A stretch of DNA of 64,000 bases. Origin: Aestuariibaculum sp. M13. Lineage in GTDB: Bacteria > Bacteroidota > Bacteroidia > Flavobacteriales > Flavobacteriaceae. The stretch lies in NCBI RefSeq assembly GCF_024723255.1, contig NZ_JANIAC010000001.1, positions 1,503,548 through 1,567,547 on the forward strand. Direction: 5' to 3'. The position numbers and the translations under genes are program-made. Of the stretch, positions 1 to 64,000 are shown in pieces (the stretch's first letter is position 1; every line of letters starts with the position of its first letter). Below the pieces are notes generated by a model. It had not been told where the DNA came from. It saw only the letters and a list, made by a program, of their open reading frames with translations, and did not search any database.

Positions 1-1
1 A

Positions 2-94
2 GCGGTAGACTTATCGGTTGAAAAATATTGCGGGGTTATGGAAATGTTTCGCCAATTTGCCGATGTACAGGTAAACACGTTTTTTAACAGTTAA
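2..94 (+). CDS. OsmC family protein, C-terminal end only (gene begins before the window)
   Basis: An open frame from the window edge gives 30 residues ending at the TAA at 92-94. It contains AVDLSVEKYCGVMEMFRQF. The Ala-Val-Asp-Leu-Ser-x-x-Lys-Tyr-Cys pattern is the conserved C-terminal region of OsmC/Ohr peroxidases, where this Cys is the second redox-active cysteine. The rest of the gene lies outside the window, so the family call rests on this motif alone. A decayed copy of the same 3' end lies at about 10344-10444, in front of recJ. Confidence 0.65.
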   Translation, partial: AVDLSVEKYCGVMEMFRQFADVQVNTFFNS

Positions 95-106
95 AATTAT
101 CTACCA

Positions 107-2011
107 TTGAATACTTTTAAAATCTTATTCTGTCTTGTTCTTATTAGTTTTTTAGGACAAGCACAGGAGAAAGCTCACGTCATTTCGCATCAGGGAGAAA
201 CTATAGTTACCGACCCGTCTAAAGGGAGTAATAGTTATAAACGTACAGCAGTGTTTCCAAAGGCTTCAGAAAATATCCGAAGCATTATTTTAAACTTAAA
301 ATTTGAATGTCCTGATAAAATGCGTTGTGCCGACTGGGATTATGTAGATCATATTAAAGCGCGTCAAAAAAGCGATACTACCGTTTACGAAATTGCACGT
401 ATGTTAACGCCTTACGGAGGGTTTTTTCAAAAAGACTGGGGGTTTGAGTGGCATGTAGATGTGACCGATTTCAGTTTGATTTTAAGAGATGAGGTTGAGA
501 TTGATTATATACATACTGGTTATGAAGACAATAAAACCCGTGGCTGGAAAGTCACTGTAGATTTTGAAATTACCTATGGTACACCAGTGGCTAATCCGTT
601 GGCGATTCATAAAGTATACGATGGAAATTTTAAATATGGATACAAAGACGATCCAATTGAAAACCATTTGGTGCCAGTAACATTTAAAGCGCATGATAAA
701 ACCGCATTTTCTAAAATAAAGATCCTTCAAACCGGACATGGTATGGATGCTAATGGTTGTGGTGAATTTTGCAGCAAGTTTCGCGATATTGAGTTTAACG
801 GGAAAGTTATAGATCATAAAGATTTATGGATGGAATGTGGTGATAATCCTTTATTTCCGCAGGCAGGAACGTGGATTTTTGATCGCGCTAATTGGTGTCC
901 AGGGTATTTGCTTCAGCCCGATGAAGTTATGCTAAATACCAAATCAGGAATGGCATATTCGGTGGATATTAATATGGAGGCTTACGAAACCGAAAAGCCA
1001 AGTGCGAACGAGTTGCTGTCAGCTGTTGTTGTGGAATATGAAGTGCCAAATGCTAAAAACGACGTGACGCTTTTAGATATCATTCAGCCCTCTAAAAAGT
1101 TGATTCATAGTCGGAAAAATCCGTTTGGCGGTTTGCCGGTTATTCAGGTGAAAAATAATGGTAGTAATCCGTTAAAGAAAATGACGATTCAGTATTTTAT
1201 TGCAGGCGAAAAACCTCAGAAATTCAATTGGACGGGTCATATTAATTTTGGAGATGAAGCCGCGATAACATTACCAACCGAAGTATTTAGTAAACAAAAG
1301 CATGGGAAATTTCATGTAGTTATATCTAAACCTAACGGAAAATCAGACGGATTTAAGGCAGATAACACATTAGAGTCCGATTACGAACGCCCGGACATAT
1401 TTCCTGATACCGTCGTGGTTCGTTATAAAACAAATAACAAACCTTGGCAAAACACATACAGTATTCAAAATAGTTTCGGAGAGGTGGTTTTTGCAAAAGA
1501 TAGTGTGAATATGAAACCAAGTACAGTATATCAAGATACAATTGCGTTAAAACAAGGAAATTATAATTTCAAATTTAACGATTCCGAAGGCGATGGATTA
1601 GAGTTTTGGTTTAAATCCAGAGACGGCCGTGGCGAAATAAAATTACTTGATGCTCAAGGCAAAGCCATAAAACAATTTGGTTCAGATTTTGGTAGTGCTA
1701 TTAATTATTATTTTTCGGTACAACCCGATATGTCTTACGAGTTGGATGATGCGCCTTCTGTGGGTGTTTTTCCGGCACGAACGCAAGGCCCGATTACATT
1801 AGATTATTTTTGCAATATTCCTTCTGAAGTAAAGGTGCTTATTGTTGATCAGGAAAATGAAACAGATGTGGTTGAAACGCATCTATATAAGAGTTTAATT
1901 AAAGGATCGTTGATTTACGATTTATCATATTTGCCAGCAAAACGCTATTATATTAAGGTGTTTATGAACGACAAGGAAGTTTATAAAAACAGAATACGAT
2001 TAAAAGAATAA
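107..2011 (+). CDS. PNGase F-like peptide-N-glycosidase, secreted, with C-terminal extension
   Basis: This 634-residue protein starts at a TTG. An in-frame stop at 92-94 excludes any earlier start and no upstream ATG exists. Residues 1-20 are a signal peptide ending in GQAQ. The N-glycanase N- and C-type domains follow. CADWDY (D76) and GHGMDANGCGEFC (E220) match the regions holding catalytic Asp60 and Glu206 of PNGase F, and FDRANWCPG is also typical. The family enzyme removes N-glycans from asparagine. The archetype is about 350 residues; this protein carries roughly 200 more. They comprise a beta-rich segment (about 430-550) and a last 80 residues resembling a divergent type IX secretion sorting domain (VGVFPARTQG near its start). 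I infer secretion or surface location. The start is 12 nt after osmC. Confidence 0.85.
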   Translation: MNTFKILFCLVLISFLGQAQEKAHVISHQGETIVTDPSKGSNSYKRTAVFPKASENIRSIILNLKFECPDKMRCADWDYVDHIKARQKSDTTVYEIARMLTPYGGFFQKDWGFEWHVDVTDFSLILRDEVEIDYIHTGYEDNKTRGWKVTVDFEITYGTPVANPLAIHKVYDGNFKYGYKDDPIENHLVPVTFKAHDKTAFSKIKILQTGHGMDANGCGEFCSKFRDIEFNGKVIDHKDLWMECGDNPLFPQAGTWIFDRANWCPGYLLQPDEVMLNTKSGMAYSVDINMEAYETEKPSANELLSAVVVEYEVPNAKNDVTLLDIIQPSKKLIHSRKNPFGGLPVIQVKNNGSNPLKKMTIQYFIAGEKPQKFNWTGHINFGDEAAITLPTEVFSKQKHGKFHVVISKPNGKSDGFKADNTLESDYERPDIFPDTVVVRYKTNNKPWQNTYSIQNSFGEVVFAKDSVNMKPSTVYQDTIALKQGNYNFKFNDSEGDGLEFWFKSRDGRGEIKLLDAQGKAIKQFGSDFGSAINYYFSVQPDMSYELDDAPSVGVFPARTQGPITLDYFCNIPSEVKVLIVDQENETDVVETHLYKSLIKGSLIYDLSYLPAKRYYIKVFMNDKEVYKNRIRLKE

Positions 2012-2068
2012 AAGAAATAGATTTGGTGAACTATTAAAACCGAAGCTAGAAGATTAAAATAAGGACTT

Positions 2069-2686
2069 TTAACAGCCACCTTCAGCTTTACGCTTCTTTT
2101 TCTTTTCAACTGTAATCACTTTTTTAGGCACATTTGCATTTGGTGGAACTATGGTATTAGAGCTGTCCAAATGCTTTTTTGAATCCATGATAAACCCATT
2201 AATATCGTAAGGAAGGCTTTCTATTTTGGATTCTTTGGTCATGAGTTTGTTTTGGGAATAACTGAGCTCTACAGGAAGGATTTTAAGATTATCGAAGCCT
2301 AATTGATATAAGATAAGAAAAGGAATGTTAGCTTCTTCGGGAGTGCTTCCGTAAAGCGCCGTTGTTGTATTGGATGTTTTTAGGTCCTGCAGTAGTTTTT
2401 GAGAGGCTTCACTCATAATATCTACAGAAGGCATGTTTATGGCATTTTCTAAATGGCCTTTGTTGTATTCAAAAGAGTTTCTAATGTCTATAAATGCCAC
2501 ATCTTCATTTTCAATAAGCGAATAGGGAAGGCAATAATCTGTGGAGGTGATTTTTTCCAAAGTGCTTTTGGTGTTGAAAGCATAGGTGTTTTTTGGGCGT
2601 TTGTAGGTTAAAAAACCTATTAGCACAGCCAAAATAAATAACGTGGCAGCAATGGATATTTGTTTGGTTTTCTCTAATTCTTTCAT
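2069..2686 (-). CDS. Membrane-anchored rhodanese-like protein lacking the catalytic Cys, with C-terminal GGC tail (copy 1)
   Basis: A 205-residue protein and the last gene of the seven-gene sulfur/redox operon. One membrane helix (about 10-27) should place the rest in the periplasm. A rhodanese-like fold spans about 50-140: FIDIRNSFEYNKGHLENAIN is the usual D-x-R...GH...A-x-N pattern. The loop that normally reads Cys-x-x-G-x-R reads ALYGSTPEEA, so residue 113 is Gly and the persulfide cysteine is missing. A flexible region then ends in KKVITVEKKKKRKAEGGC (188-205), with Cys as the last residue. The neighbouring gene ends in virtually the same tail. SoxY carries sulfur on a cysteine in a C-terminal Gly-Gly-Cys-Gly-Gly arm. 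By analogy I infer a sulfur-carrier arm; no such function is proven here. Confidence 0.8.
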   Translation of the reverse strand: MKELEKTKQISIAATLFILAVLIGFLTYKRPKNTYAFNTKSTLEKITSTDYCLPYSLIENEDVAFIDIRNSFEYNKGHLENAINMPSVDIMSEASQKLLQDLKTSNTTTALYGSTPEEANIPFLILYQLGFDNLKILPVELSYSQNKLMTKESKIESLPYDINGFIMDSKKHLDSSNTIVPPNANVPKKVITVEKKKKRKAEGGC

Positions 2687-2707
2687 AGTGTTAGGTTAAT
2701 TTTAGAT

Positions 2708-3352
2708 TTAACAACCGCCTTCAGCTTTACGTTTCTTTTTCTTTTCTACAGTAACTACTTTTTTAGGAGTTTCCGGTGTTGTTGGTAAGTCATTTCCAAA
2801 ATTCTGGTCTGGATATGCTACGCCATAATACATGCTGGCTGCTTTTCTTGTAGAATACAATTTAAATTCAGTTTCGGGCATGGCCTCATTTGGTTTTGAG
2901 GGATTGATTATGGTAGTATACCAGTTGTTGAGGCCTCCCTTTAAAACATGCAGATTTTTAAATCCTAAGCGATCGCATAACATCCAGGCCTGATCGGCTA
3001 GAAACGTGTTGTTAGAATAGAATACCACGTCAAACTGGTCTTGGTTGAGGTAAGTTAAAGAATCTTCATCCAACAATTTTGAAAGCGGAATATTAATGGC
3101 ATTGGGTAGGCTATAATTGTTATAGCTTTCTTCGTCTCTTACGTCTACCAAAATAAACGAAGGATCCTGGCTAATAATTTTATGTGAAATATCATCGGTC
3201 GAAATATAACGTTCCGGGCTGATGGCATGACTTAACAATTGTTTAGAGCGAATGCCTTCCTGTTTTTCATATTTTGGAAGCAATAGGAGTCCACCTGCTA
3301 AAATAATCAGTATGGCGCCCAGAATTAGATATCTGTTTGAAAGAAATTTCAT
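2708..3352 (-). CDS. Membrane-anchored rhodanese-like protein lacking the catalytic Cys, with C-terminal GGC tail (copy 2)
   Basis: A 214-residue protein, 21 nt upstream of its paralogue. The N-terminal helix is about residues 7-26. The rhodanese-like domain is clearer than in copy 1: FILVDVRDEESY, then NAINIP, then GFKNLHVLKGGLNNW (about 66-144). The active-site loop reads VVFYSNNTFLAD with Ser113 where Cys should be; the only other cysteine of the domain, C126, is outside the loop. After a spacer the protein ends in KKVVTVEKKKKRKAEGGC (197-214). Over the last 19 codons of the two genes there are seven nucleotide differences; six are silent and one gives Ile/Val, while the bodies of the proteins are very different. 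The tail is therefore likely to be the functional part. It is cotranscribed with YeeE/YedE transporters and a Psr-type molybdoenzyme. Confidence 0.82.
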   Translation of the reverse strand: MKFLSNRYLILGAILIILAGGLLLLPKYEKQEGIRSKQLLSHAISPERYISTDDISHKIISQDPSFILVDVRDEESYNNYSLPNAINIPLSKLLDEDSLTYLNQDQFDVVFYSNNTFLADQAWMLCDRLGFKNLHVLKGGLNNWYTTIINPSKPNEAMPETEFKLYSTRKAASMYYGVAYPDQNFGNDLPTTPETPKKVVTVEKKKKRKAEGGC

Positions 3353-3385
3353 GGTTTTCTTCTGGTTTATATTGTATTTGTTTTT

Positions 3386-3976
3386 TTAGTAAAACACACT
3401 TTTAATTTTTTTTCGAACCAAGTCGGCAATGCCAAAGGCCAGGACAGCAATAATGGCAAAAATAAAAATAACCCAATATGGATTCCAGCCAAAGGAGTCT
3501 ATCAGAGTAATGTTGCCAAAGTTATAACCATCGTATATAGGTTCAAAAAGATTGAAGAGTTCCGAAAATATAAAAACACCCACCATAATACCAAACACAT
3601 ATATCCAGGCATCTAATTTGCCTATAGCTACGGCACACAAACTTGTGCCCGGGCAGAAGCCTCCGGTAACAAAACCGGCACCCATAATAATGCCGCCTAT
3701 GATAGCTCCCCATAAGTAGGTGGGGTGCACATAAAGTTTAGAGATGTCCAAGTACCCTAAATAATCCATATAGTAAATGCCAATTACAGATACCGCTGCT
3801 GCCGTAAAAAATACTTTAAGTACAGCAAAGTCGTAACCGTAAAACACGCCGGCTAATTTTCTTGACGATGAAAAGCCCGAAGCTTCTAAGACAAAGCCAA
3901 AGGCGATTCCAATGAATATGGCTATAATGCTATCCCATTCTAAAGGGATGTAACCACCAGGAATTAAAGGTCCCAT
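3386..3976 (-). CDS. YeeE/YedE family transporter, half-size subunit (second half)
   Basis: A 196-residue integral membrane protein with about five to six helices. It carries GGFCPGTSLCAVAIGKLDAW (about 103-122), a form of the cysteine-containing signature of YeeE/YedE (DUF395) transporters. TsuA, a full-length relative, takes up thiosulfate through conserved cysteines. Here the protein has half the usual length, and the preceding gene encodes a second half. I infer that the two pair to move thiosulfate or another sulfane-sulfur compound across the inner membrane. The gene starts 18 nt after the other half and is followed by the two GGC-tailed rhodaneses. Confidence 0.85.
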   Translation of the reverse strand: MGPLIPGGYIPLEWDSIIAIFIGIAFGFVLEASGFSSSRKLAGVFYGYDFAVLKVFFTAAAVSVIGIYYMDYLGYLDISKLYVHPTYLWGAIIGGIIMGAGFVTGGFCPGTSLCAVAIGKLDAWIYVFGIMVGVFIFSELFNLFEPIYDGYNFGNITLIDSFGWNPYWVIFIFAIIAVLAFGIADLVRKKIKSVFY

Positions 3977-3994
3977 AATTTTTTCTTTTTAATG

Positions 3995-4525
3995 TTATAT
4001 CCAGTTCTTTCTAAAAAAATAAGCAAAGGCATAGGCAGATCCAAAAATGGAAAGCATAGTAAGGAAGCCTCCAGTAGACAACACCGCCATGCCACTTAAA
4101 GCGGCACCACTGGTACAGCCTCTTGCAATCTGAGCGCCCAATCCAAATAAGATACCTCCTATTAGCGCAAATATTAAACGACGCTTAGCCGTAATTTTAG
4201 GAGAGTGTTGAACGCGCCATTTGATGCGTCCGCTAATACTTCCCGAAATAAAGGCTCCTATTAAAATACCTAAGGCTTCATACACCAGCCAGGTGTTCAT
4301 AGGTGACTTGTCATCTGTTATAAACTGACTGTAATAACTGTTGCTTTCGGCATGTTTTGGAGCTACATTTTCAACCACCGTAACCACGCTACTTTTTATG
4401 GCACCACTGGCTCCCAGTCCTCTACCAGTAAGATAAAATGTAAAAATAATGATGATGCCTAAAAGGAATCCTCCAAAATACGGGTTCCAGTATTGGTGTG
4501 GGTTTGTTTTATATTTTGTATTCAT
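3995..4525 (-). CDS. YeeE/YedE family transporter, half-size subunit (first half)
   Basis: A 176-residue membrane protein with an N-terminal helix, a periplasmic-looking loop (about 40-75), and three further helices. The motif GLGAQIARGCTSGAALSGMA (about 132-151) is the classic YeeE/YedE G-C-T-S-G signature, with the cysteine thought to contact the sulfur substrate in TsuA. It lies 10 nt downstream of the NrfD-like subunit gene, so membrane redox complex and transporter are made together. The exact substrate cannot be read from sequence. Confidence 0.87.
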   Translation of the reverse strand: MNTKYKTNPHQYWNPYFGGFLLGIIIIFTFYLTGRGLGASGAIKSSVVTVVENVAPKHAESNSYYSQFITDDKSPMNTWLVYEALGILIGAFISGSISGRIKWRVQHSPKITAKRRLIFALIGGILFGLGAQIARGCTSGAALSGMAVLSTGGFLTMLSIFGSAYAFAYFFRKNWI

Positions 4526-4535
4526 AACAAATAAT

Positions 4536-5492
4536 TTAGTAAAGGTATCGTGTAAGTTGTCCTGCTTCTACCATAATAAATCTAAAAATGAGTCCGCCAA
4601 TTATAACTAAGGCAGCCGGCACGGCAACAGGGACTTTAAAGCCTAATAATTCAATAACTTCTAAAATAGCGGGTACGAGTAAGCCCAAAAGTATAACGAA
4701 GCCAAAAAACATGAGGGTGAATTCACCGCCTACTAAAAGATCCATCGCTTCCAGTTGCACTTGAGAACCTGCATAATAGCCCATAATCATGTGAATGATT
4801 AAAGCTATTTCTACTATAATAAGACCTAAATCTATTTTACTGAACAGATGACGTTCTTCTCTATTTCTTGACAACAAAATAATGGCTGCCGCTCCGGTCG
4901 ATAGTCCCGAGGTTAGAAATAAAGGTCCTAGAATGGCATTGTTCCATAAAGGTCGGGCATTGAATGCTGACAATAAAATACCGGTATAGACGCCTAAAAT
5001 TATGGATAGGGGAATTAGGGCGTATGCCATATAGGTTCTGTTGGTAATAAGGAATTTTTCAAATTTTTCTAGAAACTTAAATTTTTTAAAGAGTTTGAGT
5101 TTCGATTCCCATTTAGGGAAAGTGCTTCTGTAGAAGCTGAACAACCATAAAAAGGAAAGTGGGGTGGTAATGAGTAGTACCCAGGCTCCCCAGGACATCG
5201 GAGATTCTATCCTGAATGTGGTATATAATTGCCAGGTGTATAATGGATGTGTTAAATCGTAAACCAATGCTAATAAACCAACTGATAGGGCTATTGGAGG
5301 TATTACAGCCGCTGCTTTAAGCGCGGGATATTGTTTTTCTTTACCCATTAGGTAGAATAAAGCTGCAAAAAATAAGATGCCTGCAGCGAGTCCGCCTAGA
5401 AATAGGTATAAGGAGATGGGCCAATGCCAAATTTGTAATGAAGGATCAATGTTTGGAATGTTTCGGCCGCTTGTAAATAATTCTTCTTGCAT
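4536..5492 (-). CDS. NrfD/PsrC family membrane subunit of the molybdoenzyme complex
   Basis: A 318-residue, very hydrophobic protein with about eight to nine predicted helices. The N-terminal stretch WHWPISLYLFLGGLAAG is typical of NrfD/PsrC quinone-interacting anchors. In polysulfide reductase this subunit binds menaquinone and passes electrons through the ferredoxin subunit to the molybdenum site. It is the third gene of the operon, 12 nt after the ferredoxin subunit. Gene order (catalytic, ferredoxin, anchor) is that of PsrABC/PhsABC/TtrACB-type enzymes. Confidence 0.9.
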   Translation of the reverse strand: MQEELFTSGRNIPNIDPSLQIWHWPISLYLFLGGLAAGILFFAALFYLMGKEKQYPALKAAAVIPPIALSVGLLALVYDLTHPLYTWQLYTTFRIESPMSWGAWVLLITTPLSFLWLFSFYRSTFPKWESKLKLFKKFKFLEKFEKFLITNRTYMAYALIPLSIILGVYTGILLSAFNARPLWNNAILGPLFLTSGLSTGAAAIILLSRNREERHLFSKIDLGLIIVEIALIIHMIMGYYAGSQVQLEAMDLLVGGEFTLMFFGFVILLGLLVPAILEVIELLGFKVPVAVPAALVIIGGLIFRFIMVEAGQLTRYLY

Positions 5493-5504
5493 GGTACTTT
5501 AGCT

Positions 5505-6038
5505 TTAAATGAGATAAAACACGTGGGGATCGGTCCCTGCCTCTGGAGATAGGGTTTTATATTTTCTGTTTTTCAACAATTGAGAAATTTCGCTATTAGG
5601 GTCGTCTAAATCACCAAAATACATGCATTTTGTTGGACATACAGACACGCAGGCAGGTAATTGTCCTTTTTCCAGTCGGTGATGACAAAAGGTGCATTTG
5701 TCTACATAACCGTCTGGGTGTTGGTATCGCGCATCGTAAGGACAGGATTCTATACAGGCGCCACATCCTATACATTGGTCGGCAGTTACTAATACAATGC
5801 CACCTTCAATAACATGACTGGCTCCTGTTGGGCAGCATCTTACACATGGTGGATTAGCACAATGGTTGCAGCGTTCAGAACGCAATTCCAGTTCCAGATT
5901 AGGGTAGGAGCCGCTAACAGCTTCAGTTACCCAATCCCTGCAATAGCCATGTGGCACATTGTTTTCTGTTTGGCAAGCCACGACACAATCACTGCAGCCA
6001 ACACATTTTAAGGTGTCTATCACCATTGCATATCTCAT
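5505..6038 (-). CDS. Four-cluster 4Fe-4S ferredoxin subunit (PsrB/DmsB type)
   Basis: A 177-residue electron-transfer subunit with four cysteine groups: CVGCSDCVVAC, CNHCANPPCVRCC, CIGCGACIESC and CTFCHHRLEKGQLPACVSVC. This is the standard layout for four [4Fe-4S] clusters in PsrB, PhsB, TtrB and DmsB subunits. There is no signal peptide, so it is expected to travel through the Tat system with its catalytic partner. Its start overlaps the stop of the catalytic subunit gene by 4 nt (ATGA), which suggests translational coupling. Confidence 0.93.
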   Translation of the reverse strand: MRYAMVIDTLKCVGCSDCVVACQTENNVPHGYCRDWVTEAVSGSYPNLELELRSERCNHCANPPCVRCCPTGASHVIEGGIVLVTADQCIGCGACIESCPYDARYQHPDGYVDKCTFCHHRLEKGQLPACVSVCPTKCMYFGDLDDPNSEISQLLKNRKYKTLSPEAGTDPHVFYLI

Positions 6039-8278
6039 ACCTTTGTGTTTTTATGTGGATCTTCGGTTAAAATAGAAACAAAGTTGCCTCTTAATCCGGT
6101 GCCACCCATTAGTGGATCTACGACAATCTGGGAAATAAGTTCGGCGTCACTCGCACCTTTCCCAAAGGCGCGGGTCAATTTTTTATTGTTATGGCCAAAG
6201 CCATGGTACATATATACAGAATCCCAGCGGATACGCTCTGTAACTCTTACTTTAATGGGGAATGCAGACAGAATGCCATCCTGATTTTTAAGCCAAACGG
6301 GCTGATCTTTTTTAAGGTCTAATATTCTGGCTACCTTAGGGTTGACCCAAAGGGTATTTTCACTTTTTAAATCGCTTAAATAAGGATTGTTAATGGTTCT
6401 GCTGAACGTGTGCATGGGAGACCTTCCGTAATTCAACCTGTAAAATCCTTGTGGAGGTTGTGGATGGTGCGTGTAGACAGGCATAGGATCAAATCCTAAA
6501 TCGGCCAATTGTTGCGAATAGAATTCTATTTTTCCGCTTGGGGTGCCGAATTCATAATCTTGTCCTTCTTCCAGGAATAATGGTCCAGAGGTTCTTTCGA
6601 AGTTCTTAACACCAATCTTTTTCATTTCATCCAAAGAAGTCCCCATTTTGTTGAGCTGCCATTCAATGACCTCCTCAAAATCGTTGTAATTGAAATAGTC
6701 GCCCAAACCAATGCGGTCACCAATTTGTTTGCTTATCCACCAGGCAGGTTTCGAATTGTATTTAGGTTTTACAGCAGGAATACGAACCGCAATTGATGGA
6801 TGTCTGTTGGTTGCAGAACGGATACCGTCATAACGTTCTAAATAGGTGCATTCTGGTAGTACTACATCCGCATAGCCTGTGATTTCCATTGGCATGGTAT
6901 CTACCACGACCAAAAATTCAAGAGCGTTAATTGCCTCAAGAGTTTGTTCTCGCTGAGGTAGTGTGTTGATTAAATTGGTGCCGGCAATCATCCATGCTTT
7001 TATAGGGTATGGATTGTCTTCATTAGGAATAGTCGCTTTGACTACTTCCGAAGTATTGCCCATTTCAGCAAATGGATATTGCTCACCTATTTCATGCCAA
7101 CCCCATTTTGGTTCTTGATAGGCTGGATGCGGATATTTTGGAATACTGATTTTTTCTTTAAAATAGAAGCCGCCTCGGTTACCCCAAGAGCCTAAAAGTC
7201 CATTTAAAATAGCAATGGCACGCTCGCGTTGCGAGTCGTCTCCATACCAGGTAACATGACGTCCTGGGTGAACTATAGTAGCCGGGGCTGCAGCTGCCAT
7301 AAGACGTGCCGTTTCCTTGATACTTTCCGGTTTTATGGTGGTGATGCCGTAGGCCCATTCTGGTGTAAATGGTTTTACGTGTGCTTTTAGTTCATCGAAG
7401 CCAATGGCATATTTTTCAACGTATTTTTTATTGTAAAGTTCTTCTTCTATCAACACATGCATCCAGGATAAAAGTAAGGCAATGTCGGTAGCGGGTTTGA
7501 TTGGTAACCAATGAGAAGATTTACTGGCTGCTGTAGAAAATCTCGGGTCTACCGTAATAATGGTAGCACCATTATCAATGGCATCCGACATTTCCTGAAC
7601 CTGTGTATTGTGCATATTCTCTCCAATGTGGGAACCAATAAGCACTAGACATTTGGTGTCTCTAATATCGGTAGGTTCAGGGGAGCCTACCCAAGAGCCA
7701 AAGGTTAGTCCGAAGCCTGTTTCCCTTGGGCCTCTGCACTGTGCGTAGGCAGGTTCGGCAATGGTATCGGAGCCATAGGCTTTAAAGAGGTGTTCTAAAT
7801 GACTTCCAGGAGAACCGTGTTTTAAAAGCGCGAAAGACTCGGGACCATATTTCTGTTTTATTTCAGTAAATTTTTCTGCAATCAGGTCTAAGGCTTCTTC
7901 CCAACTGGCTTCTCGGTAGGTTTCTTCGCCGTTTATGGTAGTTCTTATTAATGGGGTTTTCAGTCGATCTTCGTCACTGTACATACCAAGACCTCCAGTA
8001 CCTCTTGGACAGAGTCTTCCGTTGCAGTGTGGGTCGTCATCATTCCCTATCACTTTTTTAATATCTCCCTCTTCGTCTGTATAGGCCCATGCGGCACATT
8101 TCCAAAAGCATACCTCACAATAGGTAGCGGTTCTGGAAAGTTTTTTGGCAAGGTTCTTTTTTGCTGCAGCATCCAACAGAGGATTGGAGGCTAATAAATT
8201 GACAGCTGAAGCGGAAAGTGTTATTCCCCCTACCCCTAAAGCTGAAATTTTTATAAATTTTCGTCTGGAAGTCACCAT
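6035..8278 (-). CDS. Molybdopterin-dependent oxidoreductase catalytic subunit, Psr/Phs/Ttr-like
   Basis: A 747-residue protein and first gene of the operon. The N-terminus SRRKFIK followed by a hydrophobic stretch is a Tat signal, so the enzyme should act in the periplasm. Cysteines C54, C57, C61 and C90 bind the FS0 cluster. AQCRGPRETGF places C181 where polysulfide-reductase-type enzymes have their molybdenum-ligating cysteine (Cys173 in the Thermus enzyme). The C-terminal molybdopterin dinucleotide-binding domain is about 620-740. Relatives reduce polysulfide, thiosulfate or tetrathionate, and some oxidise sulfur compounds; direction and substrate are not decided by sequence. The YeeE/YedE and rhodanese-like neighbours favour sulfane-sulfur chemistry. 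Confidence 0.92.
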   Translation of the reverse strand: MVTSRRKFIKISALGVGGITLSASAVNLLASNPLLDAAAKKNLAKKLSRTATYCEVCFWKCAAWAYTDEEGDIKKVIGNDDDPHCNGRLCPRGTGGLGMYSDEDRLKTPLIRTTINGEETYREASWEEALDLIAEKFTEIKQKYGPESFALLKHGSPGSHLEHLFKAYGSDTIAEPAYAQCRGPRETGFGLTFGSWVGSPEPTDIRDTKCLVLIGSHIGENMHNTQVQEMSDAIDNGATIITVDPRFSTAASKSSHWLPIKPATDIALLLSWMHVLIEEELYNKKYVEKYAIGFDELKAHVKPFTPEWAYGITTIKPESIKETARLMAAAAPATIVHPGRHVTWYGDDSQRERAIAILNGLLGSWGNRGGFYFKEKISIPKYPHPAYQEPKWGWHEIGEQYPFAEMGNTSEVVKATIPNEDNPYPIKAWMIAGTNLINTLPQREQTLEAINALEFLVVVDTMPMEITGYADVVLPECTYLERYDGIRSATNRHPSIAVRIPAVKPKYNSKPAWWISKQIGDRIGLGDYFNYNDFEEVIEWQLNKMGTSLDEMKKIGVKNFERTSGPLFLEEGQDYEFGTPSGKIEFYSQQLADLGFDPMPVYTHHPQPPQGFYRLNYGRSPMHTFSRTINNPYLSDLKSENTLWVNPKVARILDLKKDQPVWLKNQDGILSAFPIKVRVTERIRWDSVYMYHGFGHNNKKLTRAFGKGASDAELISQIVVDPLMGGTGLRGNFVSILTEDPHKNTKV

Positions 8279-8362
8279 AGTTATATGGATTGGTTCTTAA
8301 AATTAAGAATTTTTTTCAATGTTTGAGCGTACTAAAAGTATAATAAAATCAGGTACTTGGGA

Positions 8363-8376
8363 GTAACATTTGTTAC
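8363..8376. promoter_or_regulatory. Perfect palindrome in the divergent promoter region, Crp/Fnr-like site
   Basis: GTAACA-TT-TGTTAC is a perfect 6-2-6 inverted repeat in the 163-bp gap between the molybdoenzyme operon and the 12-haem cytochrome gene. The geometry fits a dimeric Crp/Fnr-family regulator. If transcription of the cytochrome starts just after the -7 box at 8420-8427, the centre lies near -61, a classical class I activation distance. The regulator itself is not in the window. Confidence 0.5.
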
Positions 8377-8419
8377 AATAGAAACATTTTTTTAATGATG
8401 TTCAGGAATAAATTTATTG

Positions 8420-8427
8420 TAAATTTG
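8420..8427 (+). promoter_or_regulatory. Candidate -7 element of the multihaem cytochrome promoter
   Basis: TAAATTTG matches the Bacteroidota -7 consensus TAnnTTTG, 14 nt before the ATG at 8442. No convincing -33 TTTG is seen about 20 nt upstream, which would fit a promoter that needs an activator. Confidence 0.45.
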
Positions 8428-8441
8428 ATTATGTACTTACT

Positions 8442-10328
8442 ATGAAAGAAAAGACTTATTTTCGATGGATTTTGATTCTGGCCGTATTGCTATTTGGCTT
8501 GCTTTATGTCGTAAGGCATGCAGATGCTTTTCGGTCTCATGAATTTATTGATGTACAATATGAAGGTAAGGCCGTATCCGAAGGAGAATCTTGCCTGCAG
8601 TGTCATCAGCAAACCAAAGGGTTTTCAGAATACCATAATCCGGAACTAATTGGTTGTGCCAATTGCCATCTAGGGAATACAGCTGATTTTAACAAAGCGG
8701 GAGCACATAAGGGTATGGTTTTGATACCCGGAAACTTGATAGATGCACAAAGGACCTGCGGAACATGTCATGCCAAAGAATTATACAATGTAGAGCACTC
8801 CCTAATGACGACCAATAGTGGTTTGGTGGCGGTCGATAAATTTGTGTTTGGAGAATCCGATAGTTTGAATGCCCATTACCATATTAAAGATTTGCAGTAT
8901 TCCGCCGCCGATAAACATTTACGGGATTTATGTGCCAATTGTCATTTAGGCGCTCAAAAAACCGATTATGGACCTATTACCCAATTAAGTCGTGGAGGAG
9001 GGTGTAATGCCTGTCATTTAAATTATTCACAACAGGCCAAAGCCGATCTTAACACCTATATAGCTTCTAACAAAATAAAGTTGCCAAAAGTGCACCCTTC
9101 CAGTGATGTGTTTATGGATGATACCCATTGTTTTGGATGTCACAGCCGATCTAGTAGAATTTCCACCAATTATATAGGGCTTCAGGAAACTTTACTGGAT
9201 GAATCTGATTTGCTTCACACCCAAGGCCATGTAGTTCTTGAAGATAAAAGAGTTTATAAGCAGTTACAGGAAGATGTGCACCATACTAAGGGTTTACTTT
9301 GTATAGATTGTCATTCTTCACATGAGGTGATGGGAGATGGAAAGACCTATGCCCATGCCGAAGATGCCGTAACCCTGCAATGCGGCGATTGCCATTTCAA
9401 ATCTAAACCTCGAACAGTTCCTTTTAATTCCATTGATAGAGAAAGCCGATTGGTTTATTTGCACAGGGGATATAAGCATTCCGACAAAGAAATATTTATA
9501 ACAGAAAAAGATGGACACCCTTTAATAAATGCCTATATGGATTCTTTGGGTAATGCCTTTTTAATAGGGAAAAAGGACCAGAAATTACATCCTTTAGCAC
9601 CGCAATCGGAGGTTTGTTCTCGGGATAATGCTCATAAAAATGTGAGCTGTAGTGCCTGTCATTCCTCGTGGACACCACGCTGTATTGGTTGTCATAATAA
9701 GTTTGATGGTAATGAGGCGCAGGCTTTCGATTTGTTGGATAAGAAGCTTGTTAAAGGTCAATGGAAGGAATATGTGGCTGAGTTTTCTGCATCATTACCA
9801 GCATTGGGAGTTAGGGAACACGAGGAAGAAAACATCATTGAACCGGCGATTCCCGGGATGGTCATGACCATAGACAAAGGAAGTTATAGTGGGCATCCGG
9901 ATTCCGATGTGTCTTTTCATAGGCTTTTTGCTCCAAATGCCCCACATACCACTACTAAAGCCGTTCGCGACTGTAAATCATGCCATGCCAACCCTTATAC
10001 TCTAGGCTATGGCAATGGAAACTTGGTTTATTATATAAATCAAGGAAAAGGAGAATGGGTGTTTACCCCAGAATATGCCTTGAATGCGCATGATGGTTTA
10101 CCTGAAGATGCCTGGGTGCCTTTTATGAAGCAAGGCAAAGGGCAAGCTTCAACTTCTACACGAACCAATTTCAGACCTTTTAATATTAAAGAGCAACAGC
10201 GTTTGTTGTTTGTTGGTGCCTGTTTACAGTGTCATAACGATACTTCCAAAGTTATGCAACAAACTTTAGAAGAGGGGTTGCAGGCCAGTTTAAAGCGATT
10301 GAGTAAGGCTTGTATTTTACCTGAGTAA
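8442..10328 (+). CDS. Dodecahaem c-type cytochrome
   Basis: A 628-residue protein with one N-terminal hydrophobic helix (about 9-25; signal or anchor) and twelve Cys-x-x-Cys-His haem motifs. In order they are CLQCH, CANCH, CGTCH, CANCH, CNACH, CFGCH, CIDCH, CGDCH, CSACH, CIGCH, CKSCH and CLQCH. It should be an exported electron carrier or multihaem oxidoreductase. It is divergent from the Psr-type operon and shares its regulatory gap, so it is a plausible electron partner or a second sulfur- or nitrogen-oxyanion enzyme. I do not recognise a named family such as NrfA or octahaem tetrathionate reductase. The C-terminus has no sorting domain. Confidence 0.88.
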   Translation: MKEKTYFRWILILAVLLFGLLYVVRHADAFRSHEFIDVQYEGKAVSEGESCLQCHQQTKGFSEYHNPELIGCANCHLGNTADFNKAGAHKGMVLIPGNLIDAQRTCGTCHAKELYNVEHSLMTTNSGLVAVDKFVFGESDSLNAHYHIKDLQYSAADKHLRDLCANCHLGAQKTDYGPITQLSRGGGCNACHLNYSQQAKADLNTYIASNKIKLPKVHPSSDVFMDDTHCFGCHSRSSRISTNYIGLQETLLDESDLLHTQGHVVLEDKRVYKQLQEDVHHTKGLLCIDCHSSHEVMGDGKTYAHAEDAVTLQCGDCHFKSKPRTVPFNSIDRESRLVYLHRGYKHSDKEIFITEKDGHPLINAYMDSLGNAFLIGKKDQKLHPLAPQSEVCSRDNAHKNVSCSACHSSWTPRCIGCHNKFDGNEAQAFDLLDKKLVKGQWKEYVAEFSASLPALGVREHEEENIIEPAIPGMVMTIDKGSYSGHPDSDVSFHRLFAPNAPHTTTKAVRDCKSCHANPYTLGYGNGNLVYYINQGKGEWVFTPEYALNAHDGLPEDAWVPFMKQGKGQASTSTRTNFRPFNIKEQQRLLFVGACLQCHNDTSKVMQQTLEEGLQASLKRLSKACILPE

Positions 10329-10343
10329 TATTTTGTGATTTTC

Positions 10344-10444
10344 ATGAAGTTAGCCTCTTTTAAAATTCAAGCTGTTGATTTAAATTAGAAAAAAATTGTG
10401 GTGTTATGGAAATGTTTCGCAGTTTTGTAAGAGTAAATGAGTAA
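10344..10444 (+). pseudogene. Decayed osmC 3'-end remnant
   Basis: Reading from 10344 gives ...FKIQAVDL. After a one-base frameshift and a stop the reading resumes as KNCGVMEMFRSFVRVNE, ending at TGA/TAA near 10444. This parallels AVDLSVEKYCGVMEMFRQF at the left edge. An 18-nt run, GTTATGGAAATGTTTCGC, is identical at 35-52 and 10403-10420. The remnant lies directly upstream of recJ, so together with the left-edge gene it brackets the PNGase and sulfur/redox genes. Confidence 0.6.
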
Positions 10445-10477
10445 ACATTTACGGATGGATTATACAGACTTCAGACT

Positions 10478-12169
10478 ATGCGGTGGACAATTAAACCAAA
10501 GCCAGAAAACAATAAATTAGCTGTTTTAAAAACAGCACTTCAAGTTGATGATATTACTGCTACGTTGTTATTACAGCGTGGCATTGAAACGTTTGATGAA
10601 GCGAAGGCTTTTTTCCGCCCCGATTTAAACGATTTACATAATCCGTATCTTATGAAAGATATGGATAAAGCCGTTGCCCGAATCGAACAGGCCTTTGCCA
10701 ATAACGAAAATATTCTGGTTTATGGCGATTATGATGTTGATGGAACAACCTCGGTAGCCTTGATGAGTTTGTATCTAAAAACCCGAAGCGAGCAGGTTGC
10801 GACTTATATTCCAGATCGCTATGATGAAGGTTACGGCGTTTCATTTAAAGGTATCGATTTTGCCAGCGATAACGATTTTACACTAATTGTAGCTTTAGAC
10901 TGTGGTATTAAAGCGATTGATAAAGTTGAATATGCTAAAGAAAAAGGCATCGATTTTATTATTTGTGATCATCATAGACCGGGCGATACCATTCCGGAAG
11001 CTGCCGCTGTATTAGATCCTAAGCGTGTAGATTGCGAATATCCGTATAAAGAATTATGTGGCTGTGGTGTTGGTTTTAAACTCATTCAGGCTTTAGCTGA
11101 TAGAGATGGGAAAACCCTTGAGGATTTAGTTGGATATTTAGATTTGGTTGCCACAGCGATTGGTGCCGATATTGTACCGATAACGGGCGAAAACAGGATT
11201 TTGGCTTTTTATGGATTGAAAGTGATTAATGCTTTTCCAAGACCCGGAATTAAAGCGCTTATCGATCAGGTAAATAAGAAAAATGAACTCACGATTACTG
11301 ATGTCGTTTTTACAGTTGCGCCACGAATTAATGCTGCCGGACGCATGAAACACGGTAATTATGCCGTGACTTTATTAGCTGAAGAAAATGAAGCTTTGGC
11401 TACCAAATATGCTGAGGAAATAAATGCCTATAATGAAGATCGTCGTGAAACTGATAGACGAATTACAGAAGAGGCCTTAGAACAGATTAAAGACAATAAA
11501 GAGGAGGACCGAATCACCTCGGTGGTATACCATGAAAGCTGGCATAAAGGCGTTATTGGTATTGTAGCCTCACGTTTAACAGAAACCTATTATCGGCCAA
11601 CTTTGGTGTTTACTAAAAGCGGTGATAAGTTAGCGGCATCGGCGCGCTCGGTGGTGGGGTTCGATGTGTACAATGCTTTAGAGGCATGCAGCGAACATAT
11701 TGAACAATTTGGTGGCCATAAATATGCAGCGGGTTTAACCCTTAAAGAAGAAAATTATGAAGCCTTTAAACAGGCTTTTGAAGATGAGGTTACTAAAACC
11801 ATAGACAGAAGTCTGTTGGTTCCTGAAATTAAAATTGATGCTCAAATTAATTTAAACGATATCACACCTAAATTCTACCGAATATTAAAGCAGTTTGCAC
11901 CATTTGGTCCAAGTAATATGACGCCTGTTTTTATGACAGCAAATTTAATGGATACCGGTTGGGGAAAACGCGTTGGAGCAGACCAAACGCATTTGCGTGT
12001 TACCGTAAAACAATCCGATTCTAATCCTATTGTGGGTATTGGTTTTGGTTTAGGTGAAAAAATGGATATTATCTCCAGTCAGGCGCCCTTTGACGCCGTG
12101 TATTCGGTTGATGAAAACGAGTGGCAGGGTAATGTGTCTTTACAACTTAAGTTAAGAGACATAAAATAA
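10478..12169 (+). CDS. recJ: Single-stranded-DNA-specific exonuclease RecJ
   Basis: A 563-residue 5'-3' single-strand exonuclease of the DHH superfamily, used in recombination and mismatch repair. The N-terminal DHH domain has DYDVDGTTS, ALDCGI and DHHRPGD, which supply the metal-binding aspartates and histidines. The DHHA1 domain includes SARSVVGFDVYNAL and FGGHKYAAG (about 385-425). A C-terminal OB-type domain completes the usual length. It is 4 nt from the next gene and probably cotranscribed with it. Confidence 0.96.
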   Translation: MRWTIKPKPENNKLAVLKTALQVDDITATLLLQRGIETFDEAKAFFRPDLNDLHNPYLMKDMDKAVARIEQAFANNENILVYGDYDVDGTTSVALMSLYLKTRSEQVATYIPDRYDEGYGVSFKGIDFASDNDFTLIVALDCGIKAIDKVEYAKEKGIDFIICDHHRPGDTIPEAAAVLDPKRVDCEYPYKELCGCGVGFKLIQALADRDGKTLEDLVGYLDLVATAIGADIVPITGENRILAFYGLKVINAFPRPGIKALIDQVNKKNELTITDVVFTVAPRINAAGRMKHGNYAVTLLAEENEALATKYAEEINAYNEDRRETDRRITEEALEQIKDNKEEDRITSVVYHESWHKGVIGIVASRLTETYYRPTLVFTKSGDKLAASARSVVGFDVYNALEACSEHIEQFGGHKYAAGLTLKEENYEAFKQAFEDEVTKTIDRSLLVPEIKIDAQINLNDITPKFYRILKQFAPFGPSNMTPVFMTANLMDTGWGKRVGADQTHLRVTVKQSDSNPIVGIGFGLGEKMDIISSQAPFDAVYSVDENEWQGNVSLQLKLRDIK

Positions 12170-12173
12170 TATC

Positions 12174-13439
12174 ATGGCGACAAAAGATCCATACGCTGCG
12201 TTGAGATTTAAGGAGTTTAATATCTTTTTATTGCTTCGGTTTGTTTTGGTTTTTGGTTGGACGATGCAATTTATTGTTATCGAATGGCAGGTGTATAGCT
12301 TAACTAAAGATCCGCTATCGTTGGGCGTTATAGGTTTAATGGAAATTATTCCAGCCTTTACCATGGCCTTGTTTGCAGGTCATATTGTAGACCAGAATGA
12401 AAAAAGAAATTTATTAGCTAAATGCATATCTGCATTTTCGTTAATTAGCTTGGGTTTGTTTTTATTAACCTGGCCAAAAGTGGTAGACGGCTGGTCTACT
12501 AAAACCATTTTGTATAGTATTTATGCGTTGGTGTTTTTTGGAGGTTTTTTGCGGTCGTTTTTCGGACCAACGATTTTTTCCTTAGTTGCGTTATTAGTGC
12601 CTAAAAAAGTTTATCCTAACGCTGCAACCTGGAACAGTTCTACCTGGCAAATGGCAGCGGTTTTGGGGCCTGCTTTTGGTGGGTTTGCGATTAGCTGGAT
12701 TGGTGTGCATTGGTCGCTTTGTATCATTTTCGGATTGATTGTTTTATCGTTAATCATTTTACTTCAAATTAAACAGAAACCTATTTTAAATCCTAAAATT
12801 GGAGAACCAGTGGTTGAAAGTTTAAAGGAAGGTGTTCGTTTTGTATTTAAAACCAAAGCCATTTTAGGCGCTTTAACTTTAGATATGGTCGCGGTATTAT
12901 TCGGTGGTGCGATAGCCTTATTACCGGTTTTTGCACAGGATATTTTGAAAGTGGGGAGTGAAGGTTTTGGCGTGCTTCGTGCTGCTCCGGCCATTGGTGC
13001 TTTTTTAACTATGCTGGTAACGGCTTATATTCCTATTAGTAAGAATGCCGGAATGAAATTGTTAGGTGCTATTTTTGGTTTTGGTGTTTGTATTATCGTT
13101 TTTGGATTGTCATCCATATTTTGGGTGTCGGTAGTAGCTTTATTTTTTAGCGGAGTAACCGATGGGGTTTCCATGGTAATTCGTCAAACCATTTTGCAAA
13201 TTAAAACACCTGATAATATGCGCGGACGCGTATCATCGGTAAACTCTATGTTTGTTGGATCTTCAAACGAATTAGGTGCCTTTGAAAGTGGTTTAACCGC
13301 TAGACTTATGGGGACGGTGACTGCTGTAGTTTTTGGTGGAACTATGACGTTAATTACAGTAATTTCCACAGCTTTAGTTTCTCCTTCTTTTAGAAAACTG
13401 GACTTAACCAAAGATCTGGAAGAACATGCTGCTTCTTAA
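12174..13439 (+). CDS. MFS transporter (EntS/MFS_3-like exporter)
   Basis: A 421-residue major facilitator protein with about 12 helices. The loop between helices 2 and 3 reads AGHIVDQNEKRNLLAK, the family A motif in the D-x-x-x-R-R position. The overall type resembles EntS-like exporters of siderophores or drugs. No substrate can be assigned. It starts 4 nt after recJ. Confidence 0.85.
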   Translation: MATKDPYAALRFKEFNIFLLLRFVLVFGWTMQFIVIEWQVYSLTKDPLSLGVIGLMEIIPAFTMALFAGHIVDQNEKRNLLAKCISAFSLISLGLFLLTWPKVVDGWSTKTILYSIYALVFFGGFLRSFFGPTIFSLVALLVPKKVYPNAATWNSSTWQMAAVLGPAFGGFAISWIGVHWSLCIIFGLIVLSLIILLQIKQKPILNPKIGEPVVESLKEGVRFVFKTKAILGALTLDMVAVLFGGAIALLPVFAQDILKVGSEGFGVLRAAPAIGAFLTMLVTAYIPISKNAGMKLLGAIFGFGVCIIVFGLSSIFWVSVVALFFSGVTDGVSMVIRQTILQIKTPDNMRGRVSSVNSMFVGSSNELGAFESGLTARLMGTVTAVVFGGTMTLITVISTALVSPSFRKLDLTKDLEEHAAS

Positions 13440-13479
13440 ATCAAGCTACACCATGATAATTATTGAGAGGACTTATTTT

Positions 13480-14250
13480 TTAGCTTATTTCTTTAGTATG
13501 AAAACACATTTTTAGCATTTCATATAAATCGGGGTGCTTTACTTTCATACGTTCGGGTTGTTCAAAGAAATACTCTGAAGCAACAGCTAAAAATTCGGCT
13601 TCGTTGGTGCCACCATAATGTCTAATATCCGAGGTGTTGTTATTTATAGCTTCCATTTCTTTGTGAATGGTTTTTAACCACGGAATAACATAAGGGTGTT
13701 GAATTAAAGCTTCCGGTACGCCATCGGTTATTCCATCGGAGTTATCAATTAAATGAATAAATTCGTGGATGCCTGTGTTGAAATTATCGCGTTTACTATC
13801 AAATCCTTCATAGAGTGCTTTTCGTGATAAAATCATTTGATTTTTTAAGCGCCCGCTACCAACTACACCTGCAATTTGTCGTTTTTTATCGGTTTGTTTG
13901 TATCCAAAATCTTCGTTAAAATGATCAGGATAAATTAAAACGGTACTTAAATTATTATAATGCCATTCGGGGAAGTAAAATACGGGAATAACGGCACTTG
14001 CCGCAACAAGAATTTTATTAAGGTCTTCCAATTGAAAGCCAACAGCTTCAACATAAACTTCACTTAAAAACAGCATCATTCTGTTTTGAAATCGTTGCTG
14101 TTCGTTTTGTTTTAAGCCTTTATAAAAAATGACATGTTGTAGTAAAATGTTATGCCAGGGTTTTGGAAATTGACTTGGTTTTTTACGTCGTGTTGAAACA
14201 ACGGCATAGATACCAAAAAGTACAATAAAGATGAATAGAATACCAACCAT
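13480..14250 (-). CDS. MtfA-like zinc-dependent peptidase
   Basis: A 256-residue protein with an N-terminal membrane helix (about 1-17) and a C-terminal zincin domain. HEFIH (about 164-168) in GIHEFIHLIDNSDG is the HExxH zinc site, and ARR-like ligands such as the Glu in TNEAEFLAVASEYFFE follow. E. coli MtfA is a peptidase that also binds the repressor Mlc. No Mlc gene is visible here, so only the peptidase call is made. It converges with the MFS gene and lies 35 nt downstream of the phosphoesterase on the same strand. Confidence 0.85.
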   Translation of the reverse strand: MVGILFIFIVLFGIYAVVSTRRKKPSQFPKPWHNILLQHVIFYKGLKQNEQQRFQNRMMLFLSEVYVEAVGFQLEDLNKILVAASAVIPVFYFPEWHYNNLSTVLIYPDHFNEDFGYKQTDKKRQIAGVVGSGRLKNQMILSRKALYEGFDSKRDNFNTGIHEFIHLIDNSDGITDGVPEALIQHPYVIPWLKTIHKEMEAINNNTSDIRHYGGTNEAEFLAVASEYFFEQPERMKVKHPDLYEMLKMCFHTKEIS

Positions 14251-14285
14251 AAATTGTACTGTTTAGGGCGTTTTATACGTTATTT

Positions 14286-15041
14286 TTAATTAAAAACTTT
14301 TAATTCGAATTGCTTTCCATCAAAAACACCATAAGTGTAATATGAAATCCAATCGCCGAGATTTATATATTTCGATTGCTCGTTTAAATTGATTTCTAAT
14401 GGTAAATGACGGTGACCAAAAATAAAGTAATCGCGGTGTTCGGTTTCTAATTTGCGTTTGCAGTATTGTACCAGCCATTCGTTATTTTCGCCAAGGAATT
14501 TAGCATCTTCGTCGCCCGAAATGAGTTTGTTTTTTACGGACATATATTGCGCAAGCTTAACACCTAAATCGGGGTGTAACCAACGAAATAACCATTTTGA
14601 AAACGGATTGGTAAACACTTTTTTCATGCGTTTATAACCTTTATCGCCCGGACCTAAACCATCACCATGACCAATAAAAAACTTGGTATTGTTAAAGGTG
14701 AATTCCTGTGGTTTGTGGTAAACGGGAATATTAAGTTCTTCTTCGAAATAGCCGTTCATCCAAAGGTCATGATTACCAACAAAAAAGTAAACGGGAATAC
14801 CGGAGTCTGTTATTTCGACAAGTTTGCCTAAGGTTCTGGTAAACCCTTTTGGTACTACGGTTTTGTACTCGAACCAGAAGTCGAATAAATCGCCTAACAA
14901 AAAAATAGCCGCAGCATCCTGTTTGACTTCATCTAACCAGGCGACAAACTTTTTTTCGCGAGGTAGAGAGTCTTTTGCTGTGGGTGCGCCTAAATGGTTG
15001 TCGGAGGCGAAATATATTTTTTTTCCTTCTGGAATCTGCAT
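14286..15041 (-). CDS. UDP-2,3-diacylglucosamine diphosphatase family phosphoesterase (LpxH-like)
   Basis: A 251-residue calcineurin-like metallophosphoesterase. Visible metal motifs are DNHLGAP, LGDLFDFW, GNHDLW, GHGDG and GHRHLP. LpxH hydrolyses UDP-2,3-diacylglucosamine to lipid X in lipid A synthesis, at the inner face of the membrane. Length and motif spacing fit the Bacteroidota LpxH-type group, but related phosphoesterases share these motifs, so the precise substrate is inferred. The ATG at 15041 places the first motif at the usual distance. Confidence 0.85.
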   Translation of the reverse strand: MQIPEGKKIYFASDNHLGAPTAKDSLPREKKFVAWLDEVKQDAAAIFLLGDLFDFWFEYKTVVPKGFTRTLGKLVEITDSGIPVYFFVGNHDLWMNGYFEEELNIPVYHKPQEFTFNNTKFFIGHGDGLGPGDKGYKRMKKVFTNPFSKWLFRWLHPDLGVKLAQYMSVKNKLISGDEDAKFLGENNEWLVQYCKRKLETEHRDYFIFGHRHLPLEINLNEQSKYINLGDWISYYTYGVFDGKQFELKVFN

Positions 15042-15056
15042 GTTGTAAATATAATA

Positions 15057-15076
15057 ATTCCTGCAAAGGCAGGAAT
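15057..15076. repeat. Short palindromic element in the lpxH-queD gap
   Basis: ATTCCTGC-AAAG-GCAGGAAT is a perfect 8-bp stem with a 4-nt loop, directly upstream of the LpxH-like gene. The remaining 180 bp to queD shows no gene. GC-richer pieces near 15215-15245 look like intergenic repeat debris. I cannot tell from one window whether this is a dispersed repeat. Confidence 0.4.
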
Positions 15077-15254
15077 CGCTTTATTCATGTTTCTTGTTTT
15101 GTGCTTACGTTAGGGATTACTCATGTATTCTTATTTATCTGGAAATCGTGAATGCTTCGCATTTGAAGCAATTGTTTGAGCTCTTTATACTTTTATAAAA
15201 AGTTTAAAAGCGAGTGTGCAAAGCCCGACCCGAAACATAGTGGAGGGTAACGTC

Positions 15255-15707
15255 CTATAGGTTGTCGTTAGCATACCACTCGGCGTACGAACTGTCGGTT
15301 TCCTGAAGTTTTAGCGAGTGTAGCGTAATGTGTTCTGGCAGACGTTTCATAATTTTTTTTGCAAAGTCGATTACCATCATCTCGCTGGTTGGCTGGTAAT
15401 CTACTAAAAGCACATTGTGGCCGCGATCTTCAAGTTCTTTAGCCAACTCGACATGAGGTGTATTTTTGTTAAAAACCGTGGCGTGATCGAAGACATTTAC
15501 AATTTCTTCTTTTACAATTTTTTTAAGGTCTCCAAAGTCTATAACCATGCCGTATTTTACATTGTTTTTGTCTGAAATGGGTTTGCCAAATACAGTTACA
15601 GATAGTTTATAGCTATGCCCGTGTACATTTTTACACTTACCATCGTACCCGTAAAGGGCGTGTCCAGTTTCGAAAGAAAACAGTTTTGTTATGCGGATAT
15701 AGGTCAT
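15255..15707 (-). CDS. queD: 6-carboxy-5,6,7,8-tetrahydropterin synthase family protein
   Basis: A 150-residue QueD/PTPS-fold enzyme. Family members convert dihydroneopterin triphosphate to carboxytetrahydropterin on the way to queuosine. FETGHALYGYDGKCKNVHGHSY contains the catalytic Cys (GKC) and zinc-binding His of HGH, shown here only as position about 12-33. DHATVFN supplies the catalytic Asp-His, and LQETDSSYAEW the substrate-binding Glu. A longer reading frame starts at 15740. I reject that start because a -7 box (TATCTTTG, minus strand, 15728-15735) lies inside it, and the family begins near MTYIRITKLF. Confidence 0.9.
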   Translation of the reverse strand: MTYIRITKLFSFETGHALYGYDGKCKNVHGHSYKLSVTVFGKPISDKNNVKYGMVIDFGDLKKIVKEEIVNVFDHATVFNKNTPHVELAKELEDRGHNVLLVDYQPTSEMMVIDFAKKIMKRLPEHITLHSLKLQETDSSYAEWYANDNL

Positions 15708-15727
15708 CAAAATAAAAAAATTTAATA

Positions 15728-15735
15728 CAAAGATA
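15728..15735 (-). promoter_or_regulatory. Candidate -7 element of the queD promoter
   Basis: On the minus strand this reads TATCTTTG, matching TAnnTTTG. Initiation about 6 nt downstream would give a 5' leader of roughly 15 nt before the ATG at 15707. It decides between the two possible queD starts. Confidence 0.5.
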
Positions 15736-15740
15736 TTCAT

Positions 15741-15774
15741 TTTGTAAAAGCAATTAGATTTTAGTTTACATTTG
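15741..15774 (+). promoter_or_regulatory. Candidate promoter of the 2OG-Fe(II) oxygenase gene
   Basis: TTTG at 15741-15744 and TACATTTG at 15767-15774 (followed by C) match the Bacteroidota -33 and -7 elements with a 22-nt spacer. The ATG is at 15823. The region overlaps the divergent queD promoter. Confidence 0.6.
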
Positions 15775-15822
15775 CGCGCTTTTATCCACTCAGGATTGAT
15801 AGTTTTTATGTCTTAATTATTT

Positions 15823-16464
15823 ATGAGTCAACTTTTTGAGGCTATTGATTTTGTTGAAAATCCGTTATACGAACAGATTATTTCGGACATCTCAACCCAA
15901 CAATTTAGTATAGTAGAAAACTTCTTTACACACGAAGAAGTCGATCTGCTAAGACAGTCGCTTATTGATAAGCACGAGGAAGATGCTTTTAAAAAAGCGG
16001 CTATTGGAAATCGAGTAAACGAAACCATCGAAAAATCGATTCGTGGTGACATGATTTTATGGATAGACGAGGCAAAAGCAGATATTGTAGAACAGGTGTT
16101 TTTTAATAAGGTAAACGACCTGGTAGGGTATTTAAATAAAACCTGCTTTATGGGAATTTTACAGAAGGAATTCCACTATGCGGTCTATCCACAAAATACC
16201 TTTTATAAACGCCATATAGATACGTTTCAAAATGACGACCGCCGAAAATTATCGATAGTTTGTTATTTAAACGAAGATGGCTGGTTGCCTGAAAATGGTG
16301 GTGAGTTGGTGTTGTATTTAGATGAAAACGGACAGGAAACTGAAAAAGTAATTTATCCGTTCCCTGGTCGTATGGTTATTTTTGAAAGCCAGATTATAGA
16401 GCACGAAGTACGAGTAGTTAATACCGAGCGTTTAAGTATAACCGGCTGGTTAAAAACAAGATAA
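15823..16464 (+). CDS. 2OG-Fe(II) oxygenase family protein
   Basis: A 213-residue protein with a prolyl-4-hydroxylase-type double-stranded beta helix. YKRHIDTF supplies the His-x-Asp iron ligands, IEHEVRVV the distal His, and the Arg in ERLSITGW the 2-oxoglutarate contact. Such enzymes hydroxylate proteins or small molecules; the substrate here is unknown. There is no signal peptide, so it is cytoplasmic. It is divergent from queD. Confidence 0.88.
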   Translation: MSQLFEAIDFVENPLYEQIISDISTQQFSIVENFFTHEEVDLLRQSLIDKHEEDAFKKAAIGNRVNETIEKSIRGDMILWIDEAKADIVEQVFFNKVNDLVGYLNKTCFMGILQKEFHYAVYPQNTFYKRHIDTFQNDDRRKLSIVCYLNEDGWLPENGGELVLYLDENGQETEKVIYPFPGRMVIFESQIIEHEVRVVNTERLSITGWLKTR

Positions 16465-16542
16465 TTAGCGTCTTCTTCTGCGGTTGTAAACGTAGATAAT
16501 GACTAATACAATAGCTAATATTAGAAACAGTCTGTTGCCCAT
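16465..16542 (-). CDS. Tiny membrane protein, 25 residues
   Basis: The frame encodes MGNRLFLILAIVLVIIYVYN followed by five arginines. It is a single membrane helix with a strongly basic cytoplasmic end. It lies on the minus strand, in line with the MATE exporter and the 56-residue protein, and its stop abuts the convergent oxygenase gene. The composition (helix plus Arg5) is hard to produce by chance, but there is no homology evidence available here. Function unknown. Confidence 0.5.
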   Translation of the reverse strand: MGNRLFLILAIVLVIIYVYNRRRRR

Positions 16543-16631
16543 AATTTTTTAAGATTTAATTAGAGTTTAAAGGTACACTTTTTGCCCGATAATCGAGATT
16601 TGAATACATCAAAACTTGCTCCGAGGAAAAT

Positions 16632-16802
16632 TTATTGGTTCTTTTTTTTGTTGTACGCGTATATGGCATATGCAATAAGTACAAGTACAATAAAGGGAAG
16701 CATGGTGCCTATAAATACACCTATTTCGTAACCTTTGTCCGGGGCATTTTTTATTTTATCCTCAATATCTACTTGAAGTAAAAATGTCGTGAATAAACTC
16801 AT
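16632..16802 (-). CDS. Small single-helix membrane protein, 56 residues
   Basis: The frame begins MSLFTTFLLQVDIEDKIKNA, has one membrane helix (about 29-50, IGTMLPFIVLVLIAYAIYAY in part) and ends in a lysine-rich tail, NKKKNQ. Its ATG lies 24 nt downstream of the MATE stop on the same strand, so it is probably cotranscribed. It resembles small conserved Flavobacteriaceae membrane proteins in outline, but I do not know a function. Confidence 0.6.
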   Translation of the reverse strand: MSLFTTFLLQVDIEDKIKNAPDKGYEIGVFIGTMLPFIVLVLIAYAIYAYNKKKNQ

Positions 16803-16826
16803 AAAATTATTGATTGTTGAACAAAT

Positions 16827-18161
16827 TTAAGAGTTTTGAGACAGGGTCAGGAACTTTTTTCTGAAAAAGAGAATAAGCGGAAACCCTCTGGAGATAATCC
16901 AAAAGGTCATGGCTATAAAAATAGCATGAAGTTTATAGCCTAAATTGTCGAATAAGAACAGAATAGGAATAAAGACGATGAAAGTGGAAAATAAGAGGAT
17001 ATTTCTTAAATATTTCATCATACCAAGTCCTTTAAACATCCCGTCAAAAATAAAGGCTAATGCACAAAAGGGTTGCATGATGAGTACAATCCAAAAGGAA
17101 TTATAAAACAAGTTTAAAACTTCAGGATCCTTTGAGAATAAATGGCCTAATGGGTAGTAACCTATTCCTCCGATGATGCCCAGGATAATACCAACGACAA
17201 CACCATAACGAATAAGTTTATTGCTTAAAGTCATAAGATCTTTATAATTTTTACCACCATAAAGTTTTCCTGATAATATATTGCCTGCACTGGCATAACC
17301 ATCTATAAAAAACGCACCAAAGAACCATAGGTTTATGGCAATGGTATAAGCCGCGATATAAGCCGTTCCGTAACTCGTTGCAAATCTTGTGGCAAAATAA
17401 AGTGTGGCGTTAAGCGCGAGGGTTCTCACGAATAAATTAAGAATCATAATAATGAACCTTTTGATTTCATGGTTAAAAGGAAAACTTAGCTTTAAAGGAA
17501 TGTCGGTTTTCTTTAACAGGTAATACGCCGAAAATATAGCCATGATGCCTTGAGAAATAAGACTGGCGTAAGCAGCACCTTTAATATTCATAGCAGGAAT
17601 GATTCCATTAATACCAAATACCAGAACGACATCTAATACTATATTGGTTAAAGCTCCGACTATGGCAATAATCATGGGGTAATAGGTATTTTGTAAACCT
17701 CTGAAGGTGCCGAACACAGCAATAGAAAATAAGGTAAATGGAAATCCGAAGACTCTAATTTTGTAGTATTCTGCTGTATAATCTAAAATTAAGCCGGAGG
17801 CGTTATAGAGTTTGAAAATGGTGTTTGTAAAAGGAAACGTTGTTATGATTATAATGATGCTAAGCGATGTGATTATGAATATCGCCTGCGCCGGAAGGTT
17901 TTTAATTTTTTCTACCTTATTGGCACCAACATATTGAGATACGATTGAGGAAATAGCACTTCTGGTTTGGCCTAAAACCCAAATAAGCATCGAAATAAAA
18001 GTGCCCACAATCCCTACAGCAGCAAGAGATTCGGTAGCGTTGACTTCCATGTTTCCAACAATAGCTGTATCGGTTATAGAGAGAATGGGTTCAGAGATTC
18101 CGGCAATTAAAGCAGGAATGGCCAGTTTATTAATATGTTTAAAGCTTAGGTTTTGATTCAT
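16827..18161 (-). CDS. MATE family efflux transporter
   Basis: A 444-residue protein with about 12 helices. The N-terminal half reads HINKLAIPALIAGISEPIL and DTAIVGN, the usual MATE/NorM-DinF start, and QTRSAISSIVSQYVGA follows. These exporters move cationic drugs or metabolites out of the cell using sodium or proton gradients. Substrate unknown. Two tiny membrane-protein genes follow on the same strand. Confidence 0.92.
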   Translation of the reverse strand: MNQNLSFKHINKLAIPALIAGISEPILSITDTAIVGNMEVNATESLAAVGIVGTFISMLIWVLGQTRSAISSIVSQYVGANKVEKIKNLPAQAIFIITSLSIIIIITTFPFTNTIFKLYNASGLILDYTAEYYKIRVFGFPFTLFSIAVFGTFRGLQNTYYPMIIAIVGALTNIVLDVVLVFGINGIIPAMNIKGAAYASLISQGIMAIFSAYYLLKKTDIPLKLSFPFNHEIKRFIIMILNLFVRTLALNATLYFATRFATSYGTAYIAAYTIAINLWFFGAFFIDGYASAGNILSGKLYGGKNYKDLMTLSNKLIRYGVVVGIILGIIGGIGYYPLGHLFSKDPEVLNLFYNSFWIVLIMQPFCALAFIFDGMFKGLGMMKYLRNILLFSTFIVFIPILFLFDNLGYKLHAIFIAMTFWIISRGFPLILFFRKKFLTLSQNS

Positions 18162-18265
18162 AAATTTTCAGCGTAAACGAATGGCAAAGGTCGTAATTTT
18201 TAATGGTTTAGAATTTATGAATTAATAATTGGTCTTAACGGAATGTTATAATTCGGTTTAGTGTG

Positions 18266-18286
18266 ATGTAAAATGTTTTACATTTG
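18266..18286 (+). promoter_or_regulatory. Promoter and perfect 18-bp palindrome upstream of the universal stress protein gene
   Basis: TACATTTG (18279-18286, followed by C) is an exact -7 box. Overlapping it is ATGTAAAA-TG-TTTTACAT (18266-18283), a perfect 8-2-8 palindrome. A dimeric regulator bound there would cover the -7 region and so most likely repress. The ATG is 51 nt downstream of the box. Confidence 0.6.
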
Positions 18287-18336
18287 CGCTCGTTTTTCAA
18301 TAATTATATTAAATTTAAACTTCAAAAATCATCAAT

Positions 18337-19131
18337 ATGAAAAATATTCTGGTTCCTGTTGGATCGTCATCAAATGCCTTAAGTAATTTGCAGTATGCTG
18401 TAGATTTTGCTCAGACTTTTGGCGCGAAGCTATACGTGGTGCAAGTGTATAATGTGTACACAAAAGCAGGAACAATGCTAAAAGTTGATGATATTATTGA
18501 ACGTGAAAGTAAAGCCTATTTAACAGATTTGGTATCTCAAATAGATACTAAAAATGTTGAAATAGTTATTAAGACATTTAAAGGGAAATTAATTGATACT
18601 CTGGAGTTGGCTTGTAAAGTTGGTGATATCGATTTAATTTTAATAGAACCTCGTACAACGTCAATAAGTGATGAAGTATATTTAGGAAAAACATCGGGTA
18701 AAATTATAAAGCATACGCAAATACCTGCTTTAATTGTTCCTGAAGGTTATAAGTTTAAGCCGGTGTCTAATATTTTATTTGCGGTGAAGTCGGCTATTAT
18801 TAAAAAGGATGATGTATTAAATCCGCTGAAATCGGTTAAGGAACAATTTAAATCGGTAGTAAATTTATTATTGGTGAAAACACCGTTTTATGGTGAAGGC
18901 GATTTTGTTTTAAACGACGATTTAAAAGCCTTGGTAGATTCTACTTCAAAAACGGTAAATGCAACAACTTATCAAGGTGTGTTGGAACATTTTCAAGCCA
19001 ATCAGCCAGATATGCTTTGCGTTGTAAGACGTAAACGCGGATTTTTTGTGAAAGCCTGGGAAAAAAATATAATTTTGAAAAAGGAATTTTATAGCTCAAT
19101 ACCGGTATTGGTATTAAGTGGCCTAAAATAA
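18337..19131 (+). CDS. Universal stress protein, tandem UspA-domain
   Basis: A 264-residue protein with two UspA-like domains. The first (1-135) has the typical start ILVPVGSSSNALSNLQYAVDFA and ends TQIPALIVPEGY; the second (about 140-264) is more divergent and ends IPVLVLSGLK. The G-x2-G-x9-G ATP loop is not clearly kept (GKTSGKIIKHTQIPALIVP in domain 1). It is cytoplasmic. The palindromic promoter suggests tight control. A tRNA gene follows within 5 nt. Confidence 0.88.
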   Translation: MKNILVPVGSSSNALSNLQYAVDFAQTFGAKLYVVQVYNVYTKAGTMLKVDDIIERESKAYLTDLVSQIDTKNVEIVIKTFKGKLIDTLELACKVGDIDLILIEPRTTSISDEVYLGKTSGKIIKHTQIPALIVPEGYKFKPVSNILFAVKSAIIKKDDVLNPLKSVKEQFKSVVNLLLVKTPFYGEGDFVLNDDLKALVDSTSKTVNATTYQGVLEHFQANQPDMLCVVRRKRGFFVKAWEKNIILKKEFYSSIPVLVLSGLK

Positions 19132-19135
19132 ATGA

Positions 19136-19209
19136 GGGGGATTAGCTCAGTTGGCTAGAGCGTTTGGCTGGCAGCCAAAAGGTCACCGGTTCGAGCCCGG
19201 TATTCTCCA
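19136..19209 (+). tRNA. tRNA-Ala (anticodon GGC)
   Basis: The 74-nt cloverleaf folds fully. The acceptor GGGGGAT pairs with ATTCTCC and includes a G3-U70 pair, the alanine identity element. The anticodon stem is TTTGG/CCAAA with loop CTGGCAG giving anticodon GGC, and the T stem is ACCGG/CCGGT. The discriminator is A. CCA is not encoded. Confidence 0.97.
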
Positions 19210-19210
19210 C

Positions 19211-19242
19211 AAAACTCCAAGGTTATGCCTTGGAGTTTTTTT
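19211..19242 (+). terminator. Intrinsic terminator after tRNA-Ala
   Basis: AAAACTCCAAGG and CCTTGGAGTTTT form a 12-bp stem with loop TTATG, followed by a T run. It should end the usp-tRNA transcript. Confidence 0.9.
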
Positions 19243-19283
19243 ATGCCTAAAGTTTAAATTAGAATTACACTCAGCATTTTAAT

Positions 19284-19291
19284 TATATTTG
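19284..19291 (+). promoter_or_regulatory. Candidate -7 element upstream of the ECF sigma gene
   Basis: TATATTTG is an exact match to TAnnTTTG, 108 nt before the sigma ATG. It would give a leader of about 100 nt containing the hairpin at 19300-19342. Confidence 0.4.
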
Positions 19292-19299
19292 AAAGTCTT

Positions 19300-19342
19300 T
19301 TTAACACACTTTCTTTTTTTGAAAAGAAGTAAACGTGTTAAA
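19300..19342 (+). other. Inverted repeat in the leader of the ECF sigma gene
   Basis: TTTAACAC (19300-19307) and GTGTTAAA (19335-19342) are perfect complements. Between them a CTTTC...GAAAAG-type inner pairing is possible. It starts about where transcription from the box at 19284-19291 would begin. It could be a leader hairpin or an operator; the AACAC/GTGTT half-sites resemble those before the first GH51 gene. Confidence 0.35.
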
Positions 19343-19399
19343 GAAAACTTGTCTAACTTTAATAAAGTAATTTAATTTCCAGATTAATAGTTGTAGTAA

Positions 19400-19933
19400 A
19401 TGCATAGCATTAGCTTGAAGGAATTTAAGGCGTATTTTGATGATCAGTACATGTCTTTGTGTTTGTTTGCCCATAAGTATATTGGCGATTTAGAACTTTC
19501 AAAAGATATTGTACAGGATGTCTTTGTGAAAATATGGGAAGATAAAATTACCTTTAAAAGTGAAAATAGCATTAAAACATATTTATACACTTCTGTAAAA
19601 AATAAATGCCTGGATTATCTTAAAAGTAAAACCTACAAGTCTACAAATAAACTAAGTGATGCTGATATTCAAAAATTAGAAACCGAACCTTTTTTTATGA
19701 GGGAAGTTGCTGTGCAGGAAACCTCTAAAATTATACATCAGGCTATTGCCACTTTACCAAAAAAGTGCGCCGAAATATTACTATTAAGTATTCAGGATTA
19801 TAGTAATCAGGATATTGCTAACGAACTGAATATTTCGGTGAATACAGTTAAGGCACAAAAGAAAATAGCTTATAAAAAGTTGAAACCTATTCTTAAAGAG
19901 TACTTTCTTTTTATCTCTTTTGCTTTAGAATAA
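19400..19933 (+). CDS. ECF RNA polymerase sigma factor (Bacteroidota PUL type)
   Basis: A 177-residue sigma-70 family protein. Region 2 includes ISKD-like DLELSKDIVQDVFVKIWED (about 31-50), and region 4 is a helix-turn-helix at about 135-160 (YSNQDIANELNISVNTVKAQ). This is the sigma factor freed when the FecR-type anti-sigma is signalled by the STN domain of the cognate SusC. It is the first gene of the arabinan locus, and the fecR gene follows 180 nt later. Confidence 0.93.
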   Translation: MHSISLKEFKAYFDDQYMSLCLFAHKYIGDLELSKDIVQDVFVKIWEDKITFKSENSIKTYLYTSVKNKCLDYLKSKTYKSTNKLSDADIQKLETEPFFMREVAVQETSKIIHQAIATLPKKCAEILLLSIQDYSNQDIANELNISVNTVKAQKKIAYKKLKPILKEYFLFISFALE

Positions 19934-20113
19934 TATTTTATTACTACCGTAATTATTTGATGCTTTTTATTGTAAATCAATAATTTATAATGATTTGCCA
20001 AGGGCGTTTTTTTTAATTTCTAAAAAAAAGTAAAATTTTTTTAACCCTCCCAAGAAACTTTATCGTCTTATAGTTAAATAAGCATATAATTAGGTTAAAA
20101 AAGCATATTTTAA

Positions 20114-21268
20114 ATGTCTGTTTTCAATAAAATATTTAAACTATCAAACAAGACTGCAAAGTCTTTATTAAACAATAGGACTCCAAAAAAGTTGCTTAAA
20201 ACAGAGCTTTTCTCTGAAGAGGATCGAGCTTATATTCTAAACGAATTAACGAATAAGGAAGCCATTGAGAATAGAGAGGTATTATCAAGTAAAATTGATA
20301 AAGAAGCGGATTGGCAACTGGTTAAAAAGAAAATATCAAAACCAGTTAAAAGAATGAATTGGTATTATGCGGCGGCGGCTGTTTTAGTAACATTCTTAGC
20401 CATAGGGTTCTTAATCAAACAAAATTATACTCCAGATGAAACTCCTCAAATTATTGTAAATAATATTGAAATAGGTTCCGATAAGGCAACATTAACTCTG
20501 GAAGATGGTACGCATGTAGAATTAGGAGAAGGGACTTCGTTCGAGGGAGAGAATGCCAATAGTGATGGTGAAAATTTAGTTTACAAAAGGCCAGATTCGA
20601 AAAAGGGACAACTCGCTTATAATTATTTAACCATTCCACGCGGAGGACAGTTTTATGTTGAACTTTCAGATGGTACTAAAGTGTGGTTAAATTCAGAATC
20701 ACAATTAAAATACCCGGTAAGTTTTGTAGAGGGTGATACACGTAAGGTGGAATTAATCTATGGTGAAGCTTATTTTGATGTGTCTCCAAGTACCGAAAAT
20801 AAAGGTTCTAAGTTTAAAGTTTATAACAATGAACAGGAGATTAAGGTTTTAGGAACAGAATTCAATGTAAAAGCATATAAGGAAGAATTTAATATATACA
20901 CGACTTTGGTTGAAGGTAAAGTAGAGGTTGGTTTTAATGACAAAAAAGAGTTTTTAAAACCAAGTCAGCAGGCCAACCTCGATTTACAAACCAATACATT
21001 TAAAGTGTATGAAGTGGATGTGTATAATGAAATTTCATGGAGAGAAGGTATCTTCAGCTTTGAAAATAAAAACCTAAAAGAAATTATGACGGTACTATCC
21101 AGATGGTATGATACCGATGTAATTTTCGAAAATAAAGTTCTTGAAAAGGAAGAATTTATTGGGGTTTTAGGTAAGAATCAGGATATCCTTGAGATTCTTA
21201 AAACCATTCAAAATTTCGGAATCATTTCCGATTACCAAATAAACGATAAGACCATCATTTTAAAATAA
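20114..21268 (+). CDS. FecR family anti-sigma factor
   Basis: A 384-residue inner-membrane protein. An N-terminal cytoplasmic part (1-80) would hold the sigma factor, one helix (about 83-104) crosses the membrane, and the periplasmic FecR domain (about 170-270, with LTIPRGGQFYVELSDGTKVWLN in part) is followed by a DUF4974 domain (about 305-384). It should relay SusC occupancy to the ECF sigma factor. The 180-nt gap upstream holds only AT-rich sequence without a clear gene. Confidence 0.93.
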   Translation: MSVFNKIFKLSNKTAKSLLNNRTPKKLLKTELFSEEDRAYILNELTNKEAIENREVLSSKIDKEADWQLVKKKISKPVKRMNWYYAAAAVLVTFLAIGFLIKQNYTPDETPQIIVNNIEIGSDKATLTLEDGTHVELGEGTSFEGENANSDGENLVYKRPDSKKGQLAYNYLTIPRGGQFYVELSDGTKVWLNSESQLKYPVSFVEGDTRKVELIYGEAYFDVSPSTENKGSKFKVYNNEQEIKVLGTEFNVKAYKEEFNIYTTLVEGKVEVGFNDKKEFLKPSQQANLDLQTNTFKVYEVDVYNEISWREGIFSFENKNLKEIMTVLSRWYDTDVIFENKVLEKEEFIGVLGKNQDILEILKTIQNFGIISDYQINDKTIILK

Positions 21269-21273
21269 AAAAA

Positions 21274-21317
21274 GAGAGCGAAGTTTTGACATTTGGCGGT
21301 ATCGAACTTCGTCTCTC
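21274..21317 (+). other. Stem-loop between fecR and susC
   Basis: GAGAGCGAAGTT (21274-21285) and AACTTCGTCTCTC (21305-21317) pair along 12 bp with one bulge around a 19-nt loop. A T run does not follow, so it is not a standard terminator. It may be a processing or stabilising element that sets susC mRNA level apart from fecR. Confidence 0.5.
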
Positions 21318-21367
21318 CTAAACTAAATTAATTAAAACTAATGTTTAACTAATCCAACAACTAAATT

Positions 21368-24300
21368 ATGAAAATTAAATTAATTACGGACCGTTCGCGT
21401 ACGCGAAAACGGCTGCTATTGTTTATTATGAGAGCATTTATCTTCTTATTATGTACCACTGTTTTCAGTTTGAATTCAGTTAACGTTTTTGCTCAAGAAG
21501 AAGTATTTATCAGCAAGGATGAAGTAGTAAGTGTAGACAAGGTGTTCAAAATAATTAAGGAACAAACCGATTATCATTTTATTTACCCGAAAGATTTATT
21601 TAAAAACACGCCAAAAGTTCATTTAAAAAAGGGACTGGTTAAAATACAGGATTTGCTTAACGAAAGTTTAGATGCCAATAATTTAAACTTTGAAGTGTCT
21701 AAGAATAACACCATTGTTATAAAGAAAAGAGCAGAGCTAATTTTAGATGACGTTCAGGGCATTCAAATTTCAGGTTCTGTAGTAGATGGTTCAGGGCTAC
21801 CGTTGCCGGGAGCAAATATTATTGTTAAGGGAACAAATACAGGGACCCAAACCGATTTTGACGGGAAGTTTACTTTAACCGTTTCCAATGCTGATGCTGT
21901 GCTTATAGTATCGTATGTTGGGTATACAACCAGAGATGTATCCTTAGAAGGAAAAAGATCTTTAACTATCATGTTAAGAGAAAATGCAGCAGCATTAGAT
22001 GAGGTTGTTGTTGTTGGTTATGGGACACAGAAAAAGTCAGATTTAACTGGATCTGTAAGTGTTGTAGATGTAGATGAAGCTAAAAAGACAGTAACATATG
22101 ATGCCGCGAAAATGTTACAAGGTCAGGTTGCTGGAGTAACAGTGCAATCTTCTGGAGAGCCAGGTGGATTTGTCAATATAAAAATTAGAGGGGTTAATTC
22201 ATTTAGTAATAACAATCCGCTATTTGTTATTGATGGAATGATTGTAGACAGTCCATTCGATTTTGCTCCTGGAGATATCGAGTCTATGCAGGTATTAAAA
22301 GATGCATCGGCTGCTGCTATTTATGGTGTTCGTGGTGCTAACGGAGTTGTGATTATCACAACCAAAAAAGGAAAAGCAGGACAATTTAATATTAATCTTA
22401 AATCGTTATTTGGTATTCAAAATGTAGCAAACACATGGTCGGTAACCGATAGGGAAGGTTATCAGAATATTACAAGTGCTGCCGAGGTGAATGCAGGATT
22501 AAGCATTGCGCCGGGTAACGACCCAAACAATGCCGCTTATATTAGTGATGTTAATACCGATTGGCAGGATGCGGCTTTTAAAACCGGATACATAGAAAAC
22601 CATTCGGTAAGTTTCAATGGTGGAGCCGAAAGTTTAGGGTATAATTTAAATCTTGATTACTTTAAAAACAGCAGTTATGTTGATTCTCCACAGGACTACG
22701 AAAGAATATCAACCAATCTGAATTTGAATGGTCAAAAAGGAAAATTCAAGTATGGAGCTAAGTTAGGGTATACCGATTCAGGTAAAGAAAACTTTAATGA
22801 ATATTTGGCAGGACAGTCGGCAATTTCAGATATCGTAGGAGCCATTCCAACCATGCCGGTGTATGATGAAAATCGATTAGGGGGTTACGGCGGTACCGAT
22901 AATTTAACCCAACGTGCGATCTCCATGAATGCTATTGGGTATAATAACTTAATAGATAATACGGCCAGAAGAAATCGTTTTATTGGCGATGTTTGGGCTG
23001 AAGTAGAGATTGTAAAAGGCTTAAAATATAAATTAGATGCCAGTTTTGATCGACTAGACTGGAAAAACAGAACGTTTATTCCACCAAGCGATTTAGGTTG
23101 GTATTATATTACTACAAACGATGAAGCATCTTTAGATGTGTCTACAGGAAATCAAACCAGAACATTTTTAAATAACTTGTTAACCTATAATGTCGAGTTA
23201 GGAAAGCATAATATTACGGTTTTAGGTGGGTTAATTCAGGAACGCAATGAATATTATAACCATTGGTCCAGAGGAGTTGGCTACGAACCAGGAACGATTA
23301 GTCATTTGGAGTATGCCGATGCAACAAGTACCGGAGAATATGAAAGTACCATTACTGGAATTTCATATTTAAGCAGATTAAATTATTCGTACGACGATCG
23401 TTATTTAATTACTGCAAACTTCAGACAGGATAGAACTTCATTATTTAGTGAGACAAACAATAAAGGTAATTTCTATTCATTTTCAGGAGCTTGGAAACTT
23501 AGTAACGAGCATTTTATAACCTTACCAGATTGGTTAAGCACTGTAAAATTAAGAGGTGGTTACGGTGAGTTAGGAAACAATACTATTCCTCCATATTTCT
23601 TTGCAACTACTACTAACCAATTTGCGAGTTACAACTTTAATAACGAATTAGCACCGGGAACAACTGTTGTAAGTTCGTTAGATCCGGATGTGCACTGGGA
23701 GATTACAAAAACTACCAATGCAGCTGTTGAATTAGGGTTTTTTAAAAACGCATTGCAGGTTACTGGAGAGTATTACGTGAAAAAATCTACCGATTTATTA
23801 ATTGGAGTTCCATTACCATATTCAACTGGGGCATTTCCAGCGAGTATCACCACAAATGCTGGAGCTGTAGAGAATAAAGGATTCGAATTTACAGCCTCAT
23901 ACAGTAACAATGCTCGTGAATTTCAGTATAACATTTCGGCCAATTTAGGAACCCTGAAAAATGAAGTGTTACAAATAGGTCTTGATGGAAACCCAATATA
24001 TGGGGCTGCTTCAAAAACCGAAGTCGGACGATCTATAGGAGAAATTTTTGCTTATGAGACTGATGGAATTTTTCAATCTGCCGAGGAGGTAGCAAGCTCA
24101 CCAACACAAATTGGTGCTGCGGCCGGTGATATTAAATTTAAAGATCAATTAACCGTTGATACCGATGGCGATGGTATACCTGACGCAGCCGATGGCATTA
24201 TTAACGATCAGGATAGAACCTATCAGGGTGTTACCATTCCAAAATACAGCTACGGATTAAACTTTAGCTGTAATTATAAAAATTTCGATTTATCATTCTT

Positions 24301-24727
24301 CTTCCAGGGAGCGGGAGGACATAAAGCTTTCAACGGGCTATATCGTAATTTAATGATTGGGCAATATACCAATCATCATACTGATATGTTGAATTACTGG
24401 ACACCAACCAATACAGATACTAATGTACCTCGCCCAATAATTGGTGATCCGAATGCAAATCTTAGAGATTCTAACCGCTTTGTTGAAAATGCCGATTATT
24501 TGAAACTTCAGAATATAGAATTAGGGTATAAAATCCCGGTTGGAGCGAATGGTGTTTTACAGGAAGCGAAAGTATATATTAATGCTCAAAACGTATTTAC
24601 TATTAGTAATTATTGTGGTTACGATCCCGATTTTAATAGTAATGATGGCTTATTCTCCAGAGGTTATGATGGAGGGTCTTTTCCGAACCCAAGAACGATT
24701 TCTTTAGGTGTTCAAGTAGGTTTTTAA
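21368..24727 (+). CDS. SusC-like TonB-dependent transporter with STN signalling domain
   Basis: A 1119-residue outer-membrane protein. After a signal peptide (to about VNVFAQ, residue 43) come an STN domain (about 50-122), a CarboxypepD_reg-like domain (about 131-205, with PLPGANIIVKGTNTGT), the TonB box/plug (LDEVVVVGYGTQKKSDLTGS) and a 22-strand barrel ending in ISLGVQVGF. The STN domain is what talks to FecR-type anti-sigmas, and the gene sits right behind that pair. It should import oligosaccharides with the SusD partner; the surrounding glycosidases point to arabino-oligosaccharides. Confidence 0.95.
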   Translation: MKIKLITDRSRTRKRLLLFIMRAFIFLLCTTVFSLNSVNVFAQEEVFISKDEVVSVDKVFKIIKEQTDYHFIYPKDLFKNTPKVHLKKGLVKIQDLLNESLDANNLNFEVSKNNTIVIKKRAELILDDVQGIQISGSVVDGSGLPLPGANIIVKGTNTGTQTDFDGKFTLTVSNADAVLIVSYVGYTTRDVSLEGKRSLTIMLRENAAALDEVVVVGYGTQKKSDLTGSVSVVDVDEAKKTVTYDAAKMLQGQVAGVTVQSSGEPGGFVNIKIRGVNSFSNNNPLFVIDGMIVDSPFDFAPGDIESMQVLKDASAAAIYGVRGANGVVIITTKKGKAGQFNINLKSLFGIQNVANTWSVTDREGYQNITSAAEVNAGLSIAPGNDPNNAAYISDVNTDWQDAAFKTGYIENHSVSFNGGAESLGYNLNLDYFKNSSYVDSPQDYERISTNLNLNGQKGKFKYGAKLGYTDSGKENFNEYLAGQSAISDIVGAIPTMPVYDENRLGGYGGTDNLTQRAISMNAIGYNNLIDNTARRNRFIGDVWAEVEIVKGLKYKLDASFDRLDWKNRTFIPPSDLGWYYITTNDEASLDVSTGNQTRTFLNNLLTYNVELGKHNITVLGGLIQERNEYYNHWSRGVGYEPGTISHLEYADATSTGEYESTITGISYLSRLNYSYDDRYLITANFRQDRTSLFSETNNKGNFYSFSGAWKLSNEHFITLPDWLSTVKLRGGYGELGNNTIPPYFFATTTNQFASYNFNNELAPGTTVVSSLDPDVHWEITKTTNAAVELGFFKNALQVTGEYYVKKSTDLLIGVPLPYSTGAFPASITTNAGAVENKGFEFTASYSNNAREFQYNISANLGTLKNEVLQIGLDGNPIYGAASKTEVGRSIGEIFAYETDGIFQSAEEVASSPTQIGAAAGDIKFKDQLTVDTDGDGIPDAADGIINDQDRTYQGVTIPKYSYGLNFSCNYKNFDLSFFFQGAGGHKAFNGLYRNLMIGQYTNHHTDMLNYWTPTNTDTNVPRPIIGDPNANLRDSNRFVENADYLKLQNIELGYKIPVGANGVLQEAKVYINAQNVFTISNYCGYDPDFNSNDGLFSRGYDGGSFPNPRTISLGVQVGF

Positions 24728-24758
24728 GGAGTAATTAATAATTAAAAAAGAAATTAAA

Positions 24759-26324
24759 ATGAAATATATAAAGTTTAAATATGTATCACTTTTCCTTTCC
24801 TTATCAATCGTGATTAGCAGTTGTGTGGCAGAGGATGATTTAATACAAGTAGATCCAAATAACGATGCAGTAGATTCGTTTTGGGCCGATGACCAAGATG
24901 CACTTCAAGGTGTAAATGCAGCTTACGGTAGTTTCCTTACCGACGGAACCTATATGAGAAGTACGCCTTTATTATTAGATTTAAAAGGAGACGATTGTAG
25001 AAGTAATAGCCCATGGGGAGCGATGTACAACGTAGGGCGATTTAATTCAAACGTAGCAGATGCCGCCATTTATGGATGGGCTTACGAAACCTATTATCAA
25101 GGCATTTATCGTGCTAACCAAGTGTTAGATAAAGTACCTGGAATTGCGATGGAAAATGAAGCATTAAAAAACAGAATTTTAGGTCAGGCTTACTTTTTAA
25201 GAGGCTTATATTTATTCCATGCTGTAAATATGTTTAAAAATGTACCGGTTCCTGTTGAGTTAGCAGCTTTTTATCCGCAAAAGACCGAAGCTGAAGGTTG
25301 GGCTCAGGTTATCGAAGATTTTAAAATGGCTGCAGATATGTTGCCTGTGTCATATACCAGCGGCATTTCTGGTTTAGATTTAGGTGAAGTGGGACGTGCA
25401 ACCAAAGGGGCAGCTTTAGCCTATTTAGGAAAAGCATATTTGTTTACACAGGATTTTACTAATGCAAGAGATGCTTTTAAAGCGGTGATTGATTTAAATG
25501 TATATGCATTAGTATCTAACTACCGCGATAATTTCACCGATAAAAATGAAAACAATTCAGAATCTGTTTTCGAGGTTCAGTTTAGTCGTGAAGCTGGCGG
25601 TGTAGACTTAGGCTGGGGTGGTGCGCCACAATCAGGTTGGGGGAAAACATCAGCTAGAGCGATTACTTACGGACCTAGAGCTTTTGGTTGGACCGATGTA
25701 CAGCCTACATGGACGTTATTTAATGAATTTCATGAAGAGGCTACCATAGGAGGAGAAGTCGATCCAAGATTAGATGCCACAATGTTTTATAATAAACCAG
25801 GAGGTATGATGTTGTACGGGCAGGATTTTGCAACATTTTATGGTAATAATCCATCAGATTTAAATGATTTATTCTGTAGAAAATATCAAAATTCGGATGG
25901 AGAATATGCTAATGAATACGATTGGCGTTCAGGAATTAACGAGCGTTTAATGCGATATTCTGATGTGTTGTTAATGTATGCCGAAACCTTAAATGAAACC
26001 GGAGCTACGGCATCAGCATATACCTATATTCAAGAGGTTAGAGATCGTGTAAATCTGCCGGATTTAAGTGTTACAAAACCAGGAATGAGCCAGGCAGAAA
26101 TGCGTGAGCAAATTGGTCACGAACGCTTTTTAGAGTTTGCTTTAGAAGGCCACCGTTTCGATGATATTCGTCGTTGGGGATGGTTAGAAGACACTAATAA
26201 ATTAAATTGGTTAAAGTCTAGAGATGCCGAGTATGCCACATATTCTGAAGGAAGAGAGTTTTTCCCGATTCCTCAGTTAGAAATTGATAATAACCCGGGA
26301 ACAACACAAAACTTAGGATACTAA
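24759..26324 (+). CDS. SusD-like surface glycan-binding lipoprotein (RagB/SusD family)
   Basis: A 521-residue lipoprotein with lipobox VISSC in its signal peptide. The SusD helical repeat scaffold shows in QAYFLRGLYLFHAVNMF and ATKGAALAYLGKAYLFTQDF, and the C-terminal RagB/SusD region in YSDVLLMYAETLNE, ERFLEFALEGHRFDDIRRWG and FPIPQLEID. It caps the SusC barrel and captures the glycan. It starts 31 nt after susC. Confidence 0.95.
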   Translation: MKYIKFKYVSLFLSLSIVISSCVAEDDLIQVDPNNDAVDSFWADDQDALQGVNAAYGSFLTDGTYMRSTPLLLDLKGDDCRSNSPWGAMYNVGRFNSNVADAAIYGWAYETYYQGIYRANQVLDKVPGIAMENEALKNRILGQAYFLRGLYLFHAVNMFKNVPVPVELAAFYPQKTEAEGWAQVIEDFKMAADMLPVSYTSGISGLDLGEVGRATKGAALAYLGKAYLFTQDFTNARDAFKAVIDLNVYALVSNYRDNFTDKNENNSESVFEVQFSREAGGVDLGWGGAPQSGWGKTSARAITYGPRAFGWTDVQPTWTLFNEFHEEATIGGEVDPRLDATMFYNKPGGMMLYGQDFATFYGNNPSDLNDLFCRKYQNSDGEYANEYDWRSGINERLMRYSDVLLMYAETLNETGATASAYTYIQEVRDRVNLPDLSVTKPGMSQAEMREQIGHERFLEFALEGHRFDDIRRWGWLEDTNKLNWLKSRDAEYATYSEGREFFPIPQLEIDNNPGTTQNLGY

Positions 26325-26360
26325 ACCTGTGTAGGACTTAATATTTGAGTTAGTTAATTT

Positions 26361-26400
26361 TCATATGGCAAGTAAGGTTGAGACTTGCCATATGATTTTT
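26361..26400 (+). terminator. Intrinsic terminator after susD
   Basis: TCATATGGCAAG and CTTGCCATATGA form a perfect 12-bp stem (26361-26372 and 26384-26395) around an 11-nt loop, followed by TTTTT. It separates the regulatory/SusCD part from the glycosidase operon, perhaps partially. Confidence 0.82.
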
Positions 26401-26510
26401 AATAAAGTACACATATCAATACACAGGTACATATAAAATATTAATTTATAAATGTTAATGTTACAGTTATTTGCCTCTCAGTCTTGGATATATTAACTTT
26501 TTTTGATTTA

Positions 26511-26544
26511 TTTGTAAGTGTACATTAAACACTTAATGTGTTTG
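26511..26544 (+). promoter_or_regulatory. Candidate promoter with overlapping inverted repeats (possible AraR-type operator)
   Basis: TTTG (26511-26514) and TGTGTTTG (26537-26544) resemble -33 and -7 elements with a 22-nt spacer. Between them are two overlapping palindromes: TAAGTGT-N7-ACACTTA (26515-26535) and ACATTAA-ACAC-TTAATGT (26522-26539). A repressor here would block the glycosidase operon. The nearby NrtR/AraR-like regulator is the obvious candidate; that link is inference. Confidence 0.5.
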
Positions 26545-26579
26545 TAGAGAGAAATGTATAAAATTTATACCAACAACTA

Positions 26580-28136
26580 ATGACAGCTTTAAAAACTAAA
26601 CTATTAAAACCCCTAGCTTTATTTGTAATGGCTACATCGGGTTTAAATGCGCAAGATAATACAACTTCTATAACCATTCAGGTGGATGATAATGCCCCAG
26701 TAATTAGCAAACATATTTACGGGCATTTTGCCGAGCACTTAGGGCGCTCTGTTTACGATGGTTTTTATGTAGGAGAAGATAGTGACATACCAAATACAAA
26801 TGGAATTAGAAACGACATTGTTGAAGCGCTTAAAGGATTAAAGATTCCTAATTTACGTTGGCCGGGTGGTTGTTTTGCCGACGAATATCATTGGAAGGAT
26901 GGCGTTGGCCCTAAAGCAGACAGACCTGTTATTGTAAATACCCATTGGGGTATGGTTGAAGAGGATAATAGCTTTGGAACTCATGAGTTTTTAGAACTTT
27001 GTGAGTTGCTTGGTGCTGAGCCTTACCTTGCTGGAAATGTAGGTAGTGGAACGGTTGAAGAATTGAACGATTGGGTCGAGTATTGTAATTACGATGGTAA
27101 TACAAGCATGGCGCAATGGAGAAAAGCGAACGGGCAAGAAGAACCTTGGCGTGTGAAATACTGGGGTATTGGAAATGAAAGTTGGGGTTGCGGTGGTAAC
27201 ATGACACCAGAGTATTTTGCTAATCTGTACAGACAATATGCCACGTATGCCAGAAACTATCCTGGAATAGATATTAAAAGAATTGCTTCGGGTGCCGATG
27301 CTGATAATTACCGCTGGACCGAAGTAATGATGAGAGATGTACCACATCACATGATGTGGGGAATTTCAGTACATTATTATACACGTACAGGATGGCCACC
27401 GTCAGGCTCGGCAACAAAATTTGATGAGTCTGATTATTTCTCAATCATGAAAACCTGTTTAAAAACCAGCGAAATTTTAGATAATCATATTGCCATCATG
27501 GATAAATATGATCCTAAAAAACGGGTGGCTTTAGTGGTTGATGAATGGGGAAGCTGGTATGCCGTTGAAGAAGGTACAAATCCAGGATTTGCCTATCAGC
27601 AAAATTCTATGCGTGATGCCATGATTGCGGGGTTAACATTAAATATGCTTCATGAAAGAGCAGACAGAATTAAAATGGCTAATCTGGCGCAAGCGGTTAA
27701 TGTATTACAGGCGGTGATTTTAACCAAGGATGAAAAGATGTTGCTAACGCCAACATATCACGTTATGAAAATGTATACAGCGCATCAGGATGCGAAATTG
27801 TTACCACTTTCATTCGAGTCACCAAAGTATACTTTTAACGGAGAATCACTTCCTGCTATTTCAGCTTCAGCTTCAAAAGATAAAGACGGATTAGTGCATA
27901 TTTCACTGGTAAATATCGATTCTAAAAAAGAAAACATCATAGAAATTGATTGTACTAATTTAGATGTAAAAGATTTTACGGCGAATATTGTAGTCTCTAA
28001 AAAACTGCAAGACCATAATACATTTGATAATCCTTCAACAGTTAAGGTTGAAGACTTCAAAGATTTCAAATTAAAAAAGAATAAGCTTACTGTAACCATT
28101 CCTCCTTTCTCTGTTGTGATGCTAGAGGGAAAATAA
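26580..28136 (+). CDS. GH51 alpha-L-arabinofuranosidase (periplasmic)
   Basis: A 518-residue enzyme with a signal peptide ending at about GLNAQ (residue 25). The TIM-barrel domain carries the acid/base Glu200 in WGIGNES and the nucleophile Glu322 in VVDEWGSWY; NLRWPGGCFADEYHW is also typical of GH51. A C-terminal beta domain ends in the usual LPPFSVVMLE-like segment. It releases terminal alpha-L-arabinofuranose from arabinan or arabinoxylan oligosaccharides. It is the first gene of the glycosidase run. Confidence 0.94.
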   Translation: MTALKTKLLKPLALFVMATSGLNAQDNTTSITIQVDDNAPVISKHIYGHFAEHLGRSVYDGFYVGEDSDIPNTNGIRNDIVEALKGLKIPNLRWPGGCFADEYHWKDGVGPKADRPVIVNTHWGMVEEDNSFGTHEFLELCELLGAEPYLAGNVGSGTVEELNDWVEYCNYDGNTSMAQWRKANGQEEPWRVKYWGIGNESWGCGGNMTPEYFANLYRQYATYARNYPGIDIKRIASGADADNYRWTEVMMRDVPHHMMWGISVHYYTRTGWPPSGSATKFDESDYFSIMKTCLKTSEILDNHIAIMDKYDPKKRVALVVDEWGSWYAVEEGTNPGFAYQQNSMRDAMIAGLTLNMLHERADRIKMANLAQAVNVLQAVILTKDEKMLLTPTYHVMKMYTAHQDAKLLPLSFESPKYTFNGESLPAISASASKDKDGLVHISLVNIDSKKENIIEIDCTNLDVKDFTANIVVSKKLQDHNTFDNPSTVKVEDFKDFKLKKNKLTVTIPPFSVVMLEGK

Positions 28137-28147
28137 TACTCAAGCTT

Positions 28148-29848
28148 ATGAAAAGGTGTGAAACATTTAAGGTTGAAGCTCTAAGAATTCTATTTTTAGT
28201 GGCTTTAACGATAATGAGCTGTTCTAAGGATGATAGCGAAAACTTTGAAAAAGCAGGGACAGTTATTAGTAAAGAATGTAACGGAACTACACAAATTATA
28301 ACCTATGCCGATGGTAATGGAGGAACCTATACAGGTTCGGTAGAAAATGCTGTTGAGTGTGGTTATGAACCTCCTGTAGTTGAAACATTTAACGGACCAA
28401 CATATTCTGACAATTATTCGTCGATAGCTTCGTGGAGTAGTCGTTCCCAATGGAATTTGGCAAATGTACATGACCCATCGGTGGTAAAAGATGGTGAGTA
28501 TTATTACATGTATCAAACCGATGCCTCTTATGGTAACGCACATGACGGTCACGGTCATTTTCATCACAGAAGATCGAAAGATTTAGTAAATTGGGAATAT
28601 CGAGGTAGTACGATGACTTCAGCTCCTGTTTGGGTAAAGGATACTTTAAATAGCATGCGTGCTAAAATGGATCCGGCTTTACCACCCATTGAAAATCCAG
28701 AGTATGGTTATTGGGCGCCGTGTGTTAGAAAAGTAGGCGATAAATTCAGAATGTATTATAGTATCGTGGTTATTGAGCCTATTGTTGGAAGTGATTTTAA
28801 TACCTCATGGACAGAGCGTGCGTTTATTGGTTTAATGGAAACCAATGATTTGGCATCGAATATCTGGACAGATAAAGGGATGGTCGTTTGCTCTGTGGCA
28901 GATGGCTTGGAAACCTATACCAGAACCAGTGGAAATGATTGGAGTGGGTATTTTAAATTCAATGCTATCGATCCAACATTTATTGAAACCCCACAAAATG
29001 AACAGTATTTAATATACGGGTCATGGCATTCAGGCATTGCAGCTTTAAAGCTGAATCCAGAAACCGGTAAACCTGATAAATTGGACGCTTTAGAAGATTA
29101 TGGTGTTACCATAGCCAAGCGTGGTAGTAGCCGTTGGCAAGCTTCAGAAGGCTCTGAAATTCTATATAATCCGGATACTGATTATTACTATTTGTTCATG
29201 GCTTACGATGAATTATCGGTTGCTTATAACACCCGAGTTGCACGTTCTAAAACTATTACTGGACCTTATTTGGGAATTAATGGAGCAGATGTTTCGGCTG
29301 GTGCAGATTGTTATCCAATGATAACGCATCCTTATGGTTTTAAAAATCATACGGGGTGGGTTGGATTCTCACATAATGCCGTGTTTCAAAATCCTGATAC
29401 GCAGGAATGGTTTTATGCGTCACAGGGACGATTACCTGAAAATGTTCCAGGTATAGCCGTTTCCAATGCGATTATGATGGGACATGTACGTGAAATTCAA
29501 TGGACTGACGATGGTTGGCCGGTTATTGCACCAGAACGTTATGCTGGTGTACCAACAACAGAGATTACTGAAGCTTCTTTTATTGGCTCTTGGGAACATA
29601 TAGAAATGAATTATCAGTATAAAACTATTCAGACATCAAAAACCATAAACCTCACAGCCGATAAAAAAGTAACCGGGGGCGTTTCAGGGACATGGTCTTA
29701 TGATAGTTCGACGAAAACATTAACCATTAATGGAGTGAAATGTAAAGTGAAAGATGCCTGGGACTGGGAAGCAAGTACCAGAAAAGTGACTATTACTTAT
29801 TCTGGACTTACTGGTGGAGGATTGCCAGTATGGGGTAAGAAAATATAA
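28148..29848 (+). CDS. GH43 arabinanase-like lipoprotein with C-terminal GH43_C-type domain
   Basis: A 566-residue lipoprotein (lipobox IMSC). The five-bladed propeller has Asp109 in NVHDPSVV as likely base, Asp275 in NAIDPTFI as pKa modulator, and Glu334 in ASEGSEI as likely acid. A linker of about 80 residues precedes it, and a C-terminal domain (about 475-566) resembles the GH43_C domain found on endo-1,5-alpha-L-arabinanases. It is probably surface-exposed, making oligosaccharides for SusCD. It starts 11 nt after the GH51 gene. Confidence 0.88.
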   Translation: MKRCETFKVEALRILFLVALTIMSCSKDDSENFEKAGTVISKECNGTTQIITYADGNGGTYTGSVENAVECGYEPPVVETFNGPTYSDNYSSIASWSSRSQWNLANVHDPSVVKDGEYYYMYQTDASYGNAHDGHGHFHHRRSKDLVNWEYRGSTMTSAPVWVKDTLNSMRAKMDPALPPIENPEYGYWAPCVRKVGDKFRMYYSIVVIEPIVGSDFNTSWTERAFIGLMETNDLASNIWTDKGMVVCSVADGLETYTRTSGNDWSGYFKFNAIDPTFIETPQNEQYLIYGSWHSGIAALKLNPETGKPDKLDALEDYGVTIAKRGSSRWQASEGSEILYNPDTDYYYLFMAYDELSVAYNTRVARSKTITGPYLGINGADVSAGADCYPMITHPYGFKNHTGWVGFSHNAVFQNPDTQEWFYASQGRLPENVPGIAVSNAIMMGHVREIQWTDDGWPVIAPERYAGVPTTEITEASFIGSWEHIEMNYQYKTIQTSKTINLTADKKVTGGVSGTWSYDSSTKTLTINGVKCKVKDAWDWEASTRKVTITYSGLTGGGLPVWGKKI

Positions 29849-29878
29849 ATCAATGACCAACACAAAACGAAATTGAGA

Positions 29879-30853
29879 ATGAAATTAACTTATGTATGTT
29901 TAAGCGGGCTTTTAGCCTTAACCGTGTCTTGTAAGTCGTCAAAAACTTCGGAAGCTATGCAAGCCGTAGAGAAGTTTAATAACCCGATTATCACAGAAAA
30001 ATATACCGCTGACGCTGCGGCTATTGTACACAATGATAAAGTGTATTTATATGCAGGTCATGATCAGGCACCAAACGATGTTAATGCCTATCGCATGCAC
30101 GAATGGCTGGTGTATTCATCTTCAGATATGGTACATTGGCAGGAACATCCTGTGCCTTTAAAACCTACAGATTTTAAATGGGCTTCCGGTGAGGCTTGGG
30201 CCTCGCAGGTTATTGAACATAACGGGAAATTTTATTGGTATGTAACAGTCGAGCACGGTAGTATTCACGGAAAAGCTATTGGTGTGGCAGTGTCAGACAG
30301 TCCTACCGGGCCTTTTGTAGATGCCATTGGAAAGGCCCTAATTACAAACGATATGACCACGCAAACTAAAATTAGCTGGGACGATATCGATCCAACAGTT
30401 TGGGTGGATGATGATGGTCAGGCGTATCTGTTTTGGGGAAATACGGTTTGTAAATATGCCAAGCTTAAACCAAATATGGTTGAACTAGACGGCCCGATTA
30501 TGACGGTCGATTTACCAAACTTTACCGAGGCACCTTGGATCCATAAAAAAGGCGATTGGTATTACTTATCTTATGCGTACCAATTTCCAGAAAAAATAGC
30601 CTATGCTATGAGTAAATCTATCACTGGTCATTGGGAATTTAAAGGGATTTTAAACGAAGTAGCCGGAAACAGTAACACGAATCATCAGGCGATTATTGAA
30701 TTTAAAGGGAAGGATTATTTCATTTATCATAACGGAAGCATTCCAACACATGGTGGAAGTTTTAGACGTTCTGTTTGTGTAGATCGTTTGTATTATAATG
30801 AAGACGGTACGATGAAACGCGTTATTATGACTTCCGAAGGTATTCAGGAATAA
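29879..30853 (+). CDS. GH43 family glycosidase, lipoprotein
   Basis: A 324-residue lipoprotein (lipobox TVSC). I start it at the ATG at 29879; a TTG two codons earlier is also in frame. The propeller residues are Asp45 (YTADAAAI), Asp171 (DDIDPTVWVDDDGQAYLFWG) and Glu217 (NFTEAPWIHKKGDWYYL). This type is close to exo-acting GH43 enzymes (alpha-L-arabinofuranosidase or beta-xylosidase); arabinan context favours arabinofuranosidase. It is 30 nt after the preceding GH43 gene. Confidence 0.88.
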   Translation: MKLTYVCLSGLLALTVSCKSSKTSEAMQAVEKFNNPIITEKYTADAAAIVHNDKVYLYAGHDQAPNDVNAYRMHEWLVYSSSDMVHWQEHPVPLKPTDFKWASGEAWASQVIEHNGKFYWYVTVEHGSIHGKAIGVAVSDSPTGPFVDAIGKALITNDMTTQTKISWDDIDPTVWVDDDGQAYLFWGNTVCKYAKLKPNMVELDGPIMTVDLPNFTEAPWIHKKGDWYYLSYAYQFPEKIAYAMSKSITGHWEFKGILNEVAGNSNTNHQAIIEFKGKDYFIYHNGSIPTHGGSFRRSVCVDRLYYNEDGTMKRVIMTSEGIQE

Positions 30854-30862
30854 AAGATTATT

Positions 30863-31849
30863 ATGAAATCACTTGCATCAAAATTAAGTCTAATAGTATT
30901 GTTCTTCGGAATGCTGACGTTTGCGCAGGACATTCGTGTACACGATCCAGTAGTGATTCAGCAGGGTGATACGTTTTATTTGTATTGTACAGGTCGAGGC
31001 ATTAGCTGTTTTAGTTCAAAAGATTTAAAAAACTGGAAAAAGGAACCTTCGGTATTTCCTGAAAAACCAGATTGGACAGATCAGGTGGTTCAAGATTTTA
31101 AAAATCATATCTGGGCACCCGACATTTCGTTTTATAACGGAACTTATTACTTGTATTATTCGGTGTCTGCCTTTGCAAAAAACACTTCGGCTATTGGCGT
31201 TGCTACAAACACCACGTTAAATCCTTCCGATGAAAATTATAAATGGATAGATCATGGTATTGTTATTCAATCGGTACCTAATCGCGATTTATGGAATGCC
31301 ATCGATCCGAATTTAATTTTTGATGAAGACAATACACCGTGGTTGTCTTTTGGGTCGTTTTGGGATGGTTTAAAAATGGTAAAGTTAAATCCGGATTTAT
31401 TATCAATTGCAGAACCTCAGCAATGGCACACTATTGCCAGACGTGAACGTTCTTTCGAATTGTCCGACACAAATCCGGGTGATGCCGCCTTAGAGGCGCC
31501 ATTTATTTTCAAAAAGAATGATTATTATTATTTATTTCTGTCCTGGGATTTATGTTGTCGAGGTGAAAAAAGTACCTACAAAGTCGTGGTTGGCCGTTCT
31601 AAAAACGCCACAGGACCTTATTTAGATAAAGCAGGAAAGTCACTTTTTGAAGGTGGCGGAACTTTACTAGTTGAAGGGAATAAAAACTGGTATGGTGCAG
31701 GACATAATAGCACCTATACATTTAATGGTAAGGATTATATGTTTTTCCATGCCTATGATGCAAACGATAATGGTTCACCAAAGCTTAAGGTTGGTGAGTT
31801 AATCTGGGACGAAGCTGGCTGGCCGAGTTTAAAGACAAAATTAGAATAG
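30863..31849 (+). CDS. GH43 endo-1,5-alpha-L-arabinanase-like enzyme, periplasmic
   Basis: A 328-residue protein with a signal peptide ending at LTFAQ (about 22). Catalytic positions are Asp28 (VHDPVV), Asp148 (NAIDPNLI) and Glu211 (LEAPFIF). The overall pattern, including IWAPDISFYNGTYYLYYS and GAGHNS, is that of arabinan-cleaving GH43 enzymes. Unlike the first GH43 it has no lipobox, so it should be periplasmic and act on imported oligosaccharides. It is 9 nt after the previous gene and 2 nt before the GH127 gene. Confidence 0.9.
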   Translation: MKSLASKLSLIVLFFGMLTFAQDIRVHDPVVIQQGDTFYLYCTGRGISCFSSKDLKNWKKEPSVFPEKPDWTDQVVQDFKNHIWAPDISFYNGTYYLYYSVSAFAKNTSAIGVATNTTLNPSDENYKWIDHGIVIQSVPNRDLWNAIDPNLIFDEDNTPWLSFGSFWDGLKMVKLNPDLLSIAEPQQWHTIARRERSFELSDTNPGDAALEAPFIFKKNDYYYLFLSWDLCCRGEKSTYKVVVGRSKNATGPYLDKAGKSLFEGGGTLLVEGNKNWYGAGHNSTYTFNGKDYMFFHAYDANDNGSPKLKVGELIWDEAGWPSLKTKLE

Positions 31850-31851
31850 AC

Positions 31852-34215
31852 ATGCAAAAGTTAATCGGAAAATTACTGGTATTAAGTACTTTGTTTTCTC
31901 AGGCACAGAAGCAGGTCGAGGTATTCCCTTTAAATCAGGTGAGTGTAACTTCAGGTGTTTTTAAACAAGCCTCAGAAACCGATTTTAACTACATTCAAAA
32001 ACTTAATGCAGACCGATTATTAGCGCCTTTTTTACGAGAAGCCGGATTAGAACCAAAAGCGACGTCTTATACCAATTGGGAAAATACAGGGTTAGATGGA
32101 CATATTCTTGGGCATTATGTATCGGCATTGTCTATGTATTTGGCATCAACTAACGATGCTAAAGCCGAAGAGTTACTGGATTACACGCTTTCTGAATTAC
32201 AAGGTGTTCAGGAATCAAATGGTAATGGGTATATTGGAGGTATTCCAGGAAGTTCAGACTTATGGCAGGAAATTAAATCTGGAAAAATTGAAGCAGGAAG
32301 TTTTAGCTTAAATAACAAATGGGTACCGCTTTATAATATTCATAAAACTTTTGCAGGATTAAAAGATGCTTGGGTGCATGTTGGTAAAGAAGAGGCAAAA
32401 GTGATGCTTATTAAATTAACCGATTGGTTTATTGACGTTACTAAGGATTTATCCGAAGCTCAGGTTCAGGATATGTTACGTTCGGAACATGGTGGATTAA
32501 ACGAAGTCTTTGCTGAGGTTTATAAGATTACAGATGATAAAACCTATTTAGAATTGGCAAAGCGTTTTTCCGAAAAGGCATTGTTAAATCCGTTGGCTGA
32601 AAATAAAGATATCCTTACTGGAATGCATGCCAATACGCAAATTCCTAAGTTTATTGGTTTTGAAAGAATTAGTCAGTTAAGTCACGATTCAATTTATCAC
32701 AATTCGGCATTACATTTTTATAATAATGTTACTCAACATCGTTCGCTAAGTATTGGTGGAAATAGCGTGCGTGAGCATTTCAACCCTATAGATGATTTTA
32801 GTTCCGTTTTAGCAGGCGAGCAAGGTCCTGAGACCTGTAACACCTACAATATGCTTAAATTAAGCAAGCTGTTGTTTGAAGACACAGGAGAAAATAAATA
32901 CATTGAATTTTACGAAAGAGGACTATATAACCATATTTTATCTTCACAAAATCCTAATGGTGGTTTTGTCTATTTTACACCGATGCGTCCGGGACATTAT
33001 CGTGTGTATTCACAACCGGAAACCAGTTTTTGGTGTTGTGTTGGGTCTGGTTTAGAAAATCATACCAAGTATAACGAACTTATTTATGCCAAAAAAGAAG
33101 ATACACTTTATGTGAATCTGTTTATTCCATCAAAAGTTAACTGGAAAGAAAAACAAGCAACATTAACACAAAATACAAACTTCCCGGAAGAGGCTAAATC
33201 GCAACTGGTTTGGCAAAGTAAAAAGAAAACAAATGCCACTTTAAAATTGCGCCATCCCACTTGGGTAAAACCGGGCGAGTTAAAATTATTCATCAATAAA
33301 AAGTTAATAGAGATTGAAACCCAACCGGGACACTATATTTCCTTAACACGTAAATGGAAAAAGGGAGACAATATTGAAATGGAATTGCCTATGCATTTGG
33401 GTTTGGAGCAAATTCCGGATGAGTCAGGTTATGTGTCGGTTAAGTATGGACCTATTGTTTTGGCTGCGGTAACAGGAGAAGATAATCAGGTAGGTTTATT
33501 CGCCGATGATAGCCGTGGCGGACATATCGCCAATGGCCCGTTTTTACCATTAACCGAAGCGCCTATGTTTGTGGCTGAAAATCTTCAACGTATTTTAAAA
33601 AATATAAAACCTGTTGAAGGAAAGCCGTTAACCTTTTCAACTGGAGATATGGCGTCGCCAAGTCAGTTTAAAGATTTGGTACTTCAGCCATTTTATAAAA
33701 TTCATGAGAAACGATATGCTATTTATTTCAAGAATGAAACACCTGAAAGTTTAGCTAAAATGAAGCAGGCTCTTGAAGAAAAGCAAAAAGCCGAAACGTA
33801 TTTAAGATCGATAACTATCGATTATGTAGCGCCGGGAGAACAGCAACCAGAATCTGACCATGGTATAGTATCTGAACGTTCTAATAACGGAGTACATCAA
33901 AACCGCCATTGGCGTGATGCGTCAGGTTGGTTCAGTTATAACATGAAAAATAAAGAACATAAGGCAAAAGCGTTACGTGTCACTTATTTTGGTGGAGATA
34001 CAGGTAGATCCTTCAATATTTTAATAAATGAAACACGAATAGCCAAGGTAACATTAGATGGTTCTAAAGGCAATGTGTTTTACGATGTAGACTATGAAAT
34101 TCCTAGTGATTTAACTAAGGAAAAAGATATATTAAACGTACATTTTGAAGCAGAAGAAGGCTCGATAGCTGGAGGTATTTACGGAGTGCGTTTAATTAGT
34201 GAAACTAAAAATTAA
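31852..34215 (+). CDS. GH127 (DUF1680) beta-L-arabinofuranosidase-like enzyme
   Basis: A 787-residue secreted protein (signal to about SQAQ). The alpha/alpha barrel carries Glu327-Thr-Cys329 (GEQGPETCNTYN) and Cys395-Cys396 (FWCCVGSGLENH). These match the zinc-bound Glu338, Cys340, Cys417 and Cys418 of HypBA1, where one Cys is the nucleophile. A beta domain follows, and the last 130 residues form an extra C-terminal domain (from about SDHGIVSERSNNG). The family cleaves beta-L-arabinofuranosides as in extensin-type or other glycans. Its presence widens the locus beyond simple alpha-arabinan. Confidence 0.92.
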   Translation: MQKLIGKLLVLSTLFSQAQKQVEVFPLNQVSVTSGVFKQASETDFNYIQKLNADRLLAPFLREAGLEPKATSYTNWENTGLDGHILGHYVSALSMYLASTNDAKAEELLDYTLSELQGVQESNGNGYIGGIPGSSDLWQEIKSGKIEAGSFSLNNKWVPLYNIHKTFAGLKDAWVHVGKEEAKVMLIKLTDWFIDVTKDLSEAQVQDMLRSEHGGLNEVFAEVYKITDDKTYLELAKRFSEKALLNPLAENKDILTGMHANTQIPKFIGFERISQLSHDSIYHNSALHFYNNVTQHRSLSIGGNSVREHFNPIDDFSSVLAGEQGPETCNTYNMLKLSKLLFEDTGENKYIEFYERGLYNHILSSQNPNGGFVYFTPMRPGHYRVYSQPETSFWCCVGSGLENHTKYNELIYAKKEDTLYVNLFIPSKVNWKEKQATLTQNTNFPEEAKSQLVWQSKKKTNATLKLRHPTWVKPGELKLFINKKLIEIETQPGHYISLTRKWKKGDNIEMELPMHLGLEQIPDESGYVSVKYGPIVLAAVTGEDNQVGLFADDSRGGHIANGPFLPLTEAPMFVAENLQRILKNIKPVEGKPLTFSTGDMASPSQFKDLVLQPFYKIHEKRYAIYFKNETPESLAKMKQALEEKQKAETYLRSITIDYVAPGEQQPESDHGIVSERSNNGVHQNRHWRDASGWFSYNMKNKEHKAKALRVTYFGGDTGRSFNILINETRIAKVTLDGSKGNVFYDVDYEIPSDLTKEKDILNVHFEAEEGSIAGGIYGVRLISETKN

Positions 34216-34234
34216 TACAACTAAACTAAATATT

Positions 34235-36220
34235 ATGATACAACAACGTTTAACAAAAGCTATTGGTTTATCCTTGATGTTAAATGCATTTTTGGTGGTT
34301 GGGCAAACCGATTTAGAGGTAGATATCAATAATAAAATAGCAGAGATTCAACCAACGATGTATGGTGTGTTTTTTGAAGATATCAACTTTGCTGCCGATG
34401 GCGGTTTGTATGCAGAAATGATAAAAAACAGATCGTTCGAGTTTACGGTCGATCCGTTTTTAGGCTGGATACAACCCAACAGTGATAGACATTCATTTAA
34501 TAATAATTCCGGAATTGGATCTATCGTGAAATATGCAGATAACCCCGGAAACACCAATTTTATTAGAGTTAAAGTAAATGATGATCAAGGCTATCAATTG
34601 ATTAACGAGGGGTTCCGTGGTATGGGAATCAAAGAAGGCGAAAGCTATAATTTGTATTTATCAGCTGCTAAGCATAGTGGAAACATTGGTAAAATAAATG
34701 TTCAGTTTATTGATGAAAATAATGTGGTTTTAGGAGAAACTTCAGTAGATATAACATCATCAGACTGGACAGATTATAAAGCACAAATTACAGCCAGTAA
34801 AACATTGGCAAAGGCGAAACTTAAAATTACGTTTGAAGGTACCGGAGAAATCGATTTAGACATGATTTCTTTATTTCCTGTTGATACATGGAAAGGCAGA
34901 GAAAAAGGATTACGCAAAGATTTAGTACAGTTATTATACGATTTAGATCCAGGATTTTTAAGATTTCCTGGAGGTTGTATTGTTGAAGGGCGCACACTGG
35001 CAAGACGTTATCAATGGAAAAAAACAGTTGGCCCAATCGAAAACAGAGAGGTTTTGGTAAACCGATGGAATACCGAGTTTAGTCATCGATTAACACCCGA
35101 TTATTATCAGAGTTTTGGTTTAGGGTTTTTCGAATATTTTCAGCTGTCTGAAGATTTAGGAGCCGAGCCTCTACCTATTTTAAGCTGCGGTATGGCTTGT
35201 CAGTTTAATTCAGGGGAGTTGGTGCCTATGGATGAGCTAGATCCTTATGTTCAGGACGCCATAGATTTAATTGAATTCGCTAACGGATCTATCCATACAT
35301 CTTGGGGAAAGTTAAGAAGCGACATGGGGCATCCAGAGCCTTTTAATTTAAAATATATTGGTGTTGGTAACGAACAATGGGGACCAGATTATATTGAGCG
35401 TTATAAAGCTTTTGAACAAGCTATTAAGGCAAAATACCCGGATATGATTATTGTTTCAGGAAGTGGTCCGTTCCCTGATGGCGATTACTTCGAATATGGG
35501 ATGGAAGAGCTTAAAAAACTAAATGCCGAAATTATAGACGAACATTATTATCGTAGCCCAGAATGGTTTAGAGAGAACGCAACACGTTATGATAGTTACG
35601 ATAGAAAAGGACCTAAAATTTTTGCAGGAGAATACGCTGCACAAAGTGTTGCTATTGCTAGCCCTGAAAACAGAAATAACTGGGAATGTGCCTTCTCTGA
35701 AGCGGCTTTCATAACAGGATTAGAGCGTAATGCTGAGGTGGTAAATTTAACATCGTATGCGCCGTTAATGGCTCATGAAGAAGGCTGGCAATGGACACCA
35801 GATATGATTTGGTTTAACAACTTAGAATCTTATGGAACAGTGAATTATCAGGTTCAAAAGTTGTTTTCAACTAATCGCGGAACCGATTTAATTTCGGTAA
35901 CCAGTGATGGTCAAGATTTAACAGGACAAAACGAATTATATGCTTCAGCAGTTACCGATTCAGGAACAAACGAAGTGATTGTAAAAGTGGTAAACACCTC
36001 AAAGCAATCACAGGAGGTTACAATAAATTTAAAAGGGAAAAAGGTTTATAAAAAAGGAGCATTAGTTGTTCTTAAAAGTGAAAACCTGGAGGATGAAAAT
36101 TCATTTGAAAACCCAGATAATATTGTTCCTGTAACTGCTGAAATTCAGAATAAAAACGGAATACTTAATTTGAATTTACAACCTTATTCGGTGTCTGTTA
36201 TTAAATTTAAATTGCGATAA
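34235..36220 (+). CDS. GH51 alpha-L-arabinofuranosidase with inserted carbohydrate-binding-type domain
   Basis: I start this 661-residue protein at ATG 34235, where a signal peptide (to about FLVVGQ) begins. A GTG 36 nt upstream is in frame but overlaps GH127 and adds a charged extension. Residues about 75-215 form a CBM4_9-like insert. The barrel has acid/base Glu380 (GVGNEQWG) and nucleophile Glu466 (FAGEYAAQ). This longer GH51 type often removes arabinose side chains. It is the second GH51 in the locus, so the two probably differ in linkage preference. Confidence 0.92.
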   Translation: MIQQRLTKAIGLSLMLNAFLVVGQTDLEVDINNKIAEIQPTMYGVFFEDINFAADGGLYAEMIKNRSFEFTVDPFLGWIQPNSDRHSFNNNSGIGSIVKYADNPGNTNFIRVKVNDDQGYQLINEGFRGMGIKEGESYNLYLSAAKHSGNIGKINVQFIDENNVVLGETSVDITSSDWTDYKAQITASKTLAKAKLKITFEGTGEIDLDMISLFPVDTWKGREKGLRKDLVQLLYDLDPGFLRFPGGCIVEGRTLARRYQWKKTVGPIENREVLVNRWNTEFSHRLTPDYYQSFGLGFFEYFQLSEDLGAEPLPILSCGMACQFNSGELVPMDELDPYVQDAIDLIEFANGSIHTSWGKLRSDMGHPEPFNLKYIGVGNEQWGPDYIERYKAFEQAIKAKYPDMIIVSGSGPFPDGDYFEYGMEELKKLNAEIIDEHYYRSPEWFRENATRYDSYDRKGPKIFAGEYAAQSVAIASPENRNNWECAFSEAAFITGLERNAEVVNLTSYAPLMAHEEGWQWTPDMIWFNNLESYGTVNYQVQKLFSTNRGTDLISVTSDGQDLTGQNELYASAVTDSGTNEVIVKVVNTSKQSQEVTINLKGKKVYKKGALVVLKSENLEDENSFENPDNIVPVTAEIQNKNGILNLNLQPYSVSVIKFKLR

Positions 36221-36286
36221 GTGTGAATTTAACAATTTTAAGACTAATTTTATATCCAGTTTCAAGAATAACTAAATAAAGATAAA

Positions 36287-37474
36287 ATGAATAATACATT
36301 TAAAAAAGGCCTTTACACGTTTGCTTTATTGGGTGCAGCTTTACTAAGTGTGCAATGCAAAAGTGACAAAAAAAATACGGTTCAAGATGATATTGTAACC
36401 GAACCAACACCTTTAGTAACGATTTCAAAGAAACCTTTCGGAATAACTTCCGATAGTATCGCTGTAGAGCAGTATACCTTAAAAAATGAAAAAGGTATGG
36501 AAGTCAGTATTATCACCTTTGGAGGTATTATTACACACTGGACAGCGCCAGATAAAAATGGAAAATATGAAGACGTTGTTTTAGGATATGAAACCTTAGC
36601 ACCTTATGAAACAAATCCAACGTTTTTTGGAGCTTTAATTGGTCGATACGGGAATCGTATTGCAAAAGGGAAATTTTCTTTAAATGGAGAAGAATATACT
36701 TTAGCAACTAACGACGGTCCAAATCACTTACACGGTGGTAAAAAAGGATTCGATAAAGTGGTTTGGACGGCTTCGGAAACACAAACCGATAGTACTGCTT
36801 CTTTAGTGTTAACGTATTTAAGTAAGGATATGGAAGAAGGTTATCCAGGTAATTTAGATACAAAAGTGGTTTATACCTTAAATAATAACAATGAACTGGA
36901 AGTAGCTTATGAAGCGACAACCGATAAACCAACCATTGTAAACTTAACACAACATTCGTACTTTAATTTAACAGGAAATGAGTCTCAAACTATTTTAGGG
37001 CACGAATTAATGATTGATGCAGATCAGTTAGTACCGGTTGACGAGACTTTAATTCCAACAGGAGAATTAACAGATGTTACAGGAACACCATTCGATTTTA
37101 GGGCAGCGAAGCCAATTGGTCAGGATATTAATGCTGAAGATACACAGTTAAAACGTGGTTTAGGGTACGATCACTGTTGGGTGTTAAACAATCAGGATGA
37201 AGGGATGCGTTTAGCGGCATCAGCTTACTATAAAACCAGTGGAAGAGTATTAGAAGTATATACAGATGAGCCAGGAATTCAATTATACACTGGAAACTTT
37301 TTAGACGGTACATTACCTTCTAAAAACGGAGGAACTTATGGTCATAGAACGGGCTTTTGTTTAGAGACCGAGCACTACCCAGATTCTCCAAACCAACCAG
37401 AGTTTCCATCGGTTACTTTAAATCCTGATGATACTTATCAAACCACAACAATATTTAAGTTCAATACTAAATAA
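36287..37474 (+). CDS. Aldose 1-epimerase (galactose mutarotase) family lipoprotein
   Basis: A 395-residue protein with lipobox SVQC, so it is anchored in the outer or inner membrane. The epimerase fold is shown by GRYGNRIAKGKFSLNG, HLHGG (catalytic His region), TQHSYFNLTG and the C-terminal CLETEHYPDSPNQPEFPS with the catalytic Glu. It interconverts anomers of the released sugar; in this locus that is presumably L-arabinose. It is the last gene of the locus, 66 nt after the GH51 gene. Confidence 0.92.
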   Translation: MNNTFKKGLYTFALLGAALLSVQCKSDKKNTVQDDIVTEPTPLVTISKKPFGITSDSIAVEQYTLKNEKGMEVSIITFGGIITHWTAPDKNGKYEDVVLGYETLAPYETNPTFFGALIGRYGNRIAKGKFSLNGEEYTLATNDGPNHLHGGKKGFDKVVWTASETQTDSTASLVLTYLSKDMEEGYPGNLDTKVVYTLNNNNELEVAYEATTDKPTIVNLTQHSYFNLTGNESQTILGHELMIDADQLVPVDETLIPTGELTDVTGTPFDFRAAKPIGQDINAEDTQLKRGLGYDHCWVLNNQDEGMRLAASAYYKTSGRVLEVYTDEPGIQLYTGNFLDGTLPSKNGGTYGHRTGFCLETEHYPDSPNQPEFPSVTLNPDDTYQTTTIFKFNTK

Positions 37475-37493
37475 CCAAAGTGTTAATCAAAAG

Positions 37494-37527
37494 AAAATCC
37501 CAATAAGTAATTTATTGGGATTTTTTT
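37494..37527. terminator. Bidirectional intrinsic terminator between the arabinan locus and the AraR-like gene
   Basis: AAAATCCCAATAA and TTATTGGGATTTT form a 13-bp stem with a 5-nt loop. A T run follows on the plus strand and an A run precedes it, so it can serve both convergent transcripts. Confidence 0.88.
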
Positions 37528-37540
37528 ATGTTGCATGTTT

Positions 37541-38260
37541 TTATTTAAACAAAGAAAAATTAAAGCCTTTTTCTTCAAGCTTTTTATATTTTCTATAGTC
37601 GAATTTATAAAGATATGCTCCCTTTTTAGATCCCGATTTATCTTTTTTATCTAACGGAATAAGGAGCTTTAAAGACAAAACTTTCTTTCTAAAATTTCTT
37701 GGATCTAATTCCTTTTGATGAATAACCTCGTATAATTTTTGAAGCTGCGGAATGGTAAATTGTTTTGGTAATAACTCAATACCAATTGGGTAAAATCTCG
37801 ATTTTAATTTTAAGCGCTCTAAAGCATCTTGCACCATATCACCATGATCATAAACCAGTTTAGGTAATTTATCGACTTCAAACCAATGTGCGCCATGTTT
37901 TGCAACCAATTCTTTGTCATATTCACCAATACGTATTAATGCGTATTGAGCTATAGATATACAGCGAGCGCCATCATCTCTACTCGTGTCTGAATAAGAT
38001 TTTAGTTCTTCCATATAGATGTTTTCCAGACCTGTAATCTCCTTTAAAACACGTTGAGCCGCCTCTGTAACACTCTCGTTTGGACTAACAAAACTTCCAA
38101 TAAGAGATAGCTCTCCTTGTTTAGGTTTAACACGTCGCTCAAAAACTAAAAGTTTCAAAATACCATCATCAAAACCGAATATAATACAATCGGTGGCGAC
38201 ATAAATTTTTTCTCCGTTTTCGTAGGTATGTGTTTCTTTCGTGGCTGTCATGTTATTCAT
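37541..38260 (-). CDS. NrtR/AraR-type transcriptional regulator (degenerate Nudix plus winged helix)
   Basis: A 239-residue protein. The Nudix domain (about 18-150) has GSFVSPNESVTEAAQRVLKEITG; the box consensus R-E-U-x-E-E is broken (RVLKEI), so hydrolysis is unlikely. A winged-helix DNA-binding domain follows (about 160-239). Bacteroides AraR is a Nudix-related repressor of arabinose genes released by L-arabinose. Position beside the arabinan locus supports the same role. Its ATG overlaps the stop of the upstream hydrolase gene by 8 nt (an alternative ATG lies at 38251), so it is cotranscribed with that gene and addB. Confidence 0.85.
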   Translation of the reverse strand: MNNMTATKETHTYENGEKIYVATDCIIFGFDDGILKLLVFERRVKPKQGELSLIGSFVSPNESVTEAAQRVLKEITGLENIYMEELKSYSDTSRDDGARCISIAQYALIRIGEYDKELVAKHGAHWFEVDKLPKLVYDHGDMVQDALERLKLKSRFYPIGIELLPKQFTIPQLQKLYEVIHQKELDPRNFRKKVLSLKLLIPLDKKDKSGSKKGAYLYKFDYRKYKKLEEKGFNFSLFK

Positions 38261-39095
38261 TTAAAAAGTTTAGAGTCTTTTGAATTACGGTATTTAGTTG
38301 AAGTGGTAGTTTGTTGTGTTCCCAAGGGTGTTTAGCTCCAAAAACGTGGTCGGCGTTTTCTATGGTTACAAATTTACTGTTTGTATTCCAATTGTGGATA
38401 TGTTTAGATTCAGTAATAGATACACTAGTATCGGCATTGCCATGAATAATGAGATGAGGTATATTTAAATGTTTTGCGGCGCGTTCAATATTAAAACGGT
38501 CTTGATTTGCTTTAAAATCTTCGTAAAACTGATAATAATGGGGCATCTGCTGTTTGGTTCTGCCATTTTCTACAAATGTAACACCTGTTTCCTGCCATTG
38601 GCTGGCATCGCAAAGCTGCATCATTCGATTTTCAAAATCAGAGACACTGGCTAAGCTAATAAGTTTTTTAATTCGTGTGTCTTCTTCTGCTTTAATTAAG
38701 GTAATGCCTCCTCCACGACTATGACCTATTAAGGTTATGTTATTTGTATTAGCAAACTCTTGAAGTTTAGGAGTATTACAAACCCAGTCTATAACCGTTT
38801 TTAAATCGTCAAGTTCTTTAGTGTAATTGTTATTTCCGAAGGCTTCTAAATCAGGAAAGTCTATGGGTTGCTCTACCGTCCCGCCGTTATGCGAGAAGTT
38901 AAATTTTATAAAGTAAAATCCTGCTTCCGCGAAAGCGTTGGCCATTAAATTCCAGGCACCCCAGTCTTTAAAGCCTTTATAGCCATGGCAAAATATGATA
39001 ATGGGCTGATTGATTTTAGTTGATGTGTAGGTTGCATCAATTAAAATGGGTTTTTGGTGTAAGCCATTAATAATAGTTTGCTTTTTGGTTAGCAT
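38253..39095 (-). CDS. Alpha/beta hydrolase (dienelactone hydrolase/esterase-like)
   Basis: A 280-residue cytoplasmic hydrolase. FCHGYKGFKDWGAW contains the oxyanion region, GHSRGGG the nucleophile Ser, HGNADTSV the acid Asp, and NADHVFG the catalytic His. Substrate unknown. It begins directly after the addB stop and overlaps the regulator gene, so the three form one operon. Confidence 0.85.
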   Translation of the reverse strand: MLTKKQTIINGLHQKPILIDATYTSTKINQPIIIFCHGYKGFKDWGAWNLMANAFAEAGFYFIKFNFSHNGGTVEQPIDFPDLEAFGNNNYTKELDDLKTVIDWVCNTPKLQEFANTNNITLIGHSRGGGITLIKAEEDTRIKKLISLASVSDFENRMMQLCDASQWQETGVTFVENGRTKQQMPHYYQFYEDFKANQDRFNIERAAKHLNIPHLIIHGNADTSVSITESKHIHNWNTNSKFVTIENADHVFGAKHPWEHNKLPLQLNTVIQKTLNFLNE

Positions 39096-41864
39096 TTAAA
39101 CGTCTTTTTCTGTAAACGGAATGTTAGGGTTGCAAATCTCTAAAATAAGGTTTTTTAATTCAATCTTAAAATTATCAATAGTTTCCTGAGTAATTAAAAC
39201 TTCTTTTTTTGCTCCGTAACCCGATTTGTCCTTTTTTGCAAATTTTAAAACACCTGCACTTAAGTTTTTAAAAGAGATAATACCGGCTTCAACGGGAAGG
39301 TTTATTTGATTCATGAGTTGCATCATGTAGGCGTAAGTTAATACTTGAAAACTTTTGCTGTATTTTTTATAATCGGTGATTAAGTCTTCCCAGTTTACAA
39401 TTTCAACCTGATTCTGGTCAACACGCCCTGTCTTATAATCTATAATTCGGGTGATGCCGTTGTATTGGTCAACACGGTCTACTTTTCCAACCAGTTTAAC
39501 AGGGAAATCTAATTCAGGAATATCTGTAATTTCAACTTTATTGTCGGCTTCAATAGCTATGATTTTTATCTCATTTCCGGCTTTTAAGTCTTTAATTTCG
39601 AAGTCTAAAAAATTAGAAACATAACGTTTGGCAATTTCATAAATAATCAGGTTTTTACCTTTAGTAATATCGCCTTCTTTATATTCATTTTTAAAATGAA
39701 ATGTAACGCGTTCGTCAATTCTGGTTTTTAAATTTTTAATAATTTCCACTGAAATAAACGAGCCTTCTAAAGGTTTATAGAAATCTTCGAGCGTGTTGTG
39801 GACAACTGTTCCCAAGGTATTGGCAGCAACGGTTTCTTCTACATCATCGTGTTCCTTAATTTTTAATATTTTTTGATAATAAAAATCGATAGGATTTCGA
39901 ATATACGACGTTAATGAAGAAGGCGAGAAACCTTTTTCTGCAACAGCTTTAATTTCGTTAACCAGTTGTTCTGTTTTCTCAACAGTATGTTCTGTTAGTT
40001 TTAAAACAGGTACTTTTGGCGCCAGAATTTGGTGGTTGATGTTGTGAATATTTTCGAGTTCTAACTGAGTTATAAATCGGCTTTTTTCGCCACCAGTAAG
40101 AACATCGGCTTCAGTATTATAAAGAATATATACATTTTTAGCACGCTGTAATAAACGATAAAAGTGATAGGTATATACCGCATCCTTTTCTTTGTATGTG
40201 GGCAATTTATTTTCGATTTTTAAATCGAAAGGAATAAAGGAATTGTTGCTTTTTCCGGAAGGTAAAACTCCTTCGTTAACCGATGAGATAATGACAGTTT
40301 CAAAATCTAAAACACGCGATTCCAGCATTCCCATAACCTGTAAGCCTTGCAGTGGCTCTCCTTGGAAGTCTAGGGTTTCTGAGCTTAAAAGTTCTTTATA
40401 AATTCCGAAAAGGGTTGAAATATCTGTGATATGCTCATATTTAGAATTTAGGTTGTTCAGTTCATTAAACAACTCGTTAAATCGATATAAATATTCTAAG
40501 GCAAGTAGGTTCGAGTCTTTATCCTGATCAAGATATTTTTTAATGATAACAATTAAAGATGAGCAGTTTTTTAAAGCTAAATCGATAGATTTATTCCAGT
40601 TTGAGAAAAGTAAATCAATCAATTTACCGGATTTAGGGGCAATAGCCTTTAAGCGCTCTGCTGTTAGGTAAATAATGTTATTGCCATCAATAGTTTCAAT
40701 AAGTTTTGAAGCATAGTCTACATCATCAACGTAAAACAATGGTCTGATAAACTGATGTGAAATAATGTTAATCACATCTTTGTAATAAAAGCTTTTAGAT
40801 GGAGTTTTATGAATGTAAAACAGCGATTCGAATAACCAGGCTAGTGGAATGGATTTTAAGGGAAATCCCATGGTTATATTAAGAGCATTAATGCCGTCTG
40901 GAATGGAGTTCAAAACTGGAATTAATAAATCTTCGTCACCTAAAACAACCGCAGTGTTTTCAAGATTTGGGTTGTTTTGCTGTAAGTCTTTTAAAAGTGA
41001 ACCTATATACTTAGCCTGTCCAATATTTTTTGGAATACCGAAGGTGGATATATTTTTATTTACGGTATAATTTTGTGTGATCCATTTAAAGTCATGTTCT
41101 TTAAAATGAGGCCAGTTTTTTCTATGCTGTCTGGTAAATAACGAGGCATCATGATAGGTGTTATTGAAAAATGAGGCGTCAATATCCCAGTAAATATCTG
41201 CTAAATTCTCTTTAAGTAAAGCTTGAATGATGGTTTCTTCACAGGTGTTTAAGGCATTAAATCCTAAAAATAAATGCTGCTTTTCCGGGTTTTCTTTAAT
41301 GTATTTAGAAATGCTATCGGCCGCTTCTCGGTATAGTAAGCCTTGATAGCCTATTTGTTTTAATTTAAGCTGTTTAGAGAAGTTATTATAATAGCTATGA
41401 AGTTTGTTCCAAAACGCTAAATAATTTTTGATGAAGTCAGTTTGGTTTTCTTCCAACGACCAATGGTGATGTTCTATTTCCTTAATATCGCTTAAATAGT
41501 CGAAAATCTTTTGCTGAGGAATACGGTATCTGTCAATTTCATTGAAGTCTTGTAATAAAATTTGCGCCCATTTGGTAAAGACTTCAAAGGAGTCGGCTTC
41601 TTCTTTAGGAGTTAATTCAAGATAGGTATTATAGAATTCGAAAAGTAATTCGGTATTCGAAACGGTTTTTAATCCGGAAAGTTCTTCGACAAATTCTTCA
41701 ATACTTATGATTTCAGGAGCAAAAATAGTTTGCTTACAAACTTTATAAAGTTGGTGTTTTAAGAAGAGCCCTGCTCTTTTACTTGGTAAAACAAAGGTTA
41801 ATTCTGAAAGATTTTTATTGTTGTCTTGTAAATCTTTTAGAACATCGAAAATAAACGTCGTCAT
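39096..41864 (-). CDS. AddB-like subunit with PD-(D/E)XK nuclease domain
   Basis: A 922-residue protein. The N-terminal two thirds resemble the inactivated helicase part of AddB-type proteins (FVLPSKRAGLFLKHQL at the start, where a true Walker A is missing). The C-terminal RecB-family nuclease domain has FSPSSLTSYIRNPIDFYY, NTLGTVVHNTLE and RIIDYKTGRVD (about 658-860). With the UvrD/AddA-like protein further upstream it should process double-strand breaks for recombination. Two ompA genes separate the two. Confidence 0.85.
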   Translation of the reverse strand: MTTFIFDVLKDLQDNNKNLSELTFVLPSKRAGLFLKHQLYKVCKQTIFAPEIISIEEFVEELSGLKTVSNTELLFEFYNTYLELTPKEEADSFEVFTKWAQILLQDFNEIDRYRIPQQKIFDYLSDIKEIEHHHWSLEENQTDFIKNYLAFWNKLHSYYNNFSKQLKLKQIGYQGLLYREAADSISKYIKENPEKQHLFLGFNALNTCEETIIQALLKENLADIYWDIDASFFNNTYHDASLFTRQHRKNWPHFKEHDFKWITQNYTVNKNISTFGIPKNIGQAKYIGSLLKDLQQNNPNLENTAVVLGDEDLLIPVLNSIPDGINALNITMGFPLKSIPLAWLFESLFYIHKTPSKSFYYKDVINIISHQFIRPLFYVDDVDYASKLIETIDGNNIIYLTAERLKAIAPKSGKLIDLLFSNWNKSIDLALKNCSSLIVIIKKYLDQDKDSNLLALEYLYRFNELFNELNNLNSKYEHITDISTLFGIYKELLSSETLDFQGEPLQGLQVMGMLESRVLDFETVIISSVNEGVLPSGKSNNSFIPFDLKIENKLPTYKEKDAVYTYHFYRLLQRAKNVYILYNTEADVLTGGEKSRFITQLELENIHNINHQILAPKVPVLKLTEHTVEKTEQLVNEIKAVAEKGFSPSSLTSYIRNPIDFYYQKILKIKEHDDVEETVAANTLGTVVHNTLEDFYKPLEGSFISVEIIKNLKTRIDERVTFHFKNEYKEGDITKGKNLIIYEIAKRYVSNFLDFEIKDLKAGNEIKIIAIEADNKVEITDIPELDFPVKLVGKVDRVDQYNGITRIIDYKTGRVDQNQVEIVNWEDLITDYKKYSKSFQVLTYAYMMQLMNQINLPVEAGIISFKNLSAGVLKFAKKDKSGYGAKKEVLITQETIDNFKIELKNLILEICNPNIPFTEKDV

Positions 41865-41875
41865 TGGATAAAAAT

Positions 41876-41906
41876 AAAAAACGCTCCGGATATCCGAAGC
41901 GTTTTT
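41876..41906 (-). terminator. Intrinsic terminator after the first ompA gene
   Basis: ACGCTCCGGA and TCCGAAGCGT pair almost perfectly (one C/A mismatch), flanked by A5 and T5 runs. On the minus strand it lies between ompA and addB. Confidence 0.8.
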
Positions 41907-41943
41907 CTAAAACTTATTTGTTAAAAACTAGAATCTAGTTTTC

Positions 41944-43341
41944 TTATTTTATTAAGTTAATCTCAACACGTCTGTTGTTAGCTCTACCTGCAGAAGTTGA
42001 GTTTGTATCAATTGGTTTAGACTCGCCGTAACCTTGAGAAGAAAGTCTTGCTGCATCAATACCGTTGCTAGTTAAGTAATCTTTAACAGAGCTAGCTCTA
42101 GACTCAGATAATTTTTGGTTTAAAGACTCACTACCAACGCTGTCAGTGTGACCTTCAACTGTAAATTTAGCGTTAGGGTATTCTTTTAAGATAGCAACAA
42201 TATCATCTAATACTTGAGCAGATTGAGATTTAATTGTTGATTTACCTGTGTCGAATAAGATTGTTTTAGCGTAGTCGTTAAGAGCTTTTTGAACAGCCTC
42301 AGTTACTTCAGGACAACCGTTGTTAGCAACAGTACCCACTTTGTCTGGACATAAATCATCTTTATCTAATACACCGTCACCGTCAGCATCAGCGTAAGGA
42401 CAACCGTTGTTAGATGCAGGACCTGCTTCGTTTGGACAGTTATCTTCACCATCAGTAACACCGTCACCGTCAGCATCTGGACATCCGTTTAATGAAGCTA
42501 AACCAGCAACTGTAGGACATTTATCGTCTTTATCTGCAATACCGTCACCGTCTGTATCAGGACAACCATTCATTTCAGCTGAACCAGCTTCGTTAGGACA
42601 ATCGTCTTTGCTGTCTTCTATACCATCACCGTCTGTATCAGGACATCCGTTGAATTCTTTAGTACCAGCAACTTCAGGACAAGCATCGTCTTTATCGTAA
42701 ATACCATCACCATCACTATCAGCTCCACCAAATTTGATTGAGATACCAGCAGTATGTTGGAAATGTGTTTGTAAATAGTCTTCGAAAGCGTGTTTGTAAG
42801 AAGATTGGAAAGTTAAACCGATGTTTTCGCTGAACCAAATGTTCAAACCAATAGTTCCGTTTAAAGTACCGGCACCGATTTCATCTACCCAAGTATAACC
42901 ACCACCAACACCAAGATATGGATCGATAGTTGTTCCTTGTAAGAAGTTGTATTTAATTGTACCATCTACACCGTAGTATGATAAATCGTCAACTTCATTT
43001 ACTTCTTCTGGATCTGATCCAGGAACGTCACCCCATTTTTCAATTTTGTTTAAAGATCCGGCAACACCAAAAGAGAATCCTCCTCCAATGTATTTAGATA
43101 CCGAAATTGTAGATAATGAAGGTAAGATATTCCAGTGGTCATCTACATTGAAAAATTCATCGAAAATAGATTCACTAAATTGAGCATTGCCTACTACGCC
43201 ATCACCAGAAGGGTAAGCGTCTACGCCATTTGCACCAATAGTAATCTGCCAAGGATTGTTTTTGTCTTGCGCATTCATGTTGCTGTAGCCTAGCACTAAC
43301 AACATAGCGAACAATAATCTGCTAAGATTTTTCATATTCAA
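41944..43341 (-). CDS. OmpA family protein with five thrombospondin type 3 repeats (paralogue 1)
   Basis: A 465-residue outer-membrane protein; the start could also be Met3. The signal peptide ends near NMNAQ. An eight-stranded barrel (about 28-215) is followed by five calcium-binding TSP3 repeats of the form D-x-D-G-D-G...D-x-C-P (about 217-335). The C-terminal OmpA domain (about 350-465) has [24 protein letters not shown], which binds peptidoglycan. It links outer membrane and cell wall. Its promoter is visible at 43371-43400. Confidence 0.93.
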
Positions 43342-43370
43342 AAGTTTAATTTTTAAGTGTTAATCGTAAA

Positions 43371-43400
43371 CAAATTTAAGTTGTTAAAATTTATTAACAA
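43371..43400 (-). promoter_or_regulatory. Promoter of ompA paralogue 1
   Basis: On the minus strand TTG (43400-43398) and TAAATTTG (43378-43371) are separated by exactly 19 nt, an excellent Bacteroidota promoter. The ATG is 30 nt downstream. Confidence 0.65.
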
Positions 43401-43412
43401 AATAAATATAAT

Positions 43413-43440
43413 AAAAAAAGCCTCACATTGTGAGGCTTTT
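43413..43440 (-). terminator. Intrinsic terminator after ompA paralogue 2
   Basis: AAAAGCCTCAC and GTGAGGCTTTT form an 11-bp stem with a 3-nt loop, with further A/T runs on both sides. It separates the two ompA genes, which are therefore independent transcripts. Confidence 0.88.
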
Positions 43441-43462
43441 AAAAAAAAAGATGTAAGTTTTT

Positions 43463-44770
43463 TTATTTAGAAACTAGTGTGATTTTGATCTCGCTTCTTC
43501 TGTTTTCAGCTCTACCTTCTTTAGTTTTGTTATCAGCAACTGGGTTGTTTTCACCAAAACCAACTGTAGAAACGTCTGCAGGAGCTACTCCAGTACTAGT
43601 TAAATAATCAGCAACAGCTTTAGCTCTTTTTTCAGATAATGTTTGGTTGTATGATTTAGGACCAACGTTATCTGCATAACCTTCAATAGTTAAGTTGTAG
43701 GTTTTGTCAGTTTTCTCAATTAAATCAGCAATCTTGTTTAATGTAATTTGATTGTCTGGAGTTAATCTAGCGCTATCAAATTCAAAGAAAATAGTTTTTG
43801 CAAGTGCATCGATTAATTCTTGAGTGTTATCTACAACAACTTCAGGACATCCGTTGTTAGATGCAGGACCAGCTTCGTTAGGACATTTATCGTCGATATC
43901 AACTACACCGTCACCATCAGAATCAGGACAACCGTTTAATTCTTTAGATCCAGCAGCATCAGGACATCTATCATCTTTATCAGCAACACCGTCACCGTCA
44001 GAATCAGGACAACCGTTTAATTCTTTTAAACCAGCTACTTCTGGGCACTCATCTTCGCTGTCTTGAACACCATCGTTATCGCTATCAGGACAACCATTGA
44101 ATTCAGGTAAACCAGCAACTTCTGGACAAGCATCTTCGCTGTCTTTAATTCCATCTCCGTCAGTATCTTTGCCTCCAAATTTGTAAGCGATACCAACATT
44201 GTGTTGGAAGTGAGGAATTAAATAATCTTCGAAAGAGTGCTTGTAAGTAGATTGGAAGTTTAAAGCAACATTTTTCTTTTTAGTGAACCACCAGTTAAAA
44301 CCAGCTCCACCATTTAATGTTCCAGCTCCAACTGTGTCAATCCAAGAGTAACCTCCACCAATTTTTAAGAAAGGTTCGAAAGCACCTTCTGTATTAAAGC
44401 TGTATTTGAAGAATCCGTCAACACCATAGTATGAGAAGTCATCAATTTGTTTTCCTAAGTAAGTAGAAGCATCACCAACTTTTGAAATTTTGTTTACAGA
44501 ACCAAAAACTCCAAAAGAGAAGTTTCCACCTAAGTAACGAGAAACTGTTAAAGAAGAAGGGTAAGGAGCAATGTTCCAGTGGTCTGTTGCGTTAAAGTAT
44601 TCGTCAGTCCACCAGCTTTGGCCTGGGAAGTGAGAATCTCCAACATTTGTTGGATAAGTATCTACCGCATTTACACCAATCCCAATTAACCAACGGTTAT
44701 TAGCATCCTGTGCTTGTAGGGTGCTTAAGCCTACAACAACTAAAGCGAAAAATAAAATAATTTTTTTCAT
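43463..44770 (-). CDS. OmpA family protein with four thrombospondin type 3 repeats (paralogue 2)
   Basis: A 435-residue paralogue of the neighbouring protein, with signal peptide ending near TLQAQ, an N-terminal barrel (about 25-205), four TSP3 repeats (about 206-303), and the peptidoglycan-binding OmpA domain (about 318-435; NLTIEGYADNVGPKSYNQTLSEKRA). It has one repeat fewer than paralogue 1. A TAAATTTG -7 box lies upstream at 44805-44812. Confidence 0.93.
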   Translation of the reverse strand: MKKIILFFALVVVGLSTLQAQDANNRWLIGIGVNAVDTYPTNVGDSHFPGQSWWTDEYFNATDHWNIAPYPSSLTVSRYLGGNFSFGVFGSVNKISKVGDASTYLGKQIDDFSYYGVDGFFKYSFNTEGAFEPFLKIGGGYSWIDTVGAGTLNGGAGFNWWFTKKKNVALNFQSTYKHSFEDYLIPHFQHNVGIAYKFGGKDTDGDGIKDSEDACPEVAGLPEFNGCPDSDNDGVQDSEDECPEVAGLKELNGCPDSDGDGVADKDDRCPDAAGSKELNGCPDSDGDGVVDIDDKCPNEAGPASNNGCPEVVVDNTQELIDALAKTIFFEFDSARLTPDNQITLNKIADLIEKTDKTYNLTIEGYADNVGPKSYNQTLSEKRAKAVADYLTSTGVAPADVSTVGFGENNPVADNKTKEGRAENRRSEIKITLVSK

Positions 44771-44804
44771 GTGTCAGATTTGTTTGAACAATTTTTTAAG
44801 CTAG

Positions 44805-44812
44805 CAAATTTA
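44805..44812 (-). promoter_or_regulatory. Candidate -7 element of ompA paralogue 2
   Basis: On the minus strand it reads TAAATTTG followed by C, an exact TAnnTTTG match. It is 35 nt before the ATG. Confidence 0.55.
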
Positions 44813-44905
44813 AAGGTTTATAAAGTTTCTGAAACACGAATCTTTTTTTTTCGATTAAATGCATAAAAATCGCATGAAAGGTAAATTAGAGTTTATTTAT
44901 AAGAT

Positions 44906-47900
44906 TTAGACTTCTTTAATTGTTATCTCTTCGTTTGTATAAATTAGGATTTTTTTGAGTACAAAAATGTGCATTTCGTTTAAAACATCTTCGTAAGATT
45001 GTAATTGCTGAGCATGTTTTTTGTCTTCCATTCCGGTTTTGTAATCAATAATTATACATTGATTATCAGGAAATAAAACAATACGGTCTGGTCTTAGAAT
45101 GATACCTTCTTTTGAGATGATATCACGTTCGTTATAAACTGTGTTATCGTTGTTGTAATAGTTTTGTAGTTTAGGGTGATTAACAATTTCGTTAATAACA
45201 TCTTTTAGTTGATCTGCTTGCGAATGGTTGATTGTTCCTACAGATAAAAATTCATTAATAGCATTATCAACATCATTTTTAGAAATAATCTTAGACATAA
45301 TGTTGTGAACAAGGTTCCCTTTTTCAATGGCTTCTTCCTGATTTGTGTCCCAAAGCATTCCTGATTTTGTAACAATATTTATGTTATGGTCTTCTCTAGC
45401 TGTCGATATAAATTCATTTACGGTAATGGTCTCATTAGATGAATTTTCATGATTCACTGTTTTTTCAGGAGATCCAAAAGAGTAGGAATTTTGATTATTA
45501 TCCCAAAGGTTAAGATGTTGCAGGTAATTTATAAATAGACCCGAATATTTATTTTTATTAGGTTCTCCCTTTGTGCTTAGATCTTTCGTTGAAATAATAT
45601 AAAGATGTTCTACAGGGCGTGTTAGTGCAACATATAAAAGGTTTATATTGTCTAATTCCTGTTCCGAACGATGGTTATTAAAGATTTCTAATCCGATATC
45701 TCCAAAATATTCGAAGTCTTTATTGAAATTTAATAAGGTATGAGAAAAGCCATGATACATATCATCGTTGATAGGAAACCATTCTTTTGGTTCAATTTCT
45801 CTGTAGAGGTCTAAATCTGCGTAAGGGAAAATAACCACAGGAAATTCTAAACCTTTAGATTTATGAATGGTCATAATCTGAACAGCATCCTGACCTTTTG
45901 GAGAAACAATACTCAAGGATTCTTTTTTGGCATCGAAATAATCTAAAAATCCTTCGATGTCCGATCCTTTTTTATGAGAAAAGTCCAGAACAAGGTCTAA
46001 ATAAAATTGAATATATGCATTAGAATTTTCAACAAGCTTAAAACTTCTTACTAATGTTTCGGTAAGGTCATATAAAGGTAGCTGAAGCAAATAATTACTG
46101 TTTACATAAATGTCGTAATCTTCATAACTTTTAAAGAATTCGTGCAACTCTAATTTTAAATGTTCGCTAAAGAATTCGTGTTTATCTTCAATGTTAAAGA
46201 AATCAGCCAAATAATTTAAAATTTCAATTTTTACTTCATTGTTTTTGGGTTGAATTAATAATTTTAAAATATTGTTTATAAAAACAATCTCCGGAGCATT
46301 GTTAATTAATAAGGTTTCGGAAGATATAATAGGAATGTTAAACTGACTTAAATAATTAGCCACAGCCACACCTTCCTTCTTTTTTCTAACTAAAACACAA
46401 ATGTCTTCCAGCTTAAAATTATTTTCTAAACAACGATTAATGGTATTTAAAGCCTGCTTGCAGAAAAGCTCGTCTCGATCATCTTCTTTATCTATATCTA
46501 AAAAGGATAATTCTACGTAGCCACTTTCACTTTTACTAATCTCTTGTTGTCCTTTTTCATAAAGGTCTTGGTAGGTGTTGTTGCTAAATACCTGCTGCGC
46601 AAGAAAGTTGAAAAACTTATTATTGAAATCTACTACTTCTTTAAAACTCCTGAAGTTAGCTGGCAGATTTTTTAACTCTTTTTCGACTTGAAACGGATTT
46701 TTATCAAGGAACAAATCTATAAACTGTTCGGCTTTTCCGCCTCGCCAGCGGTAAATAGCTTGTTTGGCATCACCTACCAGCATGGTTGTTCCTTTATCTG
46801 CCGAAAGGGAGTTGTCTAATAACGGAATTAAATTCTGCCATTGCATAACCGAAGTATCCTGAAATTCATCAATAAAATAATGATTGAATTTTTCGCCAAG
46901 ACGCTCGTAAACAAATGGCGTGGGCTGGTTGCTTATTTCCCGACTAATAATGGTATTAAATTCAGAAATAAGCATTTTATTTTGGTCTGATTTTAGTGCT
47001 TTTAACTCTTTATTAATGGCGTTTAACACGGATAGCGGTGTTATGTTTTTATAAAAGGCTTTCAGGAATTTTACATGAAAAATACCCTGTTTTGTTAAAG
47101 CAAAAGCCGATGCGATTTGAGGTTGAATAGACTCGATGGTCGATGCAACATCACCGCTTACTTTTTTTGGGTAGAGTGTTGCAGATTCTATTTTTTCCTG
47201 CCATTTAGAGGTAAAAGCAACATCAAAATTACCTTCGCTTATTTTCTTAAAATGTTTAGGTAAATAACTCCCTGAAAAATCACCAAATTCTAAGCCAGCA
47301 CCTTCAATTAAATCTAAGGTGTCCTGGGCTGCTTCAGTAATAGCTTTTTCAGTTGTTTTGATGTCTTTTTTAAGCTGAATTTTCAAAGAGTTGAAATCAG
47401 TTAGCGTTTTATGTTTTAGCGTTTCAATAAACGGAATGTCATTTTCGTTAACTAAGAGTTTTGCTATTTTATTAAAGTCGAAGGCGATATCGAAGCTTTT
47501 ATCATCGTCTGCTTTTTCCAGTGCAAATTCAACCAAAACATTAGTCAGGGCTTTGTCTGTTCCTGCTTTGGCAATTAAACTATCTACAGCCTGATTGAGT
47601 AACGTATCCTGATCGAGTTCTACTTCAAAATTTATAGGCAATTTTAAATCGTAGGCAAAGGTTCTTATGAGTTTATGTGTAAATCCATCAATAGTCGAAA
47701 TATCGAAAGCTGCATAATTGTGAATGATGGTATTTAGTAATTTGATAGATTTTTTATGCAGCTCTAAAGGTTCCATACTTAAATCCTTACTAATAAGGTC
47801 AAACATGGTGTTTGGTTGCTTTAAAATTTCAGGATCTGAAAACTGCTTTAATACTTCAATAATACGCTCTTTCATTTCAGCCACGGCTTTGTTAGTAAAA

Positions 47901-48037
47901 GTGATGGCTAAAATGCGTTTAAATTGATCGGAAGTATCAGAACTGAATAAAATTTTTAAATATTCTTTAACCAAAGTAAAGGTTTTTCCGCTTCCTGCAG
48001 AGGCATTATATATAGTAAACGGTGGGGTTTGCAGCAT
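44906..48037 (-). CDS. UvrD/AddA-like helicase-nuclease
   Basis: A protein of about 1043 residues. I start it at the ATG at 48037 (MLQTPPFTIYNASAGSGKT in part), because Walker A then sits at the usual position; an ATG at 48073 adds 12 unusual residues. Helicase motifs include AGSGKT, ITFTNKAVAEMKERI, HYFIDEFQDTS, GDAKQAIYRWRGG, QIMTIHKSKGLEFP and LLYVALTRP. The C-terminal RecB-type nuclease has ILRPDRIVLFPDNQCIIIDYKTG in part. It should form the break-resection enzyme with the AddB-like protein. Confidence 0.9.
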   Translation of the reverse strand: MLQTPPFTIYNASAGSGKTFTLVKEYLKILFSSDTSDQFKRILAITFTNKAVAEMKERIIEVLKQFSDPEILKQPNTMFDLISKDLSMEPLELHKKSIKLLNTIIHNYAAFDISTIDGFTHKLIRTFAYDLKLPINFEVELDQDTLLNQAVDSLIAKAGTDKALTNVLVEFALEKADDDKSFDIAFDFNKIAKLLVNENDIPFIETLKHKTLTDFNSLKIQLKKDIKTTEKAITEAAQDTLDLIEGAGLEFGDFSGSYLPKHFKKISEGNFDVAFTSKWQEKIESATLYPKKVSGDVASTIESIQPQIASAFALTKQGIFHVKFLKAFYKNITPLSVLNAINKELKALKSDQNKMLISEFNTIISREISNQPTPFVYERLGEKFNHYFIDEFQDTSVMQWQNLIPLLDNSLSADKGTTMLVGDAKQAIYRWRGGKAEQFIDLFLDKNPFQVEKELKNLPANFRSFKEVVDFNNKFFNFLAQQVFSNNTYQDLYEKGQQEISKSESGYVELSFLDIDKEDDRDELFCKQALNTINRCLENNFKLEDICVLVRKKKEGVAVANYLSQFNIPIISSETLLINNAPEIVFINNILKLLIQPKNNEVKIEILNYLADFFNIEDKHEFFSEHLKLELHEFFKSYEDYDIYVNSNYLLQLPLYDLTETLVRSFKLVENSNAYIQFYLDLVLDFSHKKGSDIEGFLDYFDAKKESLSIVSPKGQDAVQIMTIHKSKGLEFPVVIFPYADLDLYREIEPKEWFPINDDMYHGFSHTLLNFNKDFEYFGDIGLEIFNNHRSEQELDNINLLYVALTRPVEHLYIISTKDLSTKGEPNKNKYSGLFINYLQHLNLWDNNQNSYSFGSPEKTVNHENSSNETITVNEFISTAREDHNINIVTKSGMLWDTNQEEAIEKGNLVHNIMSKIISKNDVDNAINEFLSVGTINHSQADQLKDVINEIVNHPKLQNYYNNDNTVYNERDIISKEGIILRPDRIVLFPDNQCIIIDYKTGMEDKKHAQQLQSYEDVLNEMHIFVLKKILIYTNEEITIKEV

Positions 48038-48118
48038 AAATTTCAAATTTGAACACAAGATAGAAACAATCAATCATTTCATAACGATTAATTATTTTTA
48101 ATTGAGGGCATTTATGTG

Positions 48119-48126
48119 TAAATTTG
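48119..48126 (+). promoter_or_regulatory. Candidate -7 element of the superoxide dismutase gene
   Basis: TAAATTTG matches TAnnTTTG, 38 nt before the ATG at 48164. A clear -33 element is not seen at the standard spacing. Confidence 0.45.
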
Positions 48127-48163
48127 AACTTAAAATATTTATTAATAGTTAAAACAAAAAATT

Positions 48164-48772
48164 ATGGCTTTCGAATTACCTGAATTAGGTTATGCTTACG
48201 ATGCTTTAGAGCCTCACATTGATGCTCGCACTATGGAGATTCACCATACTAAGCACCATCAAGGATATACAAATAATTTCAACGCTGCAATTGCAGGAAC
48301 TGAGTTAGAAGGAAAATCTGTTGAAGATATCTTAACCAATTTAGATTTAAATAACGCTGCTGTTAGAAACAACGGTGGAGGATATTTTAACCACTCTTTA
48401 TTCTGGTCTGTAATGAATCCAGAAGACAGAGGATATTTATCTGGTGAATTAAAAGATGCTATTGTAGCTGAATTTGGTTCTAAGGAAGAATTTGTTGAAG
48501 CTTTCAGTAAAGCTGCTGCAACACGTTTTGGTTCTGGTTGGGCATGGTTATGTGTTCATAAAGGTGGAAAAGTAGAGATTTGTTCTACTGCTAACCAAGA
48601 CAACCCGTTAATGCCAGGAATTGGTTGTGGAGCAACTCCAATTTTAGGTCTTGATGTTTGGGAACATGCATATTACTTAAACTATCAAAACCGTCGTCCA
48701 GATTATATCGATGCTTTCTTTAAAGTAGTTAACTGGAATGAAGTTGAAAGACGTTACGCTGAAGCTAAGTAA
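48164..48772 (+). CDS. Superoxide dismutase, Fe/Mn type
   Basis: A 202-residue enzyme that dismutates superoxide in the cytoplasm. Metal ligands are seen in [16 protein letters not shown] (first His), YFNHSLFW (second His) and [20 protein letters not shown] (Asp and third His). There is no signal peptide. Fe versus Mn preference cannot be fixed by eye. It has its own promoter and terminator. Confidence 0.96.
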
Positions 48773-48794
48773 TTAGTTTTTGAAATTATATTAG

Positions 48795-48827
48795 AAATCG
48801 CCTGGAGTAATTCAGGCGATTTTTTTA
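48795..48827 (+). terminator. Intrinsic terminator after superoxide dismutase
   Basis: AAATCGCCTG and CAGGCGATTT form a stem with an 8-nt loop, followed by seven T. Confidence 0.88.
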
Positions 48828-48874
48828 TGCTTTAATTTGAAAGTTTCAGTAGTATTTAGAATGGAATAGAAATG

Positions 48875-48944
48875 AAAAAGGTGGACAGAATGCCCACCTT
48901 TTTGCCCCAAATCTACCATAAACTTAACCTACTTATGTTATGGT
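48875..48944 (-). ncRNA. Candidate small RNA gene, tandem copy 1
   Basis: The minus-strand promoter box TATATTTG is at 48956-48949, and the RNA should start near ACCATAACATAAG (about 48944). A 5' imperfect hairpin (ACCATAA...TTTATGGT with GTAGG in the loop) leads into a G-rich linker, GATTTGGGGCAAA. The terminator stem GGTGG/CCACC and five T follow. A G-U wobble extends the stem only when read from the minus strand; on the plus strand it is an A/C mismatch. Two homologous copies follow at about 204-bp spacing. No reading frame is present. Confidence 0.72.
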
Positions 48945-49074
48945 ACAGCAAATATATTGTGGTAAAAAATTGTGATAAAATATTTTGGGTGAACTACCAA
49001 TAATTTGGCTTAAGAGAATATCCTTAAATTTAAGTTTTTGTAAAGGTTCTGGTTTTTAGGAAACTAAAAAGCAT

Positions 49075-49146
49075 AAAAAAAGGCGAACATGCGTTCACCT
49101 TTCTTTGCCCCAAATCTACCATGAACTTAACCTACTTATGTTATGG
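49075..49146 (-). ncRNA. Candidate small RNA gene, tandem copy 2
   Basis: It has the same layout as copy 1: minus-strand TATATTTG at 49159-49152, start near 49146, the same 5' block (one base differs, ACTTCATGG versus ACTTTATGG region), the same GGGGC linker, and terminator GGTGAAC-GCAT-GTTCGCC followed by seven T. The third pair of the stem is U-G on the minus strand and C/A on the plus strand, so only minus-strand transcription gives a full stem. An AAAATATTTTA box precedes the promoter in copies 1 and 2 at the same distance. Confidence 0.75.
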
Positions 49147-49278
49147 TTCAGCAAATATAGATGGGAAGTGCGAAGTGTTAAAATATTTTAGTTGAAGTGC
49201 TAAAATTTTGGTTTAAAGTGAATTAGGTAGGAATTTTAAACTGTTAAGGAGTTTTTGGTGTAGGAAACTAAAAAGCAT

Positions 49279-49350
49279 AAAAAAAGGCGAACAAGCGTTC
49301 ACCTTTTTTTGCCCCAAATCTACCATGAACTTAACCTACTTATGTTATGG
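49279..49350 (-). ncRNA. Candidate small RNA gene, tandem copy 3
   Basis: The RNA body is identical to copy 2 across the 5' hairpin and linker, and the terminator differs only in the loop (GCTT) and its upstream A run. The -7 box is degenerate: TACTTTAG on the minus strand (49363-49356). This copy may thus be weaker or under other control. Upstream sequence ATTTAATCAC resembles the box in front of copies 1 and 2. Confidence 0.7.
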
Positions 49351-49487
49351 TCCTACTAAAGTAGATGTAATTCAGGTGATTAAATTATTTATTAGATAAA
49401 GTGCATTTTTTTTAGTTAAAATGTATTTTATCTTAGATGAAATGAGATTTATATATTTTTAGAGGTCATCTTTTAAGAAGTGCTTAA

Positions 49488-51386
49488 TTAATAAGCACGT
49501 TCTTTATTCCCTTCGTAAAAATTAATAAAAGCTCTGTTTACTACTCGGTTACCTCCAACAGTTGGATAGTTTCCTGTAAAATACCAGTCTCCTAAATTCT
49601 TCGGACATGCTTCATGTAAATTCTCTACAGGTTGGAAGATGATTTTTACTTCAGCTTTAATGCTGTCCGGACTTAAAAGTTCAGCGATTTTATCAGAAAT
49701 TTGTTCATCTGTAAACGGATCATAAATTTCCTTCACAAAATTTTGAACATATTTATCTGCTAATTCGGTTTGCTCGATACATTTATTGTAAACTTCTTCA
49801 ACTATATGATACTGTCCATTTTCTTTTAGTAATTCTAAAGCCGCTCTAAATGCTACCAAGCTTTCTAAGTTGGCCATATCGATTCCGTAACAGTCTGGAT
49901 ATCTAATTTGTGGCGCAGACGATACAACAACAATACGTTTAGGTCCTAAACGGTCTAACATTTTTAAGATACTTTTCTTAAGTGTTGTTCCGCGTACAAT
50001 ACTGTCGTCAATAATAACTAAGTTGTCCTCTGGCTTAATTACACCATAAGTAATGTCGTAAACGTGTGCTACTAAATCGTCACGGCTGCTATCTTCGGTA
50101 ATAAAAGTTCTAAGTTTAGCATCCTTAATAGCGATTTTTTCAACGCGGATATGCTCTGATAAGATTTCTTTAATTTTTTCGGAAGAAAGCGAATGCTGTC
50201 CTTCTAATATTGCAGCAGTTTTTCTTTCATTTAAATAGATATCGGCAGAATCAACCATTCCATAGAAAGAAGTTTCAGCAGTATTTGGTATGAATGAAAA
50301 TACCGTGTTTTTAATATCGTAGTTGATAGACTCAAGAACTTTAGGCATTACTAAATTACCTAATTTTTTACGCTCCTGATAGATTTCAGCATCACCACCT
50401 CTAGAGAAATAAATACGCTCAAAAGAACATGATTTTCTTTCTAATGGTTCTAAAATTTGTTTGAAACGAACTTCTCCAGATTTTTTAATGATGATAGCTT
50501 TTCCTGGATCTAATTCATGAACATCATCAAATTTTACATTGAAAGCTGTTTGAATTACAGGACGTTCTGAAGCGATAACTACAACTTCGTCATCCTGGTA
50601 ATAATATGCAGGACGAATACCTGCTGGATCGCGTAATACGAACGCATCACCATGACCAATTAAACCTGCCATAGCGTAACCACCATCCCAGTTTTTAGCC
50701 GCTCTTTTTAAAATTTTAGAGACTTTTAGGCGCTCAGCAATTTGAGGTGAAGCATTCTTTTTACTGAATCCTTCTTTTTTAAGATCTTTATAAAGTTTAG
50801 CAACGGCGTCGTCTAAGAAATGACCAATTTTTTCCATAATAGTAATGGTGTCGGTATATTCTTTAGGGTGCTGACCTAGCTCAATTAAGTTTCCGAATAA
50901 TTCTTTAACATTCGTCATGTTAAAGTTACCGGCCATAATTAAGTTTCTATGCATCCAGTTGTTCTGTCTTAAGAATGGGTGAACACTTTCTACGCTGTTT
51001 TTCCCGAATGTTCCGTAACGTACGTGCCCTAGCATAACCTCACCAATGTATGGAATGTTTTTTTTCTGTGCAGCAACGTCGTTTGCATATTCCGGATGAG
51101 CTGTAAGCTCGGTGTTGATACGATCGTTAATTTGAGCAAAAATATCCTGAATAGGTTGTTGTGCTACAGAACGAACACGGCTTATGTATCGCTCACCAGG
51201 CTTCATGTCTAGTTTAATACTTGCAAAACCAGCCCCGTCTTGACCACGGTTATGCTGTTTTTCCATCATCAGATACATTTTGTTTACACCATAAAATGCA
51301 CTTCCGTATTTTTCTTTGTAGTACTCTAGTGGTTTTAATAACCTAACCACGGCTATACCACATTCGTGTTTTAAAGCATCACTCAT
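49488..51386 (-). CDS. purF: Amidophosphoribosyltransferase (long Bacteroidota form)
   Basis: A 632-residue enzyme for the first step of purine synthesis, transferring glutamine amide to PRPP. The N-terminus is MSDALKHECGIAVV; Cys9 is the glutaminase nucleophile, so eight residues must be removed. HNRGQDGAGFA and GHVRYGTFG belong to the Ntn domain, and VIIDDSIVRGTTLKKSI is the PRPP-binding loop. It is about 120-150 residues longer than E. coli PurF, through inserts in both domains. It lies downstream of purN, RNase H and PfkB genes. Confidence 0.92.
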   Translation of the reverse strand: MSDALKHECGIAVVRLLKPLEYYKEKYGSAFYGVNKMYLMMEKQHNRGQDGAGFASIKLDMKPGERYISRVRSVAQQPIQDIFAQINDRINTELTAHPEYANDVAAQKKNIPYIGEVMLGHVRYGTFGKNSVESVHPFLRQNNWMHRNLIMAGNFNMTNVKELFGNLIELGQHPKEYTDTITIMEKIGHFLDDAVAKLYKDLKKEGFSKKNASPQIAERLKVSKILKRAAKNWDGGYAMAGLIGHGDAFVLRDPAGIRPAYYYQDDEVVVIASERPVIQTAFNVKFDDVHELDPGKAIIIKKSGEVRFKQILEPLERKSCSFERIYFSRGGDAEIYQERKKLGNLVMPKVLESINYDIKNTVFSFIPNTAETSFYGMVDSADIYLNERKTAAILEGQHSLSSEKIKEILSEHIRVEKIAIKDAKLRTFITEDSSRDDLVAHVYDITYGVIKPEDNLVIIDDSIVRGTTLKKSILKMLDRLGPKRIVVVSSAPQIRYPDCYGIDMANLESLVAFRAALELLKENGQYHIVEEVYNKCIEQTELADKYVQNFVKEIYDPFTDEQISDKIAELLSPDSIKAEVKIIFQPVENLHEACPKNLGDWYFTGNYPTVGGNRVVNRAFINFYEGNKERAY

Positions 51387-51467
51387 TTTAGATCTATTGT
51401 GTTTGTCGCTTTTGCGTAAATAATAACGTTTATAATTAAAAACGCGCTCAAATTCGAGCGCGCGGTT

Positions 51468-52394
51468 TTATGCTAATTCTATTTCAAATTGTGTTAACTG
51501 CTTAAACTGTAATAAGCGTTTATGGACTTCACCTTCGGTTAAATTCTGCATACGTTCGGTACCGAATTTTTCAACACAAAACGAGGCTAATGTTGAACCA
51601 TAAATTACGGCATTTTTCATATTTTCGAATGATGTGTCTCCGGTTTTTGCAATATATCCTGCGAAACCTCCAGCAAATGTATCGCCGGCACCTGTTGGGT
51701 CGAAAACTTCTTCCAATGGTAAAGCAGGAGCGTAGAATACATTATCGTTGTTAAACAATAAGGCACCGTGTTCTCCTTTTTTAATCACTACATATTTTGG
51801 TCCCATTTCATGAATTTTTCTAGCAGCAACTAAAAGAGAATATTCTCCAGTTAATTGTCTGGCTTCTTCATCGTTAATGGTGATTACATCAATTTTCTTG
51901 ATTACTTTATGTAAATCGTCTAAAGCACAGTCCATCCAGAAATTCATAGTGTCAAGAATAACCAGTTTCGGTTTTTCTTCCATTTGTTCTAAAACACTTA
52001 GTTGGACGATTGGATGAAGATTTCCTAACATAACCACTTCGGCATTTCTGTGTTCCTGAGGAACTACGGGATTGAAATCTGCCAATGTGTTAAGTTCTGT
52101 TACTAAAGTGTCGCGACTGTTCATGTCGTTGTGGTAACGACCGCTCCAGAAAAATGTTTTTCCTTCTTTAACGATTTCAATTCCTGAAATATCAATATTT
52201 TTATTTGATAATAGGTCTAAATATTCTTGAGGAAAATCGCCACCAACAACCGATACGGCTGCAGCGTCTACGTTAAAATGTGAAGCAGATAATCCAATAA
52301 AAGTGGCTGCACCACCAAGTATTTTGTCGGTTTTTCCGAACGGCGTTTCAATAGCATCAAAGGCTACTGTGCCAACAATAACTAACTTACCCAT
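51468..52394 (-). CDS. PfkB family carbohydrate/nucleoside kinase
   Basis: A 308-residue ribokinase-fold kinase. GGAATFIGLSASHF is the N-terminal substrate region and DPTGAGDTFAGGFAGY holds the catalytic Asp and anion hole. Its substrate (sugar or nucleoside) is not evident. Position between purF and RNase H and near purN makes a nucleoside substrate worth considering. Confidence 0.88.
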   Translation of the reverse strand: MGKLVIVGTVAFDAIETPFGKTDKILGGAATFIGLSASHFNVDAAAVSVVGGDFPQEYLDLLSNKNIDISGIEIVKEGKTFFWSGRYHNDMNSRDTLVTELNTLADFNPVVPQEHRNAEVVMLGNLHPIVQLSVLEQMEEKPKLVILDTMNFWMDCALDDLHKVIKKIDVITINDEEARQLTGEYSLLVAARKIHEMGPKYVVIKKGEHGALLFNNDNVFYAPALPLEEVFDPTGAGDTFAGGFAGYIAKTGDTSFENMKNAVIYGSTLASFCVEKFGTERMQNLTEGEVHKRLLQFKQLTQFEIELA

Positions 52395-52449
52395 AGAGGT
52401 TTTTTAATTTTGGTGCAAATATACGTCTTTTAACTGCTAAAAACCGAAT

Positions 52450-53091
52450 TTATTTTCGTCCAAAATCTGCAGGGATTTCACCCCAGGCTTTTGTTTCCCA
52501 TTTTACTATGGTTGTCGTGTAGTTGTTGGTCTTTAACCAGTTAAGAGCCCGGTCTACCAATTCAAAAAGATCTTTGTTTTTTTCGTTGCGCTCTAATTTG
52601 GTATTGCAGGTTTTCTTTTTAACCCAGCTTATGGCAGTCTTAGAATCGGTATAGATAATACGGTTGCTATTTTTCTTTTTTAGAAGCGCCAAACCGTGAA
52701 CAATGGCTAAAAATTCACCTATATTGTTAGTGCCTTCCTGAAAGGGACCTTGAATAAAGAGTTGTTGTTTGGTTTTGGTATCGACACCACGATATTCCAT
52801 AACACCCGGATTTCCGCTTGAAGCGGCATCAACCGAAATGGAATTGTAATTAGGTTGCCCTATTTTCTTTAATTGTTCCGGAGATAATGTGCTGCTAAAC
52901 GATTTGTTTTTTCCGATAAAATCTTTGTAATTTCCGTTTAAAGCTTTTTTGGCGGCTTCAAAGGTTTCAAATGATTTATACTGAGCACCTTCGTAATTCG
53001 TTATTTGAGCTTTGCAATCGTTCCATGTTTCAAAAACACCAGTTTTATGTCCTTTCCAAACGGTATAGTATTTCTTCTTTTTTTTAGACAT
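52450..53091 (-). CDS. Ribonuclease H1-like protein with N-terminal viroplasmin-type domain
   Basis: A 213-residue protein. Residues 1-50 form a hybrid-binding (caulimovirus viroplasmin-like) domain with YYTVWKGHKTGVFETWNDC. The RNase H domain (about 80-213) supplies Asp in VDAASSGNPG, Glu in NNIGEFLAIV and Asp in YTDSKTAI. It removes RNA from RNA-DNA hybrids. It lies between purN and the PfkB gene, all on one strand. Confidence 0.92.
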   Translation of the reverse strand: MSKKKKKYYTVWKGHKTGVFETWNDCKAQITNYEGAQYKSFETFEAAKKALNGNYKDFIGKNKSFSSTLSPEQLKKIGQPNYNSISVDAASSGNPGVMEYRGVDTKTKQQLFIQGPFQEGTNNIGEFLAIVHGLALLKKKNSNRIIYTDSKTAISWVKKKTCNTKLERNEKNKDLFELVDRALNWLKTNNYTTTIVKWETKAWGEIPADFGRK

Positions 53092-53128
53092 GGTTTATTG
53101 CGACTGTATACCTAATATATTGTAGGTG

Positions 53129-53701
53129 TTAGTTTTGCTTTGTTAATAGTTGCTCGACAACCTTAGGGAAATGTTCCATTTCTAGTTCGTGAATTTTAGC
53201 AGCAACATCTTCGGCGGTATCCTTTGCGTCTACAACACATTTAGCTTGAAAAATAATAGCGCCTTCGTCGTAATTTTCATTAACATAATGAATGGTGATT
53301 CCTGTTTCAGTTTCTTTGTTTTCAACAACGGCTTGGTGTACGTTCATGCCATACATGCCTTTACCACCAAATTTAGGTAACAGTGCCGGGTGAACATTAA
53401 TGACCTTATTAGGGTATTCATTTATTATTGCTTCAGGGAATTTCCATAAAAATCCAGCCAAGACAATTAAATCTGGTTTTGTGGCTTTCAATAGATTTAA
53501 AACGTCGTTTGTTTCTGTTAAAGCGACCTTGTTGAATGATAGCGCACTAACTTTTAATCGTTTCGCGCGATCTAGAACTTTAGCTTGCGGATTGTTTGTG
53601 AGTATTTGCACAACAGAAGCTATATCACTGTTGTTGAAATATGCAACTAAATTTTCGGCATTTGAACCACTTCCTGACGCAAAAATGACAATACGTTTCA
53701 T
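53129..53701 (-). CDS. purN: Phosphoribosylglycinamide formyltransferase
   Basis: A 190-residue folate-dependent GAR transformylase. FASGSGSNAENLV binds the phosphoribosyl group, LAGFLWKFP and NVHPALLPKFGGKGMYG contain the catalytic Asn-His, and GITIHYVNENYDEGAIIFQ the catalytic Asp. It is divergent from acpP and leads the purN-purF cluster. Confidence 0.95.
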   Translation of the reverse strand: MKRIVIFASGSGSNAENLVAYFNNSDIASVVQILTNNPQAKVLDRAKRLKVSALSFNKVALTETNDVLNLLKATKPDLIVLAGFLWKFPEAIINEYPNKVINVHPALLPKFGGKGMYGMNVHQAVVENKETETGITIHYVNENYDEGAIIFQAKCVVDAKDTAEDVAAKIHELEMEHFPKVVEQLLTKQN

Positions 53702-53849
53702 TTACAGACCTATTGATGTTATGTTTTGTTCGGCAAAAAAAAGAATAATTATTAACAATTAGCGGGTTAAATTTAAATTCTTAAAAGGAATTTAGTAAAT
53801 TAGAAACACTTTTTTAATGTTAAACGTGTGTTATAAAAATAAAGTTTTT

Positions 53850-53857
53850 TATTTTTG
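53850..53857 (+). promoter_or_regulatory. Candidate -7 element of the acpP promoter
   Basis: TATTTTTG matches TAnnTTTG and lies 31 nt before the acpP ATG. Confidence 0.5.
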
Positions 53858-53888
53858 CCAACTAATTAAAACTTAAAATTAAAAGATT

Positions 53889-54122
53889 ATGTCAGACATT
53901 GCATCAAGAGTAAAAGCGATTATCGTAGACAAATTAGGAGTTGATGAAAACGAAGTTGTAACTGAAGCAAGCTTCACTAACGATTTAGGAGCAGACTCTT
54001 TAGATACTGTAGAATTAATCATGGAGTTCGAAAAAGAATTCGACATCCAGATTCCAGACGACCAAGCAGAGAACATTGCAACTGTAGGTCAAGCTATATC
54101 ATATATCGAAGAAGCAAAATAA
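53889..54122 (+). CDS. acpP: Acyl carrier protein
   Basis: A 77-residue acidic protein with the phosphopantetheine attachment Ser in [12 protein letters not shown]. It carries growing acyl chains in fatty acid synthesis. It starts the acpP-fabF-rnc run, 12 nt before fabF, under a strong-looking promoter. Confidence 0.98.
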
Positions 54123-54134
54123 GCCAAGTACTTT

Positions 54135-55385
54135 ATGGAATTAAAGCGAGTTGTAGTCACAGGATTGGGCGCTTTAACACCAATTGGGAATACCAAAGAT
54201 GAATATTGGGAAGGCCTAATTAGTGGTAAAAGTGGTGCTGCGCCTATAACATATTTTGATACCGAGAAGTTTAAAACCAAGTTTGCTTGTGAGTTGAAAA
54301 ACTTTAAAGCAACAGACTTCATAGACCGTAAGCTAGCGAGTAGAATGGATAGGTTTACGCAATATGCTATGGTAGCTTCAGACGAAGCTATTGCAGATGC
54401 GAATTTAGACTTAGACAAAGTAAACAAGCTACGTGTTGGGGTAATATGGGGTGCAGGTATTGGAGGTTTGGAGACTTTCCAAGACGAGGTATTGAACTAT
54501 GCAAAAGGTGATGGTACGCCAAGATTCAATCCGTTCTTTATTCCTAAAATGATTGCAGATATTGCACCAGGAAATATATCCATTAAACATGGATTTATGG
54601 GGCCTAACTATACAACGGTTTCAGCCTGTGCTTCTTCAGCAAACGCTATGTTCGATGCGCTAAACTCTATTCGTTTAGGACATTGTGATGTAGTGGTTAC
54701 AGGAGGAAGCGAAGCAGCAGTAACAATTGCAGGAATGGGAGGTTTCAATGCTATGCATGCCTTATCTACTAGAAACGAAAGCCCAGAAACAGCTTCTCGT
54801 CCGTTTGACGGAACAAGAGACGGTTTCGTATTGGGTGAAGGTGCAGGAGCACTTGTTCTAGAAGAATATGAGCACGCAAAAGCAAGAGGTGCGAAAATTT
54901 ACGCAGAATTTATAGGTGGAGGTTTATCTTCTGATGCTTACCACATGACGGCACCACATCCAGATGGAAAAGGCGTAGTAGCCGTAATGAAAAATTGCTT
55001 AGAGAATGCAGGTTTAAATCCTGAAGACGTAGACCATATTAATACACATGGTACATCTACACCATTAGGAGATGTTGCAGAACTTAAAGCAATTTCAGAG
55101 GTGTTTGGCGATCACGCAAAACACATAAATATTAATTCAACCAAGTCAATGACCGGGCATTTATTAGGTGCTGCAGGTGCTATTGAAGCTATTTCGACTA
55201 TTTTGGCTATGGAAAACGGAATTGTTCCGCCAACCATTAACCATACAACGGTAGACGAAAACATTGATCCTGAATTAAATTTAACTTTGAATAAGGCTCA
55301 AAAGCGAGACATTAAAGTGGCTATGAGTAATACATTTGGATTTGGCGGACATAACGCTTGTGTATTATTCAAGAAATTAGACTAA
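54135..55385 (+). CDS. fabF: Beta-ketoacyl-ACP synthase II
   Basis: A 416-residue condensing enzyme of fatty acid elongation. The nucleophile Cys lies in VSACASSANAMFDA, and the two catalytic His in NTHGTSTPLGD and KSMTGHLLGAAGA. The length is standard. It is coupled to acpP. Confidence 0.97.
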   Translation: MELKRVVVTGLGALTPIGNTKDEYWEGLISGKSGAAPITYFDTEKFKTKFACELKNFKATDFIDRKLASRMDRFTQYAMVASDEAIADANLDLDKVNKLRVGVIWGAGIGGLETFQDEVLNYAKGDGTPRFNPFFIPKMIADIAPGNISIKHGFMGPNYTTVSACASSANAMFDALNSIRLGHCDVVVTGGSEAAVTIAGMGGFNAMHALSTRNESPETASRPFDGTRDGFVLGEGAGALVLEEYEHAKARGAKIYAEFIGGGLSSDAYHMTAPHPDGKGVVAVMKNCLENAGLNPEDVDHINTHGTSTPLGDVAELKAISEVFGDHAKHININSTKSMTGHLLGAAGAIEAISTILAMENGIVPPTINHTTVDENIDPELNLTLNKAQKRDIKVAMSNTFGFGGHNACVLFKKLD

Positions 55386-55392
55386 ATCCCGA

Positions 55393-56133
55393 ATGAGAAA
55401 CATTCGTAACATATTAAATTCCCGTTTTAAACGCAACGGGAATTTTTTTATGCAAATACATAAGATTCTTGGGTTTAAACCTAAAGAATTAAAATACTTC
55501 AAAAAGGCATTTACACACCGCTCGATGAATATTAAAGACAGCAAAGGAAACGCTGTTAATTATGAACGATTGGAGTTTTTAGGAGATGCCATGTTAAGTG
55601 CTGTTATTGCTTCCCATCTTTATTTAGAAGTGCCAAGTGGAGACGAAGGCTACTTGACAAAAATGCGCTCTAAAGTAGTTAGTAGAGAGCATCTTAACGA
55701 ACTGGGGAAGGAGTTGAAACTGATTAATTTGGTTGAAAGCAAAATTCCACCGGGTCAGTTTGGAGAAAATATTCACGGAAATTTATTCGAAGCCTTAGTT
55801 GGTGCTATTTTTTTAGATCGCGGTTACGAATACTGTGAAAAATTTATCTACAATCGCATTATTATTCCTTATGTAGATATTGAACGTCTGGAAGGTAAAG
55901 TTATTAGTTATAAAAGTTTACTTATCGAATGGTGTCAAAAGGAGAAGAAAACATTCAACTATAATGTTTACGACGATACCGGTATAGATGAAGTAAAACA
56001 CTTCTCGGTTAAGCTCTCAATAGACAATAAAGTCGTGGCTAAAGCCAGGGCTACATCAAAGAAAAAAGCAGAGGAAAAAGCATCAAAGCGAGCGTTTTTT
56101 GTATTTCAGAATAAAATATCAAAAATGCTGTAA
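55393..56133 (+). CDS. rnc: Ribonuclease III
   Basis: A 246-residue endonuclease for double-stranded RNA. ERLEFLGDAMLSAV is the signature in the catalytic domain, GNLFEALVGAIFLDRG the second catalytic site, and the C-terminal dsRNA-binding domain is about 175-245. I keep the start at 55393 because an extension of this type before KILGFKP is usual in flavobacterial RNase III. The next in-frame ATG, 55450, is just after a terminator-like hairpin. It lies 7 nt after fabF. Confidence 0.93.
   Translation: MRNIRNILNSRFKRNGNFFMQIHKILGFKPKELKYFKKAFTHRSMNIKDSKGNAVNYERLEFLGDAMLSAVIASHLYLEVPSGDEGYLTKMRSKVVSREHLNELGKELKLINLVESKIPPGQFGENIHGNLFEALVGAIFLDRGYEYCEKFIYNRIIIPYVDIERLEGKVISYKSLLIEWCQKEKKTFNYNVYDDTGIDEVKHFSVKLSIDNKVVAKARATSKKKAEEKASKRAFFVFQNKISKML
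55416..55449 (+). terminator. Terminator-like hairpin within the first codons of rnc
   Basis: AAATTCCCGTT (55416-55426) and AACGGGAATTT (55435-55445) make an 11-bp stem with an 8-nt loop and a run of seven T (55443-55449). The structure is that of an intrinsic terminator 31 nt after the fabF stop, yet it also encodes about rnc residues 8-19. It may terminate most acpP-fabF transcripts and hold rnc low. Confidence 0.65.
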
Positions 56134-56252
56134 AACTTATCAAACAAAGCTATTAACTACAACGTTTTAGTTAAAATTCTTCTAAATATTAATATAAAGT
56201 TATAACAGTTGAATGTTATTAAGTATTATATTTACAACGTTTAATATAAGTT

Positions 56253-56735
56253 ATGGCTATTCACAAACTTATTCTGGATGATGTTTTTGAAGAAGTATCA
56301 CATACTTTAATTGCGATTCATTGTTCTATTGACGATTACCGTTTAGCTTATCTTTTAAACAAACATTTAGGAATTAGTCTGGCTCGAAAAGATGCAGATA
56401 TTGATGTTAATATAGATCAGTCAGCCTATTCTGTATTTGAATGGAAAGATGAAAGACAGTTAACCACATGGAATTTGGTTTCCAATGCATGTAAAACTGA
56501 AATACATCAACCAGACATGGGTAAATCGTTGTTCGATTTACAGGAAAAGATAACAAGATTATCCTATTTAATACCGGAACACAAGGCAGTTAATTATTTT
56601 TTAAAAATAGATAACGAGTTTAGTACCAATAAAGAAAAATATATACTGCAAAGTATAAAGAGTATTCCTAAAGTAGCAACAGCCTTTAGTGTTGATATTA
56701 ATAAATTGAAGTCAAAAGAAAATTTAATTTTTTAG
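56253..56735 (+). CDS. IPExxxVDY family protein
   Basis: A 160-residue cytoplasmic protein conserved between rnc and pyk in Bacteroidota. The C-terminal family motif is degenerate here: IPKVATAFSVDINKL. Function is unknown. It is 3 nt before pyk and probably cotranscribed with it. Confidence 0.8.
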   Translation: MAIHKLILDDVFEEVSHTLIAIHCSIDDYRLAYLLNKHLGISLARKDADIDVNIDQSAYSVFEWKDERQLTTWNLVSNACKTEIHQPDMGKSLFDLQEKITRLSYLIPEHKAVNYFLKIDNEFSTNKEKYILQSIKSIPKVATAFSVDINKLKSKENLIF

Positions 56736-56738
56736 CTA

Positions 56739-58172
56739 ATGCCATTAAATAAAAAAACCAAAATAGTAGCAACCTTAGGTCCTGCTACAAGTACAAAAGA
56801 AGTTCTAAAAGGAATGCTTGAAGAAGGCGCAAATGTTTTTAGAATTAACTTTTCTCATGCCGATTATAATGATGTTGCCGAGCGCATAAGAATGATACGT
56901 GAACTGAATGATGAATTTGGTTTTTCTGCGGCGATTTTAGCCGATTTACAAGGTCCTAAACTTCGTGTTGGGGTCATGAAGGAAGAGGTTGTTGTTAATC
57001 CGGGTGATGAAATTGTTTTTGCTACAGGAGAACGTTTCGAAGGAACTAAGGAGCGTGTTTACATGACCTATGAAAGATTTCCTCAGGATGCAAAACCAGG
57101 GGAGCGTATTCTTTTAGATGACGGTAAATTAATCTTTGAAGTTGTTTCAACAGATGGAGATTCTGAAGTTAAAGCAAAAGTAATTCAGGGAGGTCCTTTA
57201 AAATCTAAAAAGGGTGTTAACCTTCCAAATACAAATATTTCTCAGCCGGCGTTAACGGAAAAAGATATTGAAGATGCGATTTTCGCAATTAGTCAAGATG
57301 TTGACTGGATTGCATTATCATTTGTTCGTCATGCTGAAGATTTACAGCAATTACGAGATTTAATCGAAAAGCACAGCGAGCATAAAATTCCGATTGTAGC
57401 AAAAATAGAAAAACCTGAAGCTGTTAAAAATATAGATGCTATTGTTGCTAACTGTGATGGTTTAATGGTTGCTCGTGGAGATCTTGGGGTAGAAGTGCCT
57501 GCAGAAGAAGTGCCGTTAATTCAAAAGCAATTGGTATTACGTGCTAAAAAAGCTAGAATCCCTGTAATCATTGCAACTCAGATGATGGAAACCATGATTA
57601 GTAGTTTGACGCCAACTCGTGCTGAAGTAAACGACGTTGCAAACTCGGTTATGGATGGTGCCGATGCAGTGATGCTTTCAGGAGAAACTTCTGTTGGTCA
57701 GTATCCGGTACAGGTAATTAGACAAATGGCGAATATTCTTAAAAACGTTGAAGATTCACCATTAATTCAAGTGCCTCAATTACCTCCTCATGTACGCACA
57801 AAACGTTTCATTACTAAATCGATTTGTTATCATGCAGCATTAATGGCAAACGAGATTGATGCGAAAGCGATTTCTACTTTAACGAATAGTGGATATACAG
57901 CATTTCAGATTTCAGCTTGGAGACCATCTTGTCATATTTTAGTATTTACACCAAACAAACGCATCTTAACGCAGTTAAGTTTATTATGGGGAGTTAAGGC
58001 GTTTTATTATGATAGATTTGTGTCTACAGATGAAACTGTGGGTGATATTAACAGAATGGCTAGAGATCAAGGGTTCGTTAAGAAAGGAGATATGGTCGTG
58101 AGTTTAGCGTCTATGCCAATCGCCGAAAAAGGTATGGTAAATACACTTCGAGTAAGAGAGATTACTAAGTAA
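56739..58172 (+). CDS. pyk: Pyruvate kinase
   Basis: A 477-residue glycolytic enzyme making pyruvate and ATP. KIVATLGPATS starts the barrel; IVAKIEKPEAVKNID contains the catalytic Lys and the metal Glu; ARGDLGVEVP and TQMMETMI follow. The B domain is about 70-170 and the C-terminal regulatory domain about 345-477. Confidence 0.97.
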   Translation: MPLNKKTKIVATLGPATSTKEVLKGMLEEGANVFRINFSHADYNDVAERIRMIRELNDEFGFSAAILADLQGPKLRVGVMKEEVVVNPGDEIVFATGERFEGTKERVYMTYERFPQDAKPGERILLDDGKLIFEVVSTDGDSEVKAKVIQGGPLKSKKGVNLPNTNISQPALTEKDIEDAIFAISQDVDWIALSFVRHAEDLQQLRDLIEKHSEHKIPIVAKIEKPEAVKNIDAIVANCDGLMVARGDLGVEVPAEEVPLIQKQLVLRAKKARIPVIIATQMMETMISSLTPTRAEVNDVANSVMDGADAVMLSGETSVGQYPVQVIRQMANILKNVEDSPLIQVPQLPPHVRTKRFITKSICYHAALMANEIDAKAISTLTNSGYTAFQISAWRPSCHILVFTPNKRILTQLSLLWGVKAFYYDRFVSTDETVGDINRMARDQGFVKKGDMVVSLASMPIAEKGMVNTLRVREITK

Positions 58173-58198
58173 AAGTCCTAGAATAGAATATATAATTT

Positions 58199-58231
58199 AA
58201 AGCCACTTAAGAATTTAAGTGGCTTTTTTTT
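58199..58231. terminator. Bidirectional intrinsic terminator between pyk and dinB
   Basis: AAAGCCACTTAA and TTAAGTGGCTTT form a perfect 12-bp stem with a 4-nt loop and a T run. It can end both convergent genes. Confidence 0.9.
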
Positions 58232-58235
58232 AAGA

Positions 58236-59333
58236 TTAAAATCCAAATTTTAACTGCACACTTACGCTTTTTTGTTCCGGTTCTTTTTTTGTTTCGGTGT
58301 TTAAATTGGATAAGGAAATACCTAATAAGCGTACCGAATTTTTTAGTTTTTCCTGATAGAGTAAATCCTTTGCGGTATCTAGAATGAGGTGTTTGTCGGA
58401 AACAAAATAAGGCAACGTTTTACTTCTGGTTTGAAGAGAGAAATCACTGTATTTTATTTTTAGGGTTACTGTTTTTCCTGAAACATGACTTTTTGTAAGG
58501 CGTCGTGAAACTTCATCGGCGATGTGTTCCAGTTTTTCTAACATAAATATTTCGCTAGATAGATTTTCACTAAAGGTACGTTCGGCTGCTAAACTTTTTC
58601 TAATGCGATTTGGTTTTACTTCGCTGGTATGAATACCTCGAACCACATAGTAATGATAGGAACCGGATTTCCCGAAGTGTTCTTCCAAATATTCAATAGA
58701 TTTTTGTTTTAAATCCATTCCTGTGAAAATACCTAACTGATACATTTTTTCAGCAGTAACTTTGCCAACACCATAAAATTTTCGAATATCGAGTTGTTCT
58801 AAAAATTCAATAACTTCTTCCGGATTTACGGTTTTTTGTCCGTTGGGCTTGTTATAATCGCTGGCTACTTTCGCTACAAATTTATTAATGGAAATACCTG
58901 CAGAAGCTGTCAATCCGATTTCATTAAAAATACGTTCGCGAATTTCTTTGGCAATTAGTGAGGCACTTGGGTTGCCTTTTTTGTTATGGGTAACATCTAA
59001 GTAAGCTTCGTCTAAAGACAAGGGTTCCACGAGGTCGGTATACTCCAAGAAAATCTTTCTAATCTTCTTTGAGATTTCAGTATAACGTTCAAAATTATGA
59101 CGCACAAAAATCAAATCCGGACACAATTTAGCCGCCAATGTTCCAGACATGGCACTTTTCACGCCAAATTTTCTAGCCTCATAACTAGCCGCACTAATAA
59201 CACCGCGTTTACCACCACCGCCAACTGCAATGGGTTTCCCTTTAAGCTCGGGATTGTCCATTTGCTCTACAGACGCATAAAAAGCATCCATATCCACATG
59301 AATAATTTTTCTTATGTTAGTGGTCGGTAGCAT
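58236..59333 (-). CDS. dinB: DNA polymerase IV
   Basis: A 365-residue Y-family translesion polymerase. HVDMDAFYASVEQ and SLDEAYLDVT provide the metal-binding carboxylates; SAGISINKFVAKVASDYNKP and FYGVGKVTAEKM are typical; the little-finger domain is about 235-345. The C-terminus EQKSVSVQLKFGF may contain a beta-clamp-binding motif (QLKFGF). Confidence 0.95.
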   Translation of the reverse strand: MLPTTNIRKIIHVDMDAFYASVEQMDNPELKGKPIAVGGGGKRGVISAASYEARKFGVKSAMSGTLAAKLCPDLIFVRHNFERYTEISKKIRKIFLEYTDLVEPLSLDEAYLDVTHNKKGNPSASLIAKEIRERIFNEIGLTASAGISINKFVAKVASDYNKPNGQKTVNPEEVIEFLEQLDIRKFYGVGKVTAEKMYQLGIFTGMDLKQKSIEYLEEHFGKSGSYHYYVVRGIHTSEVKPNRIRKSLAAERTFSENLSSEIFMLEKLEHIADEVSRRLTKSHVSGKTVTLKIKYSDFSLQTRSKTLPYFVSDKHLILDTAKDLLYQEKLKNSVRLLGISLSNLNTETKKEPEQKSVSVQLKFGF

Positions 59334-59389
59334 ATTGTAAATTTATAATATCTTTATCAAAGCAAACGATTTTCATTAAAAACAATAAT

Positions 59390-60058
59390 TTGAAAACAGC
59401 AATTATTTTAGGGGCCACTGGATTGGTTGGAGGACTGGTTTTACAGCTGCTTTTAGAAGATGACAGGTATAAAAAAGTTATTGTTTTTAGCCGACGAGCC
59501 TGCGGGGTAAAACACGCTAAGTTGGAGGAACATTTTGTTGATTTATTTAATCTTGAATCGAGTTCTAATCAATTTAAAGCCGATGTGGTGTTTTGTTGTG
59601 TTGGGACTACGAAGGCCAAAACGCCAGATCAGGATATTTACACTAAGATAGATTATGGTATTCCGGTTATGGCAGCGCAAATGTGTAAGCGCAATAACAT
59701 CAATACGTTTGTTGTGGTGTCGGCTTTAGGAGCCAATGTAAATAGCTCGGTGTTTTATTCCAGATTAAAAGGAGACATGGAGCATGATGTGTTGGATCAA
59801 AAGGTTGAAAATACCTTTTTGTTGCAACCGTCATTAATTGCGGGAAACCGAGAAGAAAAGCGTTTGGGTGAGTCATTAGCAAAATGGCTTATGCGAGTGA
59901 TAGATCCTTTGTTGGTTGGTAAATTGAAAAAGTACCAATCTATAAAACCTGAGACAATCGCTCGGGCGATGGTATGGCTGGATAATAATGTTTATAATGA
60001 AAAGCGTATTCCTTCAGATAAAATTAAAAGCATAGCTAATCTAAATGATAGAAATTGA
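59390..60058 (+). CDS. NAD(P)-binding Rossmann oxidoreductase, TIP30/HTATIP2-like
   Basis: A 222-residue short-chain type protein starting at TTG (MKTAIILGATGLVGGLV); the nucleotide-binding G-x-T-G-x-x-G is right at the start, so no upstream start is needed. FVVVSALGANVNSSVFYSRLKGDME in part shows the Ser and Tyr-x-x-x-Lys of the active site (YSRLKGDME). Substrate unknown. Its 3' end overlaps the CYTH gene by 14 nt. Confidence 0.85.
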   Translation: MKTAIILGATGLVGGLVLQLLLEDDRYKKVIVFSRRACGVKHAKLEEHFVDLFNLESSSNQFKADVVFCCVGTTKAKTPDQDIYTKIDYGIPVMAAQMCKRNNINTFVVVSALGANVNSSVFYSRLKGDMEHDVLDQKVENTFLLQPSLIAGNREEKRLGESLAKWLMRVIDPLLVGKLKKYQSIKPETIARAMVWLDNNVYNEKRIPSDKIKSIANLNDRN

Positions 60059-60515
60059 ACGTAAATTTTTAGTAAAGTCTACAGCTTTTAAAGCTGAAGC
60101 GTATAAGCAAACGAGAATAATTCAAGGATTTTTAAATACCGACAAGGCCAGAACGGTTCGTGTACGTTTAAAGGGGGAACAAGGATTCATCACGGTGAAA
60201 GGTCCCTCGTCAAGCGATGGTCTGGAACGTTTTGAATGGGAAAGGGAAATTGCTAAAAATGAAGCAGAGGCCCTTTTAAAAATTTGCGAGGAAGGCGTTA
60301 TCGATAAAACGCGTTATGAAGTAAAAGCCGGAAAGCATACGTTTGAAATCGATGAGTTTTACGGCGATAATGAAGGGCTTATTGTAGCCGAAGTAGAATT
60401 AGTAACTAAAGAAGATCAATTTATAAAACCCGAGTGGCTTGGAACAGAAGTCACCGGTGATGTAAAATATTATAATTCACAACTAAGTAAACACGCATTT
60501 AAACTATGGAAATAA
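60045..60515 (+). CDS. CYTH domain protein (triphosphate tunnel metalloenzyme)
   Basis: A 156-residue protein beginning MIEIERKFLV, the E-x-E-x-K signature of CYTH enzymes, followed by RVRLKGEQGFITVKGP and FEWEREI. Bacterial relatives are inorganic triphosphatases or class IV adenylate cyclases; triphosphatase is more likely. It overlaps both neighbours (14 and 10 nt), so the three genes are coupled. Confidence 0.9.
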   Translation: MIEIERKFLVKSTAFKAEAYKQTRIIQGFLNTDKARTVRVRLKGEQGFITVKGPSSSDGLERFEWEREIAKNEAEALLKICEEGVIDKTRYEVKAGKHTFEIDEFYGDNEGLIVAEVELVTKEDQFIKPEWLGTEVTGDVKYYNSQLSKHAFKLWK

Positions 60516-61042
60516 TAAAAAGAACAGCATCGGTTTTTGTATTGCTATTGGCTTTTGTTGCCTGTAAAAATGAGTCCAAAGAGACGGAAGTCATTTCTGA
60601 GTCTATTGAAGACGTAAAGGATACGATAGAAGTTGTAAAAAAACCTGTGGTTAAAACTATGCAACAAATTAAGGAAGAACTTGCCGTTAAAGGGTTTAAA
60701 ACTTTTGATTATGTTGATGAAAAAACACAGGATACCATTTTAATGCAGCAGTACTTTATGGCCTTCTTAAAAAGCGGACCAATACGTTCGCAAAACGAAG
60801 AAGAAGCCGAATTACTGCAGGAAGCACACCTTAATCATTTAGGTAAAATGTATGAGTTAGGGTATGCAGATATTTCAGGACCTTTTGGAGATGATGGTGA
60901 TATTCGAGGTATTACCATATATAATGTACCTACACAAAAAATGGCCGATAGTTTAGCCAATGCGGACCCAATGGTAAAAGCCGGACGCTTAATTATTGAA
61001 ATCCATCCGTGGTGGGCTGCTAAAGGATTCTCGTTAAGATAA
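60506..61042 (+). CDS. Lipoprotein with YciI-like domain
   Basis: A 178-residue lipoprotein (lipobox AFVAC). An acidic linker (25-60) leads to a YciI-like ferredoxin-fold domain (about 75-175) with HLNHLGKMYELGYADISGPF, DGDIRGI and ADPMVKAGRLIIEIHPWW, including the His-Asp pair of the family. Function unknown. It overlaps the CYTH gene by 10 nt. Confidence 0.8.
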   Translation: MEIIKRTASVFVLLLAFVACKNESKETEVISESIEDVKDTIEVVKKPVVKTMQQIKEELAVKGFKTFDYVDEKTQDTILMQQYFMAFLKSGPIRSQNEEEAELLQEAHLNHLGKMYELGYADISGPFGDDGDIRGITIYNVPTQKMADSLANADPMVKAGRLIIEIHPWWAAKGFSLR

Positions 61043-61045
61043 TAT

Positions 61046-61504
61046 CTATTTTACAACGGTAATAAGATAATTGTTGTTGTAATCTTCTATAGTAACTGTA
61101 TTACCATTGTAAGTAGCTGAGTTGGGAGTTGCTATTTTAATTCCGCAAGCGCCTTCCTTAAATGATACATTTAAATTTAAAATGTCGGTTTCTGTTTCAG
61201 ATAAGTTGATTTTATATTCTCTTTCCATATCGGTGCCGTAAAGCGGAATATTTATAAGATTTTTGAAATTTTCAAAGTTTTGATTTACAACATTTTTATA
61301 TAAATCATTATTAAATTCTATTGTAATATTATTAGAGATATAAGTTTCTTTTTCAATTAAATTATCACCAGTTAAATTTGTTATTTTCAATAATATAGAT
61401 GGAGGTACAATAGTTATCGAGGAACAGTCAATTCCGTTTTCATCAGAATCTGAATTACAAGATAATAAAATAAAAAGACCAAGGAATAAGCTGAAAATTT
61501 TCAT
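61046..61504 (-). CDS. Small hypothetical lipoprotein
   Basis: A 152-residue lipoprotein (lipobox ILLSC, then an acidic NSDSDENG stretch). The rest looks like beta-rich sequence without a family I recognise. Its A+T content looks higher than that of its neighbours. It is convergent with the YciI-like gene and 51 nt downstream of the asparaginase-like gene on the same strand. Confidence 0.7.
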   Translation of the reverse strand: MKIFSLFLGLFILLSCNSDSDENGIDCSSITIVPPSILLKITNLTGDNLIEKETYISNNITIEFNNDLYKNVVNQNFENFKNLINIPLYGTDMEREYKINLSETETDILNLNVSFKEGACGIKIATPNSATYNGNTVTIEDYNNNYLITVVK

Positions 61505-61555
61505 AGTAGTTATATCATTTAAAGATGAGATACAGAAAGTAAGAAAAGGTTGCGT

Positions 61556-62578
61556 TTAATTTCCGTAAATTCCAATATATAAGTCGCCGTTAGCATTCAT
61601 AGTGGCTCTGTACATGCCAGCCGTATTGAATTCCATAGCAATATTACCGTGTTTGTCAACCCCAATAATACCGCCATCGCCACCTAAAGCCGGTACTTTA
61701 TTTTGTATAACTTCTTTGGCAGCTTCTTCAATTGATAAGCCTTTATATTCCATAAGAGCAGAGATATCATGAGCAACCACCGAACGGATAAAAAATTCAC
61801 CCCAACCGGTGCATGAAATAGCACAGGTATTATTGTTAGCATACGTTCCCGCACCAATAATTGGGGAGTCACCAATACGTCCCCAGCGTTTGTTGGTCAT
61901 GCCTCCGGTCGAGGTTCCTGCTGCAAGATTGCCGTTTTTATCTAGAGCAGCACAACCCACAGTTCCGAATTTAGAATCTTTAATTTCGTCATCGTAAAAA
62001 GCAACCTGTTCAGAGGCTTTTACTTTTTTAAGGGAATTAAATCTGTTTTCTGTGTAGAAGTATGAAGAATCTACAATATGTAAACCTTGTTCGGTTGCAA
62101 ATTGCTCCGCGCCCTCTCCGGATAACATTACGTGGGGAGAATGTTCCATAATCGCTCGAGCTAAATCTATCGGATTTTTAACGGTTTTAGTTCCCGCTGA
62201 TGCTCCGGCATTTAATGTTTTTCCATCCATAATGGAGGCATCGTGTTCGTTAGTTCCTGCGTTAGTAAAAACTGCTCCCTTTCCAGCGTTAAATAAAGGT
62301 GAGTCTTCTAAAACATTAATTGTTTTTTGTACGGCATCTAAACTACTGCCTCCGTTTTTTAAAATTTGATAACCAACTTTAATAGCTTCCTCCAGCTTCG
62401 CTTTATATAACGCTTCTTTTTCAGGCGTCATATTTTTCTTTAAAATCGTTCCTGCTCCACCGTGAATAACGATGGCGAAAGTTGGTTCCTTAGTTGTTAA
62501 GGCTTCAATACTTTTAGTTTCATTTTTACATGAAAGACAAATTATAAATGAGCAAAAGGCTAAAATAAATCGAGACAT
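61556..62578 (-). CDS. Isoaspartyl peptidase/L-asparaginase (Ntn-hydrolase), lipoprotein
   Basis: A 340-residue plant-type asparaginase. GTVGCAALDKNGNLAAGTST contains the autocleavage site, with Thr of GTVG as the nucleophile; the precursor splits into two chains there (about residue 207). GRIGDSPIIGAGTYA and EFNTAGMYRA bind substrate. The N-terminus has lipobox CLSC, so the enzyme is exported and membrane-anchored. It would cleave isoaspartyl dipeptides or asparagine in the periplasm. Confidence 0.93.
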   Translation of the reverse strand: MSRFILAFCSFIICLSCKNETKSIEALTTKEPTFAIVIHGGAGTILKKNMTPEKEALYKAKLEEAIKVGYQILKNGGSSLDAVQKTINVLEDSPLFNAGKGAVFTNAGTNEHDASIMDGKTLNAGASAGTKTVKNPIDLARAIMEHSPHVMLSGEGAEQFATEQGLHIVDSSYFYTENRFNSLKKVKASEQVAFYDDEIKDSKFGTVGCAALDKNGNLAAGTSTGGMTNKRWGRIGDSPIIGAGTYANNNTCAISCTGWGEFFIRSVVAHDISALMEYKGLSIEEAAKEVIQNKVPALGGDGGIIGVDKHGNIAMEFNTAGMYRATMNANGDLYIGIYGN

Positions 62579-62727
62579 GAGATATGGATTTTTGGTTGTT
62601 TTAAAGGTAGGTGTTTTTTATAAAATTTAGATTTCATATAAGTGCTTCATTCTAAACTTGATAATTGTCATATTTTACAGGGGTTGTTATTTGTATCTTG
62701 GAATCCGAAACAGATTTTTTTTGAAAA

Positions 62728-64000
62728 ATGAATAAGATATTAGACCCTATAAACCGCTTTATAAAGTCTTCAAACTCAGGAAGCTTTTTATTGTTGTTTA
62801 CTACAGCTTTGGCATTAATTGTAGCGAACTCTCCTTGGAGTTCTATGTATCACGATTTATTAAAAAGTGAATTTACCTTTGGATTTGTGCATAATGGATT
62901 TGAGTTAACCGAACCCTTTTATCTTTGGATTAACGATGGTTTAATGGCTATCTTCTTTTTTCACGTAGGGCTTGAAATTAAACGAGAAATATTAGACGGG
63001 GAGTTATCGTCCATCAGAAAAGCATCATTGCCTGTAATAGCCGCTTTGGGAGGCGTTATTGTTCCTATTATCATATATATAACAATGATTTCAAATCCGG
63101 AATTGAAATCAGGTTGGGGGGTACCAATGGCGACCGATATTGCATTTTCACTTGGTGTTTTAAAGTTATTTGGTAAACGAGTACCATTAGGATTAAAGGT
63201 CTTTTTAACAGCTTTCGCTATTGTAGATGATTTGGCAGCGGTTGTTGTTATTGGGGTGTTTTATGTCACCGACATCAATTTAATGCTTATTCTGTATTCG
63301 GCTGTTATTTTACTTTTCATGACAATTTTAGGAATGAAAAAATACTTCTCTAAATTTATTTTCTTCCCATTAAGTGTTGTTGTTTGGATTTTGTTTTTAA
63401 AATCGGGAATACATCCAACCATTGCAGGAGTATTGCTGGCGTTTACTATTCCGGCAACAAGAACCACAACTTTAGATGGTTTCTTTGAAAAAATTAAAGC
63501 GTCTTTAAAAAGATTTTCTGAAGAACGCGAGCATATTACAACACACCATATTTTAAAAGAAGAGCATGTTCATGCGGCTATCGATATTAGAATGGCTTCA
63601 GAAAGCATTAATTCACCATTGCAGAAAATAGAACATGATTTACACCCATGGATTGTCTTTTTTATCATGCCGGTATTTGCTTTTGCCAATGCTGGAGTGA
63701 GTCTAGCTAGTGATTCGGAGATTAATTTTGGTTTAGCTGTTCCGATAGCTATTGCATTGATTTTAGGTAAATTTATAGGTATAAGTTTGGCTTCCTGGTT
63801 GGCTGTTAAAGCCAAGATAGCATACTTACCTGTTGGGGTTGATTTCAAATATATTTTAGGAGCAGCTTTACTCGGCGGACTTGGTTTTACCATGTCTTTA
63901 TTCATTGCCAATTTAGCATTTGCAGATGAAGTGTTGTTGAGTTCGGCTAAAGTCGGAATTTTAGGGGGTTCCCTCATTTCAGGTATTTTAGGCTATTTGG
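62728..64000 (+). CDS. nhaA: Na+/H+ antiporter NhaA, partial at the right edge
   Basis: An open frame of 424 residues from the ATG at 62728 runs off the window without a stop. HVGLEIKREILDGELSS, PMATDIAFSLGVLKLFGKR and FAIVDDLAAVVVIGVFY are NhaA signatures; the Asp-Asp pair is the sodium/proton site. FIMPVFAFANAGVSL and LGGLGFTMSLFIANLAF mark the C-terminal half. It exports sodium in exchange for protons, as expected of a marine or salt-exposed bacterium. Only a few residues are likely to be missing. Confidence 0.95.
   Translation, partial: MNKILDPINRFIKSSNSGSFLLLFTTALALIVANSPWSSMYHDLLKSEFTFGFVHNGFELTEPFYLWINDGLMAIFFFHVGLEIKREILDGELSSIRKASLPVIAALGGVIVPIIIYITMISNPELKSGWGVPMATDIAFSLGVLKLFGKRVPLGLKVFLTAFAIVDDLAAVVVIGVFYVTDINLMLILYSAVILLFMTILGMKKYFSKFIFFPLSVVVWILFLKSGIHPTIAGVLLAFTIPATRTTTLDGFFEKIKASLKRFSEEREHITTHHILKEEHVHAAIDIRMASESINSPLQKIEHDLHPWIVFFIMPVFAFANAGVSLASDSEINFGLAVPIAIALILGKFIGISLASWLAVKAKIAYLPVGVDFKYILGAALLGGLGFTMSLFIANLAFADEVLLSSAKVGILGGSLISGILGYL

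Follow-up and report, generated by a model that had tools for sequence, protein, structure and literature searches.

Rhodanese-like proteins with a near-terminal cysteine on a mostly basic arm beside a split YeeE channel: candidate periplasmic sulfur carriers of Bacteroidota

An operon in the window (the whole stretch of 64,000 nucleotides that was analysed) raises the question of how periplasmic enzymes and YeeE-type channels pass sulfane sulfur to one another. Its genes are ordered PsrA, PsrB, PsrC, YeeE C-half, YeeE N-half, Rhd1 and Rhd2, with a 12-heme cytochrome encoded divergently:

2069..2686, minus strand: Rhd2, second rhodanese-like protein (205 aa ORF, Pfam Rhodanese, AF2 core)
2072..2128, minus strand: Rhd2 tail, last 19 codons, PKKVITVEKKKKRKAEGGC
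2708..3352, minus strand: Rhd1, membrane-anchored rhodanese-like protein (214 aa ORF, Pfam Rhodanese, alignment, loop position)
2711..2767, minus strand: Rhd1 tail, last 19 codons, PKKVVTVEKKKKRKAEGGC
3386..3976, minus strand: YeeE/YedE channel N-terminal half, Cys in GGFCPGTS (Pfam Sulf_transp 66.3 bits, alignment)
3995..4525, minus strand: YeeE/YedE channel C-terminal half, Cys in RGCTSG (Pfam Sulf_transp 91.9 bits)
4536..5492, minus strand: PsrC-like quinone-binding membrane subunit, NrfD family (Pfam NrfD 163.2 bits)
5505..6038, minus strand: PsrB-like iron-sulfur subunit (Pfam Fer4_11 84.9 bits)
6035..8278, minus strand: PsrA-like molybdopterin subunit (648 bits to 2vpw_A over residues 4-736)
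8442..10328, plus strand: multiheme c-type cytochrome, ExtM-like, divergent, 12 CXXCH (NCBIfam ExtM 228.7 bits, below the cut-off of 800)

The nearest kin of the window PsrA is the Thermus polysulfide/thiosulfate reductase (PsrA, 2vpw); the protein scores 477 bits against NCBIfam PhsA, below the cut-off of 694, and its N-terminus carries SRRKFIKIS, presumably a twin-arginine type motif. Together with the B and C subunits of the same operon it makes up a PsrABC enzyme, for which the substrate assignment is predicted. Each YeeE/YedE half has a PF04143 domain and a conserved cysteine; the C-half is alignable to the TsuA structures 8k1r/6leo, and a PDB profile search with the N-half returned no matches. 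These channel cysteines are conserved, with CPG in 87/87 YeeE N-halves and GC.SG in 87/87 C-halves. The TusA family (PF01206), which normally supplies YeeE with a partner in the cytoplasm, has no match in the Aestuariibaculum genome (the control matched in 11/14 genomes). A SoxY search of this genome gave no match, and its control likewise matched nowhere. The ExtM-like 12-heme cytochrome stands at the same place in many relatives within the family; ExtM itself, which it matches below the cut-off, belongs to a Geobacter selenite/tellurite operon. Adjoining the operon, at 107-2011 on the plus strand, is a gene whose product matches the C-terminal domain of peptide-N-glycosidase F (58 bits).

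The open reading frames of Rhd1 and Rhd2 lie on the minus strand where the first-pass annotation had placed them. Each has a single hydrophobic N-terminal helix, that of Rhd1 being present also in its poor AF2 model (pLDDT 46, set aside), and a Pfam Rhodanese domain (PF00581; 54.8 bits in Rhd1 and 40.8 bits in Rhd2, cut-off 22.2), and Foldseek matches the Rhd2 model best to proteins with a rhodanese domain. An active rhodanese has a catalytic cysteine in its active-site loop; here that position is Ser113 in Rhd1, aligned to the loop cysteine of the solved rhodanese 6mxv, and Gly113 in Rhd2, by alignment, as had been read from the sequence at the outset. Besides the terminal cysteine, each protein has one extra, non-loop cysteine. 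The high divergence claimed for the domains also holds, 44/179 aligned residues being identical once the last 19 are removed. Pfam finds Rhodanese only, and no SoxY domain (PF13501), in the two proteins; none of the four proteins of this type tested against NCBIfam was named by a model, all matches being below cut-off, and the closest named relatives found are from Mangrovimonas.

Both proteins terminate in a lysine-rich tail ending EGGC, in which 18/19 residues are identical, and recounting the last 19 codons reproduced the seven nucleotide differences reported earlier, six of them silent and one a Val/Ile change. In the AF2 model of Rhd2 the core blocks have a pLDDT of 78-91 and the tail blocks 42-48, as would be expected of a flexible arm. 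A short C-terminal motif common to divergent, differently built proteins might be a sorting or processing signal, a reading that we find barely credible: a search of the own genome with 21 residues of tail hit only the Rhd1 and Rhd2 sites at E <= 10 (weak copies could escape so short a query), the tail is retained by fused forms that are already multi-pass membrane proteins (see below), and the cysteine is last or second-last with varying neighbours.

We propose, from comparison of sequences, that the pair probably act as periplasmic swinging-arm sulfur carriers, SoxY-like in action and built from a rhodanese. In this scheme the rhodanese fold without its loop cysteine would be a membrane-anchored scaffold, and the thiol at work would be that of the near-terminal cysteine, carried by a C-terminal arm that is flexible and mostly basic and whose basic stretch would attract anionic sulfur species. 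The arm cysteine would take up sulfane sulfur as Cys-S-S(n), the source being polysulfide, thiosulfate or persulfide, and shuttle it between two sites. One would be the sulfur enzyme that the operon supplies in the periplasm, namely PsrABC here and, in relatives, either an octaheme cytochrome or a double rhodanese; the other would be the relay of cysteines in the split YeeE. Transport could run either way, feeding Psr or importing.

That the tail might be found only in this genome, a possibility that the first-pass annotation had raised against its own reading, is excluded by a search of 299 genomes of the family with an Rhd1 profile: 25 of them, the own genome included, have a match (E <= 1e-20), and in 25/25 of these Rhd1 proteins the last or second-last residue is a cysteine. 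A second armed protein, that is, one with such a tail, adjoins Rhd1 in 23 of the 25. The exceptions are L079, whose Rhd1 retains the tail and whose Rhd2 ends without it, a tail really lost, and L078, in whose Rhd2 (8900-9712) the frame breaks near the lysine codons and leaves the tail frameshifted, by either a sequencing error or a genuine frameshift. Homologues in the same context without the terminal cysteine, likewise named at the outset as speaking against a carrier, therefore exist as these two Rhd2 proteins and are absent from the remaining family genomes among the 25. At the level of the phylum, the profile, which includes the tail and several of whose matches stop short of it (e.g. 18-180 or 49-185 of 220), matched in 31/395 genomes (E <= 1e-18); loci were taken from 30, of which 27 are new, all 27 with the near-terminal cysteine, and the 31st genome (G450, locus L161) has the tail KAKRDGC. 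Searches of a plasmid collection gave two records. One, from Gemmatirosa (phylum Gemmatimonadota), holds a trio of YeeE-C, YeeE-N and a rhodanese with a loop Ser and the tail RLRRRGC, in which arginine stands where lysine stands in the Bacteroidota arms; the other, from Sulfuricella, holds a DUF6691/YeeE pair, and 0/7 of the annotated genes shown there are named rhodanese (judged by names only). The near-terminal cysteine of the armed proteins is beyond chance, since 0/410 other proteins at the fetched loci (those matching the operon models) end in Cys or Cys plus one residue.

To avoid picking loci by their tails, the 395 phylum genomes were also searched with the YeeE N-half, and rhodanese domains were recognized with a model built after trimming the last 60 residues. 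The 81 rows obtained fall into two classes separated by a wide gap, a strong one of 67 at E <= 6.3e-56 and a weak one of 14 at E >= 3.3e-27. The surroundings of 66 strong-class rows were read, and the 67th (G642) was read as locus L109. The first-pass annotation had expected YeeE/YedE and Psr genes to go together with the arm, and the two classes support this: a near-terminal-Cys rhodanese is directly downstream of, or fused to, the YeeE half in 66/67 strong-class loci, versus 0/14 weak-class loci with an armed rhodanese within the 6.5-13 kb fetched (L192 lying at a contig end). In the remaining strong-class locus (L136) a near-terminal-Cys rhodanese stands in another frame behind an apparent frameshift, and in the weak-class loci L178 and L179 a metallo-beta-lactamase-fold/rhodanese protein adjoins YeeE.

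YeeE-C is nearby in 66/66 strong-class loci, and in 35 of the 66 the YeeE half and the armed rhodanese are one fused protein, which supports the tie between arm and channel that had been suggested. In 34/66 loci the fused form stands near an octaheme cytochrome, a cytochrome b561 or both; 25 have Psr subunits (1 fused and 24 separate, the frameshifted one included), one has separate genes with an octaheme cytochrome, and six have separate genes with neither Psr nor octaheme cytochrome, one of these (L117) on a short contig. The one octaheme protein tested belongs to the tetrathionate reductase family (TIGR04315, 567.7 bits, cut-off 375). Loci such as L100 (9706-10902) and L101 (9097-10287), in which a YeeE N-half, a dead rhodanese and a Cys tail are joined and adjoin this type of cytochrome and cytochrome b561, form a second sulfur module of the phylum.

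The arm occurs with three different sulfur systems, namely PsrABC, octaheme cytochrome plus cytochrome b561, and double rhodanese. Five loci have YeeE and arm and neither Psr nor octaheme cytochrome within the fetched 13-14 kb, and in all five the armed gene directly follows a rhodanese gene. In the preceding protein Pfam recognizes two or three stretches of rhodanese in L165, L172 and L171, as also in Gemmatirosa, and one in the shorter L159 ORF; L162 has a similar protein with a loop that looks canonical by eye, and the export signals of these preceding rhodaneses were likewise judged by eye. Conversely, two genomes (G223 and G181) hold Psr and both arms without the strong YeeE class, G181 having no match and G223 one weak match (1.4e-7). 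These two genomes and the five loci without Psr or octaheme cytochrome indicate that no single partner explains all cases; the arm is the constant, and enzyme and channel vary.

The same material bears on a different role for the arm, which would then be immobile and lend the split YeeE one more cysteine: the rhodanese would cap the periplasmic mouth and the terminal cysteine would extend the relay, as YeeD does from the cytoplasmic side. The 35 fusions among 66 loci would suit such a role, as would an arm that was found with the strong YeeE class and not, within the stretches fetched, with the weak one, the lack of a TusA-family match in the own genome, and the proposal, in the excerpted text of PMC11073785, that the YeeD cysteine is the 'fourth cysteine' of YeeE. 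We nevertheless regard it as unlikely, because both arms are present in G223 and G181, which lack this class of YeeE, and the third armed rhodanese of L093 and L094 is a canonical one with its loop cysteine.

A system for selenium or tellurium oxyanions or for metal(loid)s, with the cysteine as a metal(loid) ligand, is very unlikely in our estimate. It could be argued from the divergent cytochrome, whose relative ExtM is of a selenite/tellurite operon (228.7 bits, below cut-off), from the MerR-family regulators that adjoin several of the phylum loci, and from a YeeE/YedE selenoprotein with GUxSG tabulated in PMC13188914, a motif that looks like the YeeE-C site. The enzymes themselves point to sulfur instead: PsrA is nearest to the Thermus polysulfide/thiosulfate reductase, the octaheme neighbour (one protein tested) is of the tetrathionate reductase family, and double rhodaneses adjoin armed-rhodanese loci. 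The MerR-family regulators are found upstream of Psr or octaheme operons in distant relatives (L099, L102, L103, L143 and others), the call being made by Pfam in L103 and by model matches elsewhere.

A carrier arm of the kind proposed should lie in the periplasm, and we infer from sequence features that it probably does. A lipobox is present in 3/77 stand-alone armed proteins (Rhd1 of L091 and one protein each in L093 and L094), and the start of PsrA is of an export type. Lysine and arginine are more numerous before than after the anchor helix in 38/60 stand-alone proteins not of the Rhd2 type (fewer in 11) and in 27/35 fused proteins (fewer in 4). The 17 Rhd2-type anchors give no clear signal by this charge rule (7 more, 6 equal, 4 fewer).

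The first-pass annotation went further and suggested that the thiol had moved from loop to arm. Its first half stands almost throughout: the loop residue in the 66 strong-class loci is Ala in 24, Ser in 22, Gly in 16, Asp in one, Cys in two and, in one that the script left unread (L133), Ser by eye, so that the loop cysteine is absent from 64/66, and the two loci retaining it (G327 and G416) belong to one genus. The near-terminal cysteine is the sole cysteine in 51/77 distinct stand-alone armed proteins; therefore thiol chemistry, if there is any in these, would be on the arm. Among the distinct rhodanese matches of L072-L181, loci that were picked for armed proteins, for which reason a Fisher p-value was set aside, 109 have the tail and no loop cysteine, 5 have neither, 23 have the loop cysteine and no tail, 6 have both, and one has the tail with its loop unread. 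Of the six with both, that of L082 (APGCD) is most likely due to chance. The other five armed proteins have arm and loop cysteine together; an arm need not mean that the loop cysteine was replaced, and here the idea of a moved thiol fails as a general rule.

A third rhodanese, of the canonical type with a loop cysteine, shares its last 16 residues with its two neighbours in L093 and L094, and L079 has a similar third protein ending in QEGGC. In a tree of 82/153 domain rows (randomly thinned within groups, built by a quick method, with many open forks and used for nesting only), the armed canonical rhodaneses of L079, L093 and L094 nest among canonical ones (fork supports 85, 84 and 92); an independent-pairs test of loop cysteine against tail on this tree has 3-4 pairs, too few to bear on the question. 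The arm looks like a portable part. Separately, two loop-cysteine rhodaneses of about 330 aa follow the operon in L013 (7612-10715), L074, L076, L080, L082-L084 and L087-L090; they are Pfam-backed in L013, where there is also a phosphate-selective-type porin, and are not beside the window operon.

The arms end mostly in -EGGC, -EGC or -GGC, and also in GGC plus one residue, RMGC, RFQC or GGLCS. Most of them are basic: over the last 20 residues the net charge averages +4.7 in 116 armed proteins versus +1.2 in the 410 other proteins of the same loci, and it is +2 or less in 13/116 tails. What is nearly invariant in relatives is the near-terminal cysteine; the glutamate and lysines, which the first-pass annotation had put into its tail pattern, are typical and not essential, relatives having tails such as AAGGGDEGC and EEEDLRFQC. 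Its suggestion that selection keeps the tail fares better. Pooled over five genome pairs with two proteins each, pN/pS is 0.150 for the tail (last 12 codons), 0.311 for the linker and 0.288 for the domain, values that are rough and usable only when pooled, since in most pairs the synonymous sites have nearly saturated, and that leave out a very close sixth pair (L072/L073), also computed. One of the five pairs, L080/L082, departs from this pattern, with tail dN (0.217, 0.311) about equal to domain dN (0.200, 0.336).

Within a genome the two tails are more alike than their wider diversity would suggest: own Rhd1 and Rhd2 tails agree at 15.7/19 positions versus 10.3 with shuffled partners (23 pairs, from 23 of the 25 genomes, L078 and L079 being skipped for one missing tail), a level reached in 0/10000 shuffles, which ignore kinship, and in 10/23 genomes the paralogue tail is closer than any orthologue tail. 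Gene conversion was considered and rejected as the main cause: codon usage alone predicts 187.7 identical codons of 357, and 207 were counted (z 2.2). As this excess in codon identity is slight, the likeness lies mostly in the protein sequence. Some conversion between paired tails is likely, given the raised codon identity of L094 (16/19, z 3.3) and, less so, of L092 (z 2.0), and an old conversion followed by silent saturation may lie behind the match. Arms that share an operon may all dock at one binding site.

A matching pair of tails is also what a pairing surface would show, and the near-terminal cysteine is often the only one in the protein; both would agree with a terminal cysteine that carries no sulfur and forms a structural disulfide or a tether (Rhd1 to Rhd2, within a homodimer, or to a membrane partner). 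Such a role is quite unlikely in our view: the strong-class loci outside the family, those that were read, hold one armed protein each, a protein fused to YeeE has no need of a tether, either to the channel or to the membrane, and we know of nothing like it in rhodaneses.

Returning to the carrier reading, its wider form is about an even bet on present sequence data: the dead rhodanese arm may be the common carrier of a widespread and so far unrecognised periplasmic module, linking three unrelated sulfur enzymes to the split YeeE and filling in Bacteroidota the role of SoxY (and, on the other side, of YeeD/TusA), with an arm portable enough to have been acquired by canonical rhodaneses of the same operon. 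If the arm carries sulfur, it would add a swinging-arm carrier unrelated to SoxY or DsrC and would explain a large group of rhodanese-like proteins without a catalytic cysteine, and a dead loop plus a near-terminal cysteine beside a split YeeE would become a sequence mark for such sulfur metabolism.

The closest parallel in action is SoxY of SoxYZ, a periplasmic protein with its thiol on a flexible, glycine-flanked C-terminal arm (GGCGG). The armed rhodaneses also have a conserved near-terminal cysteine beside glycine, a likeness of action and not membership, whereas their body is a membrane-anchored rhodanese fold and their tail is mostly basic. In lucinid symbionts, according to excerpts of PMC11237559, soxY genes adjoin an octaheme tetrathionate reductase and, in another copy, lie near YeeE/D. 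These neighbours are of the same kinds as those of the armed rhodaneses, which supports likeness of action without kinship.

Sud is a rhodanese-fold protein that serves a Psr enzyme and has a loop cysteine; PDB entry 1qxn, which we take to be Sud, the polysulfide-sulfur transferase of Wolinella, is matched very weakly (E 0.01, 18.8 bits). Fold and, on our reading, service to Psr are alike, and the difference is a loop cysteine in Sud versus an arm cysteine in the window pair. DsrC/TusE carries sulfur on the near-terminal cysteine of a flexible arm, in the cytoplasm and on a different fold; here the arm is alike, and presumed location and fold differ. The thiosulfate uptake system YeeE(TsuA)-YeeD(TsuB), as described in the excerpted text of PMC11073785, likewise combines a YeeE cysteine relay with a partner cysteine, whereas the window has a YeeE in two halves with an armed rhodanese, presumably periplasmic, as its proposed partner, in a genome that gave no TusA-family match. 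PmpA/PmpB are two YeeE half-proteins with the positions of Cys293 and Cys91 (excerpts of PMC11582611), and differ in that the weak YeeE class, taken as the PmpAB type, is without an armed rhodanese in 14/14 loci. A rhodanese in a Psr operon has already been described, as a triple-domain, predicted lipoprotein (excerpts of PMC12142623). Neither Cys-tailed rhodaneses nor fusions of YeeE with a rhodanese are described in the portions of the open-licence literature covered by our search. Split YeeE halves, a rhodanese in a Psr operon and swinging-arm carriers are thus each known; what appears new is such an arm on an unrelated rhodanese body.
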